From positions 1-49,526 of the forward strand of contig QKGI01000032.1 of assembly GCA_003250475.1 (NCBI GenBank): DNA of 49,526 nucleotides, in the 5' to 3' direction. The notes beneath the pieces were generated by a model, which did not search any database, was not told the DNA's origin, and was given only the letters and a program-made list of their open reading frames with translations. Shown here piece after piece: positions 1-49,526 of the stretch (position 1 is its first letter; each line of letters begins with the position of its first letter). This DNA comes from Bacteroidota bacterium (GTDB lineage: Bacteria > Bacteroidota > Bacteroidia > Bacteroidales > VadinHA17). The translations under genes and the position numbers were made by a program.

Positions 1-132
1 AGGGCCATTGGCCTTTTTAACCAGCATTCAATAAATGTATTTGTAGGGGCTCCTGTAAAAAGTCCTGATGAACTCGCTTAAGACCTTCTGAATGAAAGAC
101 TCCAGGCCGGAGCCAACTACTGCGATCATTAA
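1..132 (+). pseudogene. NifX/NifB-family (dinitrogenase Fe-Mo cofactor-type) protein, 3' end, interrupted by TAA
   Basis: The frame open at base 1 reads a C-terminus typical of the small NifX-like dinitrogenase iron-molybdenum cofactor family: an INVFVGAP strand, then a helix, ending in GANYCDH. An in-frame TAA at 79-81 splits the sequence (PDELA*DLLNERL) before the true end at 130-132. The family signature continues undisturbed on both sides of the stop, so this is a point nonsense change or a base-call error. Family members bind metalloclusters, and stand-alone ones often sit beside CGGC and ferredoxin-ATPase genes, as here. The 5' part lies outside the window. Confidence 0.6.
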
Positions 133-141
133 GCCAGTATC

Positions 142-585
142 ATGGAAAAGAAAAAGATAGGTATTATTATCTGTGACCGGTACCATACCTGTGCAGGAGG
201 TAAGTGCTTCCGGTCGTTTCGCAACCGTGAAGGTGCATTCGACAGGTACAGGGATCAGGATGTGGAGATAGCAGCATTCACCACCTGTGGCGGATGCCCG
301 GGTGGCAATATAGAGTATGCTCCCGAGGAGATGATAAAGAACGGTGTAAGCACAATTCACCTGGCAACCGGACTGATAGTCGGTTATCCGCCGTGTCCCA
401 GGCTCGACTATTTCACCAGGTTCATTCCTGAGAAGTATGGCATAGAAGTAGTTGTCGGAACGCACCCGATACCGCAGAAATATTACACCACTCATATGAA
501 CCTGGGTACCTGGAAGGGGGCAGCAATGCAACGGTTTATCCAGCCTGCAGTTGCTGATGAGAAGACCAGGCTGGCTTACGATTAA
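142..585 (+). CDS. CGGC-domain protein, putative metal-binding
   Basis: A 147-residue soluble protein of the CGGC family. The hallmark CGGCPGG lies near residues 50-56, preceded by a C-x-x-x-x-C pair near residues 17-22 (CAGGKC) and followed by a GYPPCPR segment. The cysteine pattern fits binding of a metal ion or Fe-S cluster, but no enzymatic role is established for the family. It starts 9 bases after the NifX-like stop and ends 12 bases before the next start, so it belongs to the same operon. Family assignment is good; function is unknown. Confidence 0.85.
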   Translation: MEKKKIGIIICDRYHTCAGGKCFRSFRNREGAFDRYRDQDVEIAAFTTCGGCPGGNIEYAPEEMIKNGVSTIHLATGLIVGYPPCPRLDYFTRFIPEKYGIEVVVGTHPIPQKYYTTHMNLGTWKGAAMQRFIQPAVADEKTRLAYD

Positions 586-597
586 GATGAAAAGACG

Positions 598-1433
598 ATG
601 AGGGTTGCTGTTGCCAGCGGGAAAGGTGGTACAGGCAAGACATTTGTAGCAACCAACCTTTTTAACGTTCTGTCACTGAGAGGCCGGACGATCTTCTCTT
701 TTTCAGGACGGAGAAGATCAGTGAGACAGAGGTCACACACCAGGTGCCGGTTATCAACAAGGATGCATGTACCTTTTGCGGTCGTTGCAGCGGGTGGTGC
801 AATTACAATGCTATCTTTTATGTCCCGTCGGCGCATATTATTGAGGTCATTGAGAACCTGTGCCATGGATGCGGCGCCTGCTCATTCGCATGTGATGCGG
901 GAGCAATAACGGAAAAGCCCGTTGTCCTCGGATCGGTCTCGACTTTCCGGACAGAAAGAGGATCCACCCTTGTGGAGGCACGTATGCGTGTGAACGAGAT
1001 GTCGCCTGTACGTGTCATTAAAGCCGCAATAAAGGAGGCAGGCGAAGAAGGAACGATTATTCTTGATGCTCCTCCGGGCACATCATGTCCCTTTATACAG
1101 ACTGTTGATAAGGCAGACTATGTAATACTGGTGACAGAGCCGACGCCATTCGGACTGAGCGACCTGAGACAGAGTTATGAGACCCTTAAGTCGATGGACC
1201 GGCTATGCGGCGTGATAATCAACAGGGCAGGGATAGGCGACAACAAGGTTAAGGAATACCTTGACAGGGAGAAGATTCCGCTCCTTGCCGAGATAAAATT
1301 CGATCCGGCAATAGCACATACTTATTCCGAAGGAGGGCTGGTCACAGATAGATATCCTGGGATGGAGAAGCTGTTTACCGACCTTGCCGAAAAAATTAAG
1401 GACAACAATGGAACTGGCAGTAATAAGCGGTAA
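598..1433 (+). pseudogene. MinD/Mrp-type P-loop ATPase with ferredoxin insert, frameshifted by an internal deletion
   Basis: The first frame gives a deviant Walker A (SGKGGTGKT) within 20 residues of ATG 598. Near 685-690 homology jumps to another frame, which continues without a break to 1433. That part carries two 4Fe-4S motifs (CTFCGRCSGWC and CHGCGACSFAC) and switch II DAPPGTSCP. The family segment normally lying between, containing a DCDxxxPN motif, is missing, and the frame moves by one base. This fits a deletion of about 37-40 bases. Its partner at 1408 keeps that motif (DCDVDAAN). A GTG at 744 could start a shorter product without the nucleotide site, but that is unlikely to be a working ATPase. 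Either a real lesion or an assembly error. Confidence 0.7.
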
Positions 1434-2283
1434 AGGGGGTACCGGCAAATCAAGCGTAACGGCTGCCTTTGCAACGCTGGGAGAGAAACTGGTGGTAGCC
1501 GACTGTGATGTCGATGCGGCTAACCTGTATCTTCTCTTTGATCCTCAGCACGACAGGGAGATGGTGTACACAGGGGGTCACAAAGCTGTCGCGGATCAGA
1601 CGAAATGTACCGGTTGCGGCATATGTGAAAGCTACTGCCGTTTCGATGCCATCAGGCTGGAAAGCGGAAAAGTAATCATCTCGGAAACATCATGTGACGG
1701 CTGCTTTTTTTGTTCAAGGATCTGCCCTGAAGGAGCTATTAAAATGATACGCAGCGATAAAAGCAGGATGTATTCAGGGAGCTTCAGGAACGGCATGATG
1801 GTCTACGGACGTCTTGCACCCGGGGAGGAAAACTCCGGCAAGCTGGTGAACATGGTCAGGGATGAGGCAAAGAGGGTAGCCGGTGAACATGCTATGAGCG
1901 TCATTCTTCTTGACGGCCCTCCCGGTATCGGTTGCCCGGTCATCTCTACGGTGACAGGCACAGACAGGTTGGTTATCGTAACAGAACCCACCATGTCAGG
2001 CCTTGCAGACCTGAAAAGAGTATATGAAGTAGCATCCAGGTTCAGCAGTCAGATAGGGGTGATAATCAATAAATACGACCTGAATGAGGCGATGACTGAC
2101 ACCATTGAAGAGTGGTGCATGGTACAGGGAGGCTCAGTCCTTGGAAGGCTGCCATTCGATAAACGTGTTACCGACGCCATGGTTGCAGGCAAAAGTGTAA
2201 CGGAGATGTTTCCGGAGGCGGAGATAAGCCTGAGATTAAGAGAGATATGGTATAAACTTACAGAAATAGCAGAATATGAATGA
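1408..2283 (+). CDS. MinD/Mrp-type P-loop ATPase with two 4Fe-4S clusters
   Basis: An intact partner of the preceding ATPase, 291 residues from ATG 1408. An upstream in-frame codon at 1384 would add eight residues that do not fit the family. Walker A SGKGGTGKSS is near residue 8, DCDVDAANLY near residue 32. The insert has two CxxCxxCxxxC motifs (CTGCGICESYC, CDGCFFCSRIC), and switch II is LLDGPPGIGCP. Such ATPases occur as adjacent pairs and are thought to act in Fe-S or redox-cofactor handling. It overlaps the upstream gene by 26 bases and mrp by 8, indicating translational coupling. The exact client is unknown. Confidence 0.9.
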   Translation: MELAVISGKGGTGKSSVTAAFATLGEKLVVADCDVDAANLYLLFDPQHDREMVYTGGHKAVADQTKCTGCGICESYCRFDAIRLESGKVIISETSCDGCFFCSRICPEGAIKMIRSDKSRMYSGSFRNGMMVYGRLAPGEENSGKLVNMVRDEAKRVAGEHAMSVILLDGPPGIGCPVISTVTGTDRLVIVTEPTMSGLADLKRVYEVASRFSSQIGVIINKYDLNEAMTDTIEEWCMVQGGSVLGRLPFDKRVTDAMVAGKSVTEMFPEAEISLRLREIWYKLTEIAEYE

Positions 2284-3094
2284 ATTATTTGAGAAGATAC
2301 CCATGAACGGGGTAAAGAACATAATTGTGGTGGCCTCAGGTAAAGGTGGGGTGGGAAAATCAACGGTGGCAGCCAACCTGGCTATTGCCCTGGCACGCAA
2401 CGGGATGAAAACGGCTCTTGTCGATGCTGATATTTTTGGTCCTTCAATACCAACCATGTTCGGCATAGAGGATGCCCGTCCCGATGTTACCGCTAATGGT
2501 AACCAGGAGATGATCTTTCCGATAGAGAAGTTCGGAATCAAGATAATTTCTATTGGCTTTTTCATTGACAGAAACCAGTCGCTTATCTGGAGAGGACCCA
2601 TGGCTGCCAACGCCGTGAAGCAGCTTTTTGAGGATACCCAGTGGGGCGACATAGATTACATGATTGTCGATTTCCCTCCCGGAACAAGTGACATACAACT
2701 GACGACCGTGCAGAAGCTTGACCTGGCAGGTGCGATCATAGTTACAACGCCACAGGATATAGCCCTCAATGATGCGCGCAAAGCATCTTCCATGTTCATG
2801 AATCCAGACCTGAAAGTACCTATCCTCGGTGTGGTTGAAAACATGTCATGGTTCACACCTGCACAGCACCCTGATGAGCACTATTATATTTTCGGCAGGG
2901 GAGGAGGAATGAAGCTGGCAGAAGAGTATGACACAAGGCTTTTATGCCAGATCCCTCTCATACTGGAGGTGGGCGAAGCAGCCGAAAAGGGCCGCAATGT
3001 CTTTCAGCAGATGGATAAAACTGCTGTTGAAGCATTTGAGACTCTGGCAGGACAAGTAATAGAAGCGACAGAAAAAGGGAAAAATAAAGCATAA
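2276..3094 (+). CDS. mrp: Mrp/NBP35-family Fe-S cluster carrier ATPase
   Basis: 272 residues of the Mrp/ApbC family, which carries and transfers Fe-S clusters in the cytoplasm. Deviant Walker A SGKGGVGKST is at residues 21-30, followed by DADIFGPSIPTMFG, switch II DFPPGTSD, and the ENMSWFTP block. The N-terminal MIP18-like domain found in longer Mrp proteins is absent. The C-terminal CxxC that normally bridges a cluster in the dimer is also absent: ENMSWF is followed by TPAQHP. How a cluster would be held is therefore unclear. It overlaps the upstream ATPase gene and is followed after 24 bases by a flavoprotein gene. Confidence 0.9.
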   Translation: MNELFEKIPMNGVKNIIVVASGKGGVGKSTVAANLAIALARNGMKTALVDADIFGPSIPTMFGIEDARPDVTANGNQEMIFPIEKFGIKIISIGFFIDRNQSLIWRGPMAANAVKQLFEDTQWGDIDYMIVDFPPGTSDIQLTTVQKLDLAGAIIVTTPQDIALNDARKASSMFMNPDLKVPILGVVENMSWFTPAQHPDEHYYIFGRGGGMKLAEEYDTRLLCQIPLILEVGEAAEKGRNVFQQMDKTAVEAFETLAGQVIEATEKGKNKA

Positions 3095-3118
3095 ATAAAT
3101 CTGGATAATATAATTATA

Positions 3119-4477
3119 ATGAAAGAGACAGACGTATTGGTTATTGGCGGCAGCGCTGCCGGAATGGTGGTAGCACTTACAGGAAAATCAACTTATCCTG
3201 ACAAGAGTTTTACAATGATAAAGAAGCAGAAGGATGTAATGGTTCCATGTGGGATTCCCTACATTTTTGGTACCCTTGATGCATCACAGCAGAATATAAT
3301 GCCGGTAGATACAATGATGGAAAAATCCGGCATAGAGTCGGTGACAGGAGAGGTGGTTGCCATTGATAACAAGACCAGGAGTGCAAGGCTGGCTGACGGG
3401 GAGACAATAACCTACAGGAAACTTGTTCTGGCCACCGGATCAATGCCGGTGATCCCAAAATGGCTTAAAGGCGGTGATAAGGCTAATGTCTTTACGGTCC
3501 CCAAGGACAGGGTATATCTTGACGAGATGAAGGAAAAGCTGGCAGGCTGCCGGCGTGTGGTTGTCATAGGTGCCGGTTTCATTGGTGTTGAGTTTTCTGA
3601 TGAATTTGCCAGGAGTGGACATGAGGTGGTGCTTGTTGAGAAACTGCCTGATATACTTGCTCTCGCTTTCGATCCTGAGCTATCGGATAAGATAGAAACC
3701 TTACTGAAAGAACGAGGTGTGATCGTCAGAACAGGAACAGGTGTAACAGAAATATGCGGTGATAATAAGGTGGAGTCAGTGAAACTTGACAACGGTGAGG
3801 TCATCGAAGCTGATGCCGTAGTGCTTTCTATTGGTTATAAACCCAATACCCGGCTGGCAAAGGAATCCGGTATTTATGTAGATGAGGGATCTTTTATTGC
3901 TGTTGACGAATATATGCGTACACATGAACCTGACGTCTTCGCCGTGGGTGATTGTGCCCAGAAGCGCGATTTTGTTACCCGGCGCAGGGTGCCGACAATG
4001 CTTGCTTCAACAGCATGTGCTGAAGCACGTATTGCAGGGATGAACCTGTTTCAACTAAACACTGTCAAGACGTTTTCGGGTACGATAGCAATCTATGCGA
4101 CTGCCATAGGCAATACCGGGTTCGGTACTGCAGGATTGACAGAAGGTGCAGCCAGGGCTGAAAATATTGATGTACTTACGGGTCTTTTTGAGGGTATTGA
4201 CCGTCACCCAGGCACACTCCCGGGTGCTCACAAACAGACTGTCAAACTTATCGCTGCACATAACTCAGGTGTCATTATAGGCGGTGAGGTCATTGGCGGC
4301 CTGAGTGCCGGTGAGTTGACGAATGTCATCGGTATGATCATTCAAAACAGAATGACTGTCAACTCATTACTGATCACACAGATAGGTACTCATCCATTGC
4401 TTACGGCATCCCCGGCAGCCTATCCGCTTATTAAGGCTGCTGAAATGATTGACAGGCAGATGAGGGTTAAGGGCTGA
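3119..4477 (+). CDS. CoA-disulfide reductase / NAD(P)H sulfur-reductase-like flavoprotein
   Basis: 452 residues of the single-cysteine pyridine-nucleotide disulfide reductase class. The N-terminal FAD motif is GGSAAG (residues 10-15), the NAD(P)H motif GAGFIGVE lies in the middle, and the second FAD motif AVGDCAQ comes later. Cys44 in MVPCGIPY matches the redox cysteine of CoA-disulfide reductase, NADH oxidase and NADPH sulfur reductase. Candidate substrates are CoA persulfide or disulfide, polysulfide, or oxygen; sequence alone does not separate them. It ends the Fe-S operon, which favours a role in sulfur or redox supply. The repeat described next begins directly at its stop codon. Confidence 0.8.
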   Translation: MKETDVLVIGGSAAGMVVALTGKSTYPDKSFTMIKKQKDVMVPCGIPYIFGTLDASQQNIMPVDTMMEKSGIESVTGEVVAIDNKTRSARLADGETITYRKLVLATGSMPVIPKWLKGGDKANVFTVPKDRVYLDEMKEKLAGCRRVVVIGAGFIGVEFSDEFARSGHEVVLVEKLPDILALAFDPELSDKIETLLKERGVIVRTGTGVTEICGDNKVESVKLDNGEVIEADAVVLSIGYKPNTRLAKESGIYVDEGSFIAVDEYMRTHEPDVFAVGDCAQKRDFVTRRRVPTMLASTACAEARIAGMNLFQLNTVKTFSGTIAIYATAIGNTGFGTAGLTEGAARAENIDVLTGLFEGIDRHPGTLPGAHKQTVKLIAAHNSGVIIGGEVIGGLSAGELTNVIGMIIQNRMTVNSLLITQIGTHPLLTASPAAYPLIKAAEMIDRQMRVKG

Positions 4478-4790
4478 GGTCTCAAGGTCTAAGGTCTGAA
4501 GGTCTGTCGCTACGCTCTGTCATGCGGTCTTGCAGTCGTTCAGTACATTTACCGGCCCTGCAATCTGGCTCCATCACTAAAATGACCCATCCGCCAGCTG
4601 GCGGGTCATTTCTTAACGCTCGGCCCTAGTCTTGTGTGAGTAGAGTGGAGATCCATGACTTAAAGGTCGGGAAGGCTTTTTCTTTTCCCTGCCCTGTAGT
4701 CCGGCTCCCGGGCTGAAATGAGCGGGCCGGGTCATCTCCTGACGCCCGGCCCGGTCTTAGATAATATCGATATTTGATTCCCGCTTCCTG
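4478..4790 (+). repeat. Dispersed modular intergenic repeat, copy R1
   Basis: Noncoding DNA between two convergent genes. It opens with degenerate GGTCTGAA-type units right after the flavoprotein stop, then a GTCTGTCGCTACGCTC segment, then a module at 4541-4635 almost identical to 30854-30937. That module contains an AAATGACCC/GGGTCATTT hairpin, terminator-like in form. It ends with a GGAGATCC block seen again in copies R3 and R4. No gene is visible inside. Confidence 0.75.
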
Positions 4791-4794
4791 ATAC

Positions 4795-6858
4795 CTATTT
4801 GAGGTAGGTGTCGAGAAACTCAAAGAACTCTTTCTGCCATATCACGGCGTTCTGTGGTTTGGTGACCCAGTGATACTCATTCTCGAAGAAGAGCAGCCTG
4901 CTGGGTACTCCAAGCAGCTGTGCCGAATTGAACGCTTCGAGACTCTGGCTGTAGGGTATGCGGAAGTCGTTGGCGCCTGTGATGATAAGTATTGGGGTGT
5001 CCCACTTATCTACCAGCGTATTAGGTGAGAACTGGTTATATCCGGGAGGCTGGGGCTTGTCCCAGGGAGCTCCCTGGTAATCTTTGTTCGGGTACCAGTA
5101 CTCCTCGGTGGAGCCGTACTCAGCAACGGTATTATAGACTCCGCAGTGTGATATGAAAGCCTTGAAACGTTTCTCATGTATACCAGCCAGGTAGAAGACC
5201 GAGTATCCCCCATAGCTGGCTCCCACGGCACCGAGACGATCCTTGTCAACGAACGGCTCTTTGGCCATGGCATCGATAGCATCAAGATAGTCCTGCATAT
5301 TCTTGCCGCCATAATCGCCTGATATCTGCTCACGCCACTCGCTGCCGAAGCCTGAGTTGCCGCGACGGTTGACCGCCACCACGATATAACCGTTGGCAGC
5401 CATTATCTGGTAATTCCACCTGTAACTCCATCCCTGACCGAGAGATCCCTGGGGACCGCCCTTGCAGTATAGCAGGGCAGGGTATTTCTTTGCCGGATCA
5501 AAATCGGGCGGATATATTATCCATGACTGAAGATCCTTGCCATCCCTGGTCCTGGTGTACCTCTCCTCTGTCTTCCCCATCTTTATGCTCTCATAGATAT
5601 GGCCGTTAACGTCAGTGATCATGTTGAATTCGCCCGTTGCCATGTCAACACTTGCCACCTCGGTGGGTCTTGCCATAGACATCATTCCGGCAACAAGCAC
5701 CCCGTTCCTCAGTTGCAGCGATCCCATATCATAGTTACCATGGGTGACGCTTGTGATACTGCCGGAGGCAAGAGATATGTTGAATACCGGCTGTGTGCCA
5801 CGGTACGGACTGGTGAACCAGATAGCTTCATTGCCGTTCCACTGCATGGTCTGAACATCATAGTCCCAGCCTTCGGATAACCATTTCCGCTCGCCGGTAG
5901 TCATGTCATAAACGAACAGCCTTTCGAGATCCGACTCATAACCGGCTTCCTTCATGCTTGAATATGCAATCATAGATCCGTCGGGAGAAAAGAGAGGCAA
6001 CTTGTCATAACCAGGGTTACCCTCGGTAATGTTCTTCTCCTCACCTGTTGTAATATCGTAAAGGTAGATGTCGGTGTTGGTGCTCAGTGCATATGCCTTG
6101 CCGGTAAGCTTCTTGCATGCATATGCAATAAATTTTCCGTCAGGACTCCAGCAAATGTCAGCCTCGTCAAACCATGGTGAGTCGGGAGCATCATACCGCT
6201 GCCCCTCCATGATGTCTTTCTCATTGCTGATAGTCTTGCCGTCGAAGGAGGCCGTGAAGAGATGACTGTACGAATAATCGCTCCAGGTGTTCCAGTGCCT
6301 GTACATCAGGTCGTTGATGATACGTACTCTTGCATTGGGAAGGCCATACTTCTCATTGGCTGTCTGATCCATCTTTACACGGCGGGTGAAGTAAACCATA
6401 TCCCCTGCAGGCGAAAAGGATAGTATCTCGAAGTCCTGCAGCCCGGTAATCTCCTTCTTGTCACTGCCGTCGGGCTTCATCGTCATTACTTTGCTGCCGG
6501 CGATGTAGGCTATTTTCTCCCCGTTTTCTATCCATTGTGGTCCGTAGCCGCCGGCATCAGTAAGCTGAGTCGCTGTTCCTCCAGCTGAAGGTATGGAGTA
6601 GATATTCGTTGTCCGGGCTTCAGTCGCCAGGTCATAGTAGGTAACAGTGTAAAGAACAGTGGCTCCGTCGGGCGAGAGAACAATCGAACCTATGCGGCCG
6701 TATTTCCAGAGAATCTCAGGAGTAAGTATACCGCCGGCTTTTTCAGCTTCTGTCAGTGAAACATCTATTATCGTGCCGGTTTCTTTTCCTTTGTTGTCTG
6801 TACATCCGCTAAGTAATGCCATGGTGACGGCAAGGAAGAGGATAAGGTTTTTTTTCAT
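4795..6858 (-). CDS. Dipeptidyl-peptidase 5-like S9 serine peptidase, lipoprotein
   Basis: 687 residues, close in length to DPP5 of Porphyromonas. An N-terminal lipoprotein signal ends in LLSGC (Cys19). A seven-bladed beta-propeller region with several SPDG repeats spans about residues 50-420. The C-terminal alpha/beta-hydrolase domain holds the triad Ser548 (GASYGGYS), Asp631 (GANDFR) and His663 (EYHW). The family releases dipeptides from oligopeptides in the periplasm. It is transcribed divergently from the first AraC-TM-TPR gene. A fragment of a second copy survives at 9925-10046. Family assignment is firm; cleavage specificity is inferred. Confidence 0.9.
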   Translation of the reverse strand: MKKNLILFLAVTMALLSGCTDNKGKETGTIIDVSLTEAEKAGGILTPEILWKYGRIGSIVLSPDGATVLYTVTYYDLATEARTTNIYSIPSAGGTATQLTDAGGYGPQWIENGEKIAYIAGSKVMTMKPDGSDKKEITGLQDFEILSFSPAGDMVYFTRRVKMDQTANEKYGLPNARVRIINDLMYRHWNTWSDYSYSHLFTASFDGKTISNEKDIMEGQRYDAPDSPWFDEADICWSPDGKFIAYACKKLTGKAYALSTNTDIYLYDITTGEEKNITEGNPGYDKLPLFSPDGSMIAYSSMKEAGYESDLERLFVYDMTTGERKWLSEGWDYDVQTMQWNGNEAIWFTSPYRGTQPVFNISLASGSITSVTHGNYDMGSLQLRNGVLVAGMMSMARPTEVASVDMATGEFNMITDVNGHIYESIKMGKTEERYTRTRDGKDLQSWIIYPPDFDPAKKYPALLYCKGGPQGSLGQGWSYRWNYQIMAANGYIVVAVNRRGNSGFGSEWREQISGDYGGKNMQDYLDAIDAMAKEPFVDKDRLGAVGASYGGYSVFYLAGIHEKRFKAFISHCGVYNTVAEYGSTEEYWYPNKDYQGAPWDKPQPPGYNQFSPNTLVDKWDTPILIITGANDFRIPYSQSLEAFNSAQLLGVPSRLLFFENEYHWVTKPQNAVIWQKEFFEFLDTYLK

Positions 6859-6901
6859 GGTACTGGCTGTTTTGTTGGTAAATCAAAATAATCTTCAATC
6901 T

Positions 6902-6909
6902 CAAAAGTA
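6902..6909 (-). promoter_or_regulatory. Candidate -7 box of the DPP5-like gene
   Basis: On the minus strand this reads TACTTTTG, matching the Bacteroidota -7 consensus TAnnTTTG, 43 bases upstream of the peptidase start. No convincing -33 TTTG lies 19-21 bases further upstream, so confidence is limited. Confidence 0.4.
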
Positions 6910-7006
6910 AAAAAATAAAACCAGCGTTCAGCAGATATGGCTCATTGAAATTACGGCCTGATATGCCAGGGCAGGTACTAGACGGGGAGCCGGGACAGGA
7001 AGAGTT

Positions 7007-7037
7007 TTGCAGGTTAGGCAATAATTTAGTAAATTAC
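7007..7037 (+). promoter_or_regulatory. Candidate promoter of AraC-TM-TPR gene 1 (TTGC-19-TAAATTAC)
   Basis: TTGC at 7007-7010 and TAAATTAC at 7030-7037 are 19 bases apart. The same spacing occurs before the other two paralogues. The -7 box ends 19 bases before ATG 7056, close to the 20 and 21 bases in paralogues 2 and 3, which supports that start. Confidence 0.45.
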
Positions 7038-7055
7038 ACATTGAAAATGATCACA

Positions 7056-9044
7056 ATGAATACCCTTCGTTCAGGAGATCAAATTTTTCTGGAAAAACTG
7101 ACAAAGCTGGTCGTAGCCAACCTCTCTCGTGAGGATTTTGATGTAAGGGAACTTGCCAGTGGAGCAGGCATGAGCAGGTCTTCGGTTCATCGGAGGCTCC
7201 GGCAACTTAGGAACCAGAATGCCAGTCAGTTTATACGTGAGATCAGGCTGCAGAAAGCGATGGAGATGCTTGAGGATGGTTCAGGCACTGCCTCTGAGAT
7301 TGCATACAAAGTCGGATTTGGAAGTCCTGCCTATTTTACAAAATGTTTTCATGAATATTATGGATTTCCGCCAGGTGAAGCCAGAAAGAGAGCCAATAAT
7401 GAAGAGGCCGGTAATTCCGGTACCAACAGAAAGGAGGATCATGGTAGTCAGGCAGGTCGACCTGTAACGGAGATTACCAGAGCACATGAAAGAACCGGGA
7501 TACGGCGAAAGCCGGTGATAGCAGTAGCGCTTATTACTGCCCTTGCAGTTTTTGTATCTGCTATGATGTTGTCTCATGTTTTTTCAAGCAAATCAAAGAA
7601 GCAATCGATAGTGGTACTTCCCTTCAGGAACCTCAGCAATAATCCTGACAACCAGTACTTCGCTGACGGGATTATGGAAGATATACTGAACAATCTTTGT
7701 CATATAAGTGATCTGAGAGTCATCTCCAGGACCACATCAGAGCATTTCCGTGAGACCGACCTGACGTCAGGGGATATAGCGCAGGCAGTTGGTGTACGTA
7801 ATGTTCTGGAAGGAAGCATAAGACGTGAGGGGAACAGGATCAGACTAAGTGTTCAGCTTATTGATGCTGTTCATGATCAGCACCTCTGGGCACAGAATTA
7901 TGACAGGGATATAACTGATCTTCTTGATGTACAGGGGGATATAGCTATGCAAATAGCAAACCGGCTAAGGACGGTGATTACTGATAGTGAAGCCAGGCTG
8001 CTAAAGGAAACACCTACTGCCAGTCCTGAAGCTTATGACAATTACCTGAGAGCCCGCTTCCTGCTGCACAAGGCAAACAGTAACCAGCGCTTTGATATAA
8101 GCAGGGAGGGTCTGCTGTCAAGCCTCAAATACTACGAAGAGGCAATAGCCATTGATACGGACTTTTCAAAAGCATATGCCGGGCTTGCCAACGCCTGGTA
8201 CAATTTATGTGCATGGGGGTGGTATAAACCTTATATGGATGGCATTGAGCAAGCAAGGCATTATTGTGCCCTTGCAATTGATAAAGATCCAGACTGTGCA
8301 GAGGCTCATGCAGTGAACGGCGCGTTACTGATATATCCTGACCACAGATTTGAAGAAGCCGGGAAGGAGCTTCAGATATCAATAGATCTTGATCCCGGTT
8401 TCTCCACGGCACACCAGTGGTACGCACAGCTTCTGATGATAACCGGGCCTATCCGGGAGGCAAGAAAACAGGTTGATATTGCTGTTGAACTGGAACCCTA
8501 TTTCTGGGTGGTTCAAAACCTTAATTCATGGATATATTACTTCGAAGAAAAATACGTTGAGGGCCTGGAAGCGTGCAAAACTGCCCGCGACCTGAATCCG
8601 GCTTCCACTGATAATATCTGGCTGTTTATTCTGCACTATGCAAAACTGGGAGAGGCAGAGAAAGTTGCTGAAGAACTGAAAGGTATCTTCAGATTATTTC
8701 CTGATGGGGATCAGTATGCAGGAGAGGTAATGGATGTCTGCACAGGAGGAGGAGTGGAAGGTATATTCAATTGGCTTGTCAGGGTTAATAAGACCAAGCC
8801 CCTTCCGATTGAAGGGTTGAACGGTCATCCATTTTATATTGCATGGTGGTATGCTATTACCGGTGACAGGGAACAGTCCGTCTCCTGGCTGGAAAAGACT
8901 CTTGACGAAAAGAAAATACCGCTTCATTACTTTAACCTTATCACCACCAACCCTGATTTTGATATACTTCGTAATGACCCGCGCTTTAAAGCCGTTCTTG
9001 AAAAGGCAGGTCTTGGGGCATATGATATCAGACCTTCCCGCTGA
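7056..9044 (+). CDS. Transmembrane AraC-type regulator with FlgO/TolB-like and TPR domains, paralogue 1
   Basis: 662 residues from ATG 7056. An in-frame extension back to 6945 would run through the promoter, so I reject it; ATG 7047 is an alternative. An AraC-type DNA-binding domain occupies about residues 12-112, with the second helix-turn-helix FGSPAYFTKCFHEYYGFPPGE. One membrane helix follows at about 153-175. Next is a FlgO/TolB-like domain opening IVVLPFRNLS with YFADGI and VLEGS, and then tetratricopeptide repeats to the end. The order suggests a ToxR/CadC-like one-component regulator: DNA binding inside, sensing outside. The divergent peptidase gene is a possible target, but this is inference. 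Confidence 0.85.
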   Translation: MNTLRSGDQIFLEKLTKLVVANLSREDFDVRELASGAGMSRSSVHRRLRQLRNQNASQFIREIRLQKAMEMLEDGSGTASEIAYKVGFGSPAYFTKCFHEYYGFPPGEARKRANNEEAGNSGTNRKEDHGSQAGRPVTEITRAHERTGIRRKPVIAVALITALAVFVSAMMLSHVFSSKSKKQSIVVLPFRNLSNNPDNQYFADGIMEDILNNLCHISDLRVISRTTSEHFRETDLTSGDIAQAVGVRNVLEGSIRREGNRIRLSVQLIDAVHDQHLWAQNYDRDITDLLDVQGDIAMQIANRLRTVITDSEARLLKETPTASPEAYDNYLRARFLLHKANSNQRFDISREGLLSSLKYYEEAIAIDTDFSKAYAGLANAWYNLCAWGWYKPYMDGIEQARHYCALAIDKDPDCAEAHAVNGALLIYPDHRFEEAGKELQISIDLDPGFSTAHQWYAQLLMITGPIREARKQVDIAVELEPYFWVVQNLNSWIYYFEEKYVEGLEACKTARDLNPASTDNIWLFILHYAKLGEAEKVAEELKGIFRLFPDGDQYAGEVMDVCTGGGVEGIFNWLVRVNKTKPLPIEGLNGHPFYIAWWYAITGDREQSVSWLEKTLDEKKIPLHYFNLITTNPDFDILRNDPRFKAVLEKAGLGAYDIRPSR

Positions 9045-9084
9045 AATGCAACATATTTTAAAACCTTGGCACAGGTTTTAAAAG

Positions 9085-9120
9085 AAAGGAGCCCTGTATT
9101 ATAGCCTTTCTGGCTTCTTT
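9085..9120 (+). terminator. Possible terminator after paralogue 1
   Basis: AAAGGAGCC (9085-9093) can pair with GGCTTCTTT (9112-9120) with one G-T wobble, leaving an 18-base loop. The right arm ends in TTT. It is weak but correctly placed 40 bases after the stop. The rest of 9045-9445 holds no gene that I can see. Confidence 0.35.
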
Positions 9121-9445
9121 ATCTCAACTTAGACCTGGTATTATTGACCAGTGAAGCACATAGAAAAGACAGATCAGAGACATTAGTTTCCCTGTTGTCC
9201 TGGTGGGGCTTTTGTGTGTGCAGTGTTTATGGATTAGAGCTGTTTACCTGAATGCAATGCCGGGTCTCACGACTCCGCATGCAAACATTAATATCCTGAT
9301 CATGAGGGATGAAATATTTTCCTGATCCTGTAATATGTCTCAGTCCGTGGTGACAAAAAAATTAAACCGCCGGTTGTGACAATTTACGATGCCAGGTGAA
9401 CATCCCGGGAATGCATATGAGTTTAACCCATTAAACTAAAGACAT

Positions 9446-9868
9446 ATGAAAACAAAAGTAATTTTAATCACGGTTTGCTTGCTGTTGGGCATGGCCGTAA
9501 GTACGGTATCAGGTCAGACGAATGACACCCGGTCAGTGCAGTACACAGATGTACTTGCTTATTATACACCTGTTTACTGCGGAGATGAAATGGTCGATTA
9601 CATAACCGGAGACGCCAGGTTTCATATCATTGACCATTATAAAGATGGCGTATGGCAATGGGAGATTGCCCAGGTCAAAGGTGAAGTCACCGGTTATTTC
9701 GGAGAGGTATTTAAAATGCAGGAAGTTGATAAGTACTGGATTCCTGAATTCGGAATCCTTATCTGGCACTATAACCTTATTGGCAACTGGGGACATCACT
9801 ATATAGGTTTTCTGACCTATAGCTATATCACCGGTGAGATGACGGTCGGCAGAACAGTGTGCCACTAA
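9446..9868 (+). CDS. Small secreted protein of unknown function
   Basis: 140 residues with a clear Sec signal peptide (MKTKVILITVCLLLGMAVSTVSGQ, cleavage near residue 23-24). The mature part is about 117 residues, rich in Tyr, Trp and Gly, with alternating hydrophobic stretches suggesting a small beta-fold. It has two cysteines, one near the C-terminal end (VCH). I recognise no family. It stands alone between paralogues 1 and 2. The coding reading is supported by the signal peptide and a short clean frame. Confidence 0.6.
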   Translation: MKTKVILITVCLLLGMAVSTVSGQTNDTRSVQYTDVLAYYTPVYCGDEMVDYITGDARFHIIDHYKDGVWQWEIAQVKGEVTGYFGEVFKMQEVDKYWIPEFGILIWHYNLIGNWGHHYIGFLTYSYITGEMTVGRTVCH

Positions 9869-9924
9869 TTTTTGCTGATCAGATATTACCGGCCGGCCTG
9901 GGAGTAAGAGAGATATACCAGCCA

Positions 9925-10046
9925 CAGGTGTTCCAGTGCCTGTAAATCAGGTCGTTGATGATATGTGCCTTCGCATTGAGAAGGCCATATCTCTTATTTG
10001 TCGTCTGATCCATTCTGACACGGCGGGTGTAGTAAACCATATCATC
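9925..10046 (-). pseudogene. Fragment of a second DPP5-like peptidase gene
   Basis: On the minus strand this stretch encodes DDMVYYTRRVRMDQTTNKRYGL and then a NDLIYRHWNT segment. It aligns with residues about 152-191 of the intact peptidase (DNA 6285-6405) at high DNA identity. Homology stops abruptly on both sides, with no signal peptide, propeller remainder or catalytic domain. It lies 246 bases upstream of paralogue 2 and points away from it, as the intact gene does with paralogue 1. This fits a duplicated divergent pair whose peptidase copy was lost. The remainder of 9869-10291 holds no gene that I can identify. Confidence 0.75.
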
Positions 10047-10241
10047 TGATGGTTCTGTAAAGTGTTCCGGCCGGACTCGTAGGACCGGGCAACCGCTATT
10101 ATGTAAGCCTGGCTGATGAGATACCGGTTGCCTTTCAGAGGTTTGATTCAACGGTTGTCTGTTTTTAGGTTATTGGGAATAAGGCAGGAAGCGAAGAGCG
10201 GGTTTCACTTCATCTATTTGCTCGGGGAGTCAAAGGAGGTA

Positions 10242-10272
10242 TTGACTTCCCGCGCAGAATTTCCTAAATTCA
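10242..10272 (+). promoter_or_regulatory. Candidate promoter of AraC-TM-TPR gene 2 (TTGA-19-TAAATTCA)
   Basis: TTGA at 10242-10245 and TAAATTCA at 10265-10272 are 19 bases apart. An ATTTAGTAAAT segment just before the start codon is also found just upstream of the start of paralogue 1. Confidence 0.45.
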
Positions 10273-10291
10273 CATATTTAGTAAATCAAGG

Positions 10292-12265
10292 ATGACCGAT
10301 TACCTTTCATCGGATCAACAATTTATCAGAAAGCTCACAGCAATAGTTGAGGCGAACCTGTCAGAAAAGGAATTTGACTGTGAAGAACTTGCCCGGGAAG
10401 CTCACATGAGCCGGACGGCGATTCACAGGAAACTGAGGGGTCAGGGAATTCGCAATACAAGTAAGTTCATAAGGGAGATCCGGCTCCGGAAAGCAAGGGA
10501 GATGCTTCAGGAAGGCTCGATGACCTCGTCTGAGGTGGCATACAAAGTGGGTTTCGGCAGTCCTGAATACTTCTCGAAATGTTTTCATGAATTTTTCGGA
10601 TATCCTCCGGGGGAGGTGAAAAAGAGGTTTATAATCGCGGAGATGGAGAGCATCGGGACATCTTTGCAGGGGGTTGATCCCGGTGGAAGATCGACTGCAG
10701 GTATATGGAGCTGGCGCAATACTTTTATAGCTCTCTCTTTAATTATTGTAATAGCTGTTGTTTTTGTTATCCTGGGCCATAACGTTCCTCTATTCAGGTC
10801 TAAGGATCTCTCAATAGTTGTTATGCCGTTCAAGAACCTGAGTGATAATCCTGAGAACCAGTATTTAGCTGATGGCATAACGGAAGACATCCTGAATAAT
10901 CTTTGCCATATCAGTGATTTGAGGGTCATATCCCGCTCTACTTCCGAGCACTTCAGGGGTACTGACCTGACGACCAGGGAAATAGCAAGGCAGACAGATG
11001 CCCGTAATGTTTTGGAGGGAAGTGTCAGGCAGGATGGGGAACTTTTACGGATAAGCATTCAGCTTATTGATGCTCAGCGTGATCAATACCTGTGGTCTGA
11101 GAGTTTTGACAGGAAACTGACAAATCTGCTGGGAATCCAGGGTGACATAGCCCTTCGTGTAGCTAATAAGCTCAATGCTGTGATTACCGAAAGTGAGGTT
11201 ATGCAAATAAGAGATGTACTCACCTTAAATCCGGATGCATATGATTCATATATAAGGGGCCGTTTCCTCCTTCACAGGTCTGTCAATGACCAGCGGACAG
11301 ACATTGACAAGGAAGGTCTTGTTGGCAGCATCCGGTACTTTGAAAATGCTGTTGCCTCTGACCCCGGGTTCGTTGAAGCCTACGCAGGTCTCGCCCAGGC
11401 ATGGTTCGACCTGTCAGCGTACGGATGGTTACCTTTAAGGGATGGCTTTCCAAAAGCACGGGATTACAGTCTGAAAGCTCTGGAGATTGATAATGATTGT
11501 GCAGAGGCCCATACTGTCCTTGGCGCCTACCATGGCTGGGGCGATCGTAATTTTGAGGAAGCCAGGTCAGAACTGAAAATGGCTCTGAAGCTAAAACCTG
11601 ATTATCCTGTCGCAAACCAGTATTATGCACAGGTGCTTATGATTATCGGTCCTCTTGAGGAGACCCGTATATTTCTTGACCGTGCACTGCAGCTTGAGCC
11701 ACACTTCTGGATCCTCCATAACCTTAATGCCTATGTCTATTACTTTGAAGGCAAACATACAGAGGCAATTAAAGCATGTAAGATTGCGAGAGATCTTCAT
11801 GAGGGCTATCCCCCCAATGACTGGCTTTTCTATCTCAATTATGCAAAGCTCGGGGAGGGAGAGAAAGCAACTGAAGCCCTCCAGGGAATTGTAAGCAAAT
11901 ATTCCGATAGGGGAGCTTCCTTCGATAATATAATTGCAGATGCTTACCGCAATTCAGGTATAAAAGGACTGTTTACCTGGATGATAGAAACCAACATAAA
12001 TTCACCATTGCCTGTTTTCGGACTGAACGGGGGTCCGTTCAATATTTCATGGTGGTATGCTATCCTTGGTGATAAGGAAAAATCGATTTACTGGCTTGAG
12101 AAGAATATGAAACAGAAACTGAAAGGGCACTTCTTCCTTGACCTGGTAGTCTCAAATCCTGATTTTGATATTCTGCGTGATGATGTACGTTTTAAGGCAG
12201 TCGTCGAAGAATTGGGACTTACTCCATATAACAACAGACCGCCGGTCTTGACACAATCGCACTGA
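10292..12265 (+). CDS. Transmembrane AraC-type regulator with FlgO/TolB-like and TPR domains, paralogue 2
   Basis: 657 residues, the closest relative of paralogue 1 in this window. The AraC-type domain (about 10-110) ends FGSPEYFSKCFHEFFGYPPGE. A single membrane helix spans about 144-162. IVVMPFKNLSDNPENQYLADGI opens the FlgO/TolB-like domain near residue 175. TPR repeats follow, and the end (NPDFDILRDDVRFKAVVEELGL) is almost the same as in paralogue 1. Predicted role: membrane-bound transcription regulator with an outward TPR sensor. The next gene is a PutP-type symporter with its own -7 box. The fragment of a peptidase gene upstream suggests the original partner was lost. Confidence 0.85.
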   Translation: MTDYLSSDQQFIRKLTAIVEANLSEKEFDCEELAREAHMSRTAIHRKLRGQGIRNTSKFIREIRLRKAREMLQEGSMTSSEVAYKVGFGSPEYFSKCFHEFFGYPPGEVKKRFIIAEMESIGTSLQGVDPGGRSTAGIWSWRNTFIALSLIIVIAVVFVILGHNVPLFRSKDLSIVVMPFKNLSDNPENQYLADGITEDILNNLCHISDLRVISRSTSEHFRGTDLTTREIARQTDARNVLEGSVRQDGELLRISIQLIDAQRDQYLWSESFDRKLTNLLGIQGDIALRVANKLNAVITESEVMQIRDVLTLNPDAYDSYIRGRFLLHRSVNDQRTDIDKEGLVGSIRYFENAVASDPGFVEAYAGLAQAWFDLSAYGWLPLRDGFPKARDYSLKALEIDNDCAEAHTVLGAYHGWGDRNFEEARSELKMALKLKPDYPVANQYYAQVLMIIGPLEETRIFLDRALQLEPHFWILHNLNAYVYYFEGKHTEAIKACKIARDLHEGYPPNDWLFYLNYAKLGEGEKATEALQGIVSKYSDRGASFDNIIADAYRNSGIKGLFTWMIETNINSPLPVFGLNGGPFNISWWYAILGDKEKSIYWLEKNMKQKLKGHFFLDLVVSNPDFDILRDDVRFKAVVEELGLTPYNNRPPVLTQSH

Positions 12266-12306
12266 TCCGTTGCCGGCCTTCAATTTTCATTTATTTATGA
12301 TATTTT

Positions 12307-12314
12307 TATATTTG
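12307..12314 (+). promoter_or_regulatory. Candidate -7 box of the PutP-type symporter
   Basis: TATATTTG matches TAnnTTTG and lies 63 bases before the symporter start. The -33 position 19 bases upstream holds only TTTT, a weak match. Confidence 0.4.
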
Positions 12315-12376
12315 AAATGAAATCAGGTTTTACCTGTGTCCTGACAATGACAGATTCACCTATATAAGGCTGTGCC

Positions 12377-13819
12377 ATGTTAATTACTGTTTTTATCGTA
12401 TATCTCTTCGTCCTCGTAGGAATAGTGCTTTATGCATCAAGAAAGTCAAAAACAAATGCTGATTTTGTCCTGGGAGGGAAGAAAATTCCCGGGTTATTCC
12501 TTGCTCTATCTGAAAGAGCAACAGGGGAATCCGCCTGGCTCCTGCTGGGGTTGACAGGCTTTGCCTACAGTGAAGGATGGGATGCAATTTGGGTAGCTTT
12601 CGGGTGCGTTGCCGGCATCCTTTTCCTCTGGATCTTCATGGCAGAGCCATTAAGGAGAGTGACAGAGAAAACCGGTGCACTGACTGTATCCGGCCTCTTC
12701 TTCAAGTCTTTCCCCGGCTCGGAAAGAAAGATCGGGATACTCTCTTCAGTGATCATCATCATTTTCTTTGTGTTGTACCTCTCCGCCCAGTTCAGCGGTG
12801 CCGGTAAGATATTCAATGACACCTTTCATATCGAACCTTTCTGGGGGATGGTGATAGGTGCCGGCATTGTTACCCTGTACTCGATGCTCGGAGGCTTTAT
12901 CACTGTAGTTGCTGTTGATGCTTTCCAGGCTGTCCTGATGATAATCACATGCGTGGTATTACCCATCGTTGCCCTTTTTATTGCTGCCGCAAACGGTGTA
13001 GGGTTTGCAGAGGCCCTGATGCATTCTGACATGGCGCTGACTGAGGTATCCGCGACCATGGCCGGGGGAGCGGGATTTCTTCTTGTGTTAAATGGTCTTA
13101 GCTGGGCTTTTGGCTATACCGGGCAGCCACAGCTCCTGAACAGGATGATGGCGATGCGCAACCCTGCAGCCACACGAAGAGCCAGGGTGGTAGCGATCAC
13201 GTGGACTATCCTTGCCTATACCGGAGCATTTCTGATTGGAATAATTGGATACAGGATGGTGATGTCTGGGATGATGGGTGATGGTGCCGCTGCCATAGCT
13301 GCTGATGCAGAAAAAGTGATGCCCGTCATGGTGATGACCCTTCTGAACCCGCTGCTGGCCGGTATCCTTCTCTCAGGTGCAGTATCAGCCATGATGTCCA
13401 CTGCCTCTTCACAGCTGATAGTTGTTTCATCATCAATTACCGAAGATATATGGACTAACCTACGGAGAAGACCATTATCCGAAAAGAGGCTTTTGTTTCT
13501 CAATAAGTTCCTGACGCTTATGGTTGGTGTGGTGGCTTTTCTGCTTGTACTGGTGATGGAAGACACAGTCTATGGTCTTGTATCATATGCGTGGAGCGGT
13601 ATAGGTGCCTCTTTCGGACCGGCAGTGGTCCTCCTGCTTTTCTGGAAGCGCTTTTCCAGGGCCGGAGTCTATGCCTCGCTTATCACAGGGACCCTGTCGG
13701 CAATAATATGGAAGACATTGCTGGCTGACCCGACAGGTATATCAGAAAGACTTGCAAGCTACCTGCTGGCATTTGTGGCAGCAATTACGTTTAGTCTTCT
13801 TTTTCCTGAAAAAAAATAA
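12377..13819 (+). CDS. putP: Sodium/solute symporter, PutP (SSS) family
   Basis: 480 residues, entirely membrane-spanning, with about 12-13 hydrophobic segments. Family marks include the N-terminal FVLGGKKIPG, the GYTGQPQLLNRMMAMRN segment typical of sodium/proline symporters, and SGAVSAMMSTASSQL, the region containing the sodium-site serines. The likely substrate is proline, but related amino acids cannot be excluded. Placed between two peptide- or envelope-sensing regulators and near a dipeptidyl peptidase, it could import products of peptide breakdown; that link is inference. Confidence 0.85.
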   Translation: MLITVFIVYLFVLVGIVLYASRKSKTNADFVLGGKKIPGLFLALSERATGESAWLLLGLTGFAYSEGWDAIWVAFGCVAGILFLWIFMAEPLRRVTEKTGALTVSGLFFKSFPGSERKIGILSSVIIIIFFVLYLSAQFSGAGKIFNDTFHIEPFWGMVIGAGIVTLYSMLGGFITVVAVDAFQAVLMIITCVVLPIVALFIAAANGVGFAEALMHSDMALTEVSATMAGGAGFLLVLNGLSWAFGYTGQPQLLNRMMAMRNPAATRRARVVAITWTILAYTGAFLIGIIGYRMVMSGMMGDGAAAIAADAEKVMPVMVMTLLNPLLAGILLSGAVSAMMSTASSQLIVVSSSITEDIWTNLRRRPLSEKRLLFLNKFLTLMVGVVAFLLVLVMEDTVYGLVSYAWSGIGASFGPAVVLLLFWKRFSRAGVYASLITGTLSAIIWKTLLADPTGISERLASYLLAFVAAITFSLLFPEKK

Positions 13820-13923
13820 CTGACACTCTTCACGACATTATTTAGATCAAAGCTGATAATGATCTTACAATGTAAGACAGGCACCTTAGCATATATTTTT
13901 TTAAACCATTATGTTTCTGATTA

Positions 13924-13954
13924 TTGACTCTTGTTTCAAAATAGAGTAATTTTA
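13924..13954 (+). promoter_or_regulatory. Candidate promoter of AraC-TM-TPR gene 3 (TTGA-19-TAATTTTA)
   Basis: TTGA at 13924-13927 and TAATTTTA at 13947-13954 have the same 19-base spacing as the other two paralogues. The -7 box ends 21 bases before ATG 13975. Confidence 0.45.
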
Positions 13955-13974
13955 ACTTCTGATGAAAGCATGCC

Positions 13975-15933
13975 ATGCAGGGAGCACTTTCAATGGATCA
14001 GGCATTTATTGAAAGGCTGACTGACATTATCCTGTCTAATCTGGAAAATGAGCAGTTCGGAGTGCAGGAGCTATCCCGTGAGATGGGCATGAGCCACAGC
14101 ACCATCCATCGCAGGCTGAGATCCTATACACACCTCTCTGTAAGCCAGTTTATCCGTGAGGTCAGGTTGCAAAAGGCATATGAGATGCTCAGCCAAAACC
14201 TTGGCAGTGTCTCGGAGATCTCTTACAGGGTAGGATTTGGAAGTCCGTCCTATTTTAACAAGTGTTTCCATGAGTATTACGGGTACCCCCCTGGAGAGGC
14301 CAGGAATCCCGAATCGCGCCTTCATAAGTCAAACGTTGAGATGCCTGATCTGCTTCATCCGGCAGGCACGGGATTCTGGCACAACAAGGCTGGCAATAAG
14401 GGTATGCGGAAAATCAAAAGATACCTTATCATTCCCTTTGGGATACTTGGAGGCCTGTTACTGGCATGGGTCCTCTACATTGTGATTGCCGGCAGAAATA
14501 ATGCTGAACCTGATAAGGAGAGTATCAAGGAAGAAAAATCAATTGTTGTCCTTCCCTTTAAAAACCTCAGTTCAGATACAGATAATGAATACTTTGCAGA
14601 TGGTGTGACGATAGATATCCGCGACCGGCTTTCCAGGATCAAAGGCCTGAAGGTGATATCGAGCATAACTGCAGAGCATTTCAGGGGCAGCACACTTACA
14701 ATCCCTGAATTAGCTGACGAAATAGGTGTAAATTATGTTCTTGAAGGCAGTGCTCGTAAAGATGGAAGCATGACAAGGGTTTCGGCAAAGCTCATTGATG
14801 CAAAACGTGACCGGCAGCTATTCTCCGAAACGTTTGACAGGGAGTTGAGTGATATCTTCAGTATTCAGAGCGAGATAGCACAGGTTGTTGCAGGCAAACT
14901 CGAGGCGGTGTTGTCTGCTGAAGAGGTTGAACAGATTGAGAAAGTGCCGACACAGAGCACGGAAGCACATATCTATTACCTGAAGGGCAGGTATTGCTGG
15001 AACACCAGGACACAAGAGAGCCTCAACAGGAGCATCGGGTATTTTGAAAAGAGCTTAGCGGCAGATCCCGGTTATGCAGCAGCCTATGCAGGATTGGCGG
15101 AGACATATTATACCCTTTCACATAATGACTGGATGCCGGTAGACAAAGGATTTGGAAGAGCAAAAGAGCTGGCGCAAAAAGCCCTGGAGATTGATCCCGG
15201 TCTTGCCGAGGCTCATACTACATTAGGAGCGGTTTATGCCATGGGAGAATGGCAATGGGATAAAGCCCGGGAAGAGTATCAGATAGCTGTCGGACTGAAC
15301 CCTGGTTATTCGACTGCTTATCTGTATTATGGCGAACTGCTTGATCTGCTGGGAGAAAATGAAGAAGCCAGGCTTCAGCTGAATATTGCAAAAGAGCTTG
15401 ATCCCTTCTCCCCGGTCATCAACTGTTTTAATATGACCTTGTATTATAATCAGGGTAAGTTTCATGAGGCCCTGGATGCATGGAATGAATACAATGAATT
15501 GAACCTTGCTTACTTTAATCCATATGCCTATTATTTCTACATCTATATGTACCTGGGTGAAGATTCCCTGGCTCTGCAGGCAATAAAGACTTTAATAAAA
15601 ACAAACCAGGAAGGACTGGAATTCAACGAATCACTGCTGCAGTTGTATGATCAGCATGGCGCCATGGGAATACTCGAATGGTTTAACACTGAGGACTCGG
15701 TATTAACAGAACCGAGGCAATTTTTCTACTACGGGAAAAGACTTGCCATTCTGGGGAGGAAGAGTGAAGCACTCGACCTGCTCGAAAAAGCCTTCCAGGC
15801 AAGGTTCGTTTTTATACCATGTATCTATAATAACTATGATTTCAGAAACCTGCGAAACGAACCCAGGTTCAGGACCATGCTGAGACAAATGAATTTCCCG
15901 GCATACAAATCAGGGAACACGGGGTCAGGCTGA
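13975..15933 (+). CDS. Transmembrane AraC-type regulator with FlgO/TolB-like and TPR domains, paralogue 3
   Basis: 652 residues with the same order as paralogues 1 and 2 but more diverged. The AraC-type domain is at about 10-110 (FGSPSYFNKCFHEYYGYPPGE), the membrane helix at about 150-172, the IVVLPFKNLSSDTDNEYFADGV block near 190, then TPR repeats. The C-terminus differs from the other two and ends in a basic, Gly-rich tail. ATG 13975 was chosen by promoter spacing; ATG 13993 is possible. It follows putP by 155 bases with its own promoter. Conservation is highest in the DNA-binding part, so the three may share operators while sensing different signals. This is inference. Confidence 0.85.
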   Translation: MQGALSMDQAFIERLTDIILSNLENEQFGVQELSREMGMSHSTIHRRLRSYTHLSVSQFIREVRLQKAYEMLSQNLGSVSEISYRVGFGSPSYFNKCFHEYYGYPPGEARNPESRLHKSNVEMPDLLHPAGTGFWHNKAGNKGMRKIKRYLIIPFGILGGLLLAWVLYIVIAGRNNAEPDKESIKEEKSIVVLPFKNLSSDTDNEYFADGVTIDIRDRLSRIKGLKVISSITAEHFRGSTLTIPELADEIGVNYVLEGSARKDGSMTRVSAKLIDAKRDRQLFSETFDRELSDIFSIQSEIAQVVAGKLEAVLSAEEVEQIEKVPTQSTEAHIYYLKGRYCWNTRTQESLNRSIGYFEKSLAADPGYAAAYAGLAETYYTLSHNDWMPVDKGFGRAKELAQKALEIDPGLAEAHTTLGAVYAMGEWQWDKAREEYQIAVGLNPGYSTAYLYYGELLDLLGENEEARLQLNIAKELDPFSPVINCFNMTLYYNQGKFHEALDAWNEYNELNLAYFNPYAYYFYIYMYLGEDSLALQAIKTLIKTNQEGLEFNESLLQLYDQHGAMGILEWFNTEDSVLTEPRQFFYYGKRLAILGRKSEALDLLEKAFQARFVFIPCIYNNYDFRNLRNEPRFRTMLRQMNFPAYKSGNTGSG

Positions 15934-16008
15934 GACCCCTGTTTGAGAGCCAAATAATACAACTTTTCAAAAAATTATAAGTTTCCGCAAAATAATTGCA
16001 TAAGCTGT

Positions 16009-16029
16009 CCGAAAATTTAAACTTTTCGG
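16009..16029. other. Short perfect hairpin CCGAAAA/TTTTCGG
   Basis: Seven-base arms at 16009-16015 and 16023-16029 lie between paralogue 3 and a lipoprotein gene. No T-run of note follows on the plus strand. It could be a weak terminator for paralogue 3 or an operator. Confidence 0.3.
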
Positions 16030-16121
16030 TCTCCTGCTTCTATGCACTGCCTCGCCTCTTTCATGACCTTTGATATGACAAAGTTAAAGTAGTCTTTGAT
16101 CAGTAACTAAAGCCGAGGATC

Positions 16122-16679
16122 ATGAAAGCATTAATCTTTATTATGTTGATTACACTCTTGTGTGTACTGACTGGTTGTCCTGGAGGACCTGATCCGCTTC
16201 CAGTGGTTCAGGTTGATACCATTACATTCTCAATTGAATCAAAGTTTATGACCTCCTTCACAACCGGTATCATCGAAAAAGGAGGTGACACAGAACTGAA
16301 AAGTCCGGTTTGTCAGCTGGAGCAGGTGGGGTCCGGAGCAGACGCCGAACTGGGTGCGTTCGATATTTACCTTAGCTGTTGCTGGAGCCTGGCCGATGGA
16401 TCGCATAGCTGTACCGAAGGATATATTAAAGATTCTGACGGAGATATCCTCACTTTCAAGTGTATGGACAGCACAAATGGCATGGTATTCACGTCTGACT
16501 TTCCATTTGATCAGACCTATCTATGCTCGGCGTTCGAGTTTACCGGTGGCACCGGGAGATTTACAGGTGCATCAGGCAACGGGCTTATGCAATGCGATGT
16601 AAAAGGTGCCTCAAGTTCTATGCAACATAACTGGGAGGCAACAATGACACTGGTTATAATTTCTTATTTGTGCGATTGA
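16122..16679 (+). CDS. Lipoprotein of unknown function with a GGTGRFTGASG motif
   Basis: 185 residues with a lipoprotein signal (LLCVLTGC, Cys19). The mature part has about eight further cysteines, suggesting disulfides in the periplasm or at the cell surface. The segment FEFTGGTGRFTGASGNG resembles a motif seen in secreted beta-barrel proteins with an allene-oxide-cyclase-like fold, but I cannot assign a family with confidence. It stands alone and is followed by a bidirectional terminator shared with recA. The start is fixed by the signal sequence. Confidence 0.65.
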   Translation: MKALIFIMLITLLCVLTGCPGGPDPLPVVQVDTITFSIESKFMTSFTTGIIEKGGDTELKSPVCQLEQVGSGADAELGAFDIYLSCCWSLADGSHSCTEGYIKDSDGDILTFKCMDSTNGMVFTSDFPFDQTYLCSAFEFTGGTGRFTGASGNGLMQCDVKGASSSMQHNWEATMTLVIISYLCD

Positions 16680-16692
16680 TTGGATTAAAACG

Positions 16693-16721
16693 GAAGCAGC
16701 CACGATAACCAGGGCTGCTTC
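16693..16721. terminator. Bidirectional terminator between the lipoprotein gene and recA
   Basis: Perfect nine-base arms GAAGCAGCC (16693-16701) and GGCTGCTTC (16713-16721). On the plus strand TATTCTTATTTTT follows, and on the minus strand CGTTTTAATCC follows, so it can serve both convergent genes. Confidence 0.8.
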
Positions 16722-16726
16722 TATTC

Positions 16727-17737
16727 TTATTTTTCCTTTTCCTTCAGAAACTCTGAGATCTTTGTCCTTATCTCGTCTGTCAGTTCAGGATTATCTTCAA
16801 GTAGTTTCTTGACGGCATCGCGGCCCTGGGCCAGCCTGGTGTCGCCGTAGGAGAACCATGAGCCGCTCTTCTTGATGATATTGAACTCTGTTCCCAGGTC
16901 AATGATCTCACCTGTTCGCGAGATCCCTTCACCAAAGAGAATGTCAAACTCAGCCTTACGGAACGGAGGGGCAAGCTTGTTCTTCACCACCTTGACCTTA
17001 ACACGGTTACCCACAGCATCTTCACCGTCCTTGATCTGGCTTGTACGTCTTATGTCAAGCCTGATGGAGGCATAGAACTTCAGGGCATTTCCTCCGGTGG
17101 TGGTTTCGGGGTTGCCGAACATGACACCTATCTTCTCTCTCAGCTGGTTGATGAATATACAGGTGGTGTTGGTCTTGTTTATATTGGCCGTCAGCTTGCG
17201 CAGTGCCTGTGACATCAGCCTGGCCTGGAGACCCATCTTTGAATCTCCCATCTCACCCTCGATCTCCGCCTTTGGGGTAAGTGCCGCCACGGAATCGATC
17301 ACAATTATATCGATGGCTCCTGACCTGATAAGATGATCGGCGATCTCAAGCGCCTGCTCACCGTTGTCAGGCTGCGAAATGAGGAGATTCTCCACGTCCA
17401 CGCCAAGCTTCGAGGCATAGAACCTGTCAAAGGCATGCTCGGCATCAATTATGGCAGCAATACCGCCTGCCTTCTGGGCTTCGGCAATGGCATGAATGGC
17501 AAGTGTTGTCTTTCCTGATGATTCAGGACCGTAGATCTCTACCACCCTGCCTCGCGGCAGTCCTCCTATGCCTAATGCAGCATCGAGACCTATTGATCCC
17601 GTAGATATCACCTGGACATTCTCTATTGCGTGATCGCCCAGTTTCATGATGGTGCCACGGCCAAAATCCTTTTCGATCTTGCCAAGTGTAACCTCAAGCG
17701 CCTTGAGCTTCTCCTTGTTGACTTCTTTTCTTTCCAT
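16727..17737 (-). CDS. recA: Recombinase RecA
   Basis: 336 residues, full length for Bacteroidota RecA. Walker A GPESSGKT is at residues 70-77, Walker [11 protein letters not shown] later, then loop regions [23 protein letters not shown] and [22 protein letters not shown]. It forms filaments on single-stranded DNA for homologous recombination and triggers LexA cleavage where LexA exists. No SOS-box-like operator stands out upstream. It lies 19 bases downstream of bcp on the same strand, so the two are probably co-transcribed. Confidence 0.98.
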
Positions 17738-17756
17738 TTACTTATTCTTTATGCAG

Positions 17757-18224
17757 TTAGACCTTTTCATACAACTTAAATATCTGTGGAGCATGCTCTT
17801 TGGTGTCTACCTTCTTAATGACCTTCTCTATTTTTCCCTCTTCATCAATGATAAAGGTTGTCCGTAACACACCCATTACTTTCTTCCCGTACATAGTCTT
17901 CTCTCCATATGTACCGTAGTCTGTCATGATCTTCTTCTCCGGATCAGAGATGAGCGGGAAGGGAAGATCATATTTCCCGGCAAATTTCTCGTGTGATTTT
18001 ATGCTGTCAGCACTGACACCGATAACCACAAATCCCTTCTTTATAAGTTCATTATAGTTGTCCCTCAGGCTGCAGGCTTCGGCAGTACAACCGGGAGTAT
18101 TGTCTTTAGGATAAAAATACAATACAATTTTTTTCCCCCGGAAATCACTGAGCTTTACGACGTTTCCGCCCTGGTCCACACCCTCAAACTGAGGAGCCGG
18201 CGTACCTGCTATGGGTTGAGTCAT
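17757..18224 (-). CDS. bcp: Thiol peroxidase Bcp (atypical 2-Cys peroxiredoxin)
   Basis: 155 residues of the peroxiredoxin Q/BCP family, which reduces hydrogen peroxide and organic hydroperoxides with thioredoxin as donor. The peroxidatic Cys46 and resolving Cys51 lie in NTPGCTAEACSLRD. The YFYPKD strand before them and the conserved DYG-YGEK-MYGKKVMG-RTTFIID block are present. It is the first gene of a bcp-recA pair, which couples peroxide defence with DNA repair. Confidence 0.95.
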   Translation of the reverse strand: MTQPIAGTPAPQFEGVDQGGNVVKLSDFRGKKIVLYFYPKDNTPGCTAEACSLRDNYNELIKKGFVVIGVSADSIKSHEKFAGKYDLPFPLISDPEKKIMTDYGTYGEKTMYGKKVMGVLRTTFIIDEEGKIEKVIKKVDTKEHAPQIFKLYEKV

Positions 18225-18234
18225 GACTTTTTAT

Positions 18235-18242
18235 TATTTTTG
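18235..18242 (+). promoter_or_regulatory. Candidate -7 box of the SPOR-clpS-nfeD-floA operon
   Basis: TATTTTTG matches TAnnTTTG. It ends 18 bases before ATG 18260 and only 3 before ATG 18245, so it favours 18260 as the start. Confidence 0.45.
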
Positions 18243-18252
18243 TTATGACTGG

Positions 18253-18282
18253 TAAAGGTATGAAGTTATCATCTTTCGCAAA
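18253..18282 (-). promoter_or_regulatory. Candidate promoter of bcp-recA (TTTG-18-TACCTTTA)
   Basis: On the minus strand TTTG (complement of 18279-18282) and TACCTTTA (complement of 18253-18260) are 18 bases apart. The promoter reaches into the first codons of the divergent SPOR gene, so the two operons have interleaved control regions. Confidence 0.45.
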
Positions 18283-19882
18283 ATATTTATACCTCCGAGT
18301 TATTAACAGAGAGGTATCCCGGAAGGTCCTGTTCCTTGCCGCTCTCTTTGCATTTGCAGTCCTCGCTGCCATGGCCCAGGAAGGACCTGCAAAACCTTCC
18401 AAAGGTGAGGCCCTGGCGGCATGGGACAGGGGCAACTATGAGCTTGCCTATGAGCATTTCAACGGGTTGCTGCTGCTTTATTCCAGGGATCCCCTGTACA
18501 GGTACTACACAGGTGCCTGCCTTGTTGAGATGGAAAGAGATATTCCCCGGGCGGTGAACCTGCTCGGGTCGGCCATCAACAGCTCTGTGAACTTCAAGAG
18601 CGTGCCTGACGAGGTATGGTTCTTCTATGGTCGTGCCCTGCAGTTGGATGGCAGCTTCGACCAGGCCACGGAGGCTTATAAACGGTTTGAAAAGGATGCC
18701 GGGAGAAAGGTAGCCCAGGGATATGAAGTTCAGAAGTATCTTGAGCAATGCAGCATGAGGCAGGGGGCATTGAGCAGAACCAGCGCGCCCGCAGCCGCTC
18801 CTGCCGCTGTTGCTGTTCCACATCAGGACCAGGCAAAAGAGCAGGTGACAAACAAACAAAGCCAGGACATTCCGGTAGCCAGGGGTGAAGTGAGTGCGGT
18901 GCCCGGTGAGTATTTCATGATCCTTGAAGAGGGGCTTCAGAAACAGCATGAAGCTGACTCACTGAATGGAAGGGTCGAAAAAGATACGCCGGGTTCCGGC
19001 ATAGCAGACACGGGCATACCGGGAGAGGAGCAGGGAAGAGATGAAGGCCTGGCCGGCAGGGCTGCAGAGAGCCAGAAAAAGGCTGACAGCCTCTTCCTCA
19101 AGCTGGGAAATAATAACAAAACTACCCGTGAACAACCTTCAACACCTGTGGCAGAGCCGACACCCTCACATCTTCTGTCTCGTTTTGAGGTGCGCAATGT
19201 GCAGACATACAGTGAGGGAAATCCAGTCCCTGTTGACATTGATATGCCCCCGGGCCTGATCTATTCCATTCAGATTGCTGCCTTCAGGAATGTGGTTTCT
19301 CCCTCTCTGTTCCGCGGATTAAACCCGGTCTATGGCAGATTGAAGAAAGAAAACGGCACAACATACTATTACACAGGGTTTTTCCGCAGGCTTAATGATG
19401 CAAGACTGGCACTTCCTGAAGCCAGAAAAACAGGTTTTCCGGATGCTTTCATCATAGCCCTGATGGATGGGACACAGGTATCGATGGAAAGAGCGGCCCT
19501 GCTTGAGAAGGAATGGTCTGATAAACCTGTTGAAGGCCAGGACCGCGTGACGGCAGAAAATAACAGCCAGGAACCGACGGTGCCGGTAGTTACTCTCTCT
19601 TTCAGGGCTGAAGTAATGCGTATAACCAAACCCGTTAAGCCGGAAATGGTTGAGAAGCTGGAGCTGCTTGCCGGCAACAGGGGCCTTGATATGATTGAAA
19701 ACAATGTGGGCGAAACAGTGGTTCTCATCGGTAATTTTATTACATTTGAAAGCGCTGACGATTATGTCTCACTGCTGATACGTAATGGCTACAGCACAGC
19801 CAGGGTTGCCGCCTATGTCGGTATGAAGGAGATACCGGTGGAAGTGGCAAGGGAACTGTTAAGCAAACCGCCTGATGACTAA
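18260..19882 (+). CDS. TPR and SPOR-domain cell-envelope protein
   Basis: 540 residues from ATG 18260, chosen because the -7 box lies too close to ATG 18245. A hydrophobic signal or anchor (VLFLAALFAFAVLAAMAQ) ends near residue 40. Two TPR-like helical repeats follow (about 45-160), then a low-complexity Ala/Pro/Glu-rich linker. A SPOR domain (YSIQIAAFRNVVSPSLFRGL, then TYYYTGFFRRLNDAR) and a second SPOR-like repeat lie near the C-terminus. SPOR domains bind denuded peptidoglycan at division sites. It overlaps clpS by 8 bases and leads the operon. Confidence 0.75.
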   Translation: MKLSSFAKYLYLRVINREVSRKVLFLAALFAFAVLAAMAQEGPAKPSKGEALAAWDRGNYELAYEHFNGLLLLYSRDPLYRYYTGACLVEMERDIPRAVNLLGSAINSSVNFKSVPDEVWFFYGRALQLDGSFDQATEAYKRFEKDAGRKVAQGYEVQKYLEQCSMRQGALSRTSAPAAAPAAVAVPHQDQAKEQVTNKQSQDIPVARGEVSAVPGEYFMILEEGLQKQHEADSLNGRVEKDTPGSGIADTGIPGEEQGRDEGLAGRAAESQKKADSLFLKLGNNNKTTREQPSTPVAEPTPSHLLSRFEVRNVQTYSEGNPVPVDIDMPPGLIYSIQIAAFRNVVSPSLFRGLNPVYGRLKKENGTTYYYTGFFRRLNDARLALPEARKTGFPDAFIIALMDGTQVSMERAALLEKEWSDKPVEGQDRVTAENNSQEPTVPVVTLSFRAEVMRITKPVKPEMVEKLELLAGNRGLDMIENNVGETVVLIGNFITFESADDYVSLLIRNGYSTARVAAYVGMKEIPVEVARELLSKPPDD

Positions 19883-20144
19883 GAGAGCACCAAAGCCACA
19901 TGACAACAGGAACAGTCAGGATAACGAAAGGTCTCTTCTCCTGATAAATGACAGTGTCAACAGCTTTGACCATGTTATCAAATCACTCGTTGAAGTATGC
20001 GGTCATGATGAGATACAGGCTGAACAATGTGCTGTACTGACACATATAAAGGGTGGGTGCATAGTCAAAATAGGAGATGTCCTGACCCTGGAGAATATGA
20101 GTATCAGGCTCAGGGAACGTAGCCTCGACACTGTAGTGATATAA
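19875..20144 (+). CDS. clpS: ClpS-like adaptor of the Clp protease
   Basis: 89 residues. The core LLLINDSVNSFDHVIKSLVEVCGHDEIQAEQCAVLTHIKGGC matches the ClpS fold, which delivers N-degron substrates to ClpA or ClpC. The usual Asn-Asp pair of the N-degron pocket is present as IND. It lies inside the SPOR-nfeD-floA operon with an 8-base overlap upstream and a 13-base gap downstream. Confidence 0.85.
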   Translation: MTKRAPKPHDNRNSQDNERSLLLINDSVNSFDHVIKSLVEVCGHDEIQAEQCAVLTHIKGGCIVKIGDVLTLENMSIRLRERSLDTVVI

Positions 20145-20157
20145 AAAAATCAAAGAG

Positions 20158-20640
20158 ATGTCTCTCGGACTTATAATATTCCTCATATTACTGGGCCTGA
20201 TGCTCTTCATTGTGGAGTTCATGCTGATCCCGGGTGTAACAGTGGCAGGTATCGGAGGGGCAGTATGCCTTGTCACGGGTATTGTCTTTTCATTCATAAC
20301 CTTCGGAACAGGAACAGGTCTCCTGGTACTTGGCATAACTGTCCTTATAATGGTTGTGATGACTGTATTGATGCTTAAGGCGGGCACGTGGAAGAAATTT
20401 ATGCTCAAGACTGCCATTGACAGTAAAGTAGATACGGTGGGTGCAACCGAAGGAAAAGTAAAACCGGGAGACAGGGGGGTGACGGTGACACGGCTGGCCC
20501 CGGGGGGGAAAGTCCTTGTCAACGGTGAATACTATGAGGCAAAATCAATTGATATACTCATCAACCCGAAACAGGAAATAGAGGTTATAAGAATAGATGA
20601 CAACAAACTGATTGTGAAACCAATAAATAAACAGATATGA
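20158..20640 (+). CDS. NfeD-family membrane protein
   Basis: 160 residues. Three or so membrane helices occupy residues 1-75 (with [18 protein letters not shown] typical of NfeD), followed by a small OB-fold domain ([27 protein letters not shown]). NfeD proteins are paired with flotillin-like SPFH proteins, and floA follows here with a 4-base overlap. The pair organises membrane microdomains. The short form lacks the ClpP-like protease domain of long NfeD proteins. Confidence 0.88.
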
Positions 20641-21623
20641 GTGGAATAGGCATTTATGTGATTATCATTGTAGGAGCGGTAATACTGCTCTGGATACTCC
20701 TTTACTTCATACCTATCGGACTCTGGTTCCAGGCCCTGGTATCAGGTGTAAGGATAAGCCTGTTACAGCTGATCTTCATGCGATGGAGAAAAGTACCACC
20801 GTCAATAGTGGTCGGCGCTATGATTGAAGCTGACAAAGCAGGACTGAAGCTGAACCGGGATGAGCTGGAAGCGCATTATCTTGCAGGAGGGCATGTGGCA
20901 CAGGTGGTTCATGCACTTGTTTCGGCCAATAAGGCAAATATAGATCTATCGTTTAAAATGGCCACGGCAATTGACCTTGCCGGGAGGGATGTATTCCAGG
21001 CCGTACAGATGTCGGTCAACCCCAAGGTTATTGATACACCCCCTGTCACGGCTGTAGCCCGTGACGGCATTCAGCTGATAGCAAAAGCCAGGGTGACAGT
21101 GAGAGCAAACATCAAACAGCTTGTCGGGGGCGCCGGCGAAGAGACAGTGCTGGCACGAGTGGGAGAAGGAATAGTATCCTCCATAGGTTCTGCTCATAGT
21201 CATAAGGAGGTGCTGGAGAACCCTGACCGTATCAGCAAGACCGTGCTTGAGAAAGGACTTGATGCCGGTACTGCTTTTGAGATTCTTTCAATTGATATTG
21301 CTGATATTGACATAGGGAAGAACATCGGTGCAGTACTGCAGATGGATCAGGCAAATGCTGATAAGAACATCGCCCAGGCAAAAGCCGAGGAACGCCGTGC
21401 CATGGCTGTCGCCCTGGAACAGGAGATGAAAGCCAAGGCTCAGGAGGCACGTGCGAAGGTTATTGAAGCGGAGGTGGAGATACCCCTTGCGATGGCCCAT
21501 GCATTTAAAAGCGGTAATCTCGGTATCATGGATTACTACAGGATGAAGAATATCGAAGCCGATACCAGCATGCGTGATTCAATCTCCAAACCACCGACAT
21601 CAGGAGGGGAGAGGAAGAAATAG
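20637..21623 (+). CDS. floA: Flotillin-like protein FloA
   Basis: 328 residues, usual length for FloA/YqfA. A membrane hairpin occupies about residues 5-50, then the SPFH domain ([50 protein letters not shown]), then an Ala/Glu-rich coiled coil ([33 protein letters not shown]). It scaffolds membrane microdomains with NfeD. It is the last gene of the operon; the TAG stop overlaps the first base of repeat copy R2, and a strong terminator follows. Confidence 0.92.
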
Positions 21624-21662
21624 GTCTGAAGGTCTGAAGTCTGAGGGTCTGAAGGTCTTAAG
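21624..21662 (+). repeat. Dispersed intergenic repeat, copy R2 (short)
   Basis: GGTCTGAA-type units GGTCTGAA, GGTCTGAA, GTCTGAG, GGTCTGAA, GGTCTTAA begin directly at the floA stop codon. The later modules of copies R1, R3 and R4 are absent here. Confidence 0.7.
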
Positions 21663-21675
21663 GCAGAAGTACAGG

Positions 21676-21730
21676 GTCCATAGGAGGTAGTATATATGTT
21701 GTTATACTCCCTCCTGTGGACTTTTTATTT
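21676..21730. terminator. Strong terminator between floA and the M64 peptidase gene
   Basis: GTCCATAGGAGG (21676-21687) pairs with CCTCCTGTGGAC (21710-21721), 12 bases with one wobble, extended by AGTATA/TATACT inside. TTTTTATTTTG follows on the plus strand. Confidence 0.8.
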
Positions 21731-21743
21731 TGTATATATTGAC

Positions 21744-23018
21744 CTACTTCAGATAAAAGAGTATCATCTCCTCTATCGCCCGCTGGCAGACCTCGCAGAA
21801 CGAGTCAACCTGGTTGCTTTTCATACGGCAGTCGAACGAGGGCCTGAATATACCTTTGGCTGAGTACCCGCCACCTTCAAACAGGCCGGTGACACCAATA
21901 TACACTTTGTTGTTCGGTGTCGGAACAGGCACTGATCTTGCTATCAGGTTCTTCCACTTTGAATCAAAATTCACCATTGTTGTGATATTCGGCTCCCAGG
22001 GCTCAACGTCAAGAGGATAGTATTCCACATAGGCTACTCTCGAAGTATAATATTCATCGGCGAGGCCTGCAAATCCATGGCCGAACTCATGAACAAAGAC
22101 CTGGGGTGTGAAAGTATTGTCTGAAGTTACTGCACTGTAGTAGTTATACATACCTCCTCCTCCGTAACGCGGACTGTTGATGAGGATGATTATCTGGTCG
22201 TGCGGAGCCGCAGCAGCATAATCATCTACAGTTCCTAAATCCCGGGTAGTGAGATACCGGTCAACATCAAAAGTATAATAACTTGTGTTGAGGGCCGTAT
22301 TGACATAAATGCCTTCGCCTGGGACATCGGTTCCTGATTCCTGTGAGACAGCCTCCACAGCCCATATGTTTATCCGGTCTTTGTATTTATAAAATGGAGC
22401 CTCGTTAAACAGGAGGTCTGCAAGGCGCTTGACATCAGACCTGAATTTCCCCATCTCCTCCCTGGTGTATCCTTCGGCGATGAATTCCAGGTCAAGTGAT
22501 GTGTGAGGATCGCCTGAGCCGTAGATCCTTGAAGCAAGGGCTGATACGGGGCTTTCCCTTGTTATGAAGTAGCTGGCGGGGTCAATGGTGGTCTCATACA
22601 GCCTGGTGAAAAGACCGTCGCGTCCCCTGATACTCAGGACAAAATTAACCTTGTTCTTCGGGAAGGGGAAGGTCGCCACCTCATGAAAAACCCTTTCCAT
22701 CGATCTGGCCTCTGCTGTCGTCTGCCACTCCTGGTACAGTGTGTTGAAACCCCGCGAATAGATGAGAGTGTTGGTAACAGAATCAAAAACCTCATACCTG
22801 AAATTCCCGTATCCGAAAGGATCCGTCAGATTTGTCAGGGAACCTCCCCAGAAAGGCTCCTCCCTGATTGAAACAGGATAAGCCTTCGTTGTTGTATCGT
22901 TACCCGCCAGCATAAAGTCGAACCTCATGGTACGGTCTGTGAAATAATCATCAAATACCAGCTGCGCCTGTAATGTCAATGACAGAAATACAAACATTGA
23001 AACCGATATAATTCTCAT
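21744..23018 (-). CDS. Secreted M64-family (IgA-peptidase-like) metallopeptidase
   Basis: 424 residues with a Sec signal peptide (MRIISVSMFVFLSLTLQAQ). The zinc site HEFGH lies at residues 310-314, with Asp321 in the following GLADEYY as the likely third ligand and the mark of the M64 family. The N-terminal half has an N-terminal beta domain usual in Bacteroidota members. The family was named after a Clostridium IgA peptidase, but most members have unknown substrates. It is monocistronic and convergent with floA. Confidence 0.85.
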   Translation of the reverse strand: MRIISVSMFVFLSLTLQAQLVFDDYFTDRTMRFDFMLAGNDTTTKAYPVSIREEPFWGGSLTNLTDPFGYGNFRYEVFDSVTNTLIYSRGFNTLYQEWQTTAEARSMERVFHEVATFPFPKNKVNFVLSIRGRDGLFTRLYETTIDPASYFITRESPVSALASRIYGSGDPHTSLDLEFIAEGYTREEMGKFRSDVKRLADLLFNEAPFYKYKDRINIWAVEAVSQESGTDVPGEGIYVNTALNTSYYTFDVDRYLTTRDLGTVDDYAAAAPHDQIIILINSPRYGGGGMYNYYSAVTSDNTFTPQVFVHEFGHGFAGLADEYYTSRVAYVEYYPLDVEPWEPNITTMVNFDSKWKNLIARSVPVPTPNNKVYIGVTGLFEGGGYSAKGIFRPSFDCRMKSNQVDSFCEVCQRAIEEMILFYLK

Positions 23019-23109
23019 AATTTGACAGTTTTATCCGTAAAGGTAATAAAGAGGCAACCATAAAAAAAGATAATTTGTAATTTCACAGCGGCAATTAAAA
23101 ACTGATGGC

Positions 23110-24354
23110 ATGTTCCGGTCCCTTGATCCTGTTATGACAGTCAGAGAGTTCCTGGCAAGCCTGGGAATGTCGGCACCGGCAGTCTCCTGGGTCAGTACGG
23201 TTATCCTGGTACTGGCTGTGATTCTGCTGGCCTGGCTATCGAAGATCTTTACAAGGTTGATACTGGAGAGGTTCTTTACTGTGCTGGTGAAAAGATCAAG
23301 GTCGGTATATGACGACAAATTCCTTGAGACCAGGATGTTCAGGCGACTGGCGATGATCGTTCCGGGTGTGATTGTGTATTATCTCTCTTCCTGGTTACTT
23401 CGTGAGAATCCGGGCTGGCTGATTTTCATACACAAGACGGCAGCCGTCTATATTGTTGTATACTCAACACTGACGCTTGCCTCTTTCATAGAGGGCTGGC
23501 ACAGGGTTTACCTGATGCAGCCTATTTCGAGCGGCAGGTCGATAAAACCTTATGTTCAGGTGGCGAAGGTCCTGTTAGGTTTTACAGGTATCCTGATCAT
23601 TATCTCAATCATCTTCAGGATCTCTCTTAACAGTGTCATAACAGGACTAGGCGTTGCTACCGCCGTTCTGGCAGTGGTCTTCAAGGATACCCTGCTTGGC
23701 CTTGTTGCCAGTGTCCAGCTGGCATCCAACAATATGGTCAAGCTGGGCGACTGGATAACCATTCCCGGACGTAATATAGATGGAACTGTCATCGACATGA
23801 CCCTCTATACGGTCAAGGTAGAGAACTTTGATAAAACCATAAATACTGTTCCTACCTATGCCCTCATCTCCGAATCGTTCCAGAACTGGAAAGGGATGGA
23901 GGACTCCGGGGTAAGAAGGATCAAGCGTGAGATACGTATCGATGCCAGGTCTGTGACATTTCTGACGCCTGACCTCCTGGATGTTGTAGCCCGGAGACCT
24001 TTGATGGATAAATGGCTCCGCGATAATAATCAGGAAATAGAAGCTGTCAGGAAGGGAGAGGTAACCTCCCTCACCAACCTGGGAGTCTTCAGGGCTTATA
24101 TCGTGGCATACCTTCTAAATCACAGGGATATCGACCCGAAAATGCCTGTTATGGTACGCGATATGCCGCCTGCCGGATCAGGAATCCCGGTAGAGGTTTA
24201 CTGCTTCAGCAGGATCAATTCATGGGTGCCGTTCGAAGGGGTTCAGTCACTGGTCATGGAGTATGTCTATGCTGTTGCCGGGCAGTTCGGGCTGAAATTA
24301 TTTCAGAGTCCTTCCGGAAGTGATATTGAAGGACTTAAAAGAAACATTAATTAA
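23110..24354 (+). CDS. Mechanosensitive ion channel, MscS family (YbdG/MscM-like)
   Basis: 414 residues, matching E. coli YbdG (about 415) in length and organisation. Five membrane helices precede the pore helix and beta domain. The pore-to-beta-domain stretch VFKDTLLGLVASVQLASNNMVKLGDWI is typical, followed by DGTVIDMTLYTVKVENFDKTINTVPTY and SFQNWKGMEDSGVRRIKR. It releases solutes under osmotic down-shock. A transaldolase-like gene follows after 12 bases, so they share a transcript. Confidence 0.88.
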   Translation: MFRSLDPVMTVREFLASLGMSAPAVSWVSTVILVLAVILLAWLSKIFTRLILERFFTVLVKRSRSVYDDKFLETRMFRRLAMIVPGVIVYYLSSWLLRENPGWLIFIHKTAAVYIVVYSTLTLASFIEGWHRVYLMQPISSGRSIKPYVQVAKVLLGFTGILIIISIIFRISLNSVITGLGVATAVLAVVFKDTLLGLVASVQLASNNMVKLGDWITIPGRNIDGTVIDMTLYTVKVENFDKTINTVPTYALISESFQNWKGMEDSGVRRIKREIRIDARSVTFLTPDLLDVVARRPLMDKWLRDNNQEIEAVRKGEVTSLTNLGVFRAYIVAYLLNHRDIDPKMPVMVRDMPPAGSGIPVEVYCFSRINSWVPFEGVQSLVMEYVYAVAGQFGLKLFQSPSGSDIEGLKRNIN

Positions 24355-24366
24355 ATACAATAAGAT

Positions 24367-25605
24367 ATGAGCGGAACCTTCAATGACAAGCTGACAACAT
24401 TCATCAAAGCCGGAATAAATGACAATCCGGTCTCCTTAAGACATGACCCCTTCTGGCAGTCGTTGCGTTCAACCGGCACCGAGCTCTGGCTTGACACAGG
24501 CGATATGGAAGAGGCGGAGGCCAACTGGACAGCGGAGATGACTGCCCTGACTACCAATAATACCCTGATCAATAATGAAATTCAAAAGGGTATTTATGAC
24601 GATTTTGTTCCCAGGGCTGTGGATCTTGTTAGTCATCTGCCTCTGAACGAGCAGGTAAAGGAGATAGCATTTATCCTTAATGCCCGTCACGGGTTACGGC
24701 TTGCCGGGAAGTTCGGGGGAATGGTCAGCGTGGAATTGCACACCGACACAGCTTATGATATCGATGCCATAATCTCATACGGATTGCGTTACAGGGATAT
24801 CTGCCCTGATCAGTTTATTGTCAAGGTGCCCTATACACCGGAAGGCCTCATCGGGGCACGCCGCCTGCGTGAAAAAGGTGTCAGGATAAACTTTACCCTT
24901 GAGTTCAGTGCGAGGCAGAATGCACTAGTAACGCTCGTGGCCAGGCCTGACTATCTGAATGTCTTCCTTGGTAGGATTGGTGCGTTCATAGCTGATAATA
25001 AGATTGGTGAAGGCAGCGGTGCCGGCGAGAATGCTGTACTTTCGTCACAGATGTGGGTCACCAGGCTCTCAGCGGAAAACAGCTGGAAGACAAGACAGAT
25101 TGCTGCCAGCCTGAGGAACTATACCCAGCTGGACCTTCTTGCAGGAACAGACGTATACACCATGCCGCCAAAGGTAGCCGCTGCCGGACGTAAATCCCTT
25201 GCCGGACTGTTTGAAAGCAAGCTCGGTAAATTGTATGATGTCCCTCTCAACGATGCTGCGGCAGGACTGGCCATAGAGAAGTTCTGGGAGGTGCCGGCAA
25301 GCGTTGTCAACCTTGGCAGGCAGATCAACAGGCAGGTCCCGGTGACAGGAAAACAGATAGTGGAGATGGCTCATGAGGCAGGATTGGGAGACATGTTCCC
25401 GGCGATGAGTGCCGCGGAGAACGAACGTATTGCCGCAGAAGGAAAGATCCCCGTGGTGTCGTCGTGGAGGGAAAGACTTATCTCCGGGGAACTGGCCCCT
25501 GACACTCTTCTTACTCTGGCCGGCCTGGCCTCCTTTACCGCCGACCAGCGTCAGCTTGACGACAGGATAAGGGGGATAATAGGGTCTGAAGGTCGGAAGG
25601 TCTGA
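24367..25605 (+). CDS. Transaldolase-family protein, large form
   Basis: 412 residues, larger than fructose-6-phosphate aldolase or ordinary transaldolase. The Schiff-base lysine is Lys153 in FIVKVPYTPEGL; WLDTGD at residues 41-46 is the equivalent of the first conserved Asp block, and TTNNTL follows. It probably transfers a dihydroxyacetone unit between sugar phosphates, though this group has no settled substrate. The last eight codons (GSEGRKV and stop) come from the GGTCTGAA repeat R3, so the natural C-terminus has been rewritten by the repeat. Co-transcribed with the channel gene. Confidence 0.78.
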   Translation: MSGTFNDKLTTFIKAGINDNPVSLRHDPFWQSLRSTGTELWLDTGDMEEAEANWTAEMTALTTNNTLINNEIQKGIYDDFVPRAVDLVSHLPLNEQVKEIAFILNARHGLRLAGKFGGMVSVELHTDTAYDIDAIISYGLRYRDICPDQFIVKVPYTPEGLIGARRLREKGVRINFTLEFSARQNALVTLVARPDYLNVFLGRIGAFIADNKIGEGSGAGENAVLSSQMWVTRLSAENSWKTRQIAASLRNYTQLDLLAGTDVYTMPPKVAAAGRKSLAGLFESKLGKLYDVPLNDAAAGLAIEKFWEVPASVVNLGRQINRQVPVTGKQIVEMAHEAGLGDMFPAMSAAENERIAAEGKIPVVSSWRERLISGELAPDTLLTLAGLASFTADQRQLDDRIRGIIGSEGRKV

Positions 25606-25730
25606 AGGTCTGAAGGTCTCGTGTCTGTCACCCCGCGGTCCGGGGCTCTGTCATGCGGTCATGCGGTCATGCAGTCCTGTCGGGGCGTAGCGGAGTTCAT
25701 CGACTGTTAGGTCTGGATGGTCTGTGCCGC
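25583..25730 (+). repeat. Dispersed modular intergenic repeat, copy R3
   Basis: Begins inside the transaldolase reading frame with GGTCTGAA, GGTCGGAA, GGTCTGAA, GGTCTGAA units, continues with GTCATGCGGTCATGCGGTCATGCAGTC, and ends with CGGGGCGTAGCGGAGTTCATCGACTGTTAGGTC, related to R4 30938-30975. It separates convergent genes and holds no gene. Confidence 0.7.
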
Positions 25731-26474
25731 CTAACTGCTTCGTTGCCGGGTGATCTCATACAGGAGGATGCCTGCTGAAACCGAGACGTTGAGAGAGCCT
25801 ATCGTGCCGGTTATGGGGATTGAGACCTGCTCGTCGGATAATACTGAAAGCTCACGGCTGATACCCTTCTCCTCCGAGCCGAGGATAATGACAGCAGGGC
25901 CGGTCAGGCCTGCACTGCTGACCTTCTTCTCTGCCTTTTCAGTAGCCGCAACAGCCTTCAGTCCCGAATCCTTGAGATAATTGAGGCACCTGGTCAGGCT
26001 CTTTACCCGACATACCGGGAAGGTACTCAGAGCCCCTGCAGAGGCTTTGACTGCATCGGCTGATATCCTTGCAGAGTTTCTTTCAGGTATTATGACAGCA
26101 TGGGCTCCGAAACAGAGGGCAGAACGTACTATAGCCCCGAAGTTACGTACATCGCTCACACTGTCAAGCATAAGCAGCAACGGGTCGTTCCCCTCTTCAA
26201 AGATCCTTGGCAGTAAGTTCTCAATATTCTGAAATTCTATAGCTGAGAGCCAGGCAATAACACCCTGGTGGTTTTTACGGGTAATATAATCAAGCTTCTC
26301 CGGCGGAACGACCTGCCAGGGCACATTGAACTCATTCACCATCTGCATAAGCTCGTGATACTGCCCTCCCCGCAGTCCCCTGCGCACCAGAACACGGTCA
26401 ATATGCCTGCCACCCTTAATTGCCTCCATGACCGGGTGCATGCCAAAGATGAATTCTTTTTCACTGTGTATCAT
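25731..26474 (-). CDS. rlmB: 23S rRNA 2'-O-ribose methyltransferase RlmB/TrmH family
   Basis: 247 residues. An N-terminal RNA-binding substrate domain (FGMHPVMEAIKGGRHIDRVLVRRG) precedes the SPOUT knot domain with the three family motifs: DSVSDVRNFGAIVRSALCFGA, ILGSEEKGIS and IPITGTIGSLNVSVSAGILLYE. RlmB methylates G2251 of 23S rRNA; close homologues act at tRNA G18. It overlaps the GWxTD gene by 4 bases and is the last gene of a four-gene minus-strand operon. Confidence 0.9.
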   Translation of the reverse strand: MIHSEKEFIFGMHPVMEAIKGGRHIDRVLVRRGLRGGQYHELMQMVNEFNVPWQVVPPEKLDYITRKNHQGVIAWLSAIEFQNIENLLPRIFEEGNDPLLLMLDSVSDVRNFGAIVRSALCFGAHAVIIPERNSARISADAVKASAGALSTFPVCRVKSLTRCLNYLKDSGLKAVAATEKAEKKVSSAGLTGPAVIILGSEEKGISRELSVLSDEQVSIPITGTIGSLNVSVSAGILLYEITRQRSS

Positions 26475-27808
26475 TGGAGCTCCTCCGGATTGTCGAGCCT
26501 GAACACCTTGCCTTCACGCCACCTGGCTATAGCAATGTCCCAGTAACTTACAGGAGTGGAGGCACGATTAAGTACAAAATCGTTTTCTGAGAATATGTTC
26601 TTCTGTTTTCGGAAGTTGAACCACAGGTATTGATCTTCAACCGTATAACGTGATCCCCACCTGCTTTTTACAGGAGGCTTACGGTAACCCCAGCTCTCTC
26701 CTTCGGCATTCTTGTATACCTTGTCAGGCGGACCGTAGATAATGTAGATCATACCTCTGTCAGTCAGCCATCCGGCTTTGTATGAACTGAAGTAATAATT
26801 TGAAAAGAGGGTGCGGTTATAGTAAATCCTTATCAGCTCCTTTGATCTCTCTATACTCCCTGTACGGGCTAGCCAGAAATTGTCAAGAGCCAGTTTAGGC
26901 TTCTCGGCAGTAAGCATTTCATCCATCTCCTGCGGTGTTGCCATGTAGGACAATGGAGGTATCATAGTTTCCGGACTGGTCATCGAAGGATAATCCTGCC
27001 CGAAATTATACAATACCAGTCCCTCACGGATAAGGCTGTCAGGTGAGACCATATAGATGCCCTCCCCGGGGAACATAAGGGGTAAAGTGTCTGAGTAGGG
27101 CAGGGGCACTATGACTTCAGGCTCCTGAGTGAGGGTAACTTCGGGAAGAATTGTCGACGGGGCAGGAGGGATATCCTTTACTGGCTTGTAGAAGAAGATC
27201 CATAAAGTATCGGGTTGCAGTGAGGGACAGAGGACATTGATGTACTGATCTCTTTTTACCAGGTAACTGTTAAGTTCTCTTTTGCTGAAATGATCACGTA
27301 TCTTATAGTTCAGCCTGCTGTATATGCCCGTCCGTTCAAAGTCAATGAAAGTCTGCAGGGTACGTTGCCGTATAAGGTCAATAATCTTTACCTCTGCTGT
27401 ATAGGAACCTCCATCATGGGTTGTCAACGGCACCCGGAAGGCATAATCACCACCTATCTCTTCCCGTTTCAGGTCATACTTGAAGGTGGCCGTATCAACA
27501 AGCATACCTCCGGCAGTATTGTCATGCAGTCTTACAGAAATGAGCGTTGAGGCCATCGGAACACCTTCGGGATTTGCCTCGCTGAAATAAAACTCACCTC
27601 TCCTGATACTGATGGTTATTACCGATGTTGTGGCGTCCTCGTCATAAACCGTTATATAAGGAGTGAATACATTTCTGGCAGGGTTATAAAGATAGGACAT
27701 GTCCTTGGTGTCAATGGCGTTCTGTGTCACCGAGCAGGACCAGAGAAGCGCTGCCACGGTAACAACCATTGTGACCGCGGCCGTTTTATCTATAAGACGT
27801 CTTAACAT
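26471..27808 (-). CDS. GWxTD-domain protein, exported
   Basis: 445 residues with an N-terminal signal or anchor and a lipobox-like LLWSCS (Cys near residue 25). The defining AGWLTDRGMIYIIYGPPDKVYKN segment of the GWxTD family lies near residue 345-370. The region before it is a beta-rich domain. The family is common in Bacteroidota; its role is unknown, and some members are linked to gliding or secretion. It lies between the thioesterase and rlmB in the operon. Confidence 0.8.
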   Translation of the reverse strand: MLRRLIDKTAAVTMVVTVAALLWSCSVTQNAIDTKDMSYLYNPARNVFTPYITVYDEDATTSVITISIRRGEFYFSEANPEGVPMASTLISVRLHDNTAGGMLVDTATFKYDLKREEIGGDYAFRVPLTTHDGGSYTAEVKIIDLIRQRTLQTFIDFERTGIYSRLNYKIRDHFSKRELNSYLVKRDQYINVLCPSLQPDTLWIFFYKPVKDIPPAPSTILPEVTLTQEPEVIVPLPYSDTLPLMFPGEGIYMVSPDSLIREGLVLYNFGQDYPSMTSPETMIPPLSYMATPQEMDEMLTAEKPKLALDNFWLARTGSIERSKELIRIYYNRTLFSNYYFSSYKAGWLTDRGMIYIIYGPPDKVYKNAEGESWGYRKPPVKSRWGSRYTVEDQYLWFNFRKQKNIFSENDFVLNRASTPVSYWDIAIARWREGKVFRLDNPEELQ

Positions 27809-27829
27809 GTCATAAAGTTAATAAAGATT

Positions 27830-28585
27830 TCAAAGCATGTTCTCTTTCCATCTCATTCTCAGCCGGCACAGCTCAGCACCGTCTCTCTCTCTCGTTATGG
27901 AGTGAATGAATGAGATGCCATCGTCAGTGTTTCTTCCGGTGACAATATTTATCATTTCACCCAGGTGCCCTTCCAGGATATAATTCACCTCTATGGTATC
28001 AGGCGTATGGTGGCTGATGAATTCAGGGTCATAACAGTTTACTGCCCAGTGAACATAGCGGGCATTGTTCACGTGCCGGTTTACATCGATGTCATCCAGC
28101 TTGGCTCTCATTATGGTGACCTCATTCTTTCCGTCGGGAAGGGGAGGTACTTTGCCTGCATTGGTTTCCAGTGCCCTCTCTTCAGGGAACCGGATGTTAA
28201 GGTTTGAAAGAGCTTTGTCAGGGCGATGTGCCCTGCGTGTGTTATAATCAACAACCACCCACGAGGAGGAAGCGCCGGCCAGGCGCTTTCCCGAGGCGTC
28301 ATACATTTCAAGGTCACGCAGGGCGAAAATGGTCTCCGTGCCGCGGGGCCATGTGCGTATGGTGACTTCATCCCAGGCATTGGGCAACGACTCAATCCTT
28401 ACCACCATCCTTGACAAAGCCCAGAAGAAGCCGTCAGTCATCAGGTCATTCCGTCCCCAGCCCAGCTCGGCAGCGTGCCGGCCGGCCAGGTCTTCGAAGA
28501 AGCTGAAAAGCGATCCCGGACTGAGCCGTCCTGTAAGATCCGTATTGAATATGTTTACCGGGTACTTTCTTTCAAATATTATCAT
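27830..28585 (-). CDS. Acyl-ACP thioesterase
   Basis: 251 residues with two hotdog domains, the layout of bacterial acyl-ACP thioesterases related to plant FatA/FatB. The N-terminal hotdog runs about residues 1-130 ([39 protein letters not shown]); the second contains [17 protein letters not shown], which holds the catalytic Asn-His pair. It frees fatty acids from acyl carrier protein. The ABC-F gene upstream overlaps it by 14 bases. Confidence 0.9.
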
Positions 28586-30668
28586 CGTTGTTCATGTATT
28601 CTTCCAGGAAACCTTCCATCTCACTGTGGGCTTTTTCCCACTGGTGCATCAGAGACTCAAGCTCCTTTTTTTTATCATCATATGTTTTATAGAAAGCTGC
28701 ATCATTTACAATACCTGTATCTCCTGAAGCCAGCTTCTTATCCATTACCCCTATCTCCTCCTCAACGGCAGTGATCTTTGCCTCTGTTTCTTCCACCTGC
28801 TTCCTCAACCGGCGATGGACCCGCTCTGTCTCCTTCTTCTCCAGGTAACGCATCCTGCTGCTCTGCCTGAGAGCGCTCTCCTGCTGTTCTGCGGGAGGAA
28901 TGTCTCTGCCCTTCTTTTCAGCGATAATGTCTGCCTGTCCGGTGACCGTGCTTCTCTTTCCCGGGGTTGTCTCTTTCTTTTCAGTTGACGGTTCCTTCCT
29001 GTCTGCCGGTTTGGCTCTCCTTCCCTCCGGTGCGTTCCGCCTTTCAAGCTCCTTCAGCGACTCTATCTTCCTTGCCCTGAGGAACTCAGTTATGCCCCCG
29101 AGATGAGTCCTGATCCTCCTGTTGCGAAACTCGTACACCTTGTTTACCAGCCCATCAAGAAAATCCCTGTCGTGAGAGACCACAATTAATGTGCCATCAA
29201 ATTTTATAAGAGCCTGCTTGAGGATCTCCTTTGATCGTATGTCAAGATGGTTGGTAGGCTCATCAAGAAGGAGGAGGTTATAGGGTTCGAGCAGTAACTG
29301 CACTATGGCCAGTCGTGACCGTTCACCCCCTGACAGTACCTTGACCTTTTTGTCTATGTCATCTCCGTGGAAGAGAAAGGCGCCAAGTATATCCCGGAGC
29401 CGTGTCCGGATATCTCCTCTGGCTATTCTGTCAACAGTCTCAAAAACCGTCAGCTCATCGTTAAGGAGCTCATCCTGGTTCTGGGCAAAATAACCTGTTC
29501 CGACATTGTGCCCTCTCTTCATTATACCCTCATAATCAATCTGTCCGAGTATCATCCTGGCTAAAGTAGTCTTTCCTTCGCCGTTACGGCCCACGAAGGC
29601 AACCTTCTCGCCTCTCTCAATCTTCAGTGACACCCTGTCAAGCACAAGGTGACTCCCATATCGCTTCGATGCTTCCTCTGCCTCGACAACCACTGTCCCG
29701 GACCTCGGAGCAGGCGAAAAGCGTATGTTCATGGCCGAGGTGTCCTCCTCCTCGATCTCGATACGGTCAAGTTTTTTCAGCTGTTTGATCTTACTCTGTA
29801 CCTGGACAGACTTTGTCGGCTTATACCTGAACCGTTCTATGAATTTCTCAGTGTCTTCAATCATCTTCTGCTGGTTCCGGTAAGCGGCGGTCTGTTGCTC
29901 GCGCCGTTCACGCCTGAGCTCTGTATATCTTGTGTAAGGTACCCTGTAGTCGTAGATTTTACCCAGGCTGATCTCGATTGTCCGCCTGGTTACGTTGTCA
30001 AGAAAGGTGCGGTCATGGGAGACCAGTACCACAGCGCCGGGATAGGTCTCGAGAAACCCTTCGAGCCACATAATAGACTCTATATCAAGATGATTGGTGG
30101 GCTCATCAAGAAGGATGAGATCAGGTTTCCTGAGCAGTATCTTTGCCAGCTCGACCCTCATTCGCCATCCGCCGCTGAGCTCCCTGGTGGGACGGTTAAA
30201 GTCTGCAGACCTGAACCCGAGCCCGTTGAGTGTCTGGCCTGTCAACGCCACGTAGTCGCCCCCCCCGAGGAGCTGGTGCCTCTCACCGGCGCTGTGCAGC
30301 CTGTCGCATAGCTGGTGATAGCTCTCGCTCTCATAGTCAGTTCTTTCAGCTACCTCACGGGTAGTGTCGGCAATCTCCTGTTCGAGCATACGCAGCTCTG
30401 TAAAAGCCGTGAGAGCCTCCTCCATTACCGTGGTGCTGTCAGACACCTTCATCTGTTGCTCCAGGTAGCCGATGGTCATCTCCCTGGGGCGCTCGACAGA
30501 CCCTGAGGTGGGCTCCTGAAGCCCTGCAATGATCTTCATGAGCGTCGACTTACCCGCTCCGTTTCTGCCTGTCAGCCCTATCCGCTCCTGACGCGTAATA
30601 AGGAAAGAGACCTCATCAAGGAGAGCAAAACTGCCGAAAAGAAGAGACACATTGTTGACAGAGACCAT
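28572..30668 (-). CDS. ABC-F family ATPase (Uup/YdiF type)
   Basis: 698 residues with two ABC domains and no membrane helices. Walker [10 protein letters not shown] and GRNGEGKTT, signatures [13 protein letters not shown] and [11 protein letters not shown], and Walker [14 protein letters not shown] and [13 protein letters not shown] are present. A linker (PtIM) region lies between the domains and a charged coiled coil at the C-terminal end (about 600-690). ABC-F proteins act on the ribosome at the E site. This layout fits the Uup/YdiF housekeeping group better than an antibiotic-resistance type, though this cannot be decided here. First gene of the operon. Confidence 0.93.
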
Positions 30669-30687
30669 CGGTTTAATTTTAAAGGTG

Positions 30688-30695
30688 CAAAGATA
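30688..30695 (-). promoter_or_regulatory. Candidate -7 box of the ABC-F operon
   Basis: Reads TATCTTTG on the minus strand, 19 bases before the ABC-F start. The matching -33 position falls inside repeat copy R4 and shows no TTG. Confidence 0.4.
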
Positions 30696-30703
30696 GAAAA
30701 ATA

Positions 30704-31135
30704 TGTCTGAAGGTCTGAAGGTCTGAAGTCTGAAGGTCGGGCCTTACATTAGCCTACCCTGCAATCTGGCACCATCTCCGCCGGCTGGCGGATCGGTCCG
30801 GTCTGAAGGTCTGAGGTCTGAAGGTCGGGGGTCTGTCGCTTCGCTCGGTCGTGCAGTACATTTACCGGCCCTGCAATCTGGCTCCATCACTAAAATGACC
30901 CACCGGGTCATTTCTTAACGATCGGCCCTAGTCTTGTCGGAGCGTAGCGGAGATCCTCGACCGTTAGGTCGGGACAGTCTTGCGGTCAGGGGTCTGAAGG
31001 TCTGTCGCTTTGCTCGGTCATGCAGTCATGCAGTCATGCAGTCAGACAGTGTAATTGCCATTTCTGCAATCTGGCTCCTTTGTTAAAATGACTCATCCAC
31101 CATCTGGCGGATCAATTTTTAACGCCCGGGACGAT
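30704..31135 (+). repeat. Dispersed modular intergenic repeat, copy R4 (long, composite)
   Basis: Opens with four GGTCTGAA-type units, then repeats the module series at least twice. The 30854-30937 module is nearly identical to 4541-4635 apart from a deletion inside its hairpin loop. A degenerate version lies at 31045-31130 and a shorter piece at 30743-30797. ATGCAGTC occurs in tandem around 31020-31042. It lies between divergent genes and contains no gene. Confidence 0.75.
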
Positions 31136-31194
31136 CAGGGGCATGCCGGTAGTGACAAAGGGCATATACTATACTCCGGGCGGATAATTTACGT

Positions 31195-31202
31195 TAATTT
31201 TG
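31195..31202 (+). promoter_or_regulatory. Candidate -7 box of the secretory lipase gene
   Basis: TAATTTTG matches TAnnTTTG. It ends 19 bases before ATG 31221, the spacing seen elsewhere in the window, which supports 31221 over 31212 as the start. Confidence 0.45.
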
Positions 31203-31220
31203 TAGTGTAAAATGAAAGAG

Positions 31221-32450
31221 ATGGAAAAGAGCCTGAAGATTGCGTGGTTGATTTTACTGATGGTGCCGCTGCTGCTGACACAGTCATGTAGCAAGGAAGA
31301 ACCCGACCCATATGCTGACAACACCTACCTCGTCTCCAGTACCCTGGAGTTGATGAGGTCAAAGGACAACATGATAACACTTATCAACTGGGCTGCCGCA
31401 CTATACCCTGACCTGGCAGGGATGGCAGATGAAATAGAGAGCGGGGTGAACGTTTACAGTATTAAATACAATACCAGCTTCCAGGGAGAAGCTATTGTCG
31501 CCTCAGGACTCGTCATCATACCCTCCGTGCCGGGCGACTATCCCATTCTCTCATTCCAGAACGGGACAAACACCCTTCATACAAATGCTCCTACCGCTGC
31601 CCCGGACTACCAGGCCTACCAGATGCTTCAGTGTGTTGCATCAACCGGTTATGTGGTGATAATTGCAGATTATCTTGGTTTTGGTGCTACTGCGAATATG
31701 GCACATCCGTACCTGCATAAAGAATCAACGGTTCAAACAGTGCTCGATATGCTATATTCTGTTGCCGAGTTCGACGAGGATGTTGCAAAGGATATAACTA
31801 TCAGCGATGATTGCTACCTTATAGGATACTCCCAGGGAGGATGGGCCACACTTGCTGTTCTTGAAGCAATTGAGCGTGATTATGCATCGGATTTTAATGT
31901 CAGGGCTACCTGCTGTGGTGCTGGTCCTTATGACCTGAGCTATTTCAACGAGTATGTGATTGGCCTGGCAGAGTATCCCATGCCAGTCTTCCTCGGATAT
32001 ATCTCCAACGCATACAGTGAGTATGGACTGTACTCAAACCCGCTGACCGATCTTTTCAATGATCCTTATGCAGGCCGCATACCTGGGTTGTACGATGGGA
32101 CACATTCATCCGAGGAGATAAACAGTCAGCTTACAACAAGTATCTCCGGGCTTTTCCAGGCCGGTTACATTACCGGATATTCCAGTTCCCCGTCTTACCT
32201 GGGTGTGCGTAATGCGCTGGCAGCCAATAGTATTGAGGGATGGAGCTGCGATTCGCCGCTGCTCTTTGTTCACGGAACTGCTGACAACTATGTTATCCCG
32301 GCACTTTCAGCCAATATGCATGATGATATGATCGCAGCCGGAAGTAATCCGCTGACATGTCTGTATGTGACACTGGAGGGTCTCGATCATACCGGGGGAA
32401 TCGTTCCTGCAGTAATTGCCGGACTTGAATTTTTTAAGTCTTACAGATAA
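31221..32450 (+). CDS. Secretory lipase-like alpha/beta hydrolase, lipoprotein
   Basis: 409 residues from ATG 31221. A lipoprotein signal ends in LLLTQSC, followed by an acidic SKEEPDPY tail. The hydrolase domain has nucleophile Ser in YLIGYSQGGWA, the acid in FVHGTADNYV and the His in GLDHTGG, the order of the secretory lipase (LIP) family. It is probably on the cell surface or in the periplasm, acting on lipids or other esters. rlmD follows after 6 bases, so the two may share a transcript although their functions do not relate. Confidence 0.78.
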   Translation: MEKSLKIAWLILLMVPLLLTQSCSKEEPDPYADNTYLVSSTLELMRSKDNMITLINWAAALYPDLAGMADEIESGVNVYSIKYNTSFQGEAIVASGLVIIPSVPGDYPILSFQNGTNTLHTNAPTAAPDYQAYQMLQCVASTGYVVIIADYLGFGATANMAHPYLHKESTVQTVLDMLYSVAEFDEDVAKDITISDDCYLIGYSQGGWATLAVLEAIERDYASDFNVRATCCGAGPYDLSYFNEYVIGLAEYPMPVFLGYISNAYSEYGLYSNPLTDLFNDPYAGRIPGLYDGTHSSEEINSQLTTSISGLFQAGYITGYSSSPSYLGVRNALAANSIEGWSCDSPLLFVHGTADNYVIPALSANMHDDMIAAGSNPLTCLYVTLEGLDHTGGIVPAVIAGLEFFKSYR

Positions 32451-32456
32451 ACGGAA

Positions 32457-33869
32457 GTGGGACGAAAGAAGCAACTTCCCCTTCTCAGGGGAGTCACAAT
32501 AACCGACATCGGATCAGAGGGTAATGCTATCGCACGGGTCGATGACATGGTGTTGTTTGTGCCTGGAGTGATTCCCGGTGATGTTATTGATGTCCGTGTC
32601 ACGAAAAAGAAAAAGCGCTATATGGAAGGGGTAGCCTTGTCGGTTATCACACCTTCCCCCGACAGGGTATCACCACCCTGCCGGCATTTCGGCATATGCG
32701 GAGGATGCCGGTGGCAGCATCTTCCTTATGAGAAACAGCTGTATTACAAGGAGAAGCAGGTTGTTGACAACCTTACACGTATCGGCCATCTGTCATTACC
32801 TGATCCTGATCCTATCCTTGGGTCAGAAATGGACTACCATTACCGTAACAAGCTTGAGTTCACCTTCTCAGAGAGACGGTGGATAACACATGAGGAGGCA
32901 GCATCAGGAGCGGAACTGGGCAACAGCCAGGCTCTCGGGTTCCATATTCCAGGCATATTCGACAAGGTGCTTGACATAGAGGAGTGCCTGCTCATGTCAG
33001 AACCATCGGATTCCATCAGAAACGAGGTACGCGGTTATGCAAAGGAGAGGGGCCTTCTCTTTTATGATTTCCGTCAACACAGCGGCTTCCTCAGGAACAT
33101 GATCGTCAGGAGATCATCCGGCGGTGAGGTGATGGTTGTGCTTGTGACAACAGACAGTAATGATGAGGAGAGAACCCGTTTGCTTGACCACCTTGTCAGG
33201 AGGTTCCCTGAGATCACATCGCTATACTATATCATCAACACCAAGAAGAATGACAGTATTGCCGACCTGGCTCCCGTCCACTATGCCGGCAACGGATATA
33301 TTACCGAGACCCTTCACGGCCTGCGGTTCAGGGTAGGACCGAAATCGTTCTACCAGACCAACAGCAGGCAGGCAGCAAGGCTCTATGCTATCGTTAAGGA
33401 GCTGGCTCAGCTTGGCGGCGAAGAGAACGTGTATGACCTGTACACCGGCACCGGTACAATAGCCTGTTATCTGTCGTCCGGTGCCTCCAGGGTTACGGGA
33501 ATAGAGTACATTGAAGAGGCGGTAGCTGATGCACGGATCAATGCCGCGGAAAACGGCATTGCCAACACCGCCTTTTTTGCCGGTGATATTAAAGATATCT
33601 TCAATGAGGCTATGTTTGAGGAGAGAGGACGCCCTGACGTGATAATAACAGACCCTCCCAGGGCAGGTATGCATACCGATGTCATTGCTGCCATGCTGCA
33701 TTCGGGAGCACAGAGGATAGTCTATGTAAGCTGCAACCCGGCCACACAGGCCCGCGACACGGAGATGCTCTCACAGGGTTATGAGGTGACACGTGTAGCT
33801 CCTGTAGACATGTTTCCCCAGACATTTCATGTTGAGAACATAGTCTTGCTGGAGAAAAAGAGGAACTAG
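32457..33869 (+). CDS. rlmD: 23S rRNA m5U1939 methyltransferase RlmD (RumA family)
   Basis: 470 residues from GTG 32457; no ATG fits better. An N-terminal TRAM domain (residues about 8-70) is followed by the Fe-S cysteines CRHFGICGGC and CLLMSE, then the SAM-binding domain (VYDLYTGTGTIACYLSSGA), DPPRAGMH and the catalytic SCNPATQARD. Longer than RlmD of E. coli (433) but the same family; TrmA-like or RlmCD-like specificity is possible. It lies downstream of the lipase gene. Confidence 0.9.
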   Translation: MGRKKQLPLLRGVTITDIGSEGNAIARVDDMVLFVPGVIPGDVIDVRVTKKKKRYMEGVALSVITPSPDRVSPPCRHFGICGGCRWQHLPYEKQLYYKEKQVVDNLTRIGHLSLPDPDPILGSEMDYHYRNKLEFTFSERRWITHEEAASGAELGNSQALGFHIPGIFDKVLDIEECLLMSEPSDSIRNEVRGYAKERGLLFYDFRQHSGFLRNMIVRRSSGGEVMVVLVTTDSNDEERTRLLDHLVRRFPEITSLYYIINTKKNDSIADLAPVHYAGNGYITETLHGLRFRVGPKSFYQTNSRQAARLYAIVKELAQLGGEENVYDLYTGTGTIACYLSSGASRVTGIEYIEEAVADARINAAENGIANTAFFAGDIKDIFNEAMFEERGRPDVIITDPPRAGMHTDVIAAMLHSGAQRIVYVSCNPATQARDTEMLSQGYEVTRVAPVDMFPQTFHVENIVLLEKKRN

Positions 33870-33871
33870 TA

Positions 33872-33902
33872 TTGGATGGTATTTAATGATTTTATATTTT
33901 TG
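33872..33902 (+). promoter_or_regulatory. Candidate promoter of tRNA-Ser (TTGG-19-TATTTTTG)
   Basis: TTGG at 33872-33875 and TATTTTTG at 33895-33902 are 19 bases apart, the best match to the Bacteroidota consensus beside the one at 42647. It is placed 66 bases before the tRNA. Confidence 0.6.
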
Positions 33903-33968
33903 CCCCGCTGATGGCTATTGCTGGTAAATGATGCAAAAACCACAGTGTTTTAGGGGAGGACGTTTTTT

Positions 33969-34056
<88 letters not shown>

Positions 34057-34070
34057 AGAGTAAATGAATA

Positions 34071-34099
34071 CCAGCCCGCTTTAGGCGGGCTGGTTCTGT
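34071..34099 (+). terminator. Terminator after tRNA-Ser
   Basis: CCAGCCCGC (34071-34079) and GCGGGCTGG (34085-34093) form a perfect nine-base stem with a five-base loop, followed by TTCTGTTTT. Confidence 0.8.
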
Positions 34100-34114
34100 T
34101 TTATGGGATGCGAA

Positions 34115-34233
34115 GAGGTAGCTTGCTTCCGATAAGCATAACATAATACAGAAATACATGGACGGAGTCCATGTATTCATTTACTCTGCAGGTACTCCCA
34201 AAAGGGGATCACGATCCCGCAAAGCGGGAGAGT
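34115..34233 (+). repeat. Direct repeat downstream of tRNA-Ser, copy A
   Basis: Contains GAGGTAGCTTGCTTCCGATAAG, then GACGGAGTCCATGTATTCATTTACTCTGCA and AAAAGGGGATCACGATCCCGCAAAGCGGGAGAGTAATCCCC. The whole order recurs in copy B at 34302. Copy A has an extra ACATAATACAGAAATACATG piece. The sequence TTTACTCTGCA is the complement of the tRNA tail region GCAGAGTAAA. Confidence 0.75.
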
Positions 34234-34301
34234 AATCCCCACTCTCTGCAACTAACAAATGACCCTGCGACAGCAGGGCCGTTTGTTTTGCTGATGGCAC
34301 T

Positions 34302-34410
34302 GAGGTAGCTTGCTTCCGATAAGACGGAGTCCATGTATTCATTTACTCTGCACGTACTCCCCAAAAGGGGATCACGATCCCGCAAAGCGGGAGAGTAATC
34401 CCCGGCGGGG
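34302..34410 (+). repeat. Direct repeat downstream of tRNA-Ser, copy B
   Basis: Nearly identical to copy A over about 100 bases. Between the two copies lies a second short hairpin, CCCTGCGACAGCAGGG (34263-34278). Neither copy has a plausible gene. Confidence 0.75.
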
Positions 34411-34472
34411 ATCAATAGAGGCATCCTACTCCTTTTCAATGTTTTAATCAAAAGCTAATAAGCGCGGGCAAC

Positions 34473-34562
34473 CCGGAAAAGGTGCGAACCGCACACTGTC
34501 TTGTGGCGCCTTTACGGCCCCGTGTAGCGGGCGTACAAGCAGGGCGCGGTTGTCTTTTCCGG
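34473..34562. repeat. Long imperfect palindrome, about 90 bases
   Basis: Outer arms CCGGAAAAG/CTTTTCCGG are perfect, inner arms AACCGC/GCGGTT and CTTGT/ACAAG are also matched. A folded noncoding element of the kind scattered between genes in Bacteroidota. The minus-strand open frame across it looks fortuitous. Confidence 0.6.
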
Positions 34563-34578
34563 TCTCTTTTTCTTTGAC

Positions 34579-34608
34579 TACTTTCTTTTGGAGGTACAAA
34601 AGAAAGTA
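34579..34608. repeat. Perfect 12-base hairpin TACTTTCTTTTG/CAAAAGAAAGTA
   Basis: Perfect arms at 34579-34590 and 34597-34608 with loop GAGGTA, directly after the long palindrome. I see nothing coding in 34609-34881. Confidence 0.6.
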
Positions 34609-34881
34609 ACAGTAATACCATTATTGCATTTGAGAACTTTATTAAATGAATAGAGCACCCATTTGAGACACCCTCTTTTTTTTGCCGTGAGCAATCTGGA
34701 AACATACTTTCTTAGACGGCAGTGGTTATCCCCACTCTAAAAATTCCCTTGACAAGTATCCGGTTTGCTGTTCCTTTGCCTTCAACCGATGATGATTCTT
34801 TCAGCAAAATGATATTTTAAATCAGATTCAGCAAACACATAAAAATCTCCTTGCAAATGTAAATAGTAATGGAAATATTCT

Positions 34882-34889
34882 TAACTTTG
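34882..34889 (+). promoter_or_regulatory. Candidate -7 box of the helical lipoprotein gene
   Basis: TAACTTTG fits TAnnTTTG, 67 bases before ATG 34957. A TTGC lies 27 bases upstream, too far for a standard -33. Confidence 0.45.
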
Positions 34890-34956
34890 CGGCGTTTTTA
34901 TGATCTGAAAACAGACACTTTTTCAACCAGAATAACAGAACCAAAATTAAACAGAA

Positions 34957-35556
34957 ATGAAAAACAGATTTTTTTTAGTTATTGCTACAGTTGCTGTAGT
35001 CGCTCTTATTTCAAGTTGCGCTAAAGTTCCCCAGGCTGCTCTTGACGCTGCTACTGCAGCCCTTGATTCAGCCAAGACAGTACAGGCAGACGTCTACTTC
35101 CCAGCCGAATTTGCTGCGCTTAACGATTCTCTGACAGTTATGCTTCAGAACATCGAAACACAGAAATCAAAGTCCGCAAAGGACTTCAAAGTCATTAAAG
35201 ACAATGCTGATGCCATTGCAGTGAAAGCCGCTGAACTCTCAGGTAACGTGGAAGTGAAGAAAGCAGAAGTCAAAGCTGAGGCTGAAACAATGATGGCCGA
35301 TGCCAAGACTCTTCTTGATGAGGCAAAAGCTCTCGTACTCAAGGCACCTAAAGGCAAGGAAGGCAAAGCTGTTGTTGAGGAGATCAAGAACGAAATCACA
35401 GTAATTGAAACCTCACTTACCGATGCTCAGACCCTCTTTGATGGCGGAACAAACTATATGGAAGTTGTTGACAAGGTAAAAGCTTCCAGTGAAAGCCTTA
35501 ACGGAATCATTGCAGAACTTAAGGAAGCAATGGCCAAAGCCGGTATCAAGATCTAA
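34957..35556 (+). CDS. Helical lipoprotein with DUF4398-like repeats
   Basis: 199 residues. Lipoprotein signal MKNRFFLVIATVAVVALISSC (Cys21), then an almost wholly alpha-helical, Ala/Lys/Glu-rich mature part that should form long helices. The stretch AAALDSAKTVQADVYFPAEFAALNDSL resembles DUF4398, with alternating Ala and a YFPAEF element. The N-terminal region of the next protein has the same pattern (YSPVLFREAQNSYDSA). A strong hairpin terminator directly follows, so the gene may be transcribed alone at high level. The adjacent L,D-transpeptidase genes suggest an envelope tether, by analogy with Braun lipoprotein; there is no C-terminal Lys (ends GIKI). Confidence 0.8.
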   Translation: MKNRFFLVIATVAVVALISSCAKVPQAALDAATAALDSAKTVQADVYFPAEFAALNDSLTVMLQNIETQKSKSAKDFKVIKDNADAIAVKAAELSGNVEVKKAEVKAEAETMMADAKTLLDEAKALVLKAPKGKEGKAVVEEIKNEITVIETSLTDAQTLFDGGTNYMEVVDKVKASSESLNGIIAELKEAMAKAGIKI

Positions 35557-35581
35557 AAGATACCTGCAGTAAAAAATAATG

Positions 35582-35612
35582 ATCCCCGGGCTTGTGCCCG
35601 GGGATTTTTTTA
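35582..35612 (+). terminator. Strong terminator after the helical lipoprotein gene
   Basis: ATCCCCGGGC (35582-35591) pairs perfectly with GCCCGGGGAT (35596-35605) and is followed by TTTTTT. It lies only about 10 bases before the start of the next gene, so downstream genes need read-through or their own promoter. Confidence 0.85.
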
Positions 35613-35622
35613 ACTTCGCGCC

Positions 35623-36750
35623 ATGAAAAGAGGCTCGTTTCTAGGCATATCCCTGTATCTCATTGCAGCATCTATCATAATATTCCTGTCGGTACTGCTG
35701 TTCAAAGCCCTTATTCCCGAGCCTCCGCAGGTTGAGGTGGAGCGTGCTCGCGCAGCCATAGCCCGGGCACGGGACCATCATTCTGAGGTATACTCGCCGG
35801 TATTGTTCCGGGAGGCACAGAACAGCTATGATTCAGCTATGGCAACATGGCGGAGCGAAAACGACAGGTTCATCCTGCTGCGTAACTACGAACAGGTTAT
35901 TTCCTTTGCAGCCCTGGCTGAGAAAAAAGCCAACGAGGCTACAAGCAATACTATTTCTCGTTCCAATAGTCTCAGGTCAAGTCTTTCAAGCGAGTTAAGC
36001 CGTCTGCAACAGGAGATGACTTCGTTTGAGAAGATCTTCCTGGCCATGCCTTTACCACAGGATCTGAAGAAGAAACATGCCCGCGGCAAGCTCCTGCTCC
36101 GGGAAGCTGAGATCGACCTCAGGAAAGAAAATTATGTCAATGGTAGTGTTAAGATTACAGAAGCCAGTGAATATATCTCCGGCAGTTATAATCTGGCAAG
36201 GAAGACACTGGAAGAGTACTTCAAAAATTATCCCGACTGGCAGGAATGGGCCACGGCAACCATCAATGAGAGTCGCAGAGCAGGATCCTATGCCATATTG
36301 ATTGAGAAGATTCCGGCTTTGTGCCATCTGTACCAGGGAGGCAAAAAGAAGTATACCTTTGAGGCAGAATTTGGAAGCAACTGGCTGGGTGATAAGAAAA
36401 GCAGAGGTGATATGGCAACACCTGAAGGGAGATACACTATTACCAAAAAGCTCTCAGGCAGTTCTACCAGATACCATAAAGCGCTTATGATTAATTACCC
36501 CAATAAAACAGACATTCAGGAGTTTAACGAGAGGATCAGAAACGGGCAACTCCCTGCTGATGCACGTATTGGTGATATGATAGAGATCCATGGTGACGGG
36601 GGTAAGGGAGCAAACTGGACCCAGGGATGCATTGCCCTGCGCAATGCTGATATGGACATCCTCTACAGATATGTGGCAAGAGGGACTCCTGTGACAATAA
36701 TAGGCTCTACATTAACCCTTGAGGAGTTCTTCGCCTCCAGAGTACATTGA
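35623..36750 (+). CDS. L,D-transpeptidase with N-terminal DUF4398-like helical domain
   Basis: 375 residues. One membrane helix near residues 8-28 anchors the protein. A helical domain of about 150 residues follows, sharing the VYSPVLFREAQNSYDSA pattern with the preceding lipoprotein. The YkuD domain holds IEIHGDGG and the catalytic cysteine Cys336 in TQGCIALRN. It would form 3-3 cross-links or attach proteins to peptidoglycan outside the membrane. The catalytic motif has Gln-Gly-Cys where Ser/His-x-Gly-Cys is usual. The next gene is a second, shorter transpeptidase. Confidence 0.85.
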   Translation: MKRGSFLGISLYLIAASIIIFLSVLLFKALIPEPPQVEVERARAAIARARDHHSEVYSPVLFREAQNSYDSAMATWRSENDRFILLRNYEQVISFAALAEKKANEATSNTISRSNSLRSSLSSELSRLQQEMTSFEKIFLAMPLPQDLKKKHARGKLLLREAEIDLRKENYVNGSVKITEASEYISGSYNLARKTLEEYFKNYPDWQEWATATINESRRAGSYAILIEKIPALCHLYQGGKKKYTFEAEFGSNWLGDKKSRGDMATPEGRYTITKKLSGSSTRYHKALMINYPNKTDIQEFNERIRNGQLPADARIGDMIEIHGDGGKGANWTQGCIALRNADMDILYRYVARGTPVTIIGSTLTLEEFFASRVH

Positions 36751-36752
36751 TC

Positions 36753-37514
36753 ATGGAAGAACAGGGAGAACATAAACAAGAAAGCCTGGCTGCAATTGCC
36801 GGCAGATACTGGAACTTTGCCAGGGTATATGTCATGGCTCACCCCGGGATCAGAAAAGGGCTCATTCTCCTTGCCGCTGCTGCCGGATTTCTGATTCTTC
36901 TTTCGATACCCCTTTATCTGGCACCTGCTCTTCAACGGTCATGGGGAACAAGCAGGGCAGAGTGCATGGCAGACTCCTCGCTTCTTGAGAATCGCGCAAT
37001 AAGACGACAGATCACAAATTCGAAAAATGAGATATACAGGCTGGAACGCAGGCTGTCATACTATATCCCGACACAGACATACCTTGTCGTAAATACCGTT
37101 GACAACAGATTCTCTCTTTACAGGAGCCGGAAACTTATCCGGGAAGGATTCTGCTCATCGGGCAGCTATACACTGCTCAAAACCGAGGACGGGGAGAAGG
37201 AATGGATATTCAAAACACCACGTGGCAGGTTTACAATACAGGGCAAGATAACTCATCCGGTATGGAGGAAACCTGACTGGGCTTTCGTGGAAGAGGGACT
37301 GCCGGTACCAGGACCGACAGATGCATCCAGGTATGAGTATGGAGTGCTCGGTGACTATGCCATGAGCCTCGGCGACGGGTACCTTATACACGGAACCCTG
37401 TACAAGAGACTCCTGGGAATGCCTGTGACACACGGATGCATCAGGCTTAATGATGACGACCTGGAAGCTGTATTCAACGCTCTGAGCGTGGGCTCAAAAG
37501 TCTATATTTATTGA
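36753..37514 (+). CDS. L,D-transpeptidase, membrane-anchored
   Basis: 253 residues from ATG 36753 (TTG 36747 is less likely). A membrane helix at about 36-58 (GLILLAAAAGFLILLSIPLYL) is followed by a short helical linker and a YkuD domain: YLVVNTVDNRFSLYR, YLIHGT and catalytic Cys229 in THGCIRL. The active site is canonical, unlike the preceding gene. It lies 2 bases after the first transpeptidase and 14 bases before the next gene, so all belong to one operon. Confidence 0.88.
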   Translation: MEEQGEHKQESLAAIAGRYWNFARVYVMAHPGIRKGLILLAAAAGFLILLSIPLYLAPALQRSWGTSRAECMADSSLLENRAIRRQITNSKNEIYRLERRLSYYIPTQTYLVVNTVDNRFSLYRSRKLIREGFCSSGSYTLLKTEDGEKEWIFKTPRGRFTIQGKITHPVWRKPDWAFVEEGLPVPGPTDASRYEYGVLGDYAMSLGDGYLIHGTLYKRLLGMPVTHGCIRLNDDDLEAVFNALSVGSKVYIY

Positions 37515-37528
37515 CAACGCCATAAACG

Positions 37529-38308
37529 ATGAACCGGGATAAATCGAAAACATATATAATTGCCGGCGTGGTGACGGGAATATTTCTGCTCTGTTACCTG
37601 GTGATCTCAGTGGTAGCGGTTAACCACGCGGTAAGAGCATTTGATGATGCCTACTTTGCCTCCCTTGAGCAATCGGAGAGCGATACTGTAAACCAGTGCG
37701 CCATCCCGGGATATATTGATCTTCTCAGGCAGAAGGCATTTTTAGGTTCACAGATAAAAATGGCGGAGGCAGATTCTATCGGTCTTCTCATAAATGTTCG
37801 CGACAGCGTCATACAGCTTCTGATTAAGGGTTTGCCGATACGCACAGTCAGGATCGACGGTTATGATGTCTCACCATTCTTTCACAGGACAAACCAGGAG
37901 GCGATATACAGTATGCTGTCAACACCGGTTACAATCACAGGGATGCAGGCTACATTCATGAAAGACCCGGTAACTGTTAAAATTGCACCTAAAGATACTT
38001 CCGAGGCCGTTGTGGATGCCAGGCCCGATACCACTGACTTTGAACCCGTATTCTTTACCATCGATACCGATAGTGAAATCCGCTTCTTCTTTGAACAGCT
38101 GGAAGATTCAATTGGTGCTGACAGGAGAGCGAAGTTCTTTTTCGACCTGAAAGACCGCTCAAGAAACGCCTCAGCTACCCTGAAGGCAATCGTCAGGTTC
38201 CGTATCCCGCCATATGTGCCTTATGTTAAAATATGGATTCCCAAGGCAGAGGCGAAGATCATCTACCGGGCCATACCACGCAACTGTCTTGTCGTTTTTA
38301 CCTATTAG
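37529..38308 (+). CDS. Membrane-anchored protein of unknown function, in the L,D-transpeptidase operon
   Basis: 259 residues. One N-terminal membrane helix at about residues 10-30 (IIAGVVTGIFLLCYLVISVVAV), the remainder exported or periplasmic and rich in charged residues and beta-type segments. No family recognised. Two stretches (VIQLLIKGLPIRTVRIDGYDVSPF and KAIVRFRIPPYVPYVKIWIPKAEAKI) look like conserved domain edges. Its place in the operon suggests a role in peptidoglycan or lipoprotein handling. Confidence 0.65.
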   Translation: MNRDKSKTYIIAGVVTGIFLLCYLVISVVAVNHAVRAFDDAYFASLEQSESDTVNQCAIPGYIDLLRQKAFLGSQIKMAEADSIGLLINVRDSVIQLLIKGLPIRTVRIDGYDVSPFFHRTNQEAIYSMLSTPVTITGMQATFMKDPVTVKIAPKDTSEAVVDARPDTTDFEPVFFTIDTDSEIRFFFEQLEDSIGADRRAKFFFDLKDRSRNASATLKAIVRFRIPPYVPYVKIWIPKAEAKIIYRAIPRNCLVVFTY

Positions 38309-38418
38309 TCAAGTCTACCGTTTTAATATTATTTAACTCTTTTGCACCTGTCGTTGTACTTATACAACATATTTCCATAATATTTTTAAATATATCTTTT
38401 GTAATTCCCGGAATCGTT

Positions 38419-38426
38419 TAAATTTG
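38419..38426 (+). promoter_or_regulatory. Candidate -7 box of the leader-lyase transcript
   Basis: TAAATTTG matches TAnnTTTG, with TTTG at 38398-38401, 17 bases upstream. It lies 20 bases before the leader peptide ATG. Confidence 0.5.
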
Positions 38427-38446
38427 CCGCTCAAATATTAAAGACA

Positions 38447-38509
38447 ATGCATTATTACCATAACCATTTCTTCTATTATTGTCGGTATTGGGATCCGGTA
38501 TCGACGTAA
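38447..38509 (+). CDS. Leader peptide rich in Tyr, His and Phe (attenuator)
   Basis: A 20-codon frame from ATG 38447 to TAA 38507-38509. The product has five Tyr, three His, two Phe and one Trp: 11 of 20 residues are aromatic or His, and eight lie within residues 2-11 (HYYHNHFFYY). This is far outside chance composition for noncoding DNA. It is placed between the -7 box and a terminator ahead of an aromatic-amino-acid lyase gene, which is the arrangement of a ribosome-mediated attenuator such as the tna or phe leaders. Translation is untested. Confidence 0.65.
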   Translation: MHYYHNHFFYYCRYWDPVST

Positions 38510-38550
38510 GCAGGATTAATGGTTGTTTAAGATATTACAGCAGATTTCGA

Positions 38551-38585
38551 TGGCTTACCAGGATAAGGTAGGCCATTTTTAATTT
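38551..38585 (+). terminator. Attenuator terminator before the lyase gene
   Basis: TGGCTTACC (38551-38559) pairs with GGTAGGCCA (38567-38575), nine bases with one G-T wobble, loop of seven, then TTTTTAATTT. GCTTAC in its left arm is also complementary to GTAAGC (38506-38511), which spans the leader stop codon. That gives a possible alternative pairing that would prevent the terminator. Confidence 0.65.
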
Positions 38586-38604
38586 AATTAATAACTAAAC
38601 GAAA

Positions 38605-40071
38605 ATGACTTCCAGTAACAGTGAGAACGAGGTGAAATTTTTCAGCGGCCGGACAGTGCCTCTTGAAATGCACAAGGTAAAAGTAGTACAGTCTGTCAAC
38701 CTTCCTGTGGTTGAGGACCGGCTAAAGGCAATTAAAAAGGCCGGGTTCAATACATTCCTATTGGAGACACCTGACATTTTCCTGGACATGCTCACTGACA
38801 GCGGCACAAATGCCATGAGCGACCAGCAGGTCTCAAAGATGTTCATTGCCGATGATGCATATGCCGGGTCACAGAGCTTTACAAGGATGAAGCAGGCCGT
38901 GCTGGATGTCTTCGGGAAAGAGATGGTACTGCCTGTCCATCAGGGCAGGGCTGCAGAAAATGTTATCAGCCAGATATTTGTGAGGCCTTCCACTTTTGTC
39001 CCCATGAATTATCATTTTACCACAACGCTGGCACATATTGAGCTACGCGGTGGTAAGGTGGTGGAGCTGTATAAGCCGGAGGCTATGAAAATAAAGAGTG
39101 ATCACCCCTTCAAGGGAAATATTGACATAGAGAGACTTGAGGAGCTCATCAGGAAAGAGGGCCGAGAGGCCGTATCATTCATCAGGATGGAGGCATCGAC
39201 AAACCTGATCGGAGGGCAGCCTTTCTCACTGGCAAACCTTAAAGAGGTCAGGAAGGTTGCCGACAGGTATTCACTGATGGTTGTGCTTGATGCCAGCCTG
39301 ATCGGTGAGAATGCCTATATGATAAAAAAACGTGAAGAGGCATATCATGATTCCGATCTCCGTTCTATACTTCGTGAGATGAGCAGCCTTGCCGACATAG
39401 TATATTTCTCAGCACGCAAGGTCAGTTCATCAAGAGGAGGGGCAATATGCACCAACAGCAAAGAGCTGTTTGAAAAGATGAAGGAGATTGTCCCGCTTTA
39501 TGAGGGTTTTCTTACTTACGGAGGTATCTCCGTCAGGGAGATTGAAGCAATAGCTGTAGGTCTGGAAGAGACCACCAGGGAAAACGTCGTGAACCAGTCC
39601 CCTTCGTTCATCGATTATATGGTAAAGGAGATTGACAGGTTGGGGATGCCTGTTGTTATGCCCGGCGGGGCTCTCGGGTGTCATATTGATGCCATGCAGT
39701 TCCTCGCTCATGTCAGGCAGGAGGAGTATCCGGCAGGAGCCCTGGCAGCTGCCTATTATATCGTCTCCGGCGTCAGGGGCATGGAACGTGGAACGGTAAG
39801 CAGCCACCGCGACAGCGAGGGCAGGGATATCCTCTCCGACCTCGAGTTGCTCAGGCTGGCAGTTCCCAGGCGGGTATTTACCCTCTCACAGGTGGAGTAT
39901 GTCATTGACAGGTTAAACTGGTTGTATGCCCACCGGGAAATGATCGGAGGTCTTCGCTTCGTTGAGGAACCGGCTGTTCTTCGCTTCTTTATGGGCAGGA
40001 TGGAAGCCATTGGCGACTGGCCGGAGAAGCTGGCCCTCCAATACAGGAAAGAGTTTGCAAACGGATTATAA
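38605..40071 (+). CDS. Beta-eliminating lyase, tyrosine-phenol-lyase/tryptophanase family
   Basis: 488 residues, fold type I PLP enzyme. The PLP lysine is Lys272 (SARK). Other conserved positions are HQGR, Tyr86 in DAYAGS, TNLIGGQP (substrate carboxylate) and Arg417 in LRLAVPRR. Residues associated with tyrosine rather than tryptophan are kept: the FTTT motif at 138-141 and the MERG Arg395. One key change stands out: DATR, whose Arg contacts the PLP phenolate, is DASL here (Leu232). It would degrade tyrosine to phenol, pyruvate and ammonia, but the change makes the activity uncertain. A leader peptide and terminator precede it. Confidence 0.85.
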   Translation: MTSSNSENEVKFFSGRTVPLEMHKVKVVQSVNLPVVEDRLKAIKKAGFNTFLLETPDIFLDMLTDSGTNAMSDQQVSKMFIADDAYAGSQSFTRMKQAVLDVFGKEMVLPVHQGRAAENVISQIFVRPSTFVPMNYHFTTTLAHIELRGGKVVELYKPEAMKIKSDHPFKGNIDIERLEELIRKEGREAVSFIRMEASTNLIGGQPFSLANLKEVRKVADRYSLMVVLDASLIGENAYMIKKREEAYHDSDLRSILREMSSLADIVYFSARKVSSSRGGAICTNSKELFEKMKEIVPLYEGFLTYGGISVREIEAIAVGLEETTRENVVNQSPSFIDYMVKEIDRLGMPVVMPGGALGCHIDAMQFLAHVRQEEYPAGALAAAYYIVSGVRGMERGTVSSHRDSEGRDILSDLELLRLAVPRRVFTLSQVEYVIDRLNWLYAHREMIGGLRFVEEPAVLRFFMGRMEAIGDWPEKLALQYRKEFANGL

Positions 40072-40193
40072 CAGGCAGGGCAGAGACTGTAAAACACAAA
40101 ATATCAGTCATTACAGTTTCTGCAATGTTCCCGGTTTAATCCGGGTAATGATCAAAAATTAAGGTGATCTGACAAAAATCTCATCTTAGTTGT

Positions 40194-40201
40194 TAATTTT
40201 G
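40194..40201 (+). promoter_or_regulatory. Candidate -7 box of tRNA-Lys
   Basis: TAATTTTG fits TAnnTTTG, 12 bases before the tRNA. No clear -33 TTG was found. Confidence 0.45.
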
Positions 40202-40213
40202 CATTCGCAATTG

Positions 40214-40289
<76 letters not shown>

Positions 40290-40297
40290 GGATCAAA

Positions 40298-40330
40298 AGC
40301 GAGGGAGCTGTTAGGCTCCCTTGCTTTTTC
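40298..40330 (+). terminator. Terminator after tRNA-Lys
   Basis: AGCGAGGGAGC pairs with GCTCCCTTGCT, with one wobble, loop TGTTAG, followed by TTTTT. A second, less regular copy lies at about 40408-40440. Confidence 0.8.
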
Positions 40331-40365
40331 AGACAGATGGCAGAGCATCCCGACTTTAGTCGGGA

Positions 40366-40447
40366 GGGTCCAGGGTTCGAGTCCCTGCAGACCGACCAGG
40401 ATCAAAAGCCAGGGAGCCGTTAGGCTTCCTTGCTTTTTCAGACAGAG
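40366..40447 (+). repeat. Duplicated 3' end of tRNA-Lys plus terminator
   Basis: About 82 bases nearly identical to 40257-40338: the T arm, acceptor 3' strand, CCA and hairpin of tRNA-Lys. Bases 40339-40365 before it resemble a D-arm piece (GGCAGAGCA), but the anticodon arm is replaced by a hairpin TCCCGACTTTAGTCGGGA, and the 5' acceptor strand is missing. It cannot fold as a complete tRNA. Offset is 109 bases. Confidence 0.8.
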
Positions 40448-40589
40448 CTTTTAACTCAGGCACCAGGTGTAACGGACGAAACGACTGCTGTCACCATGCA
40501 ATCTAAATACATACCGGCATTCGAGTTTTTTCTTAACTTCAGCATCAGTAATGCAAGACTGAATTCAACGGTTCACAAATACATAATCG

Positions 40590-41477
40590 ATGAAAAGGAT
40601 AATACTATTCGCAACAGTTCTTGTGGCTTGTGCGATACTGAACGCACAGCCTGCAGGACAGGGAAAACTGCCATGCCGGATGGAGGAGCTGACATCCCCG
40701 CAGTTTGTGAAGGCTGTTGAAGCATCGGGAGGCGTATGCGTCATACCCATTGGTATTATCGAGAAGCATGCGACGCAGTTGCCGCTGGGAACCGATCTTT
40801 TTGAGGCCCGGGCATCTGTCATCATGGCGGCAGAGAAAGAATACGCTGTCGTTTTTCCGCCATATTATACAGGGCAGATATTCGAAGCCAGGCACCAGCC
40901 GGGAACCATGGCCTACAGCACCGACCTGATGTGGAAGATGCTGGAAGAGACCTGCTCGGAGCTGTCTAGAAACGGGCTGAAAAAGATCATCCTCTTCAAC
41001 GGCCACGGGGGAAGCACCTACTTCCTTCAGTATTTCTGCCAGGCACAGCTGGCAGAGAGGAAGGATTACGTTGTAGTCCTCTTCCGGTCCGGAGCCGATC
41101 CTGAAAAGGACAGGGAGATAAAGGAATTGAAAAAAGCCTCACGGGATGGCCATGCAGGAGAGGAAGAAACTTCAATGATGTATTTTATCCGCCCCGACCT
41201 TGTGGATACTGAGGCCATAGGTGTGGAGTCCGGGGCCAGCCAGGGCCGGCTTGACATGATGCCATTCGGATATTCGGGATTTGGCTGGTATGCCAGGTAC
41301 CCGAACCATTATGCCGGCGACCCGGCTCAGCCCGATGCCAGGCTCGGTGAGCTCCTGGTAACAAAGGAGGCAGATCAGCTGGCAGAGCTCATAAGATATC
41401 TGAAGCATGACAATACCCTGGAACAGCTCCAGCAGGAATTCTATGACAGAACTGTTAACCCTTTGAAAAAGGATTGA
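40590..41477 (+). CDS. Creatininase-family amidohydrolase, exported
   Basis: 295 residues with a Sec signal peptide (MKRIILFATVLVACAILNAQ). Metal ligands of the creatininase/MftE family are visible: Glu58, His60 and Asp69 in IEKHATQLPLGTD, NGHGG near residue 150, and GHAGEEETS near 200. The family opens cyclic amides, including creatinine and some peptide-derived lactams. Most are cytoplasmic; a signal peptide in this enzyme is unusual though found in Bacteroidota members. The aldo/keto reductase gene follows with a one-base gap. Confidence 0.8.
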   Translation: MKRIILFATVLVACAILNAQPAGQGKLPCRMEELTSPQFVKAVEASGGVCVIPIGIIEKHATQLPLGTDLFEARASVIMAAEKEYAVVFPPYYTGQIFEARHQPGTMAYSTDLMWKMLEETCSELSRNGLKKIILFNGHGGSTYFLQYFCQAQLAERKDYVVVLFRSGADPEKDREIKELKKASRDGHAGEEETSMMYFIRPDLVDTEAIGVESGASQGRLDMMPFGYSGFGWYARYPNHYAGDPAQPDARLGELLVTKEADQLAELIRYLKHDNTLEQLQQEFYDRTVNPLKKD

Positions 41478-41478
41478 G

Positions 41479-42441
41479 ATGAAAAGAAGAAATTTTATCG
41501 TATCAGCTGCCCTTTCCGTACCGGCAGTCACTCTTTTCCCGGATGATCTGTCGGGTATCGGCAGGGAAAAAGTGCCCGGGAAGATTGAGAAGAGATCATT
41601 GGGCAGGACAGGGGAGAAGCTATCGGTGATAGGCTTCGGGGGCATAGTCGTCATGAACGCAAGCCCGGATGAAGCTGCCGGTGCGGTTGAAATGGCAATT
41701 GCTTCAGGAATAAACTACTTTGATGTGGCTCCCTCGTATGGAGATGCAGAGATTAAGCTTGGCCCGGCACTGGAACCATACAGGAAGAGAGTATTCCTTG
41801 CCTGCAAGACGGGTAAGCGTACTAAAGATGAAGCCCGCAGGGAACTGGAACAGTCGCTGGTCAACCTCCGTACAGATCATTTCGACCTATATCAGCATCA
41901 TGCAGTTACAAAGCCCGGGGAGGTCGATACTATCCTGGGTCCCGGCGGTGCTATGGAGACCTTCCTGGAAGCAAGGGAGGAGGGGAAGGTCAGGTTCCTG
42001 GGTTTTTCCGCCCACTCGGTAGAGGCAGCGCTGGCAATGATGGAGGGGTTCGATTTCGATACCATACTGTTCCCGTTTAACTATGCCACATGGAATGCCG
42101 GGAACTTCGGGCCGCAGGTGATGGCCCGGGCGAGGGAGAAGAATATGGGTATCCTGGCCCTGAAGGCAATGGCGAGAGGCCCCTGGCCTGAGGGTGCCGA
42201 CCGTACCAGATATCCCAAATGCTGGTATGAGCCGCTGACTGAACCGGAAGATATAGCACTGGGTTTGCGTTTTACACTTTCTCATCCTGTCACAGCAGCA
42301 ATTCCCCCGGGTGAGGGCGAGCTGTTCCGTGCGGCGCTGAGGATCGCAGATAGATTAGAACCACTTGACAGCGATGAAGTTCGCCTGATAAAGGAAAAGG
42401 CGCTTTCAGGCACTCCGCTGTTCAGTTATACCGGGTCATGA
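41479..42441 (+). CDS. Aldo/keto reductase, likely Tat-exported
   Basis: 320 residues. An N-terminal segment with KRRNF and a hydrophobic run (IVSAALSVPAVTLF) looks like a Tat signal, as in exported family members in this phylum. The barrel has the catalytic set Asp82 (FDVAPSYGD), Tyr87, Lys110 (LACKTGKR) and His140 (DLYQHH). It would reduce a carbonyl with NADPH. Operon partner of the creatininase-like gene, both exported, suggesting one pathway, but the substrate is unknown. Confidence 0.85.
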   Translation: MKRRNFIVSAALSVPAVTLFPDDLSGIGREKVPGKIEKRSLGRTGEKLSVIGFGGIVVMNASPDEAAGAVEMAIASGINYFDVAPSYGDAEIKLGPALEPYRKRVFLACKTGKRTKDEARRELEQSLVNLRTDHFDLYQHHAVTKPGEVDTILGPGGAMETFLEAREEGKVRFLGFSAHSVEAALAMMEGFDFDTILFPFNYATWNAGNFGPQVMARAREKNMGILALKAMARGPWPEGADRTRYPKCWYEPLTEPEDIALGLRFTLSHPVTAAIPPGEGELFRAALRIADRLEPLDSDEVRLIKEKALSGTPLFSYTGS

Positions 42442-42552
42442 TACATCTGTGATCAAAACGGTACCTGCTATACCTCAGGCATATTCCTCACTGCTGTGAT
42501 ATCAGCTCAGTTTATATCCCGGCTAAATGACCTGCTAAAGATTACAGGTATG

Positions 42553-42571
42553 ATGCCATATAATGTGGCAT
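42553..42571. other. Palindrome ATGCCA/TGGCAT, possible operator
   Basis: Six-base arms at 42553-42558 and 42566-42571 with a TATAATG core. Two further GCCATA-type sequences follow at about 42592 and 42603 in the same 60-base stretch. This is the most regular feature of 42442-42646; otherwise it holds no gene. Confidence 0.35.
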
Positions 42572-42646
42572 AAGGTATTTTGCCATATAATCAGGTATTT
42601 ACGCCATAAATGCCAGGCACTTCCATGACGGCTTTGCTAAAAAAAA

Positions 42647-42677
42647 TTGACTTGAGTAGTTCAGGAGCTTAAATTTG
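42647..42677 (+). promoter_or_regulatory. Candidate promoter of the outer-membrane barrel gene (TTGA-19-TAAATTTG)
   Basis: TTGA at 42647-42650 and TAAATTTG at 42670-42677 with 19 bases between, an almost ideal Bacteroidota promoter. It lies 33 bases before ATG 42711. Confidence 0.65.
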
Positions 42678-42710
42678 AAATATTGAATTCAAAACCTAAA
42701 GAAGTATTCT

Positions 42711-43316
42711 ATGAAAAAAGCTACAGTTCTGACATTACTGTTACTTGGTATCACCGTTTCCCTGACAGCACAGCCCGGATTTGGAGCAGGCGTCAAGGGC
42801 GGTGTTAACCTTGCCACACAGGTTACTACAGGATCAGGAGAAGGTGTTGCCGTAAGAAGTCTTATCGGCTTTAACGCCGGAGTCTATGGAAACGTCTTTA
42901 TTCTTGATTTTCTTGCAATACAACCTGAGCTTCTTGTCTCATCCCGGGGCTCTGACTGGGATGATCCTTATTACAACGTGAAGGACATGCTTATGTACAT
43001 TGATCTCCCGTTGCTTGTCAGGTACCAGCCGGTAAAGTATGTAAACATTCATGCCGGGCCACAGTTTGGAATGCTTTTGAGTGCCAAACAGCAGGATGAT
43101 GACACCGGAGAGATCTCTGACATAAAGGACTGGTACAATTCACTCGACATGGGGGTTGCTTTTGGAGCTGAGGCAAATCTGCCATTCAGGATCAACCTCA
43201 CCGTCAGATATGTCATTGGCCTGGTTTCTGCAACAAACGATGTGGAGTATATTGAGCCATGGAGGAATAACTTTCTGCAGGTTTCTCTTGGGTACAGGCT
43301 CATCGGTGACAAGTGA
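42711..43316 (+). CDS. Outer-membrane beta-barrel protein
   Basis: 201 residues with a Sec signal peptide ending TAQP (about residue 20). Alternating amphipathic strands with Gly-rich turns (GFGAGVKGGVNLATQ, LAIQPELLVSSRGS, YIDLPLLVRYQPVKYVNIHAGPQFGML) and a terminal strand LQVSLGYRLI are typical of the small PorT-like outer-membrane barrel family. Probably eight strands; role unknown. Driven by a strong promoter and followed by a terminator. Confidence 0.85.
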   Translation: MKKATVLTLLLLGITVSLTAQPGFGAGVKGGVNLATQVTTGSGEGVAVRSLIGFNAGVYGNVFILDFLAIQPELLVSSRGSDWDDPYYNVKDMLMYIDLPLLVRYQPVKYVNIHAGPQFGMLLSAKQQDDDTGEISDIKDWYNSLDMGVAFGAEANLPFRINLTVRYVIGLVSATNDVEYIEPWRNNFLQVSLGYRLIGDK

Positions 43317-43382
43317 TCCGGCAGCTCTTGTTTATTTAGTAGCTGACTCTGGCAGCTGCAACCAGTTGAAGGAAAAAGAAAA

Positions 43383-43409
43383 CCCGGCAGACAATATTGT
43401 ACTGCCGGG
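43383..43409. terminator. Terminator between the barrel and superoxide dismutase genes
   Basis: Perfect arms CCCGGCAG (43383-43390) and CTGCCGGG (43402-43409). T-runs are short on both sides, so strength is moderate, but it sits between two convergent genes. Confidence 0.65.
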
Positions 43410-43432
43410 CTTCCCGCTTCAGAAATGACAGA

Positions 43433-44116
43433 TTACTTCACTGCTTCGTTATAAAGTTCTGCAACCTTCTTCCAGTTTACCACGTTCCAGAAATTGCTTA
43501 CATATTCAGGTCTGCGGTTCTGGTATTTAAGATAGTATGCATGTTCCCAGACGTCGAGCGCCAGTATTGGTGTACCGTGTTTGGAGGCAACATCCATCAA
43601 CGGATTGTCCTGGTTCGGGGTCTGTGAGACGAACAGCCTGCCGTCAGCGTCGACTGCCAGCCAGGCCCATCCGCTTCCGAACTGTGTTTTGGCTGCATTC
43701 TCAAATTCCGTTTTAAATCTGTCAAACGAGCCGAATGTCTTGTTTATGGCATCCAGGAGCGCTCCTTCAGGCTGACCACCCGCGTTGGGGCCCATAACCT
43801 TCCAGAACAGCATATGGTTATAGTATCCTCCGCCGTTATTCCTTATTGAGGCCGGGAATGCGCTGATTTTTGAAAAGATATCTTCCAGGGAAAGATTATC
43901 GATCTTATTCTCAGCTGCTGCTTTGACGAAATTATCATAGTAGGCTCTGTGATGTTTTGTATAATGAATCTCCATCGTCTGGGCGTCAATGTACGGCTCC
44001 AGTGCATTGTATGCATATGGGAGCTCCGGGAATGTATAATTCTGTGCCATAGCTTTGTTGTTTGTTGTTACAAGACCAATAATGAATGTGAAAATCAGAA
44101 TTGCCGTTGTTTTCAT
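43433..44116 (-). CDS. Superoxide dismutase (Fe/Mn), exported
   Basis: 227 residues with a Sec signal peptide ([24 protein letters not shown]). The mature part starts [18 protein letters not shown], and the metal ligands follow: His51 in MEIHYTKHH, His near 101 in YYNHMLFW, and the Asp/His pair in [11 protein letters not shown]. Converts superoxide to peroxide and oxygen. Export to the periplasm is unusual for an Fe/Mn enzyme in this group, where the cytoplasmic form is usual. Fe versus Mn use cannot be decided here. Confidence 0.92.
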
Positions 44117-44240
44117 GTTTTTATTTGTTTTTTTGGTGAAACACTGTCGTCCGGGATTTGTTCATAACAATGCATTTTTATTTTTCACTGATTTAGTATC
44201 TTTCGATTCAATATGTACCAATTCACTAAACTTTACGAAC

Positions 44241-45080
44241 ATGAAATGGCAGGGACGACGTGGAAGCAGTAATGTGGAAGATCGCAGGGGAACGAGCACA
44301 GGAACCAAGGTTGTTGGGGGAGGCATAGGGACCATCGTGATAGTGTTGCTTGTCTATCTTCTTGGCGGAGATCCGTCAGCAGTGATTGAACAGTCAGGTT
44401 CCGGAACCTATTCAGGTCCGGTTGAGGCAACAGAGGAAGAGAACCAGATGGCACAATTCGTGTCGGTTGTCCTTGCCGATACTGAAGATGTCTGGGGTAA
44501 GATCTTCGCAGATGCCGGAACCACTTACCGTCAGCCCACCCTCGTTCTCTTCCGCGACCAGGTGCAGTCTGCCTGTGGTTATGCCACATCTGCCAGCGGA
44601 CCGTTTTATTGCCCTTCTGACGAGAAGGTATATATCGACCTCAGCTTCTGTGACGATCTGCAGACAAGATATGGTGCCTACGGCGATTTTGCAGTTGCAT
44701 ACGTGATTGCCCACGAGATAGGTCATCACGTCCAGAACCTGATGGGAATACTGGATGAGGTAAGTGCAGAGAGGTCTCGCCTGAGTGAGGTCAGGGCCAA
44801 TAAGCTTACCGTCAGGCTGGAGCTGCAGGCTGACTTTCTTGCCGGGGTATGGGCTCATCATGCTGACGAGATGTTCAATACGCTTGAGGAGGGAGATATA
44901 GAGGAGGCACTTAATGCCGCCTCTTCCATAGGTGATGATGTGCTGCAGAAGAAATACCAGGGGAGGGTGGTGCCCGATGCATTCACCCACGGCACCGCAG
45001 CCCAGCGTTCCGGCTGGCTCCGCAGGGGCTGGCTGACAGGAGACCTCAGCCAGGGAGATACCTTTTCTGCCGATATCTGA
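44241..45080 (+). CDS. Neutral zinc metallopeptidase, YpfJ/KPN_02809 family
   Basis: 279 residues from ATG 44241 (the long frame from 44055 covers upstream noncoding DNA). MKWQGRRGSSNVEDRRG at the start is the conserved head of the family; a membrane helix lies at about 24-42. The zinc motif HEIGHH is at residues 158-163 (AHEIGHHVQN). The end contains FTHGTAAQRSGWLRRGW. Domain outside the membrane, substrate unknown. Confidence 0.88.
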   Translation: MKWQGRRGSSNVEDRRGTSTGTKVVGGGIGTIVIVLLVYLLGGDPSAVIEQSGSGTYSGPVEATEEENQMAQFVSVVLADTEDVWGKIFADAGTTYRQPTLVLFRDQVQSACGYATSASGPFYCPSDEKVYIDLSFCDDLQTRYGAYGDFAVAYVIAHEIGHHVQNLMGILDEVSAERSRLSEVRANKLTVRLELQADFLAGVWAHHADEMFNTLEEGDIEEALNAASSIGDDVLQKKYQGRVVPDAFTHGTAAQRSGWLRRGWLTGDLSQGDTFSADI

Positions 45081-45204
45081 CCTGACCCACTGACCCGTGT
45101 GATCTGTGATTAAGGCAACCTGATCTTCCCACGGTTAGTGGTGAAAAAGAGGAGTACTGCACTAGCCTTTATACTATATTCCGGATGATGTCTTCAGTGA
45201 CTGG

Positions 45205-46566
45205 TCAGCTGTTTTTCATGCTTATCGGCTGGCCGGTAGCCTCAAGCACATTCCACCATAACTCACCCTCCACATCGATCTTCTTCCTTTTGGCTACAAC
45301 AGCCGGGATAGGCATCAACGTGAAACGGTTGTTCCAGAAGCCGACAACAAAATCTGTCTTTCCTGCCAGGGCAGCGTGTACGGCATTCTGGGCCAGGAGG
45401 TTGCAGAACTTGCTGTCGTTAGGGTTGGCGGGAGCGCTGCGTATGATATAACTGGGGTCAATGTATTTGATCGAGTGGCGGAACCCTGACGCCGTAAACT
45501 CTTCAGTTATCTTTTCCTTGAGTAGTAGTCCGATGTCTTTGAATTTGACATTTCCAGAGGCATCTCTTTCATTCTCCACATCACCAAACAGCTCCTGCCC
45601 GGCTCCCTCCGCCACAACGACCACTGCATGATGCCTTTCTTCGAGACGTTTCCTGAGTAGGCTTAAGAAGCCTCTGGGGCCGTGAAGATCAAACGGCTGT
45701 TCGGGTATAAGCACAAAGTTGACCTCCTGTATTGCCAGGGCGGCGCTTGCAGCTATGAAACCGGAATCACGGCCCATGAGCTTGACGATCGATATGCCGT
45801 TAAAGGCCCCGCTGGCTTCATTGTGGGCATATCTTATCACATCGTTGGCTATCGAGAAGGCCGTCTCAAATCCGAACGACTTCTGTATGAAGTCGATGTC
45901 ATTGTCAATCGTCTTTGGGATACCCGCAACGGCTATCTTGAGTTTTCTCTTCTTTATCTCCTCGTGTATGGCATGCGCGCCGCGCAGGGTGCCGTCGCCT
46001 CCAATACAGAAGAGTACATTGAGGTTGAGTATCTCCAGGGTGTCAACCATTTTGCCGACATCCTGGTTGCCGCGTGATGTTCCGAGGATGGTGCCGCCGG
46101 CAAGATGAATATAACTCACCATCGGGGCAGTAAGCTCCACAACCGGGTGGTTGAAGTCGGAGCTCAGGCCTTCGTAGCCGTACTTGATGCCAAAAATCCT
46201 GGTAATCCCGTACCTGTAGTACAGCTGGTGTACCAGGCTGCGGATAACATTGTTAAGCCCGGGGCATAGTCCCCCGCAGGTTACTATCCCTGCCTTGGTC
46301 TTGGCAGGTTCAAAGAAGAGAGTGTCTCTCGGGCCGGCTATCTCAAATGATACCGGTGATTCACCTTTCTCCATGGATTCTTTTATGCTGCTGACCGAGA
46401 CGTCATACAGCACTCTCTCATCCTCGTCAACGAATTTGTATACCGGGCTGTCGGCTGTCCGGCTTTGCTTCAGGGGAGAGATCACATTTCCCCTGCCAAG
46501 GTCCTTAACAAGGAAGTCTTCATATTTCATGTTATGCAATGGTCCTGATAGGTTTTTCTGATTCAT
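45205..46566 (-). CDS. 6-phosphofructokinase, ATP-type of the trypanosomal/spirochaete clade
   Basis: 453 residues, much longer than E. coli PfkA (320), matching the clade that includes Trypanosoma PFK and Treponema TP0108. GGDGT is at residues 189-193 (Gly as in ATP enzymes) and PKTIDND at 217-223 (Lys as in pyrophosphate enzymes). In this clade the mix goes with ATP use. The start could be ATG at residue 13 (MKYEDFL). Commits fructose 6-phosphate to glycolysis. Monocistronic. Confidence 0.85.
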   Translation of the reverse strand: MNQKNLSGPLHNMKYEDFLVKDLGRGNVISPLKQSRTADSPVYKFVDEDERVLYDVSVSSIKESMEKGESPVSFEIAGPRDTLFFEPAKTKAGIVTCGGLCPGLNNVIRSLVHQLYYRYGITRIFGIKYGYEGLSSDFNHPVVELTAPMVSYIHLAGGTILGTSRGNQDVGKMVDTLEILNLNVLFCIGGDGTLRGAHAIHEEIKKRKLKIAVAGIPKTIDNDIDFIQKSFGFETAFSIANDVIRYAHNEASGAFNGISIVKLMGRDSGFIAASAALAIQEVNFVLIPEQPFDLHGPRGFLSLLRKRLEERHHAVVVVAEGAGQELFGDVENERDASGNVKFKDIGLLLKEKITEEFTASGFRHSIKYIDPSYIIRSAPANPNDSKFCNLLAQNAVHAALAGKTDFVVGFWNNRFTLMPIPAVVAKRKKIDVEGELWWNVLEATGQPISMKNS

Positions 46567-47210
46567 ATTTTCACGTATGTCAAAAATACGTCTTTTTTCA
46601 TTTGCCGGGGCAGGAGGGATGCCCGTCGTTCCTCCCTGTGATCTTTATTGGGGTGATTCAAATATGAAATGTATTCCCTATAGGTAAAGATCGGATAAGA
46701 AGAGCTGGCACCAGAGGAGTTATGAGAAACGTATAACTGTCAAGCATGATCCATTATCCTTTGATGAGATCCGAAGTTGTATGGGAGCAGGGAGGCAATC
46801 CTCCTATTGTCGCATTGTAAGGGAGTTTCCATGCTCTCATTTTTTATTATAGCCAGGAAAATCATCTTTGATCCGGTGATGCTTTTCCGATACGAATACA
46901 TAACTTAGGGGAACAATCTATCTGTTTGTCTCTTTTGTTATTTGTGTTCGAAGTGATGAGGTATTTTGGGCGGTTAACACTGGGACTGACGGGGCCGTGC
47001 ATTAATAACCCCGGAGGGATAACAGATAATTCAGCCACGACTCACCGGCAGATTTCATTTCTATAAAGACACTTCTCCACGAAATGGACATATATATGTG
47101 TTGTACGCAATTGTAAAAGGATAAAATGTGACTCAAAGCCAATATTAAACCATTCATAGATAAGACTATCTAAACTGTTGATTTAAAATGGAGCGTGAAT
47201 ACTTGAGTAG
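46567..47210. other. Intergenic region without gene, possible degraded attC-like sequence
   Basis: About 640 bases between the phosphofructokinase and the DUF1566 gene hold no supported gene. The stretch 46969-47077 shows scattered resemblance to the attC-like element at 48556: CGGTTAACACTGG, CAGCCACGAC, TTTCATTTC and TAAAGACAC occur in the same order. The likeness is weak. Confidence 0.3.
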
Positions 47211-47218
47211 TAGGTTTG
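47211..47218 (+). promoter_or_regulatory. Candidate -7 box of the DUF1566 lipoprotein gene
   Basis: TAGGTTTG fits TAnnTTTG, 27 bases before ATG 47246. No -33 partner at the usual spacing. Confidence 0.4.
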
Positions 47219-47245
47219 TTGTAAATAACAATTAAACATATTAAT

Positions 47246-48505
47246 ATGAAGAAGAATGGAGAGTATTTAATGAAACAGGGTTTCATTGCATTAATAGTAG
47301 GCTTAAGCATAAGTTCTTATGCTTGCAATATAAATGTTGGTGATACATCTCCAGATGAAAATTTACCTGACATTTCAGGTTATCCTGTGGTTGAAACAAA
47401 TCAGACTAAGTTTTATAACAACAACGGCGAAATATCCAAACCATCTGCAGGCGATGATTTTTACGGACAGGATGCAAACTATACCGGAGCAATGCCCGAT
47501 TATACAGATAATGGCGACGGTACCATTACCGATAACATCACAGGGTTGATGTGGTTAAAGGCCCGAGGCTCAAAAATGACATGGGACGAAGCTGTTGCAG
47601 GCGCATCGGTCAATAATACAGGTGGATATGATGACTGGCGTATGCCAACGATTAAGGAATTATATTCCTTGTTCCTTTTTAGCGGCATAAATGGTTCAAG
47701 CGTTTATTCTACCAAGGGGTATGTCCCGTTTATTGATACTGATTATTTTGATTTTGAATATGGCAGTGGCTTAGGATATGAAAGGGTTATTGATTGTCAG
47801 GACTGGTCGGGCACCGAATACGTAAGTACTACTCAACATAATCAGCCAACTGTATTTGGGGTTAACTTTGCCGATGGAAGGAGTAAAGGTTACAAGAAAT
47901 ACCTACCACCAATCTGGACTGAACTGAACGACCTTTATGTACGCTATGTCCGGGGAAATACAGAATATGGAATTAACAATTTCCAAAATAACAATGATGG
48001 AACAATTTCCGATCTGGCAACAGGGCTAATGTGGTCCCGGGAAGACAGCAAAAAAGGCATGAACTGGAAGGATGCGTTGACTTGGGTTCAGGAAAAAAAT
48101 GCTGAAAATTACCTCGGCTATAACGATTGGCGTCTTCCTAATATAAAGGAATTGCATAGTATTGTGGATTATACCCGCTCGCCGGCAGCAACATCTTCTG
48201 CTGCGATCAATACCGACTATTTTAAGTGTAGCACCATAATTAACGAAGCCAACCAGGAAGACTATCCTTATTTCTGGTCGGGAACCGTTTTAGTTACAGG
48301 TGGACCAAAAAGAGAAGCATGCTATATCCCCTTCGGAAGAGCCATGGCATATATGGATGGTGTTTGGCAGGACGTTCATGGTGCCGGTTCACAAAAATCT
48401 GATATCATGATAGGTGACCCGGCTGACTATCCTGAAGGACATGGCCCTCAAGGCGATGCTGTGCGCATTTATAATTATGTGAGACTTGTAAGAGATATTG
48501 AGTAA
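47246..48505 (+). CDS. Lipoprotein with two DUF1566 (Lcl) domains
   Basis: 419 residues. Signal sequence with lipobox-like SSYAC, followed by an acidic segment; ATG 47270 could also start it. Two tandem DUF1566 domains: the first has DNGDGTITDNITGLMW, WRMPTIKEL and WSGTEY, the second NNDGTISDLATGLMW, WRLPNIKELHSIVDYTR, FWSGT and YVRLVRD. This C-type-lectin-like fold is often found on secreted or surface proteins. The coding sequence is richer in A and T than the genes to its left, which suggests recent arrival. An attC-like element follows. Confidence 0.85.
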   Translation: MKKNGEYLMKQGFIALIVGLSISSYACNINVGDTSPDENLPDISGYPVVETNQTKFYNNNGEISKPSAGDDFYGQDANYTGAMPDYTDNGDGTITDNITGLMWLKARGSKMTWDEAVAGASVNNTGGYDDWRMPTIKELYSLFLFSGINGSSVYSTKGYVPFIDTDYFDFEYGSGLGYERVIDCQDWSGTEYVSTTQHNQPTVFGVNFADGRSKGYKKYLPPIWTELNDLYVRYVRGNTEYGINNFQNNNDGTISDLATGLMWSREDSKKGMNWKDALTWVQEKNAENYLGYNDWRLPNIKELHSIVDYTRSPAATSSAAINTDYFKCSTIINEANQEDYPYFWSGTVLVTGGPKREACYIPFGRAMAYMDGVWQDVHGAGSQKSDIMIGDPADYPEGHGPQGDAVRIYNYVRLVRDIE

Positions 48506-48555
48506 TAAAAATGGAATTCGAATATTTTTTTGATACAAAGAAAAGCAACACCAGC

Positions 48556-48688
48556 ATACAACACGCGGTCATAAAACAAAGCGGTTTCAGTGGGATTTGC
48601 AACCTCAATCCCCGCTGGTAAGGTCAGTAACGATGGATAGGATTGCAGCCACGAAATCCGCTACGTTTCATAACCCCATCCTTTAGAC
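48556..48688. repeat. attC-like folded element (integron cassette site candidate)
   Basis: About 133 bases with two long imperfectly matched arms. GGTCATAAAACAAAGCGG followed by TTTCAGTGGGATTTGCAA, on one side, matches the complement of 48639-48675 (GGTTATGAAACGTAGCGG, then ATTTCGTGG and CTGCAATCC), with a few extrahelical bases. Ends read ATACAAC and TTTAGAC, related to but not identical with the attC core sites RYYYAAC and GTTRRRY. The position just after a stop codon and before the next gene also fits. No integrase is in the window. Confidence 0.5.
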
Positions 48689-48749
48689 ATCAGAGGAGGA
48701 AGCATACACAACAGACTACTGAATTATTCTTTGAAAAATAAGCCTGCAA

Positions 48750-49526
48750 ATGGATAGAAAAGTGTTCCTGATATCATTTTTGATTATTGTATTTGTAACC
48801 AACGGATGCAGGACAAATGAGGTTACTCAAAATAAAATTGACTCTGATAAAGTTGACTCATTAATAAATGTTATAGAGGTTAATGATCGGATTGTAATAG
48901 TCAAATTTGGCTCTGATGCTGTAACGGCAATAAAAACCTCAAAGGGGATAGTCCTCATTGATGCAGGGATATCGACCTTCTTAACCGGCAGATATAAAAA
49001 AATAATTGAAAATCATTTTAACCAGGAAAAATTCTGTTATGTAATCAATTCTCATGGGCACCATGACCATATCAGAGGTAATAGTCTTTTTCCACAGGCT
49101 CAGATAATAGGACATGAACATTTCCATATGGATGCATCTGACGGTAGGGCTAATTCAGATAGTCTACTGATTAAAATCAGGAAAACCATCAACGATTATG
49201 ACCAGCAGCTTCAAAATTCAATTCCTAATACTGTCGAATGGAATGATAGCTTTACTCAAAAAATCAGGTACATGTGTTCCTATCTGGATGTAGAAAACAA
49301 TGTTCATTTTAAACTTCCCGATATAACATTTTCTGACAGTATGATGCTTGAGTGTGGTAACATTACTTTTGAAATGATATACTTCGGTAAACTTCATTCA
49401 AACAGTGATATTTTAATCTATGTGCCGGAGATTCAAACACTCTTTACCGGAGATCTGTTTTCAAAGTATGGCAGACCAGGCATGAATAACACAGCCAGGA
49501 CAGACGAGGACAGATGGGTTAATGCA
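48750..49526 (+). CDS. Metallo-beta-lactamase-fold lipoprotein, truncated by the window end
   Basis: 259 codons from ATG 48750 to the window edge, still open. Lipoprotein signal ends in VTNGC (Cys20). The zinc motif HGHHDH lies at residues 102-107 (NSHGHHDHIRGN), followed by a further ligand region FGKLHSNSDI and LFTGDLF. The fold hydrolyses many types of substrate, and the two long charged insertions (RANSDSLLIKIRK, DDQLQNSIPN-like) are not those of a classic beta-lactamase. AT-rich like its left neighbour. Function not assigned beyond the fold. Confidence 0.8.
   Translation, partial: MDRKVFLISFLIIVFVTNGCRTNEVTQNKIDSDKVDSLINVIEVNDRIVIVKFGSDAVTAIKTSKGIVLIDAGISTFLTGRYKKIIENHFNQEKFCYVINSHGHHDHIRGNSLFPQAQIIGHEHFHMDASDGRANSDSLLIKIRKTINDYDQQLQNSIPNTVEWNDSFTQKIRYMCSYLDVENNVHFKLPDITFSDSMMLECGNITFEMIYFGKLHSNSDILIYVPEIQTLFTGDLFSKYGRPGMNNTARTDEDRWVNA

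Follow-up and report, generated by a model that had tools for sequence, protein, structure and literature searches.

Membrane-bound regulators are common in the Bacteroidota, but few of their targets are known, and for many exported lipoproteins no regulator has been described. CadC of Escherichia coli (PDB 3ly7-3lya) has an N-terminal DNA-binding head, one helix and a periplasmic alpha/beta plus TPR sensor. The hybrid two-component systems of Bacteroides (HK-REC-AraC) are membrane-bound with an AraC-type output and carry a kinase and a receiver. Transmembrane transcription regulators, in which a DNA-binding domain and a membrane segment share one protein, have been surveyed by Demey et al. 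2023 (PMC10269533); the survey is general, and the main-text sections considered here contain neither 'TPR', 'HTH' nor 'AraC'. In VtrA/VtrC and ToxR/ToxS, a membrane regulator is accompanied by an adjacent exported partner (Kinch et al. 2022, PMC9214523; the sections considered here do not contain 'Bacteroid').

We analyzed a window of 49,526 nucleotides, which is an entire contig, and compared its regulators p1, p2 and p3 with these systems. The three share the layout of CadC, but their head is of the AraC type (HTH_18) instead of a winged helix, they carry about 150 additional C-terminal residues, identity is 14-15%, and no target type is held in common. They also join a DNA-binding domain to a membrane segment as in the surveyed class, for which the sections considered of PMC10269533 mention neither an operator nor an exported gene linked to the regulator, unlike the regulators here. 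The exported neighbor recalls VtrC and ToxS, and one partner family here is a small barrel; however, relative to what those sections of PMC9214523 describe, the head here is AraC, the sensor is TPR, there are several partner families, and the partner is either divergent or follows a long gap with a promoter of its own. Among solved chains, 12aw is the closest to the head and comes from a Bacteroides-type hybrid two-component system, and such a gene adjoins regulator genes in relatives, whereas p1-p3 have neither kinase nor receiver. Searching titles and abstract openings (subscription journals thinly covered), we found no description of the AraC-CadC-like architecture or its exported-gene pairing.

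Architecture of the three regulators

Each regulator is an intact open reading frame on the forward strand: p1 at 7056-9044 (662 aa), p2 at 10292-12265 (657 aa) and p3 at 13975-15933 (652 aa). For p1, the frame extends back to a TTG at 6945 (699 aa), with 7047 and 6945 as alternative starts. Domain search and hydropathy agreed with the order given in the earlier note, AraC head, one helix, TolB-like domain and TPR. The HTH_18 domains lie at 7152-7391, 10388-10627 and 14071-14307 (Pfam E 1e-19, 1.7e-18 and 1.6e-20; 67-74 bits vs a gathering score of 33.6) and have the double HTH of the AraC/XylS family; HTH_AraC is also among the Pfam matches of p1-p3, and TPR models match each of them. The TolB-like domains of p1 (7587-8000) and p3 (14521-14934) were placed by the family HMM and that of p2 (10793-11206) by Pfam/family domain matching. 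In the window protein tested, this domain falls under the Pfam cut-off (TolB_N E 0.016, FlgO 0.063), but FlgO is matched by 23/40 family members (best 1.9e-5) and TolB_N by 16/40. Hence, the label 'FlgO/TolB-like' is valid at the superfamily level.

Among the Pfam matches of p1-p3, the winged helix Trans_reg_C is absent at E<=0.01, and HATPase, HisKA and receiver domains have no match. With HTH_18, one membrane segment and no phosphorelay domains, p1-p3 are one-component transmembrane transcription regulators. We modeled one of them, p2, with AlphaFold2 (pLDDT 90.6), and the model matches the complete periplasmic sensor of CadC better than any other fold (Z 21.5, 301/322 residues, rmsd 4.0); across the CadC periplasmic structures, Z is 21.3-21.5 over 297-303 residues with rmsd 4.0-4.5, and the next fold scores 17.5. 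Hence, the ToxR/CadC-like layout on an AraC head, as the earlier note had it, is right, with HTH_18 in place of the winged helix.

The proteins p1-p3 are the only three of this architecture in the host genome (97.8% complete). Their DNA-binding parts are indeed alike and their TPR parts more divergent: pairwise identity is 53-61% in the heads, 37-51% in the TPR and 24-48% in the last 140 C-terminal residues. They fall in three separate lineages, each with its own relatives among sister species; therefore, recent tandem duplication is not their origin, and the 'array' described before stands as three neighboring genes and not as a recent tandem expansion.

A predicted operator beside the regulators

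AraC/XylS regulators use promoter-proximal sites made of direct repeats, spaced by about two turns of the DNA helix. Beside the AraC-CadC-like regulators, we found a predicted operator of tandem direct repeats of TGCAnCAnAATTgAAAg with a period of 20-21 bp, at a constant distance upstream of a Bacteroidota -7 box and oriented toward the adjacent exported-protein gene. The gaps 3' of the regulators (39 non-redundant) are self-similar at lags 20, 21 and 41 (Z 7.6, 6.5 and 5.0), and with the fixed -7 offset these predicted sites have the AraC/XylS site layout. The 300 bp upstream of the regulators carry a weaker lag-20/21 signal (Z 4.1 and 3.5), part of which divergent operators may explain.

The operator was found at 42/52 regulators with a testable flank, and it points toward 40/50 exported neighbors vs 2/19 other neighbors. 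Autoregulation through the same operator was rejected, as it faces the regulator itself in just 3/54 cases (p<=0.01). In these orientation counts, the refit excluded each locus in turn, but the starting matrix had been trained on all non-window gaps; the clean tests are the taxon split and the independent loci. A matrix built from 28 other gaps detected the operator in 10/10 Flavobacterial gaps (p<=0.05), and the Flavobacteria-trained matrix detected it in 18/28 of the others. In the independent sample, 15 of 20 regulators have the operator, 12 of those 15 being orthologues with a divergent lipoprotein (L249, whose contig is as large as that of training locus L082, was excluded from the count). 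The five regulators lacking it are L264-L268, and L265-L268 also lack a clear membrane segment. With the same kind of matrix, 10/184 background gaps reach p<=0.01; six of these 10 precede exported genes, mostly in regulator loci. The earlier proposal that the related heads use similar DNA sites fared well, with a common predicted operator recovered by matrices trained elsewhere.

For the promoter, a -7 box occurs at the fixed offsets in 16/34 loci vs 5.2 ± 2.1 in shuffles, and this signal is positive only in the anchored test: the unanchored canonical TAnnTTTG box was found in 7/42 gaps vs 8.1 in shuffles, with no enrichment. The relatives were sampled by a genome scan with two peptide patterns, keeping the best 80 matches, so the sample is biased toward the kin of the window. 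The loci are related by descent. Open reading frames came from a crude caller (80-90 aa minimum), export signals from a home-made signal-peptide rule, and the matrix seed was picked visually.

The strongest operator match in the host genome lies 52 bp upstream of a lipoprotein gene that is not linked to the regulators. Scanning the genus with model R1 gave nine sites outside the training set at E<0.01; seven are followed by a gene for an exported protein, one is cut off by the contig end, and one lies before a 440-aa protein with no signal. Weaker R1 sites (L209, L212-L214) look like chance.

Candidate targets and the role of the exported neighbor

Scanning the window with a matrix trained without it, we found exactly two operator matches in the contig vs 0.1 expected. 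The first, after p1 (9047-9084, + strand; two units, 20-bp period, 17.8 bits), is followed by a weak and doubtful -7-like box, CAACTTAG (9125-9132, +; 4/6 matches to TAnnTTTG). The candidate p1 target is a 140-aa exported protein with a signal peptide-like N-terminus (9446-9868, +) and homologues in L037, L039 and L054. From this operator to the start of the proposed target there are 361 bases, a long distance that, with the poor -7 box, speaks against the pairing. For a lipoprotein gene remnant in 9045-9446, no tblastn match was better than E 0.087. The second operator, between p3 and a lipoprotein gene (15963-16023, +; three units about 21 bp apart, 14.5 bits), is followed at the family's fixed distance by the -7 box GACCTTTG (16065-16072, +; 5/6 matches to TAnnTTTG), and the best window matches of model R1 are here (15963-15999, E 0.0028; 16004-16074, E 0.0058). 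We found no operator linked to p2 and none upstream of p1, p2 or p3 (p 0.88, 0.95 and 0.69). Judged from sequence, the two small exported proteins (9446-9868 and 16122-16679), neither of them named in the earlier note, are likely the targets in the window.

It is highly probable that AraC-CadC-like membrane regulators bind the tandem repeats and activate the adjacent exported-protein gene. Points against it are p2 and L264-L268, which have no operator, the remote p1 operator, the background matches and the shared descent of the loci. In this mechanism, an envelope signal would alter the periplasmic CadC-type sensor (TolB-like plus TPR) of a one-component protein with a single membrane helix and a cytoplasmic AraC head; the membrane-held heads would bind the 20-21-bp direct repeats, which directly precede a housekeeping promoter of the Bacteroidota type, and would activate, rather than repress, the gene of a small exported protein that is in most cases a lipoprotein. 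Under this scheme, the 140-residue secreted protein would be under the control of p1 and the dirigent-like lipoprotein under that of p3, and p2 may act on the other operators or on an unlinked lipoprotein gene that carries such an operator. A universal rule of an exported gene downstream was discarded, since only 8/21 in the independent sample are same-strand and exported; the exported partner is adjacent, either downstream or divergent (divergent in 12 loci). Culturable relatives with such a pair include Draconibacterium aestuarii, Marinifilum fragile and Aestuariivivens marinum. The activation model predicts that switches of this kind control the adjacent exported-protein gene across the phylum Bacteroidota.

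The likely p3 target (16122-16679, +) is a 185-aa protein with a lipobox, and its AlphaFold2 model (pLDDT 82.7) is an eight-stranded barrel like those of PloI4-type cyclases, dirigent proteins and allene oxide cyclase (AOC; VIA-align Z 12.2, 11.2 and 9.3), with Foldseek TM of only 0.4-0.6. Unlike those proteins, it is a bacterial lipoprotein with no Pfam family above cut-off: no Pfam family reaches its cut-off for the 17-member family, where the best AOC_like E is 0.031 (2/17 members), and AOC_like does not match the window protein. The family is rare (9/394 genomes in the phylum sample). As an exclusive regulator partner it was rejected, because it also occurs beside other regulators or none: one of 15 stretches around family matches has an adjoining AraC-TM-TolB-TPR gene (L163), and the neighbors elsewhere include a hybrid kinase (L171), a BTAD-TPR regulator (L167) and, one ORF away, a kinase-TolB-TPR gene (L160).

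The exported neighbor could also be part of the sensor: its barrel would hold a small hydrophobic ligand, and it would dock onto the periplasmic part of the regulator as VtrC does with VtrA. The conserved regulator/exported-gene adjacency and the ligand-barrel fold modeled for the window lipoprotein speak for such a co-component, but the partners come from several unrelated families, many bear a lipobox and may end up in the outer membrane, and the lipoprotein family's other genomic settings count against it too. Nor are partners overlapping or cotranslated, as in VtrA/VtrC; the median gap is 228 nt, with an own promoter, and 12 loci are divergent. We consider this reading rather unlikely. The broader version, in which phylum-wide AraC-CadC chimeras share one conserved operator and the exported neighbor is a ligand-binding partner feeding back on the sensor, is likewise doubtful; if true, it would be a co-component system built on AraC, with an origin separate from those of ToxR/ToxS and VtrA/VtrC.

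The repeats might instead serve another factor, such as an AraC-headed hybrid kinase, with the membrane regulators merely adjoining them. Six relatives with that stretch do carry HK-REC-AraC genes between the regulator and dpp5, and in L171 the dirigent-like lipoprotein is just downstream of the hybrid kinase. Yet the host genome has no hybrid kinase orthologue (best 30% identity) and the operators are still present, no such hybrid kinase recurs within 4 kb of the 40 regulators of the named loci (families in at least 3 loci), and the operators are on the regulator's side in 42/52 cases. Hence, we regard this explanation as improbable, and binding by the membrane regulators themselves is preferred.

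Membrane topology and the flanking genes

Each regulator has a single clear membrane segment: residues 154-172 of p1 (7515-7571, +), 144-162 of p2 (10721-10777, +) and 153-171 of p3 (14431-14487, +), with mean 19-residue hydropathies of 2.70, 3.05 and 2.37 vs only 0.79-1.07 for the next-best segment. In the p2 model, an isolated helix (141-163) is flanked by low-confidence linkers. One segment is present in 58/59 related regulators, and its N-side is richer in K/R in 49/57 and poorer in 2. With the CadC fold of the model, these features agree with the outward TPR sensor of the earlier note, and the C-terminal part (TolB-like plus TPR) is predicted to face outward. The TolB-TPR domain is also found in proteins with no membrane helix (for example L065, and a TIR protein in L045); hence, the domain itself is no proof of an outside location.

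HilA is a cytoplasmic protein with TolB-like and TPR parts. Its model NF009037 matches p3 (E 6.7e-19), and the hydrophobic segment is missing in some relatives of the domain, as would fit a regulator that is entirely cytoplasmic with its segment buried. Against this stand the retention of the segment with a positive N-side in the regulators, its modeling as a free-standing helix, and the CadC periplasmic part as the closest structural match, and we judge a cytoplasmic regulator very improbable.

The locus is bounded on the left by a conserved dpp5-like S9 peptidase gene (4795-6858, - strand; NF053518 E 1.8e-257, below its cut-off; synteny) and on the right by a conserved gene that we take to be recA (16727-17737, -; 94-96% identity in relatives); a PutP-like sodium:solute symporter gene, recognized by profile matches, lies at 12377-13819 (+). 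That the regulators control the peptidase and the symporter, as first proposed, is most unlikely and was not borne out: both genes adjoin regulators and the symporter recurs in the loci of L036 and L039, but the whole-window scan found no operator in the dpp5-p1 gap, none was found in 12266-12376 before the symporter (p 0.17-0.39; 0.023 with the Flavobacteria-trained matrix at a score below zero), and dpp5 is a fixed syntenic neighbor kept in relatives beside other regulators.

AraC-headed CadC-like proteins are a new variant among transmembrane transcription regulators. In them, nature has paired a CadC-type sensor with another kind of DNA-binding head, a case that tests how a protein anchored in the membrane can switch transcription, and their shared, readable operator allows targets to be predicted from sequence and gives specific DNA sites.

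Predicted membrane regulators with a CadC-type sensor

The earlier note read three forward-strand genes (p1, 7056-9044, 662 aa; p2, 10292-12265, 657 aa; p3, 13975-15933, 652 aa) as membrane-bound AraC regulators, and this reading was borne out: in each, an HTH_18 head is followed by a single strongly hydrophobic stretch, a TolB-like domain and TPR repeats. Profile comparison puts the middle domain in the FlgO / TolB_N / LpoB / CsgG / CadC_C1 group (FlgO matched by 23/40 family members, CadC_C1 by 4/40), and among the matches listed, no NCBIfam equivalog reached its cut-off for p1, p2 or p3. Among solved structures, the closest sequence relative of the AraC head is 12aw, from a hybrid two-component protein. 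The window is an entire contig of the host genome (3.47 Mb, 97.8% complete), which has only three copies of this regulator type.

We modelled p2 with AlphaFold2 from an alignment of 47 relatives (mean pLDDT 90.6) and found an isolated helix at residues 141-163 with low-confidence linkers on both sides. Foldseek listed CadC periplasmic entries alongside TPR superhelices (E 2.9e-6, TM by target 0.61), and VIA-align ranked CadC periplasmic entries first (Z 21.3-21.5, rmsd 4.0-4.5, 297-303 residues spanning model residues 166-501), the next row being a TPR protein at Z 17.5. This ranking argues that the post-membrane part of p2, as modelled, is a CadC-type sensor, which p2 extends by about 150 further residues.

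At the threshold used, exactly one membrane segment was present in 58/59 unique regulators from the window, genus stretches and named loci. With the segment in place (n=57), K/R averaged 4.67 in the 15 residues before it vs 2.11 after, with an N-side excess in 49 regulators and a deficit in 2. Since the DNA-binding head would have to be inside, this bias points to the outward-facing sensor that the earlier note proposed; sensor-part relatives without any membrane segment exist (L065, L045), so this orientation is a prediction.

Many different heads are found on the TolB-TPR part, a mobile sensor module. Examples are a caspase-like peptidase (C14; L059 2992-5196), a protein kinase (L160 1979-4933) and a BTAD transcription activator (L065 4439-6640). 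Gene arrays in same-genus genomes G014 and G021 place a TIR-like domain before it, mostly with a membrane segment between (L045 442-2403, 4131-6269, 6305-8371; L046 618-2741, 14441-16579, 16597-18786; L047 72-2477, 13145-15616, 15766-18198); the TIR match was weak in the one protein tested (Pfam E 0.0089).

A predicted tandem operator beside the promoter

Self-comparison of 39 non-redundant gaps after regulators revealed direct repeats: Z was 7.6, 6.5 and 5.0 at lags 20, 21 and 41, and stayed between -2.1 and 1.9 at every other lag. The same three lags gave Z 0.8, 4.4 and 0.2 in 184 same-strand background gaps. Mean z at lags 20/21 was 1.21/1.05 in regulator gaps vs 0.06/0.32 in background (Mann-Whitney 6e-9). 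A tandem weight matrix derived without a seed from 28 gaps, with Flavobacteria and the window left out, matched 10/10 Flavobacterial gaps at p<=0.05 and 9/10 at 0.01. In the reverse split, a matrix from the 10 Flavobacterial gaps scored 18/28 of the others. As a control, the 28-gap matrix reached p<=0.05 in 18/184 background gaps and in 3/32 of those in Flavobacterial loci. Ten background gaps matched at p<=0.01, and 6 of these precede exported genes, most being further lipoproteins in regulator loci.

Scanning both strands of the whole 49.5-kb window with a matrix from 38 non-window gaps yielded two tandem sites of at least 13 bits vs 0.1 in shuffles, 9047-9084 and 15986-16023, each in the gap after a regulator. 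R1, a sequence-only operator model from 22 aligned non-window sites, ranked 15963-15999 (E 0.0028) and 16004-16074 (E 0.0058) best, with 9044-9072 third (E 0.21).

PMC7366714 gives the Bacteroidota -7 box consensus as TAnnTTTG. In regulator loci the box is mostly GAACTTTG/A and lies at +38 counted from where the final repeat unit begins, or at +59 if one unit scores too low to be called. Anchored boxes with at least 5/6 matches occurred in 16/34 loci vs 5.2 ± 2.1 in shuffles (maximum 13, 300 shuffles), and 22 operator sites from non-window loci align gap-free over 78 columns. The p3 site obeys this spacing, with GACCTTTG at 16065-16072, 57 bases upstream of the lipoprotein's ATG; the p1 site fits it poorly. 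Because the operator adjoins the polymerase site, we infer that its position fits activation.

Exported proteins as predicted targets

Among regulators with a called downstream ORF, that same-strand ORF encodes a signal peptide in 37/52 and a lipobox in 25, vs 196/872 and 78/872 background pairs from the same loci (Fisher, 8.5e-13 and 3.9e-12). These exported neighbours come from several unrelated families. The intervening gap has a median of 228 nt vs 43 in background (at least 100 nt in 40/45), a spacing that would suit a neighbour transcribed from a promoter of its own.

We tested every regulator's flanks at p<=0.01 and found operators towards the downstream neighbour in 33/44, the divergent neighbour in 9/25 and the regulator itself in only 3/54. 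At least one operator was present in 42/52 regulators with a testable flank, upstream of 40/50 signal-peptide neighbours vs 2/19 without one. Since the starting matrix here had already been exposed to these gaps, new regulators were sought by profile search of 394 Bacteroidota genomes, 79 of which gave matches; about 21 genomes, among the matches listed, combine an AraC head with a TolB part in a single protein. We examined 21 regulators, 20 of them new.

A downstream exported gene as the sole rule failed in this sample (same-strand exported in 8/21), which speaks against the rule as we had initially put it.

In one group of orthologous regulators (L248, L250-L260), 12/12 have an operator (15-34 bits, each at floor p 0.005) pointing at a divergent gene, in most cases one that encodes a lipoprotein of some 190-200 residues, and 0/12 have one pointing back at the regulator. 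Downstream operators were found in L261 and L263 (p 0.002) and L262 (p 0.014), and no match in 5/20 (L264-L268). The total is thus 15/20, 12 of the 15 counting as one conserved case. The five regulators lacking a match have an AraC head and TolB-like part, with a clear membrane segment missing in 4, and may form a separate, cytoplasmic branch.

Over the host genome, the best R1 match (E 1.9e-4) was on another contig (C31:5910-5968), 52 bases upstream of a 414-residue lipoprotein gene with a -7 box present (C31 5910-7264, L205). This unlinked gene is a likely trans target of one of p1-p3. One further weak match (C112) lies inside a gene. Across the genus, nine R1 matches outside the training set had E<0.01; exported proteins follow seven of them, one lies at the end of its contig and one precedes a protein without signal.

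The 185-residue lipoprotein downstream of p3 (16122-16679) bears a GGTGRFTGASG motif and is modelled as an eight-stranded barrel (pLDDT 82.7) nearest PloI4 cyclase (Z 12.2, rmsd 4.0, 133 residues), then dirigent proteins (Z 11.2) and allene oxide cyclase (Z 9.3). Known examples of such barrels have small hydrophobic molecules as ligands. Such binding would leave room for a role beyond that of target, as a co-component of the regulator by analogy with VtrA/VtrC as described in PMC9214523.

No gene is recognisable in the roughly 360 bases (9085-9445) that separate the p1 operator from the 140-aa gene (9446-9868); at the equivalent place G016 and G007 carry a dirigent-like lipoprotein gene, which may have been lost from the window.

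Locus, lineages and novelty

Between dpp5 (4795-6858, -) and the recA-like gene (16727-17737, -), same-genus relatives carry variable cargo (G012, G021, G016, G007; shorter stretches in G014, G010): a hybrid kinase, one regulator, small lipoproteins, a beta-helix lipoprotein and a symporter, not all in each. The hybrid kinase (HATPase, HisKA, receiver, HTH_18 AraC head) lies between dpp5 and the regulator in L035, L036, L037, L038, L039 and L042, and is absent from the window (6859-7055 compared with relatives) and the host genome. Three membrane regulators occupy the window locus where this gene is missing.

In the tree, p1 falls among the lone regulators found in sister species (7 rows, support 95/92), p2 groups with the G012 regulator (100/100) and p3 with two regulators located elsewhere in G014 and G008 (100/100). 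These separate groups indicate that the array brings together three lineages.

Membrane-bound regulators carrying various kinds of head form an established class, as PMC10269533 describes. In our literature search we found no account of a CadC sensor that bears an AraC head and is paired with a conserved operator upstream of a neighbouring exported gene; this combination appears new, and its proposed mechanism is well predicted. Extra lipoprotein genes in relatives' loci have their own operator copies (L039 13561-15015, 16983-17501; L035 14998-15519), and a single regulator may thus act on more than one exported protein.

Follow-up and report, generated by a model that had tools for sequence, protein, structure and literature searches.

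The gene for a tyrosine phenol-lyase (TPL)-like enzyme in the genome studied here is very probably preceded by a transcription attenuator of the trp/his/phe type, ribosome-mediated and specific for tyrosine, which would be switched on at low charging of Tyr-tRNA. The DNA analysed (hereafter the window, 49,526 nt) lies in contig C78 of a 3.47 Mb genome in 168 contigs. According to the proposed mechanism, scarce charged Tyr-tRNA would cause the ribosome to stall in the tyrosine codons of a short leader, leaving the strand GTAAGC (strand A) uncovered. Free GTAAGC could then pair with the 5' arm of an intrinsic terminator, and the TPL-like gene would be transcribed. With plentiful Tyr-tRNA, the ribosome would reach the stop codon and come to lie over GTAAGC, and the terminator would form. 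If the leader is untranslated, a protector hairpin is predicted to hold strand A, in which case the terminator would form too. The elements, their conservation, their spacing and their mutually exclusive pairings are evident in the sequence of the window and its relatives.

The sequence-only reading of this region named a -7 box, a 20-codon leader with 11 aromatic or His residues, a terminator hairpin and the lyase start, in that order. All are present between 38419 and 38605 (Table 1) and the residue count is correct, with the -7 box falling just 5' of position 38447, where that reading began.

Table 1. Features of the putative attenuator and the gene it precedes, in window coordinates
Feature	Position	Strand	Remarks
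-7 promoter box TAAATTTG	38419..38426	+	Bacteroidota TAnnTTTG
Leader ORF MHYYHNHFFYYCRYWDPVST	38447..38509	+	ATG...TAA, 20 codons; orthologous leaders (3-9 Tyr) present in 18 further genomes
Protector (1:2) hairpin GTCGGTATTGG-GAT-CCGGTATCGAC	38481..38505	+	predicted folds
Antiterminator strand (A) GTAAGC	38506..38511	+	overlaps leader stop codon; partner is GCTTAC of the terminator 5' arm
Intrinsic terminator	38550..38580	+	5' arm ATGGCTTACC (38550-38559), loop, 3' arm GGTAGGCCAT (38567-38576), T-run
TPL-like PLP-dependent beta-eliminating lyase	38605..40071	+	488 aa; ATG at 38605; Pfam PF01212; NCBIfam NF009709 subfamily

Judged from the window alone, the evidence for a real element is suggestive. 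When the intergenic region was shuffled 5000 times with its dinucleotides preserved, 7 shuffles contained an equally aromatic- or His-rich ORF (about 1 in 700), and the RNA fold has a z-score of -5.5, with none of 200 shuffles being equally stable. The element is regarded as real and not as a chance arrangement because this layout recurs in front of orthologues from 16 other family genomes and two further MAGs (L066 and L068). Rfam searches at gathering and permissive thresholds returned tRNAs only, and positions 38400-38620 matched no curated family at the permissive threshold (E up to 5). As a separate observation, a partial second tRNA-Lys lies at 40310-40400, directly after the tRNA-Lys at 40214-40289. 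It repeats the 3' half, contains an anticodon-like TTT, receives no ARAGORN call and looks like a decayed tRNA gene.

Within the GTDB family of the window, 22 genomes of a sister genus encode orthologues of the lyase with 60-72% identity. Of 22 genomes sampled from the genus to which the window belongs, that of the window alone has the lyase. The closest orthologue-bearing records are Bacteroidales/Bacteroidetes MAGs (fen_974, GL140, UBA10805, ADurb.Bin145 and others). The leader is present at 17 of the 23 family orthologues (the window and 16 of the 22), and six are without it. With the two further MAGs, 19 distinct leaders are available, and the orthologues that follow them are 62-72% identical to the window protein. 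The recurrent order comprises a TAnnTTTG box at a similar distance from the leader, the leader ATG (GTG in L040), the Tyr run, GTAAGT(C), a stretch of 44-51 nt, GGCTTACC-loop-GGTAAGCC, a T-run and the gene. In the protein tree, 18 of the 19 leader-bearing genes form one clade with 98% SH-aLRT, L058 being placed outside, and the element therefore looks ancestral in that clade, with a few losses. No such leader was found at the sampled distant orthologues from Marinilabiliaceae, Prolixibacteraceae, Rikenella, Dysgonomonas and other phyla. In L041, both leader and terminator are degenerate. In L053, 5' of the TPL-like gene (G102), promoter and terminator are kept and the Tyr leader is lost. An unrelated inverted repeat, ACGACAAAT...ATTTGTCGT, occupies the place of the leader and possibly provides a different control.

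The window leader contains five Tyr codons, of which codons 10 and 11 are adjacent, while Tyr14 is close to the switch. The 19 distinct leaders carry Tyr runs of 3-9 in frame with the start codon, using both TAT and TAC; examples from relatives are MDLVKLNISIYYYYYYYYYRIHT, MSISKLNIGIYYYYYYYRQITVSPVIN, MILSGCYYYHYYYYHGLPGVSQDW and MKSTNYNINSLYYYYRRLPRVGYGIGLC. Apart from the Tyr run, leader residues vary freely, and length, C-terminus and stop position differ. Tyrosine is the residue at the regulatory position that all 19 leaders share, His, Phe, Trp and Cys being incidental. Expression had been proposed to rise when charged aromatic or His tRNA is low. The direction of this proposal stands, and the leaders of the relatives narrow the sensing from His and aromatic residues in general to tyrosine. 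Histidine was ruled out as the sensed amino acid, as it is missing from most of these leaders. A pattern search for Tyr runs in eight genomes also returned matches away from TPL-like genes; those inspected were not leader-like, e.g., MYYYYYF without a terminator.

The spacing between codons and switch is compatible with control by a stalled ribosome. In 17 of the 19 leaders, the last Tyr codon of the run begins 14-20 nt before strand A, with a mode of 18, and the two exceptions (L044 and L040) contain a single additional Tyr past the run. The leader stop is located at -9 to +24 nt of strand A across the 19 leaders. Going by established ribosome footprints, a ribosome with this last Tyr codon in its A site leaves strand A free, whereas one at or near the stop codon covers it. 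Strand A has the sequence GTAAG(T/C), and its partner in the relatives is the terminator 5' arm GGCTTACC. The strand is read in frame as Val-Ser, runs across the stop codon (as in the window) or lies 3' of the stop, and because its frame relative to the leader differs in this way, it is conserved as RNA.

The terminator, followed by a T-run, is paired in 97.7% of the cells of the comparison, and three of its pairs have changed on both sides. Pairing of strand A with the terminator arm is kept in 88.8% of cells, compared with 16-53% for slid registers. This second pairing contains zero double compensatory changes, as the terminator arm shows almost no variation; the changes are one-sided, with A-U to G-U and U-A to U-G among them. 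Covariation supports the terminator and not the antiterminator pairing itself.

Folds constrained by a stalled ribosome contain 4-8 pairs between strand A and the terminator arm in all 19 cases. In the window, the fold without a ribosome contains the 1:2 hairpin, with an extension that pairs GTAA with TTAT of the leader. With a stalled ribosome the GTAAGC:GCTTAC antiterminator is predicted, only 6 bp long in the window, and with a ribosome at the stop codon the terminator. These folds agree with the proposal that GTAAGC at the leader stop can pair with the terminator sequence GCTTAC. Most relatives likewise have a predicted protector fold, with a different sequence. A codon run, an intrinsic terminator, an exclusive antiterminator and stall-compatible spacing are all found, as far as can be told from sequence. 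The attenuation logic put forward in the sequence-only reading, with an early stall turning the gene on and a ribosome at the leader end turning it off, is backed by conservation, geometry and folding; actual stalling, termination and tyrosine dependence would be expected to accompany it.

A covariance model whose only base-paired part is the terminator was run on 117 genomes of the family and 393 genomes of the order. The top matches are the leaders of TPL-like genes, and the window leader is the lowest-scoring of the 17 family leaders, with 61.8 bits. A second tier, at 39-51 bits, consists largely of attenuators before ilvD, hisG and pheA. Their leaders contain cognate codons and, in the cases checked, a strand complementary to the terminator; examples are MTRQLHHHHLYFSSFGK before hisG (His) and MVLYNKAYYYYYFYFSNKVR before pheA (Phe/Tyr). 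A few other weak matches are without such a leader. As the model independently recovers the hisG, ilvD and pheA leaders, these bacteria use one attenuator design, and in the cases named the codons of the leader correspond to what the controlled pathway makes.

Further examples come from the window's own genome. Its ilvD leader (Ile/Leu), MNFLSLYIIALILIATSA, is located at L226 (contig C93, 25282-25392) and has an antiterminator strand, TCCGGGAA, that is complementary to the terminator arm. Similar ilvD elements occur in five other genomes of the window's genus. The genome also contains a pheA-aminotransferase-tyrA-DAHP synthase-aroA operon (L193:2254-7634, contig C48), which has the leader MKTIFGHNYFFYYFYFQGKVGAE (Phe/Tyr) and its own terminator. 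In sister-genus genomes, the leader of the pheA operon is MNKVYKYFASYFYFYFYFKNR. Leader attenuation before Bacteroidota biosynthetic operons was noted earlier in Flavobacterium, together with structured 5' elements of pheA and hisG without Rfam matches (PMC9723704). For Bacteroidota, only general statements on leader attenuation were found (PMC9723704, PMC7366714), and the literature searched yielded no Tyr attenuator in front of tpl or tna.

The element resembles the trp, his and pheA type attenuators of E. coli in its run of cognate codons, its stall-compatible spacing and its protector, antiterminator and terminator alternatives. It differs from them in using Tyr codons alone and in preceding a gene of the tryptophanase/TPL lyase family, which is no known biosynthetic operon. 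Control by starvation is unusual for the annotated degradative role of this gene and contradicts it.

The enzyme scores 575 bits against NF009709, the tryptophanase/TPL subfamily. Against the TPL equivalog TIGR02618 it reaches 450.7 bits, far below the cut-off of 720.7, and it is far under the TnaA cut-off too. The alignment to solved TPLs (EC 4.1.99.2; PDB 9j3u, 1c7g and 2ez1) is co-linear over 450 residues with about 40% identity, and the catalytic Lys is kept. Five residues separate TPL from tryptophanase, namely Thr124, Met288, Met379, Arg381 and Phe448 (PMC5805759). Four of them are kept in the window protein (T139, M393, R395 and the Phe of LRFF), whereas the position of Met288 is occupied by Phe302. 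The protein also differs from TPL in Arg217 (DATR), which is replaced by Leu232 (DASL), invariant in 14 aligned orthologues, and in an altered loop after the catalytic Lys that is one residue shorter (SARKVSSSRGG versus SGKKDCLVNIGG). The loss of Arg217 would leave room for a different reaction. Alongside this subfamily-wide loss of a PLP-site Arg, a new and nearly invariant Arg277 is found in the catalytic Lys loop. A separate TIL-type, true TnaA-type tryptophanase (NF053783, 818 bits) is encoded in the same genome, without a recognisable leader of the Tyr-attenuator kind. The gene neighbourhoods of 80 relatives contain no recurring partner that would name a function.

The TPL reaction is reversible. 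As hisG, ilvD and pheA carry the same attenuator design, it is argued that the enzyme may serve tyrosine supply, from phenol, pyruvate and ammonia or through other salvage, and not breakdown. This putative role is the simplest reading and is held tentatively, at somewhat below an even chance. The sequence-only reading had already raised a biosynthetic or different role for the protein, a reasonable suggestion that gains strength from the shared attenuator design. The more specific claim that the enzyme builds tyrosine from phenol, or salvages another phenolic, in vivo and is switched on at tyrosine starvation is doubtful, and the remaining probability belongs to ordinary or unknown enzyme chemistry. 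An evenly balanced proposition is that the attenuator works as described in front of an ordinary TPL or an enzyme of unrelated activity, the control having a purpose other than tyrosine supply. This rivals the assignment of the enzyme's role only and does not touch the attenuator. It is favoured by the TPL fold family and signature residues, and also by the full tyrosine pathway of the genome (the pheA-tyrA-DAHPS-aroA operon), which makes a second tyrosine source not obligatory. However, a tyrosine-destroying lyase would be counterproductive, because it would be switched on when tyrosine is short and more of it would deepen the shortage. The score below the TPL equivalog cut-off, the loss of Arg217 and the separate TIL-type tryptophanase likewise argue against an ordinary TPL.

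In the tnaC-tnaAB system of E. coli (the tryptophanase operon), a short leader peptide likewise precedes a beta-eliminating lyase from this enzyme family. The system acts through Rho, whereas the element described here combines a Tyr-codon run with an intrinsic terminator and follows starvation logic, and the contrast drawn in the sequence-only reading, in which the control is the reverse of tnaC, is correct. In tnaC, high free tryptophan leads to arrest of the nascent peptide (PMC8429421, PMC3902921). A comparable induction, in which the nascent leader would respond to free tyrosine or a phenolic, with the ribosome stalling at high tyrosine and degradation being turned on, would fit the degradative role annotated for the family, as tnaC does for tryptophanase (PMC8429421, PMC3902921), and would agree with the four of five TPL signature residues (PMC5805759). 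It is nevertheless very improbable: the leader peptide is variable beyond the Tyr run, unlike an arrest peptide, the intrinsic terminator is accompanied by a conserved antiterminator with stall-compatible spacing, and this RNA design recurs, with cognate codons, in front of hisG, ilvD and pheA. The notion of a short aromatic ORF lying by chance in AT-rich intergenic DNA beside an ordinary terminator, to which it lends some colour that at least five Tyr are not rare in a random ORF of the region (687 of 5000 dinucleotide shuffles), is refuted by the comparison, since leader, spacing, strand A and terminator are kept in 19 leaders despite substantial divergence.

From attenuators such as the tyrosine-specific one proposed here, the amino acid that governs a gene can be read off. 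As a tyrosine-starvation switch is placed on a gene annotated as tryptophanase/TPL, the finding suggests that a large and widely distributed subfamily, whose hundreds of relatives span several phyla, may carry a wrong degradative annotation. The attenuator offers a clear and cheap way to find out if TPL-like enzymes synthesise tyrosine under natural conditions. If they do so here, Bacteroidales would possess a second, phenol-based route to tyrosine.
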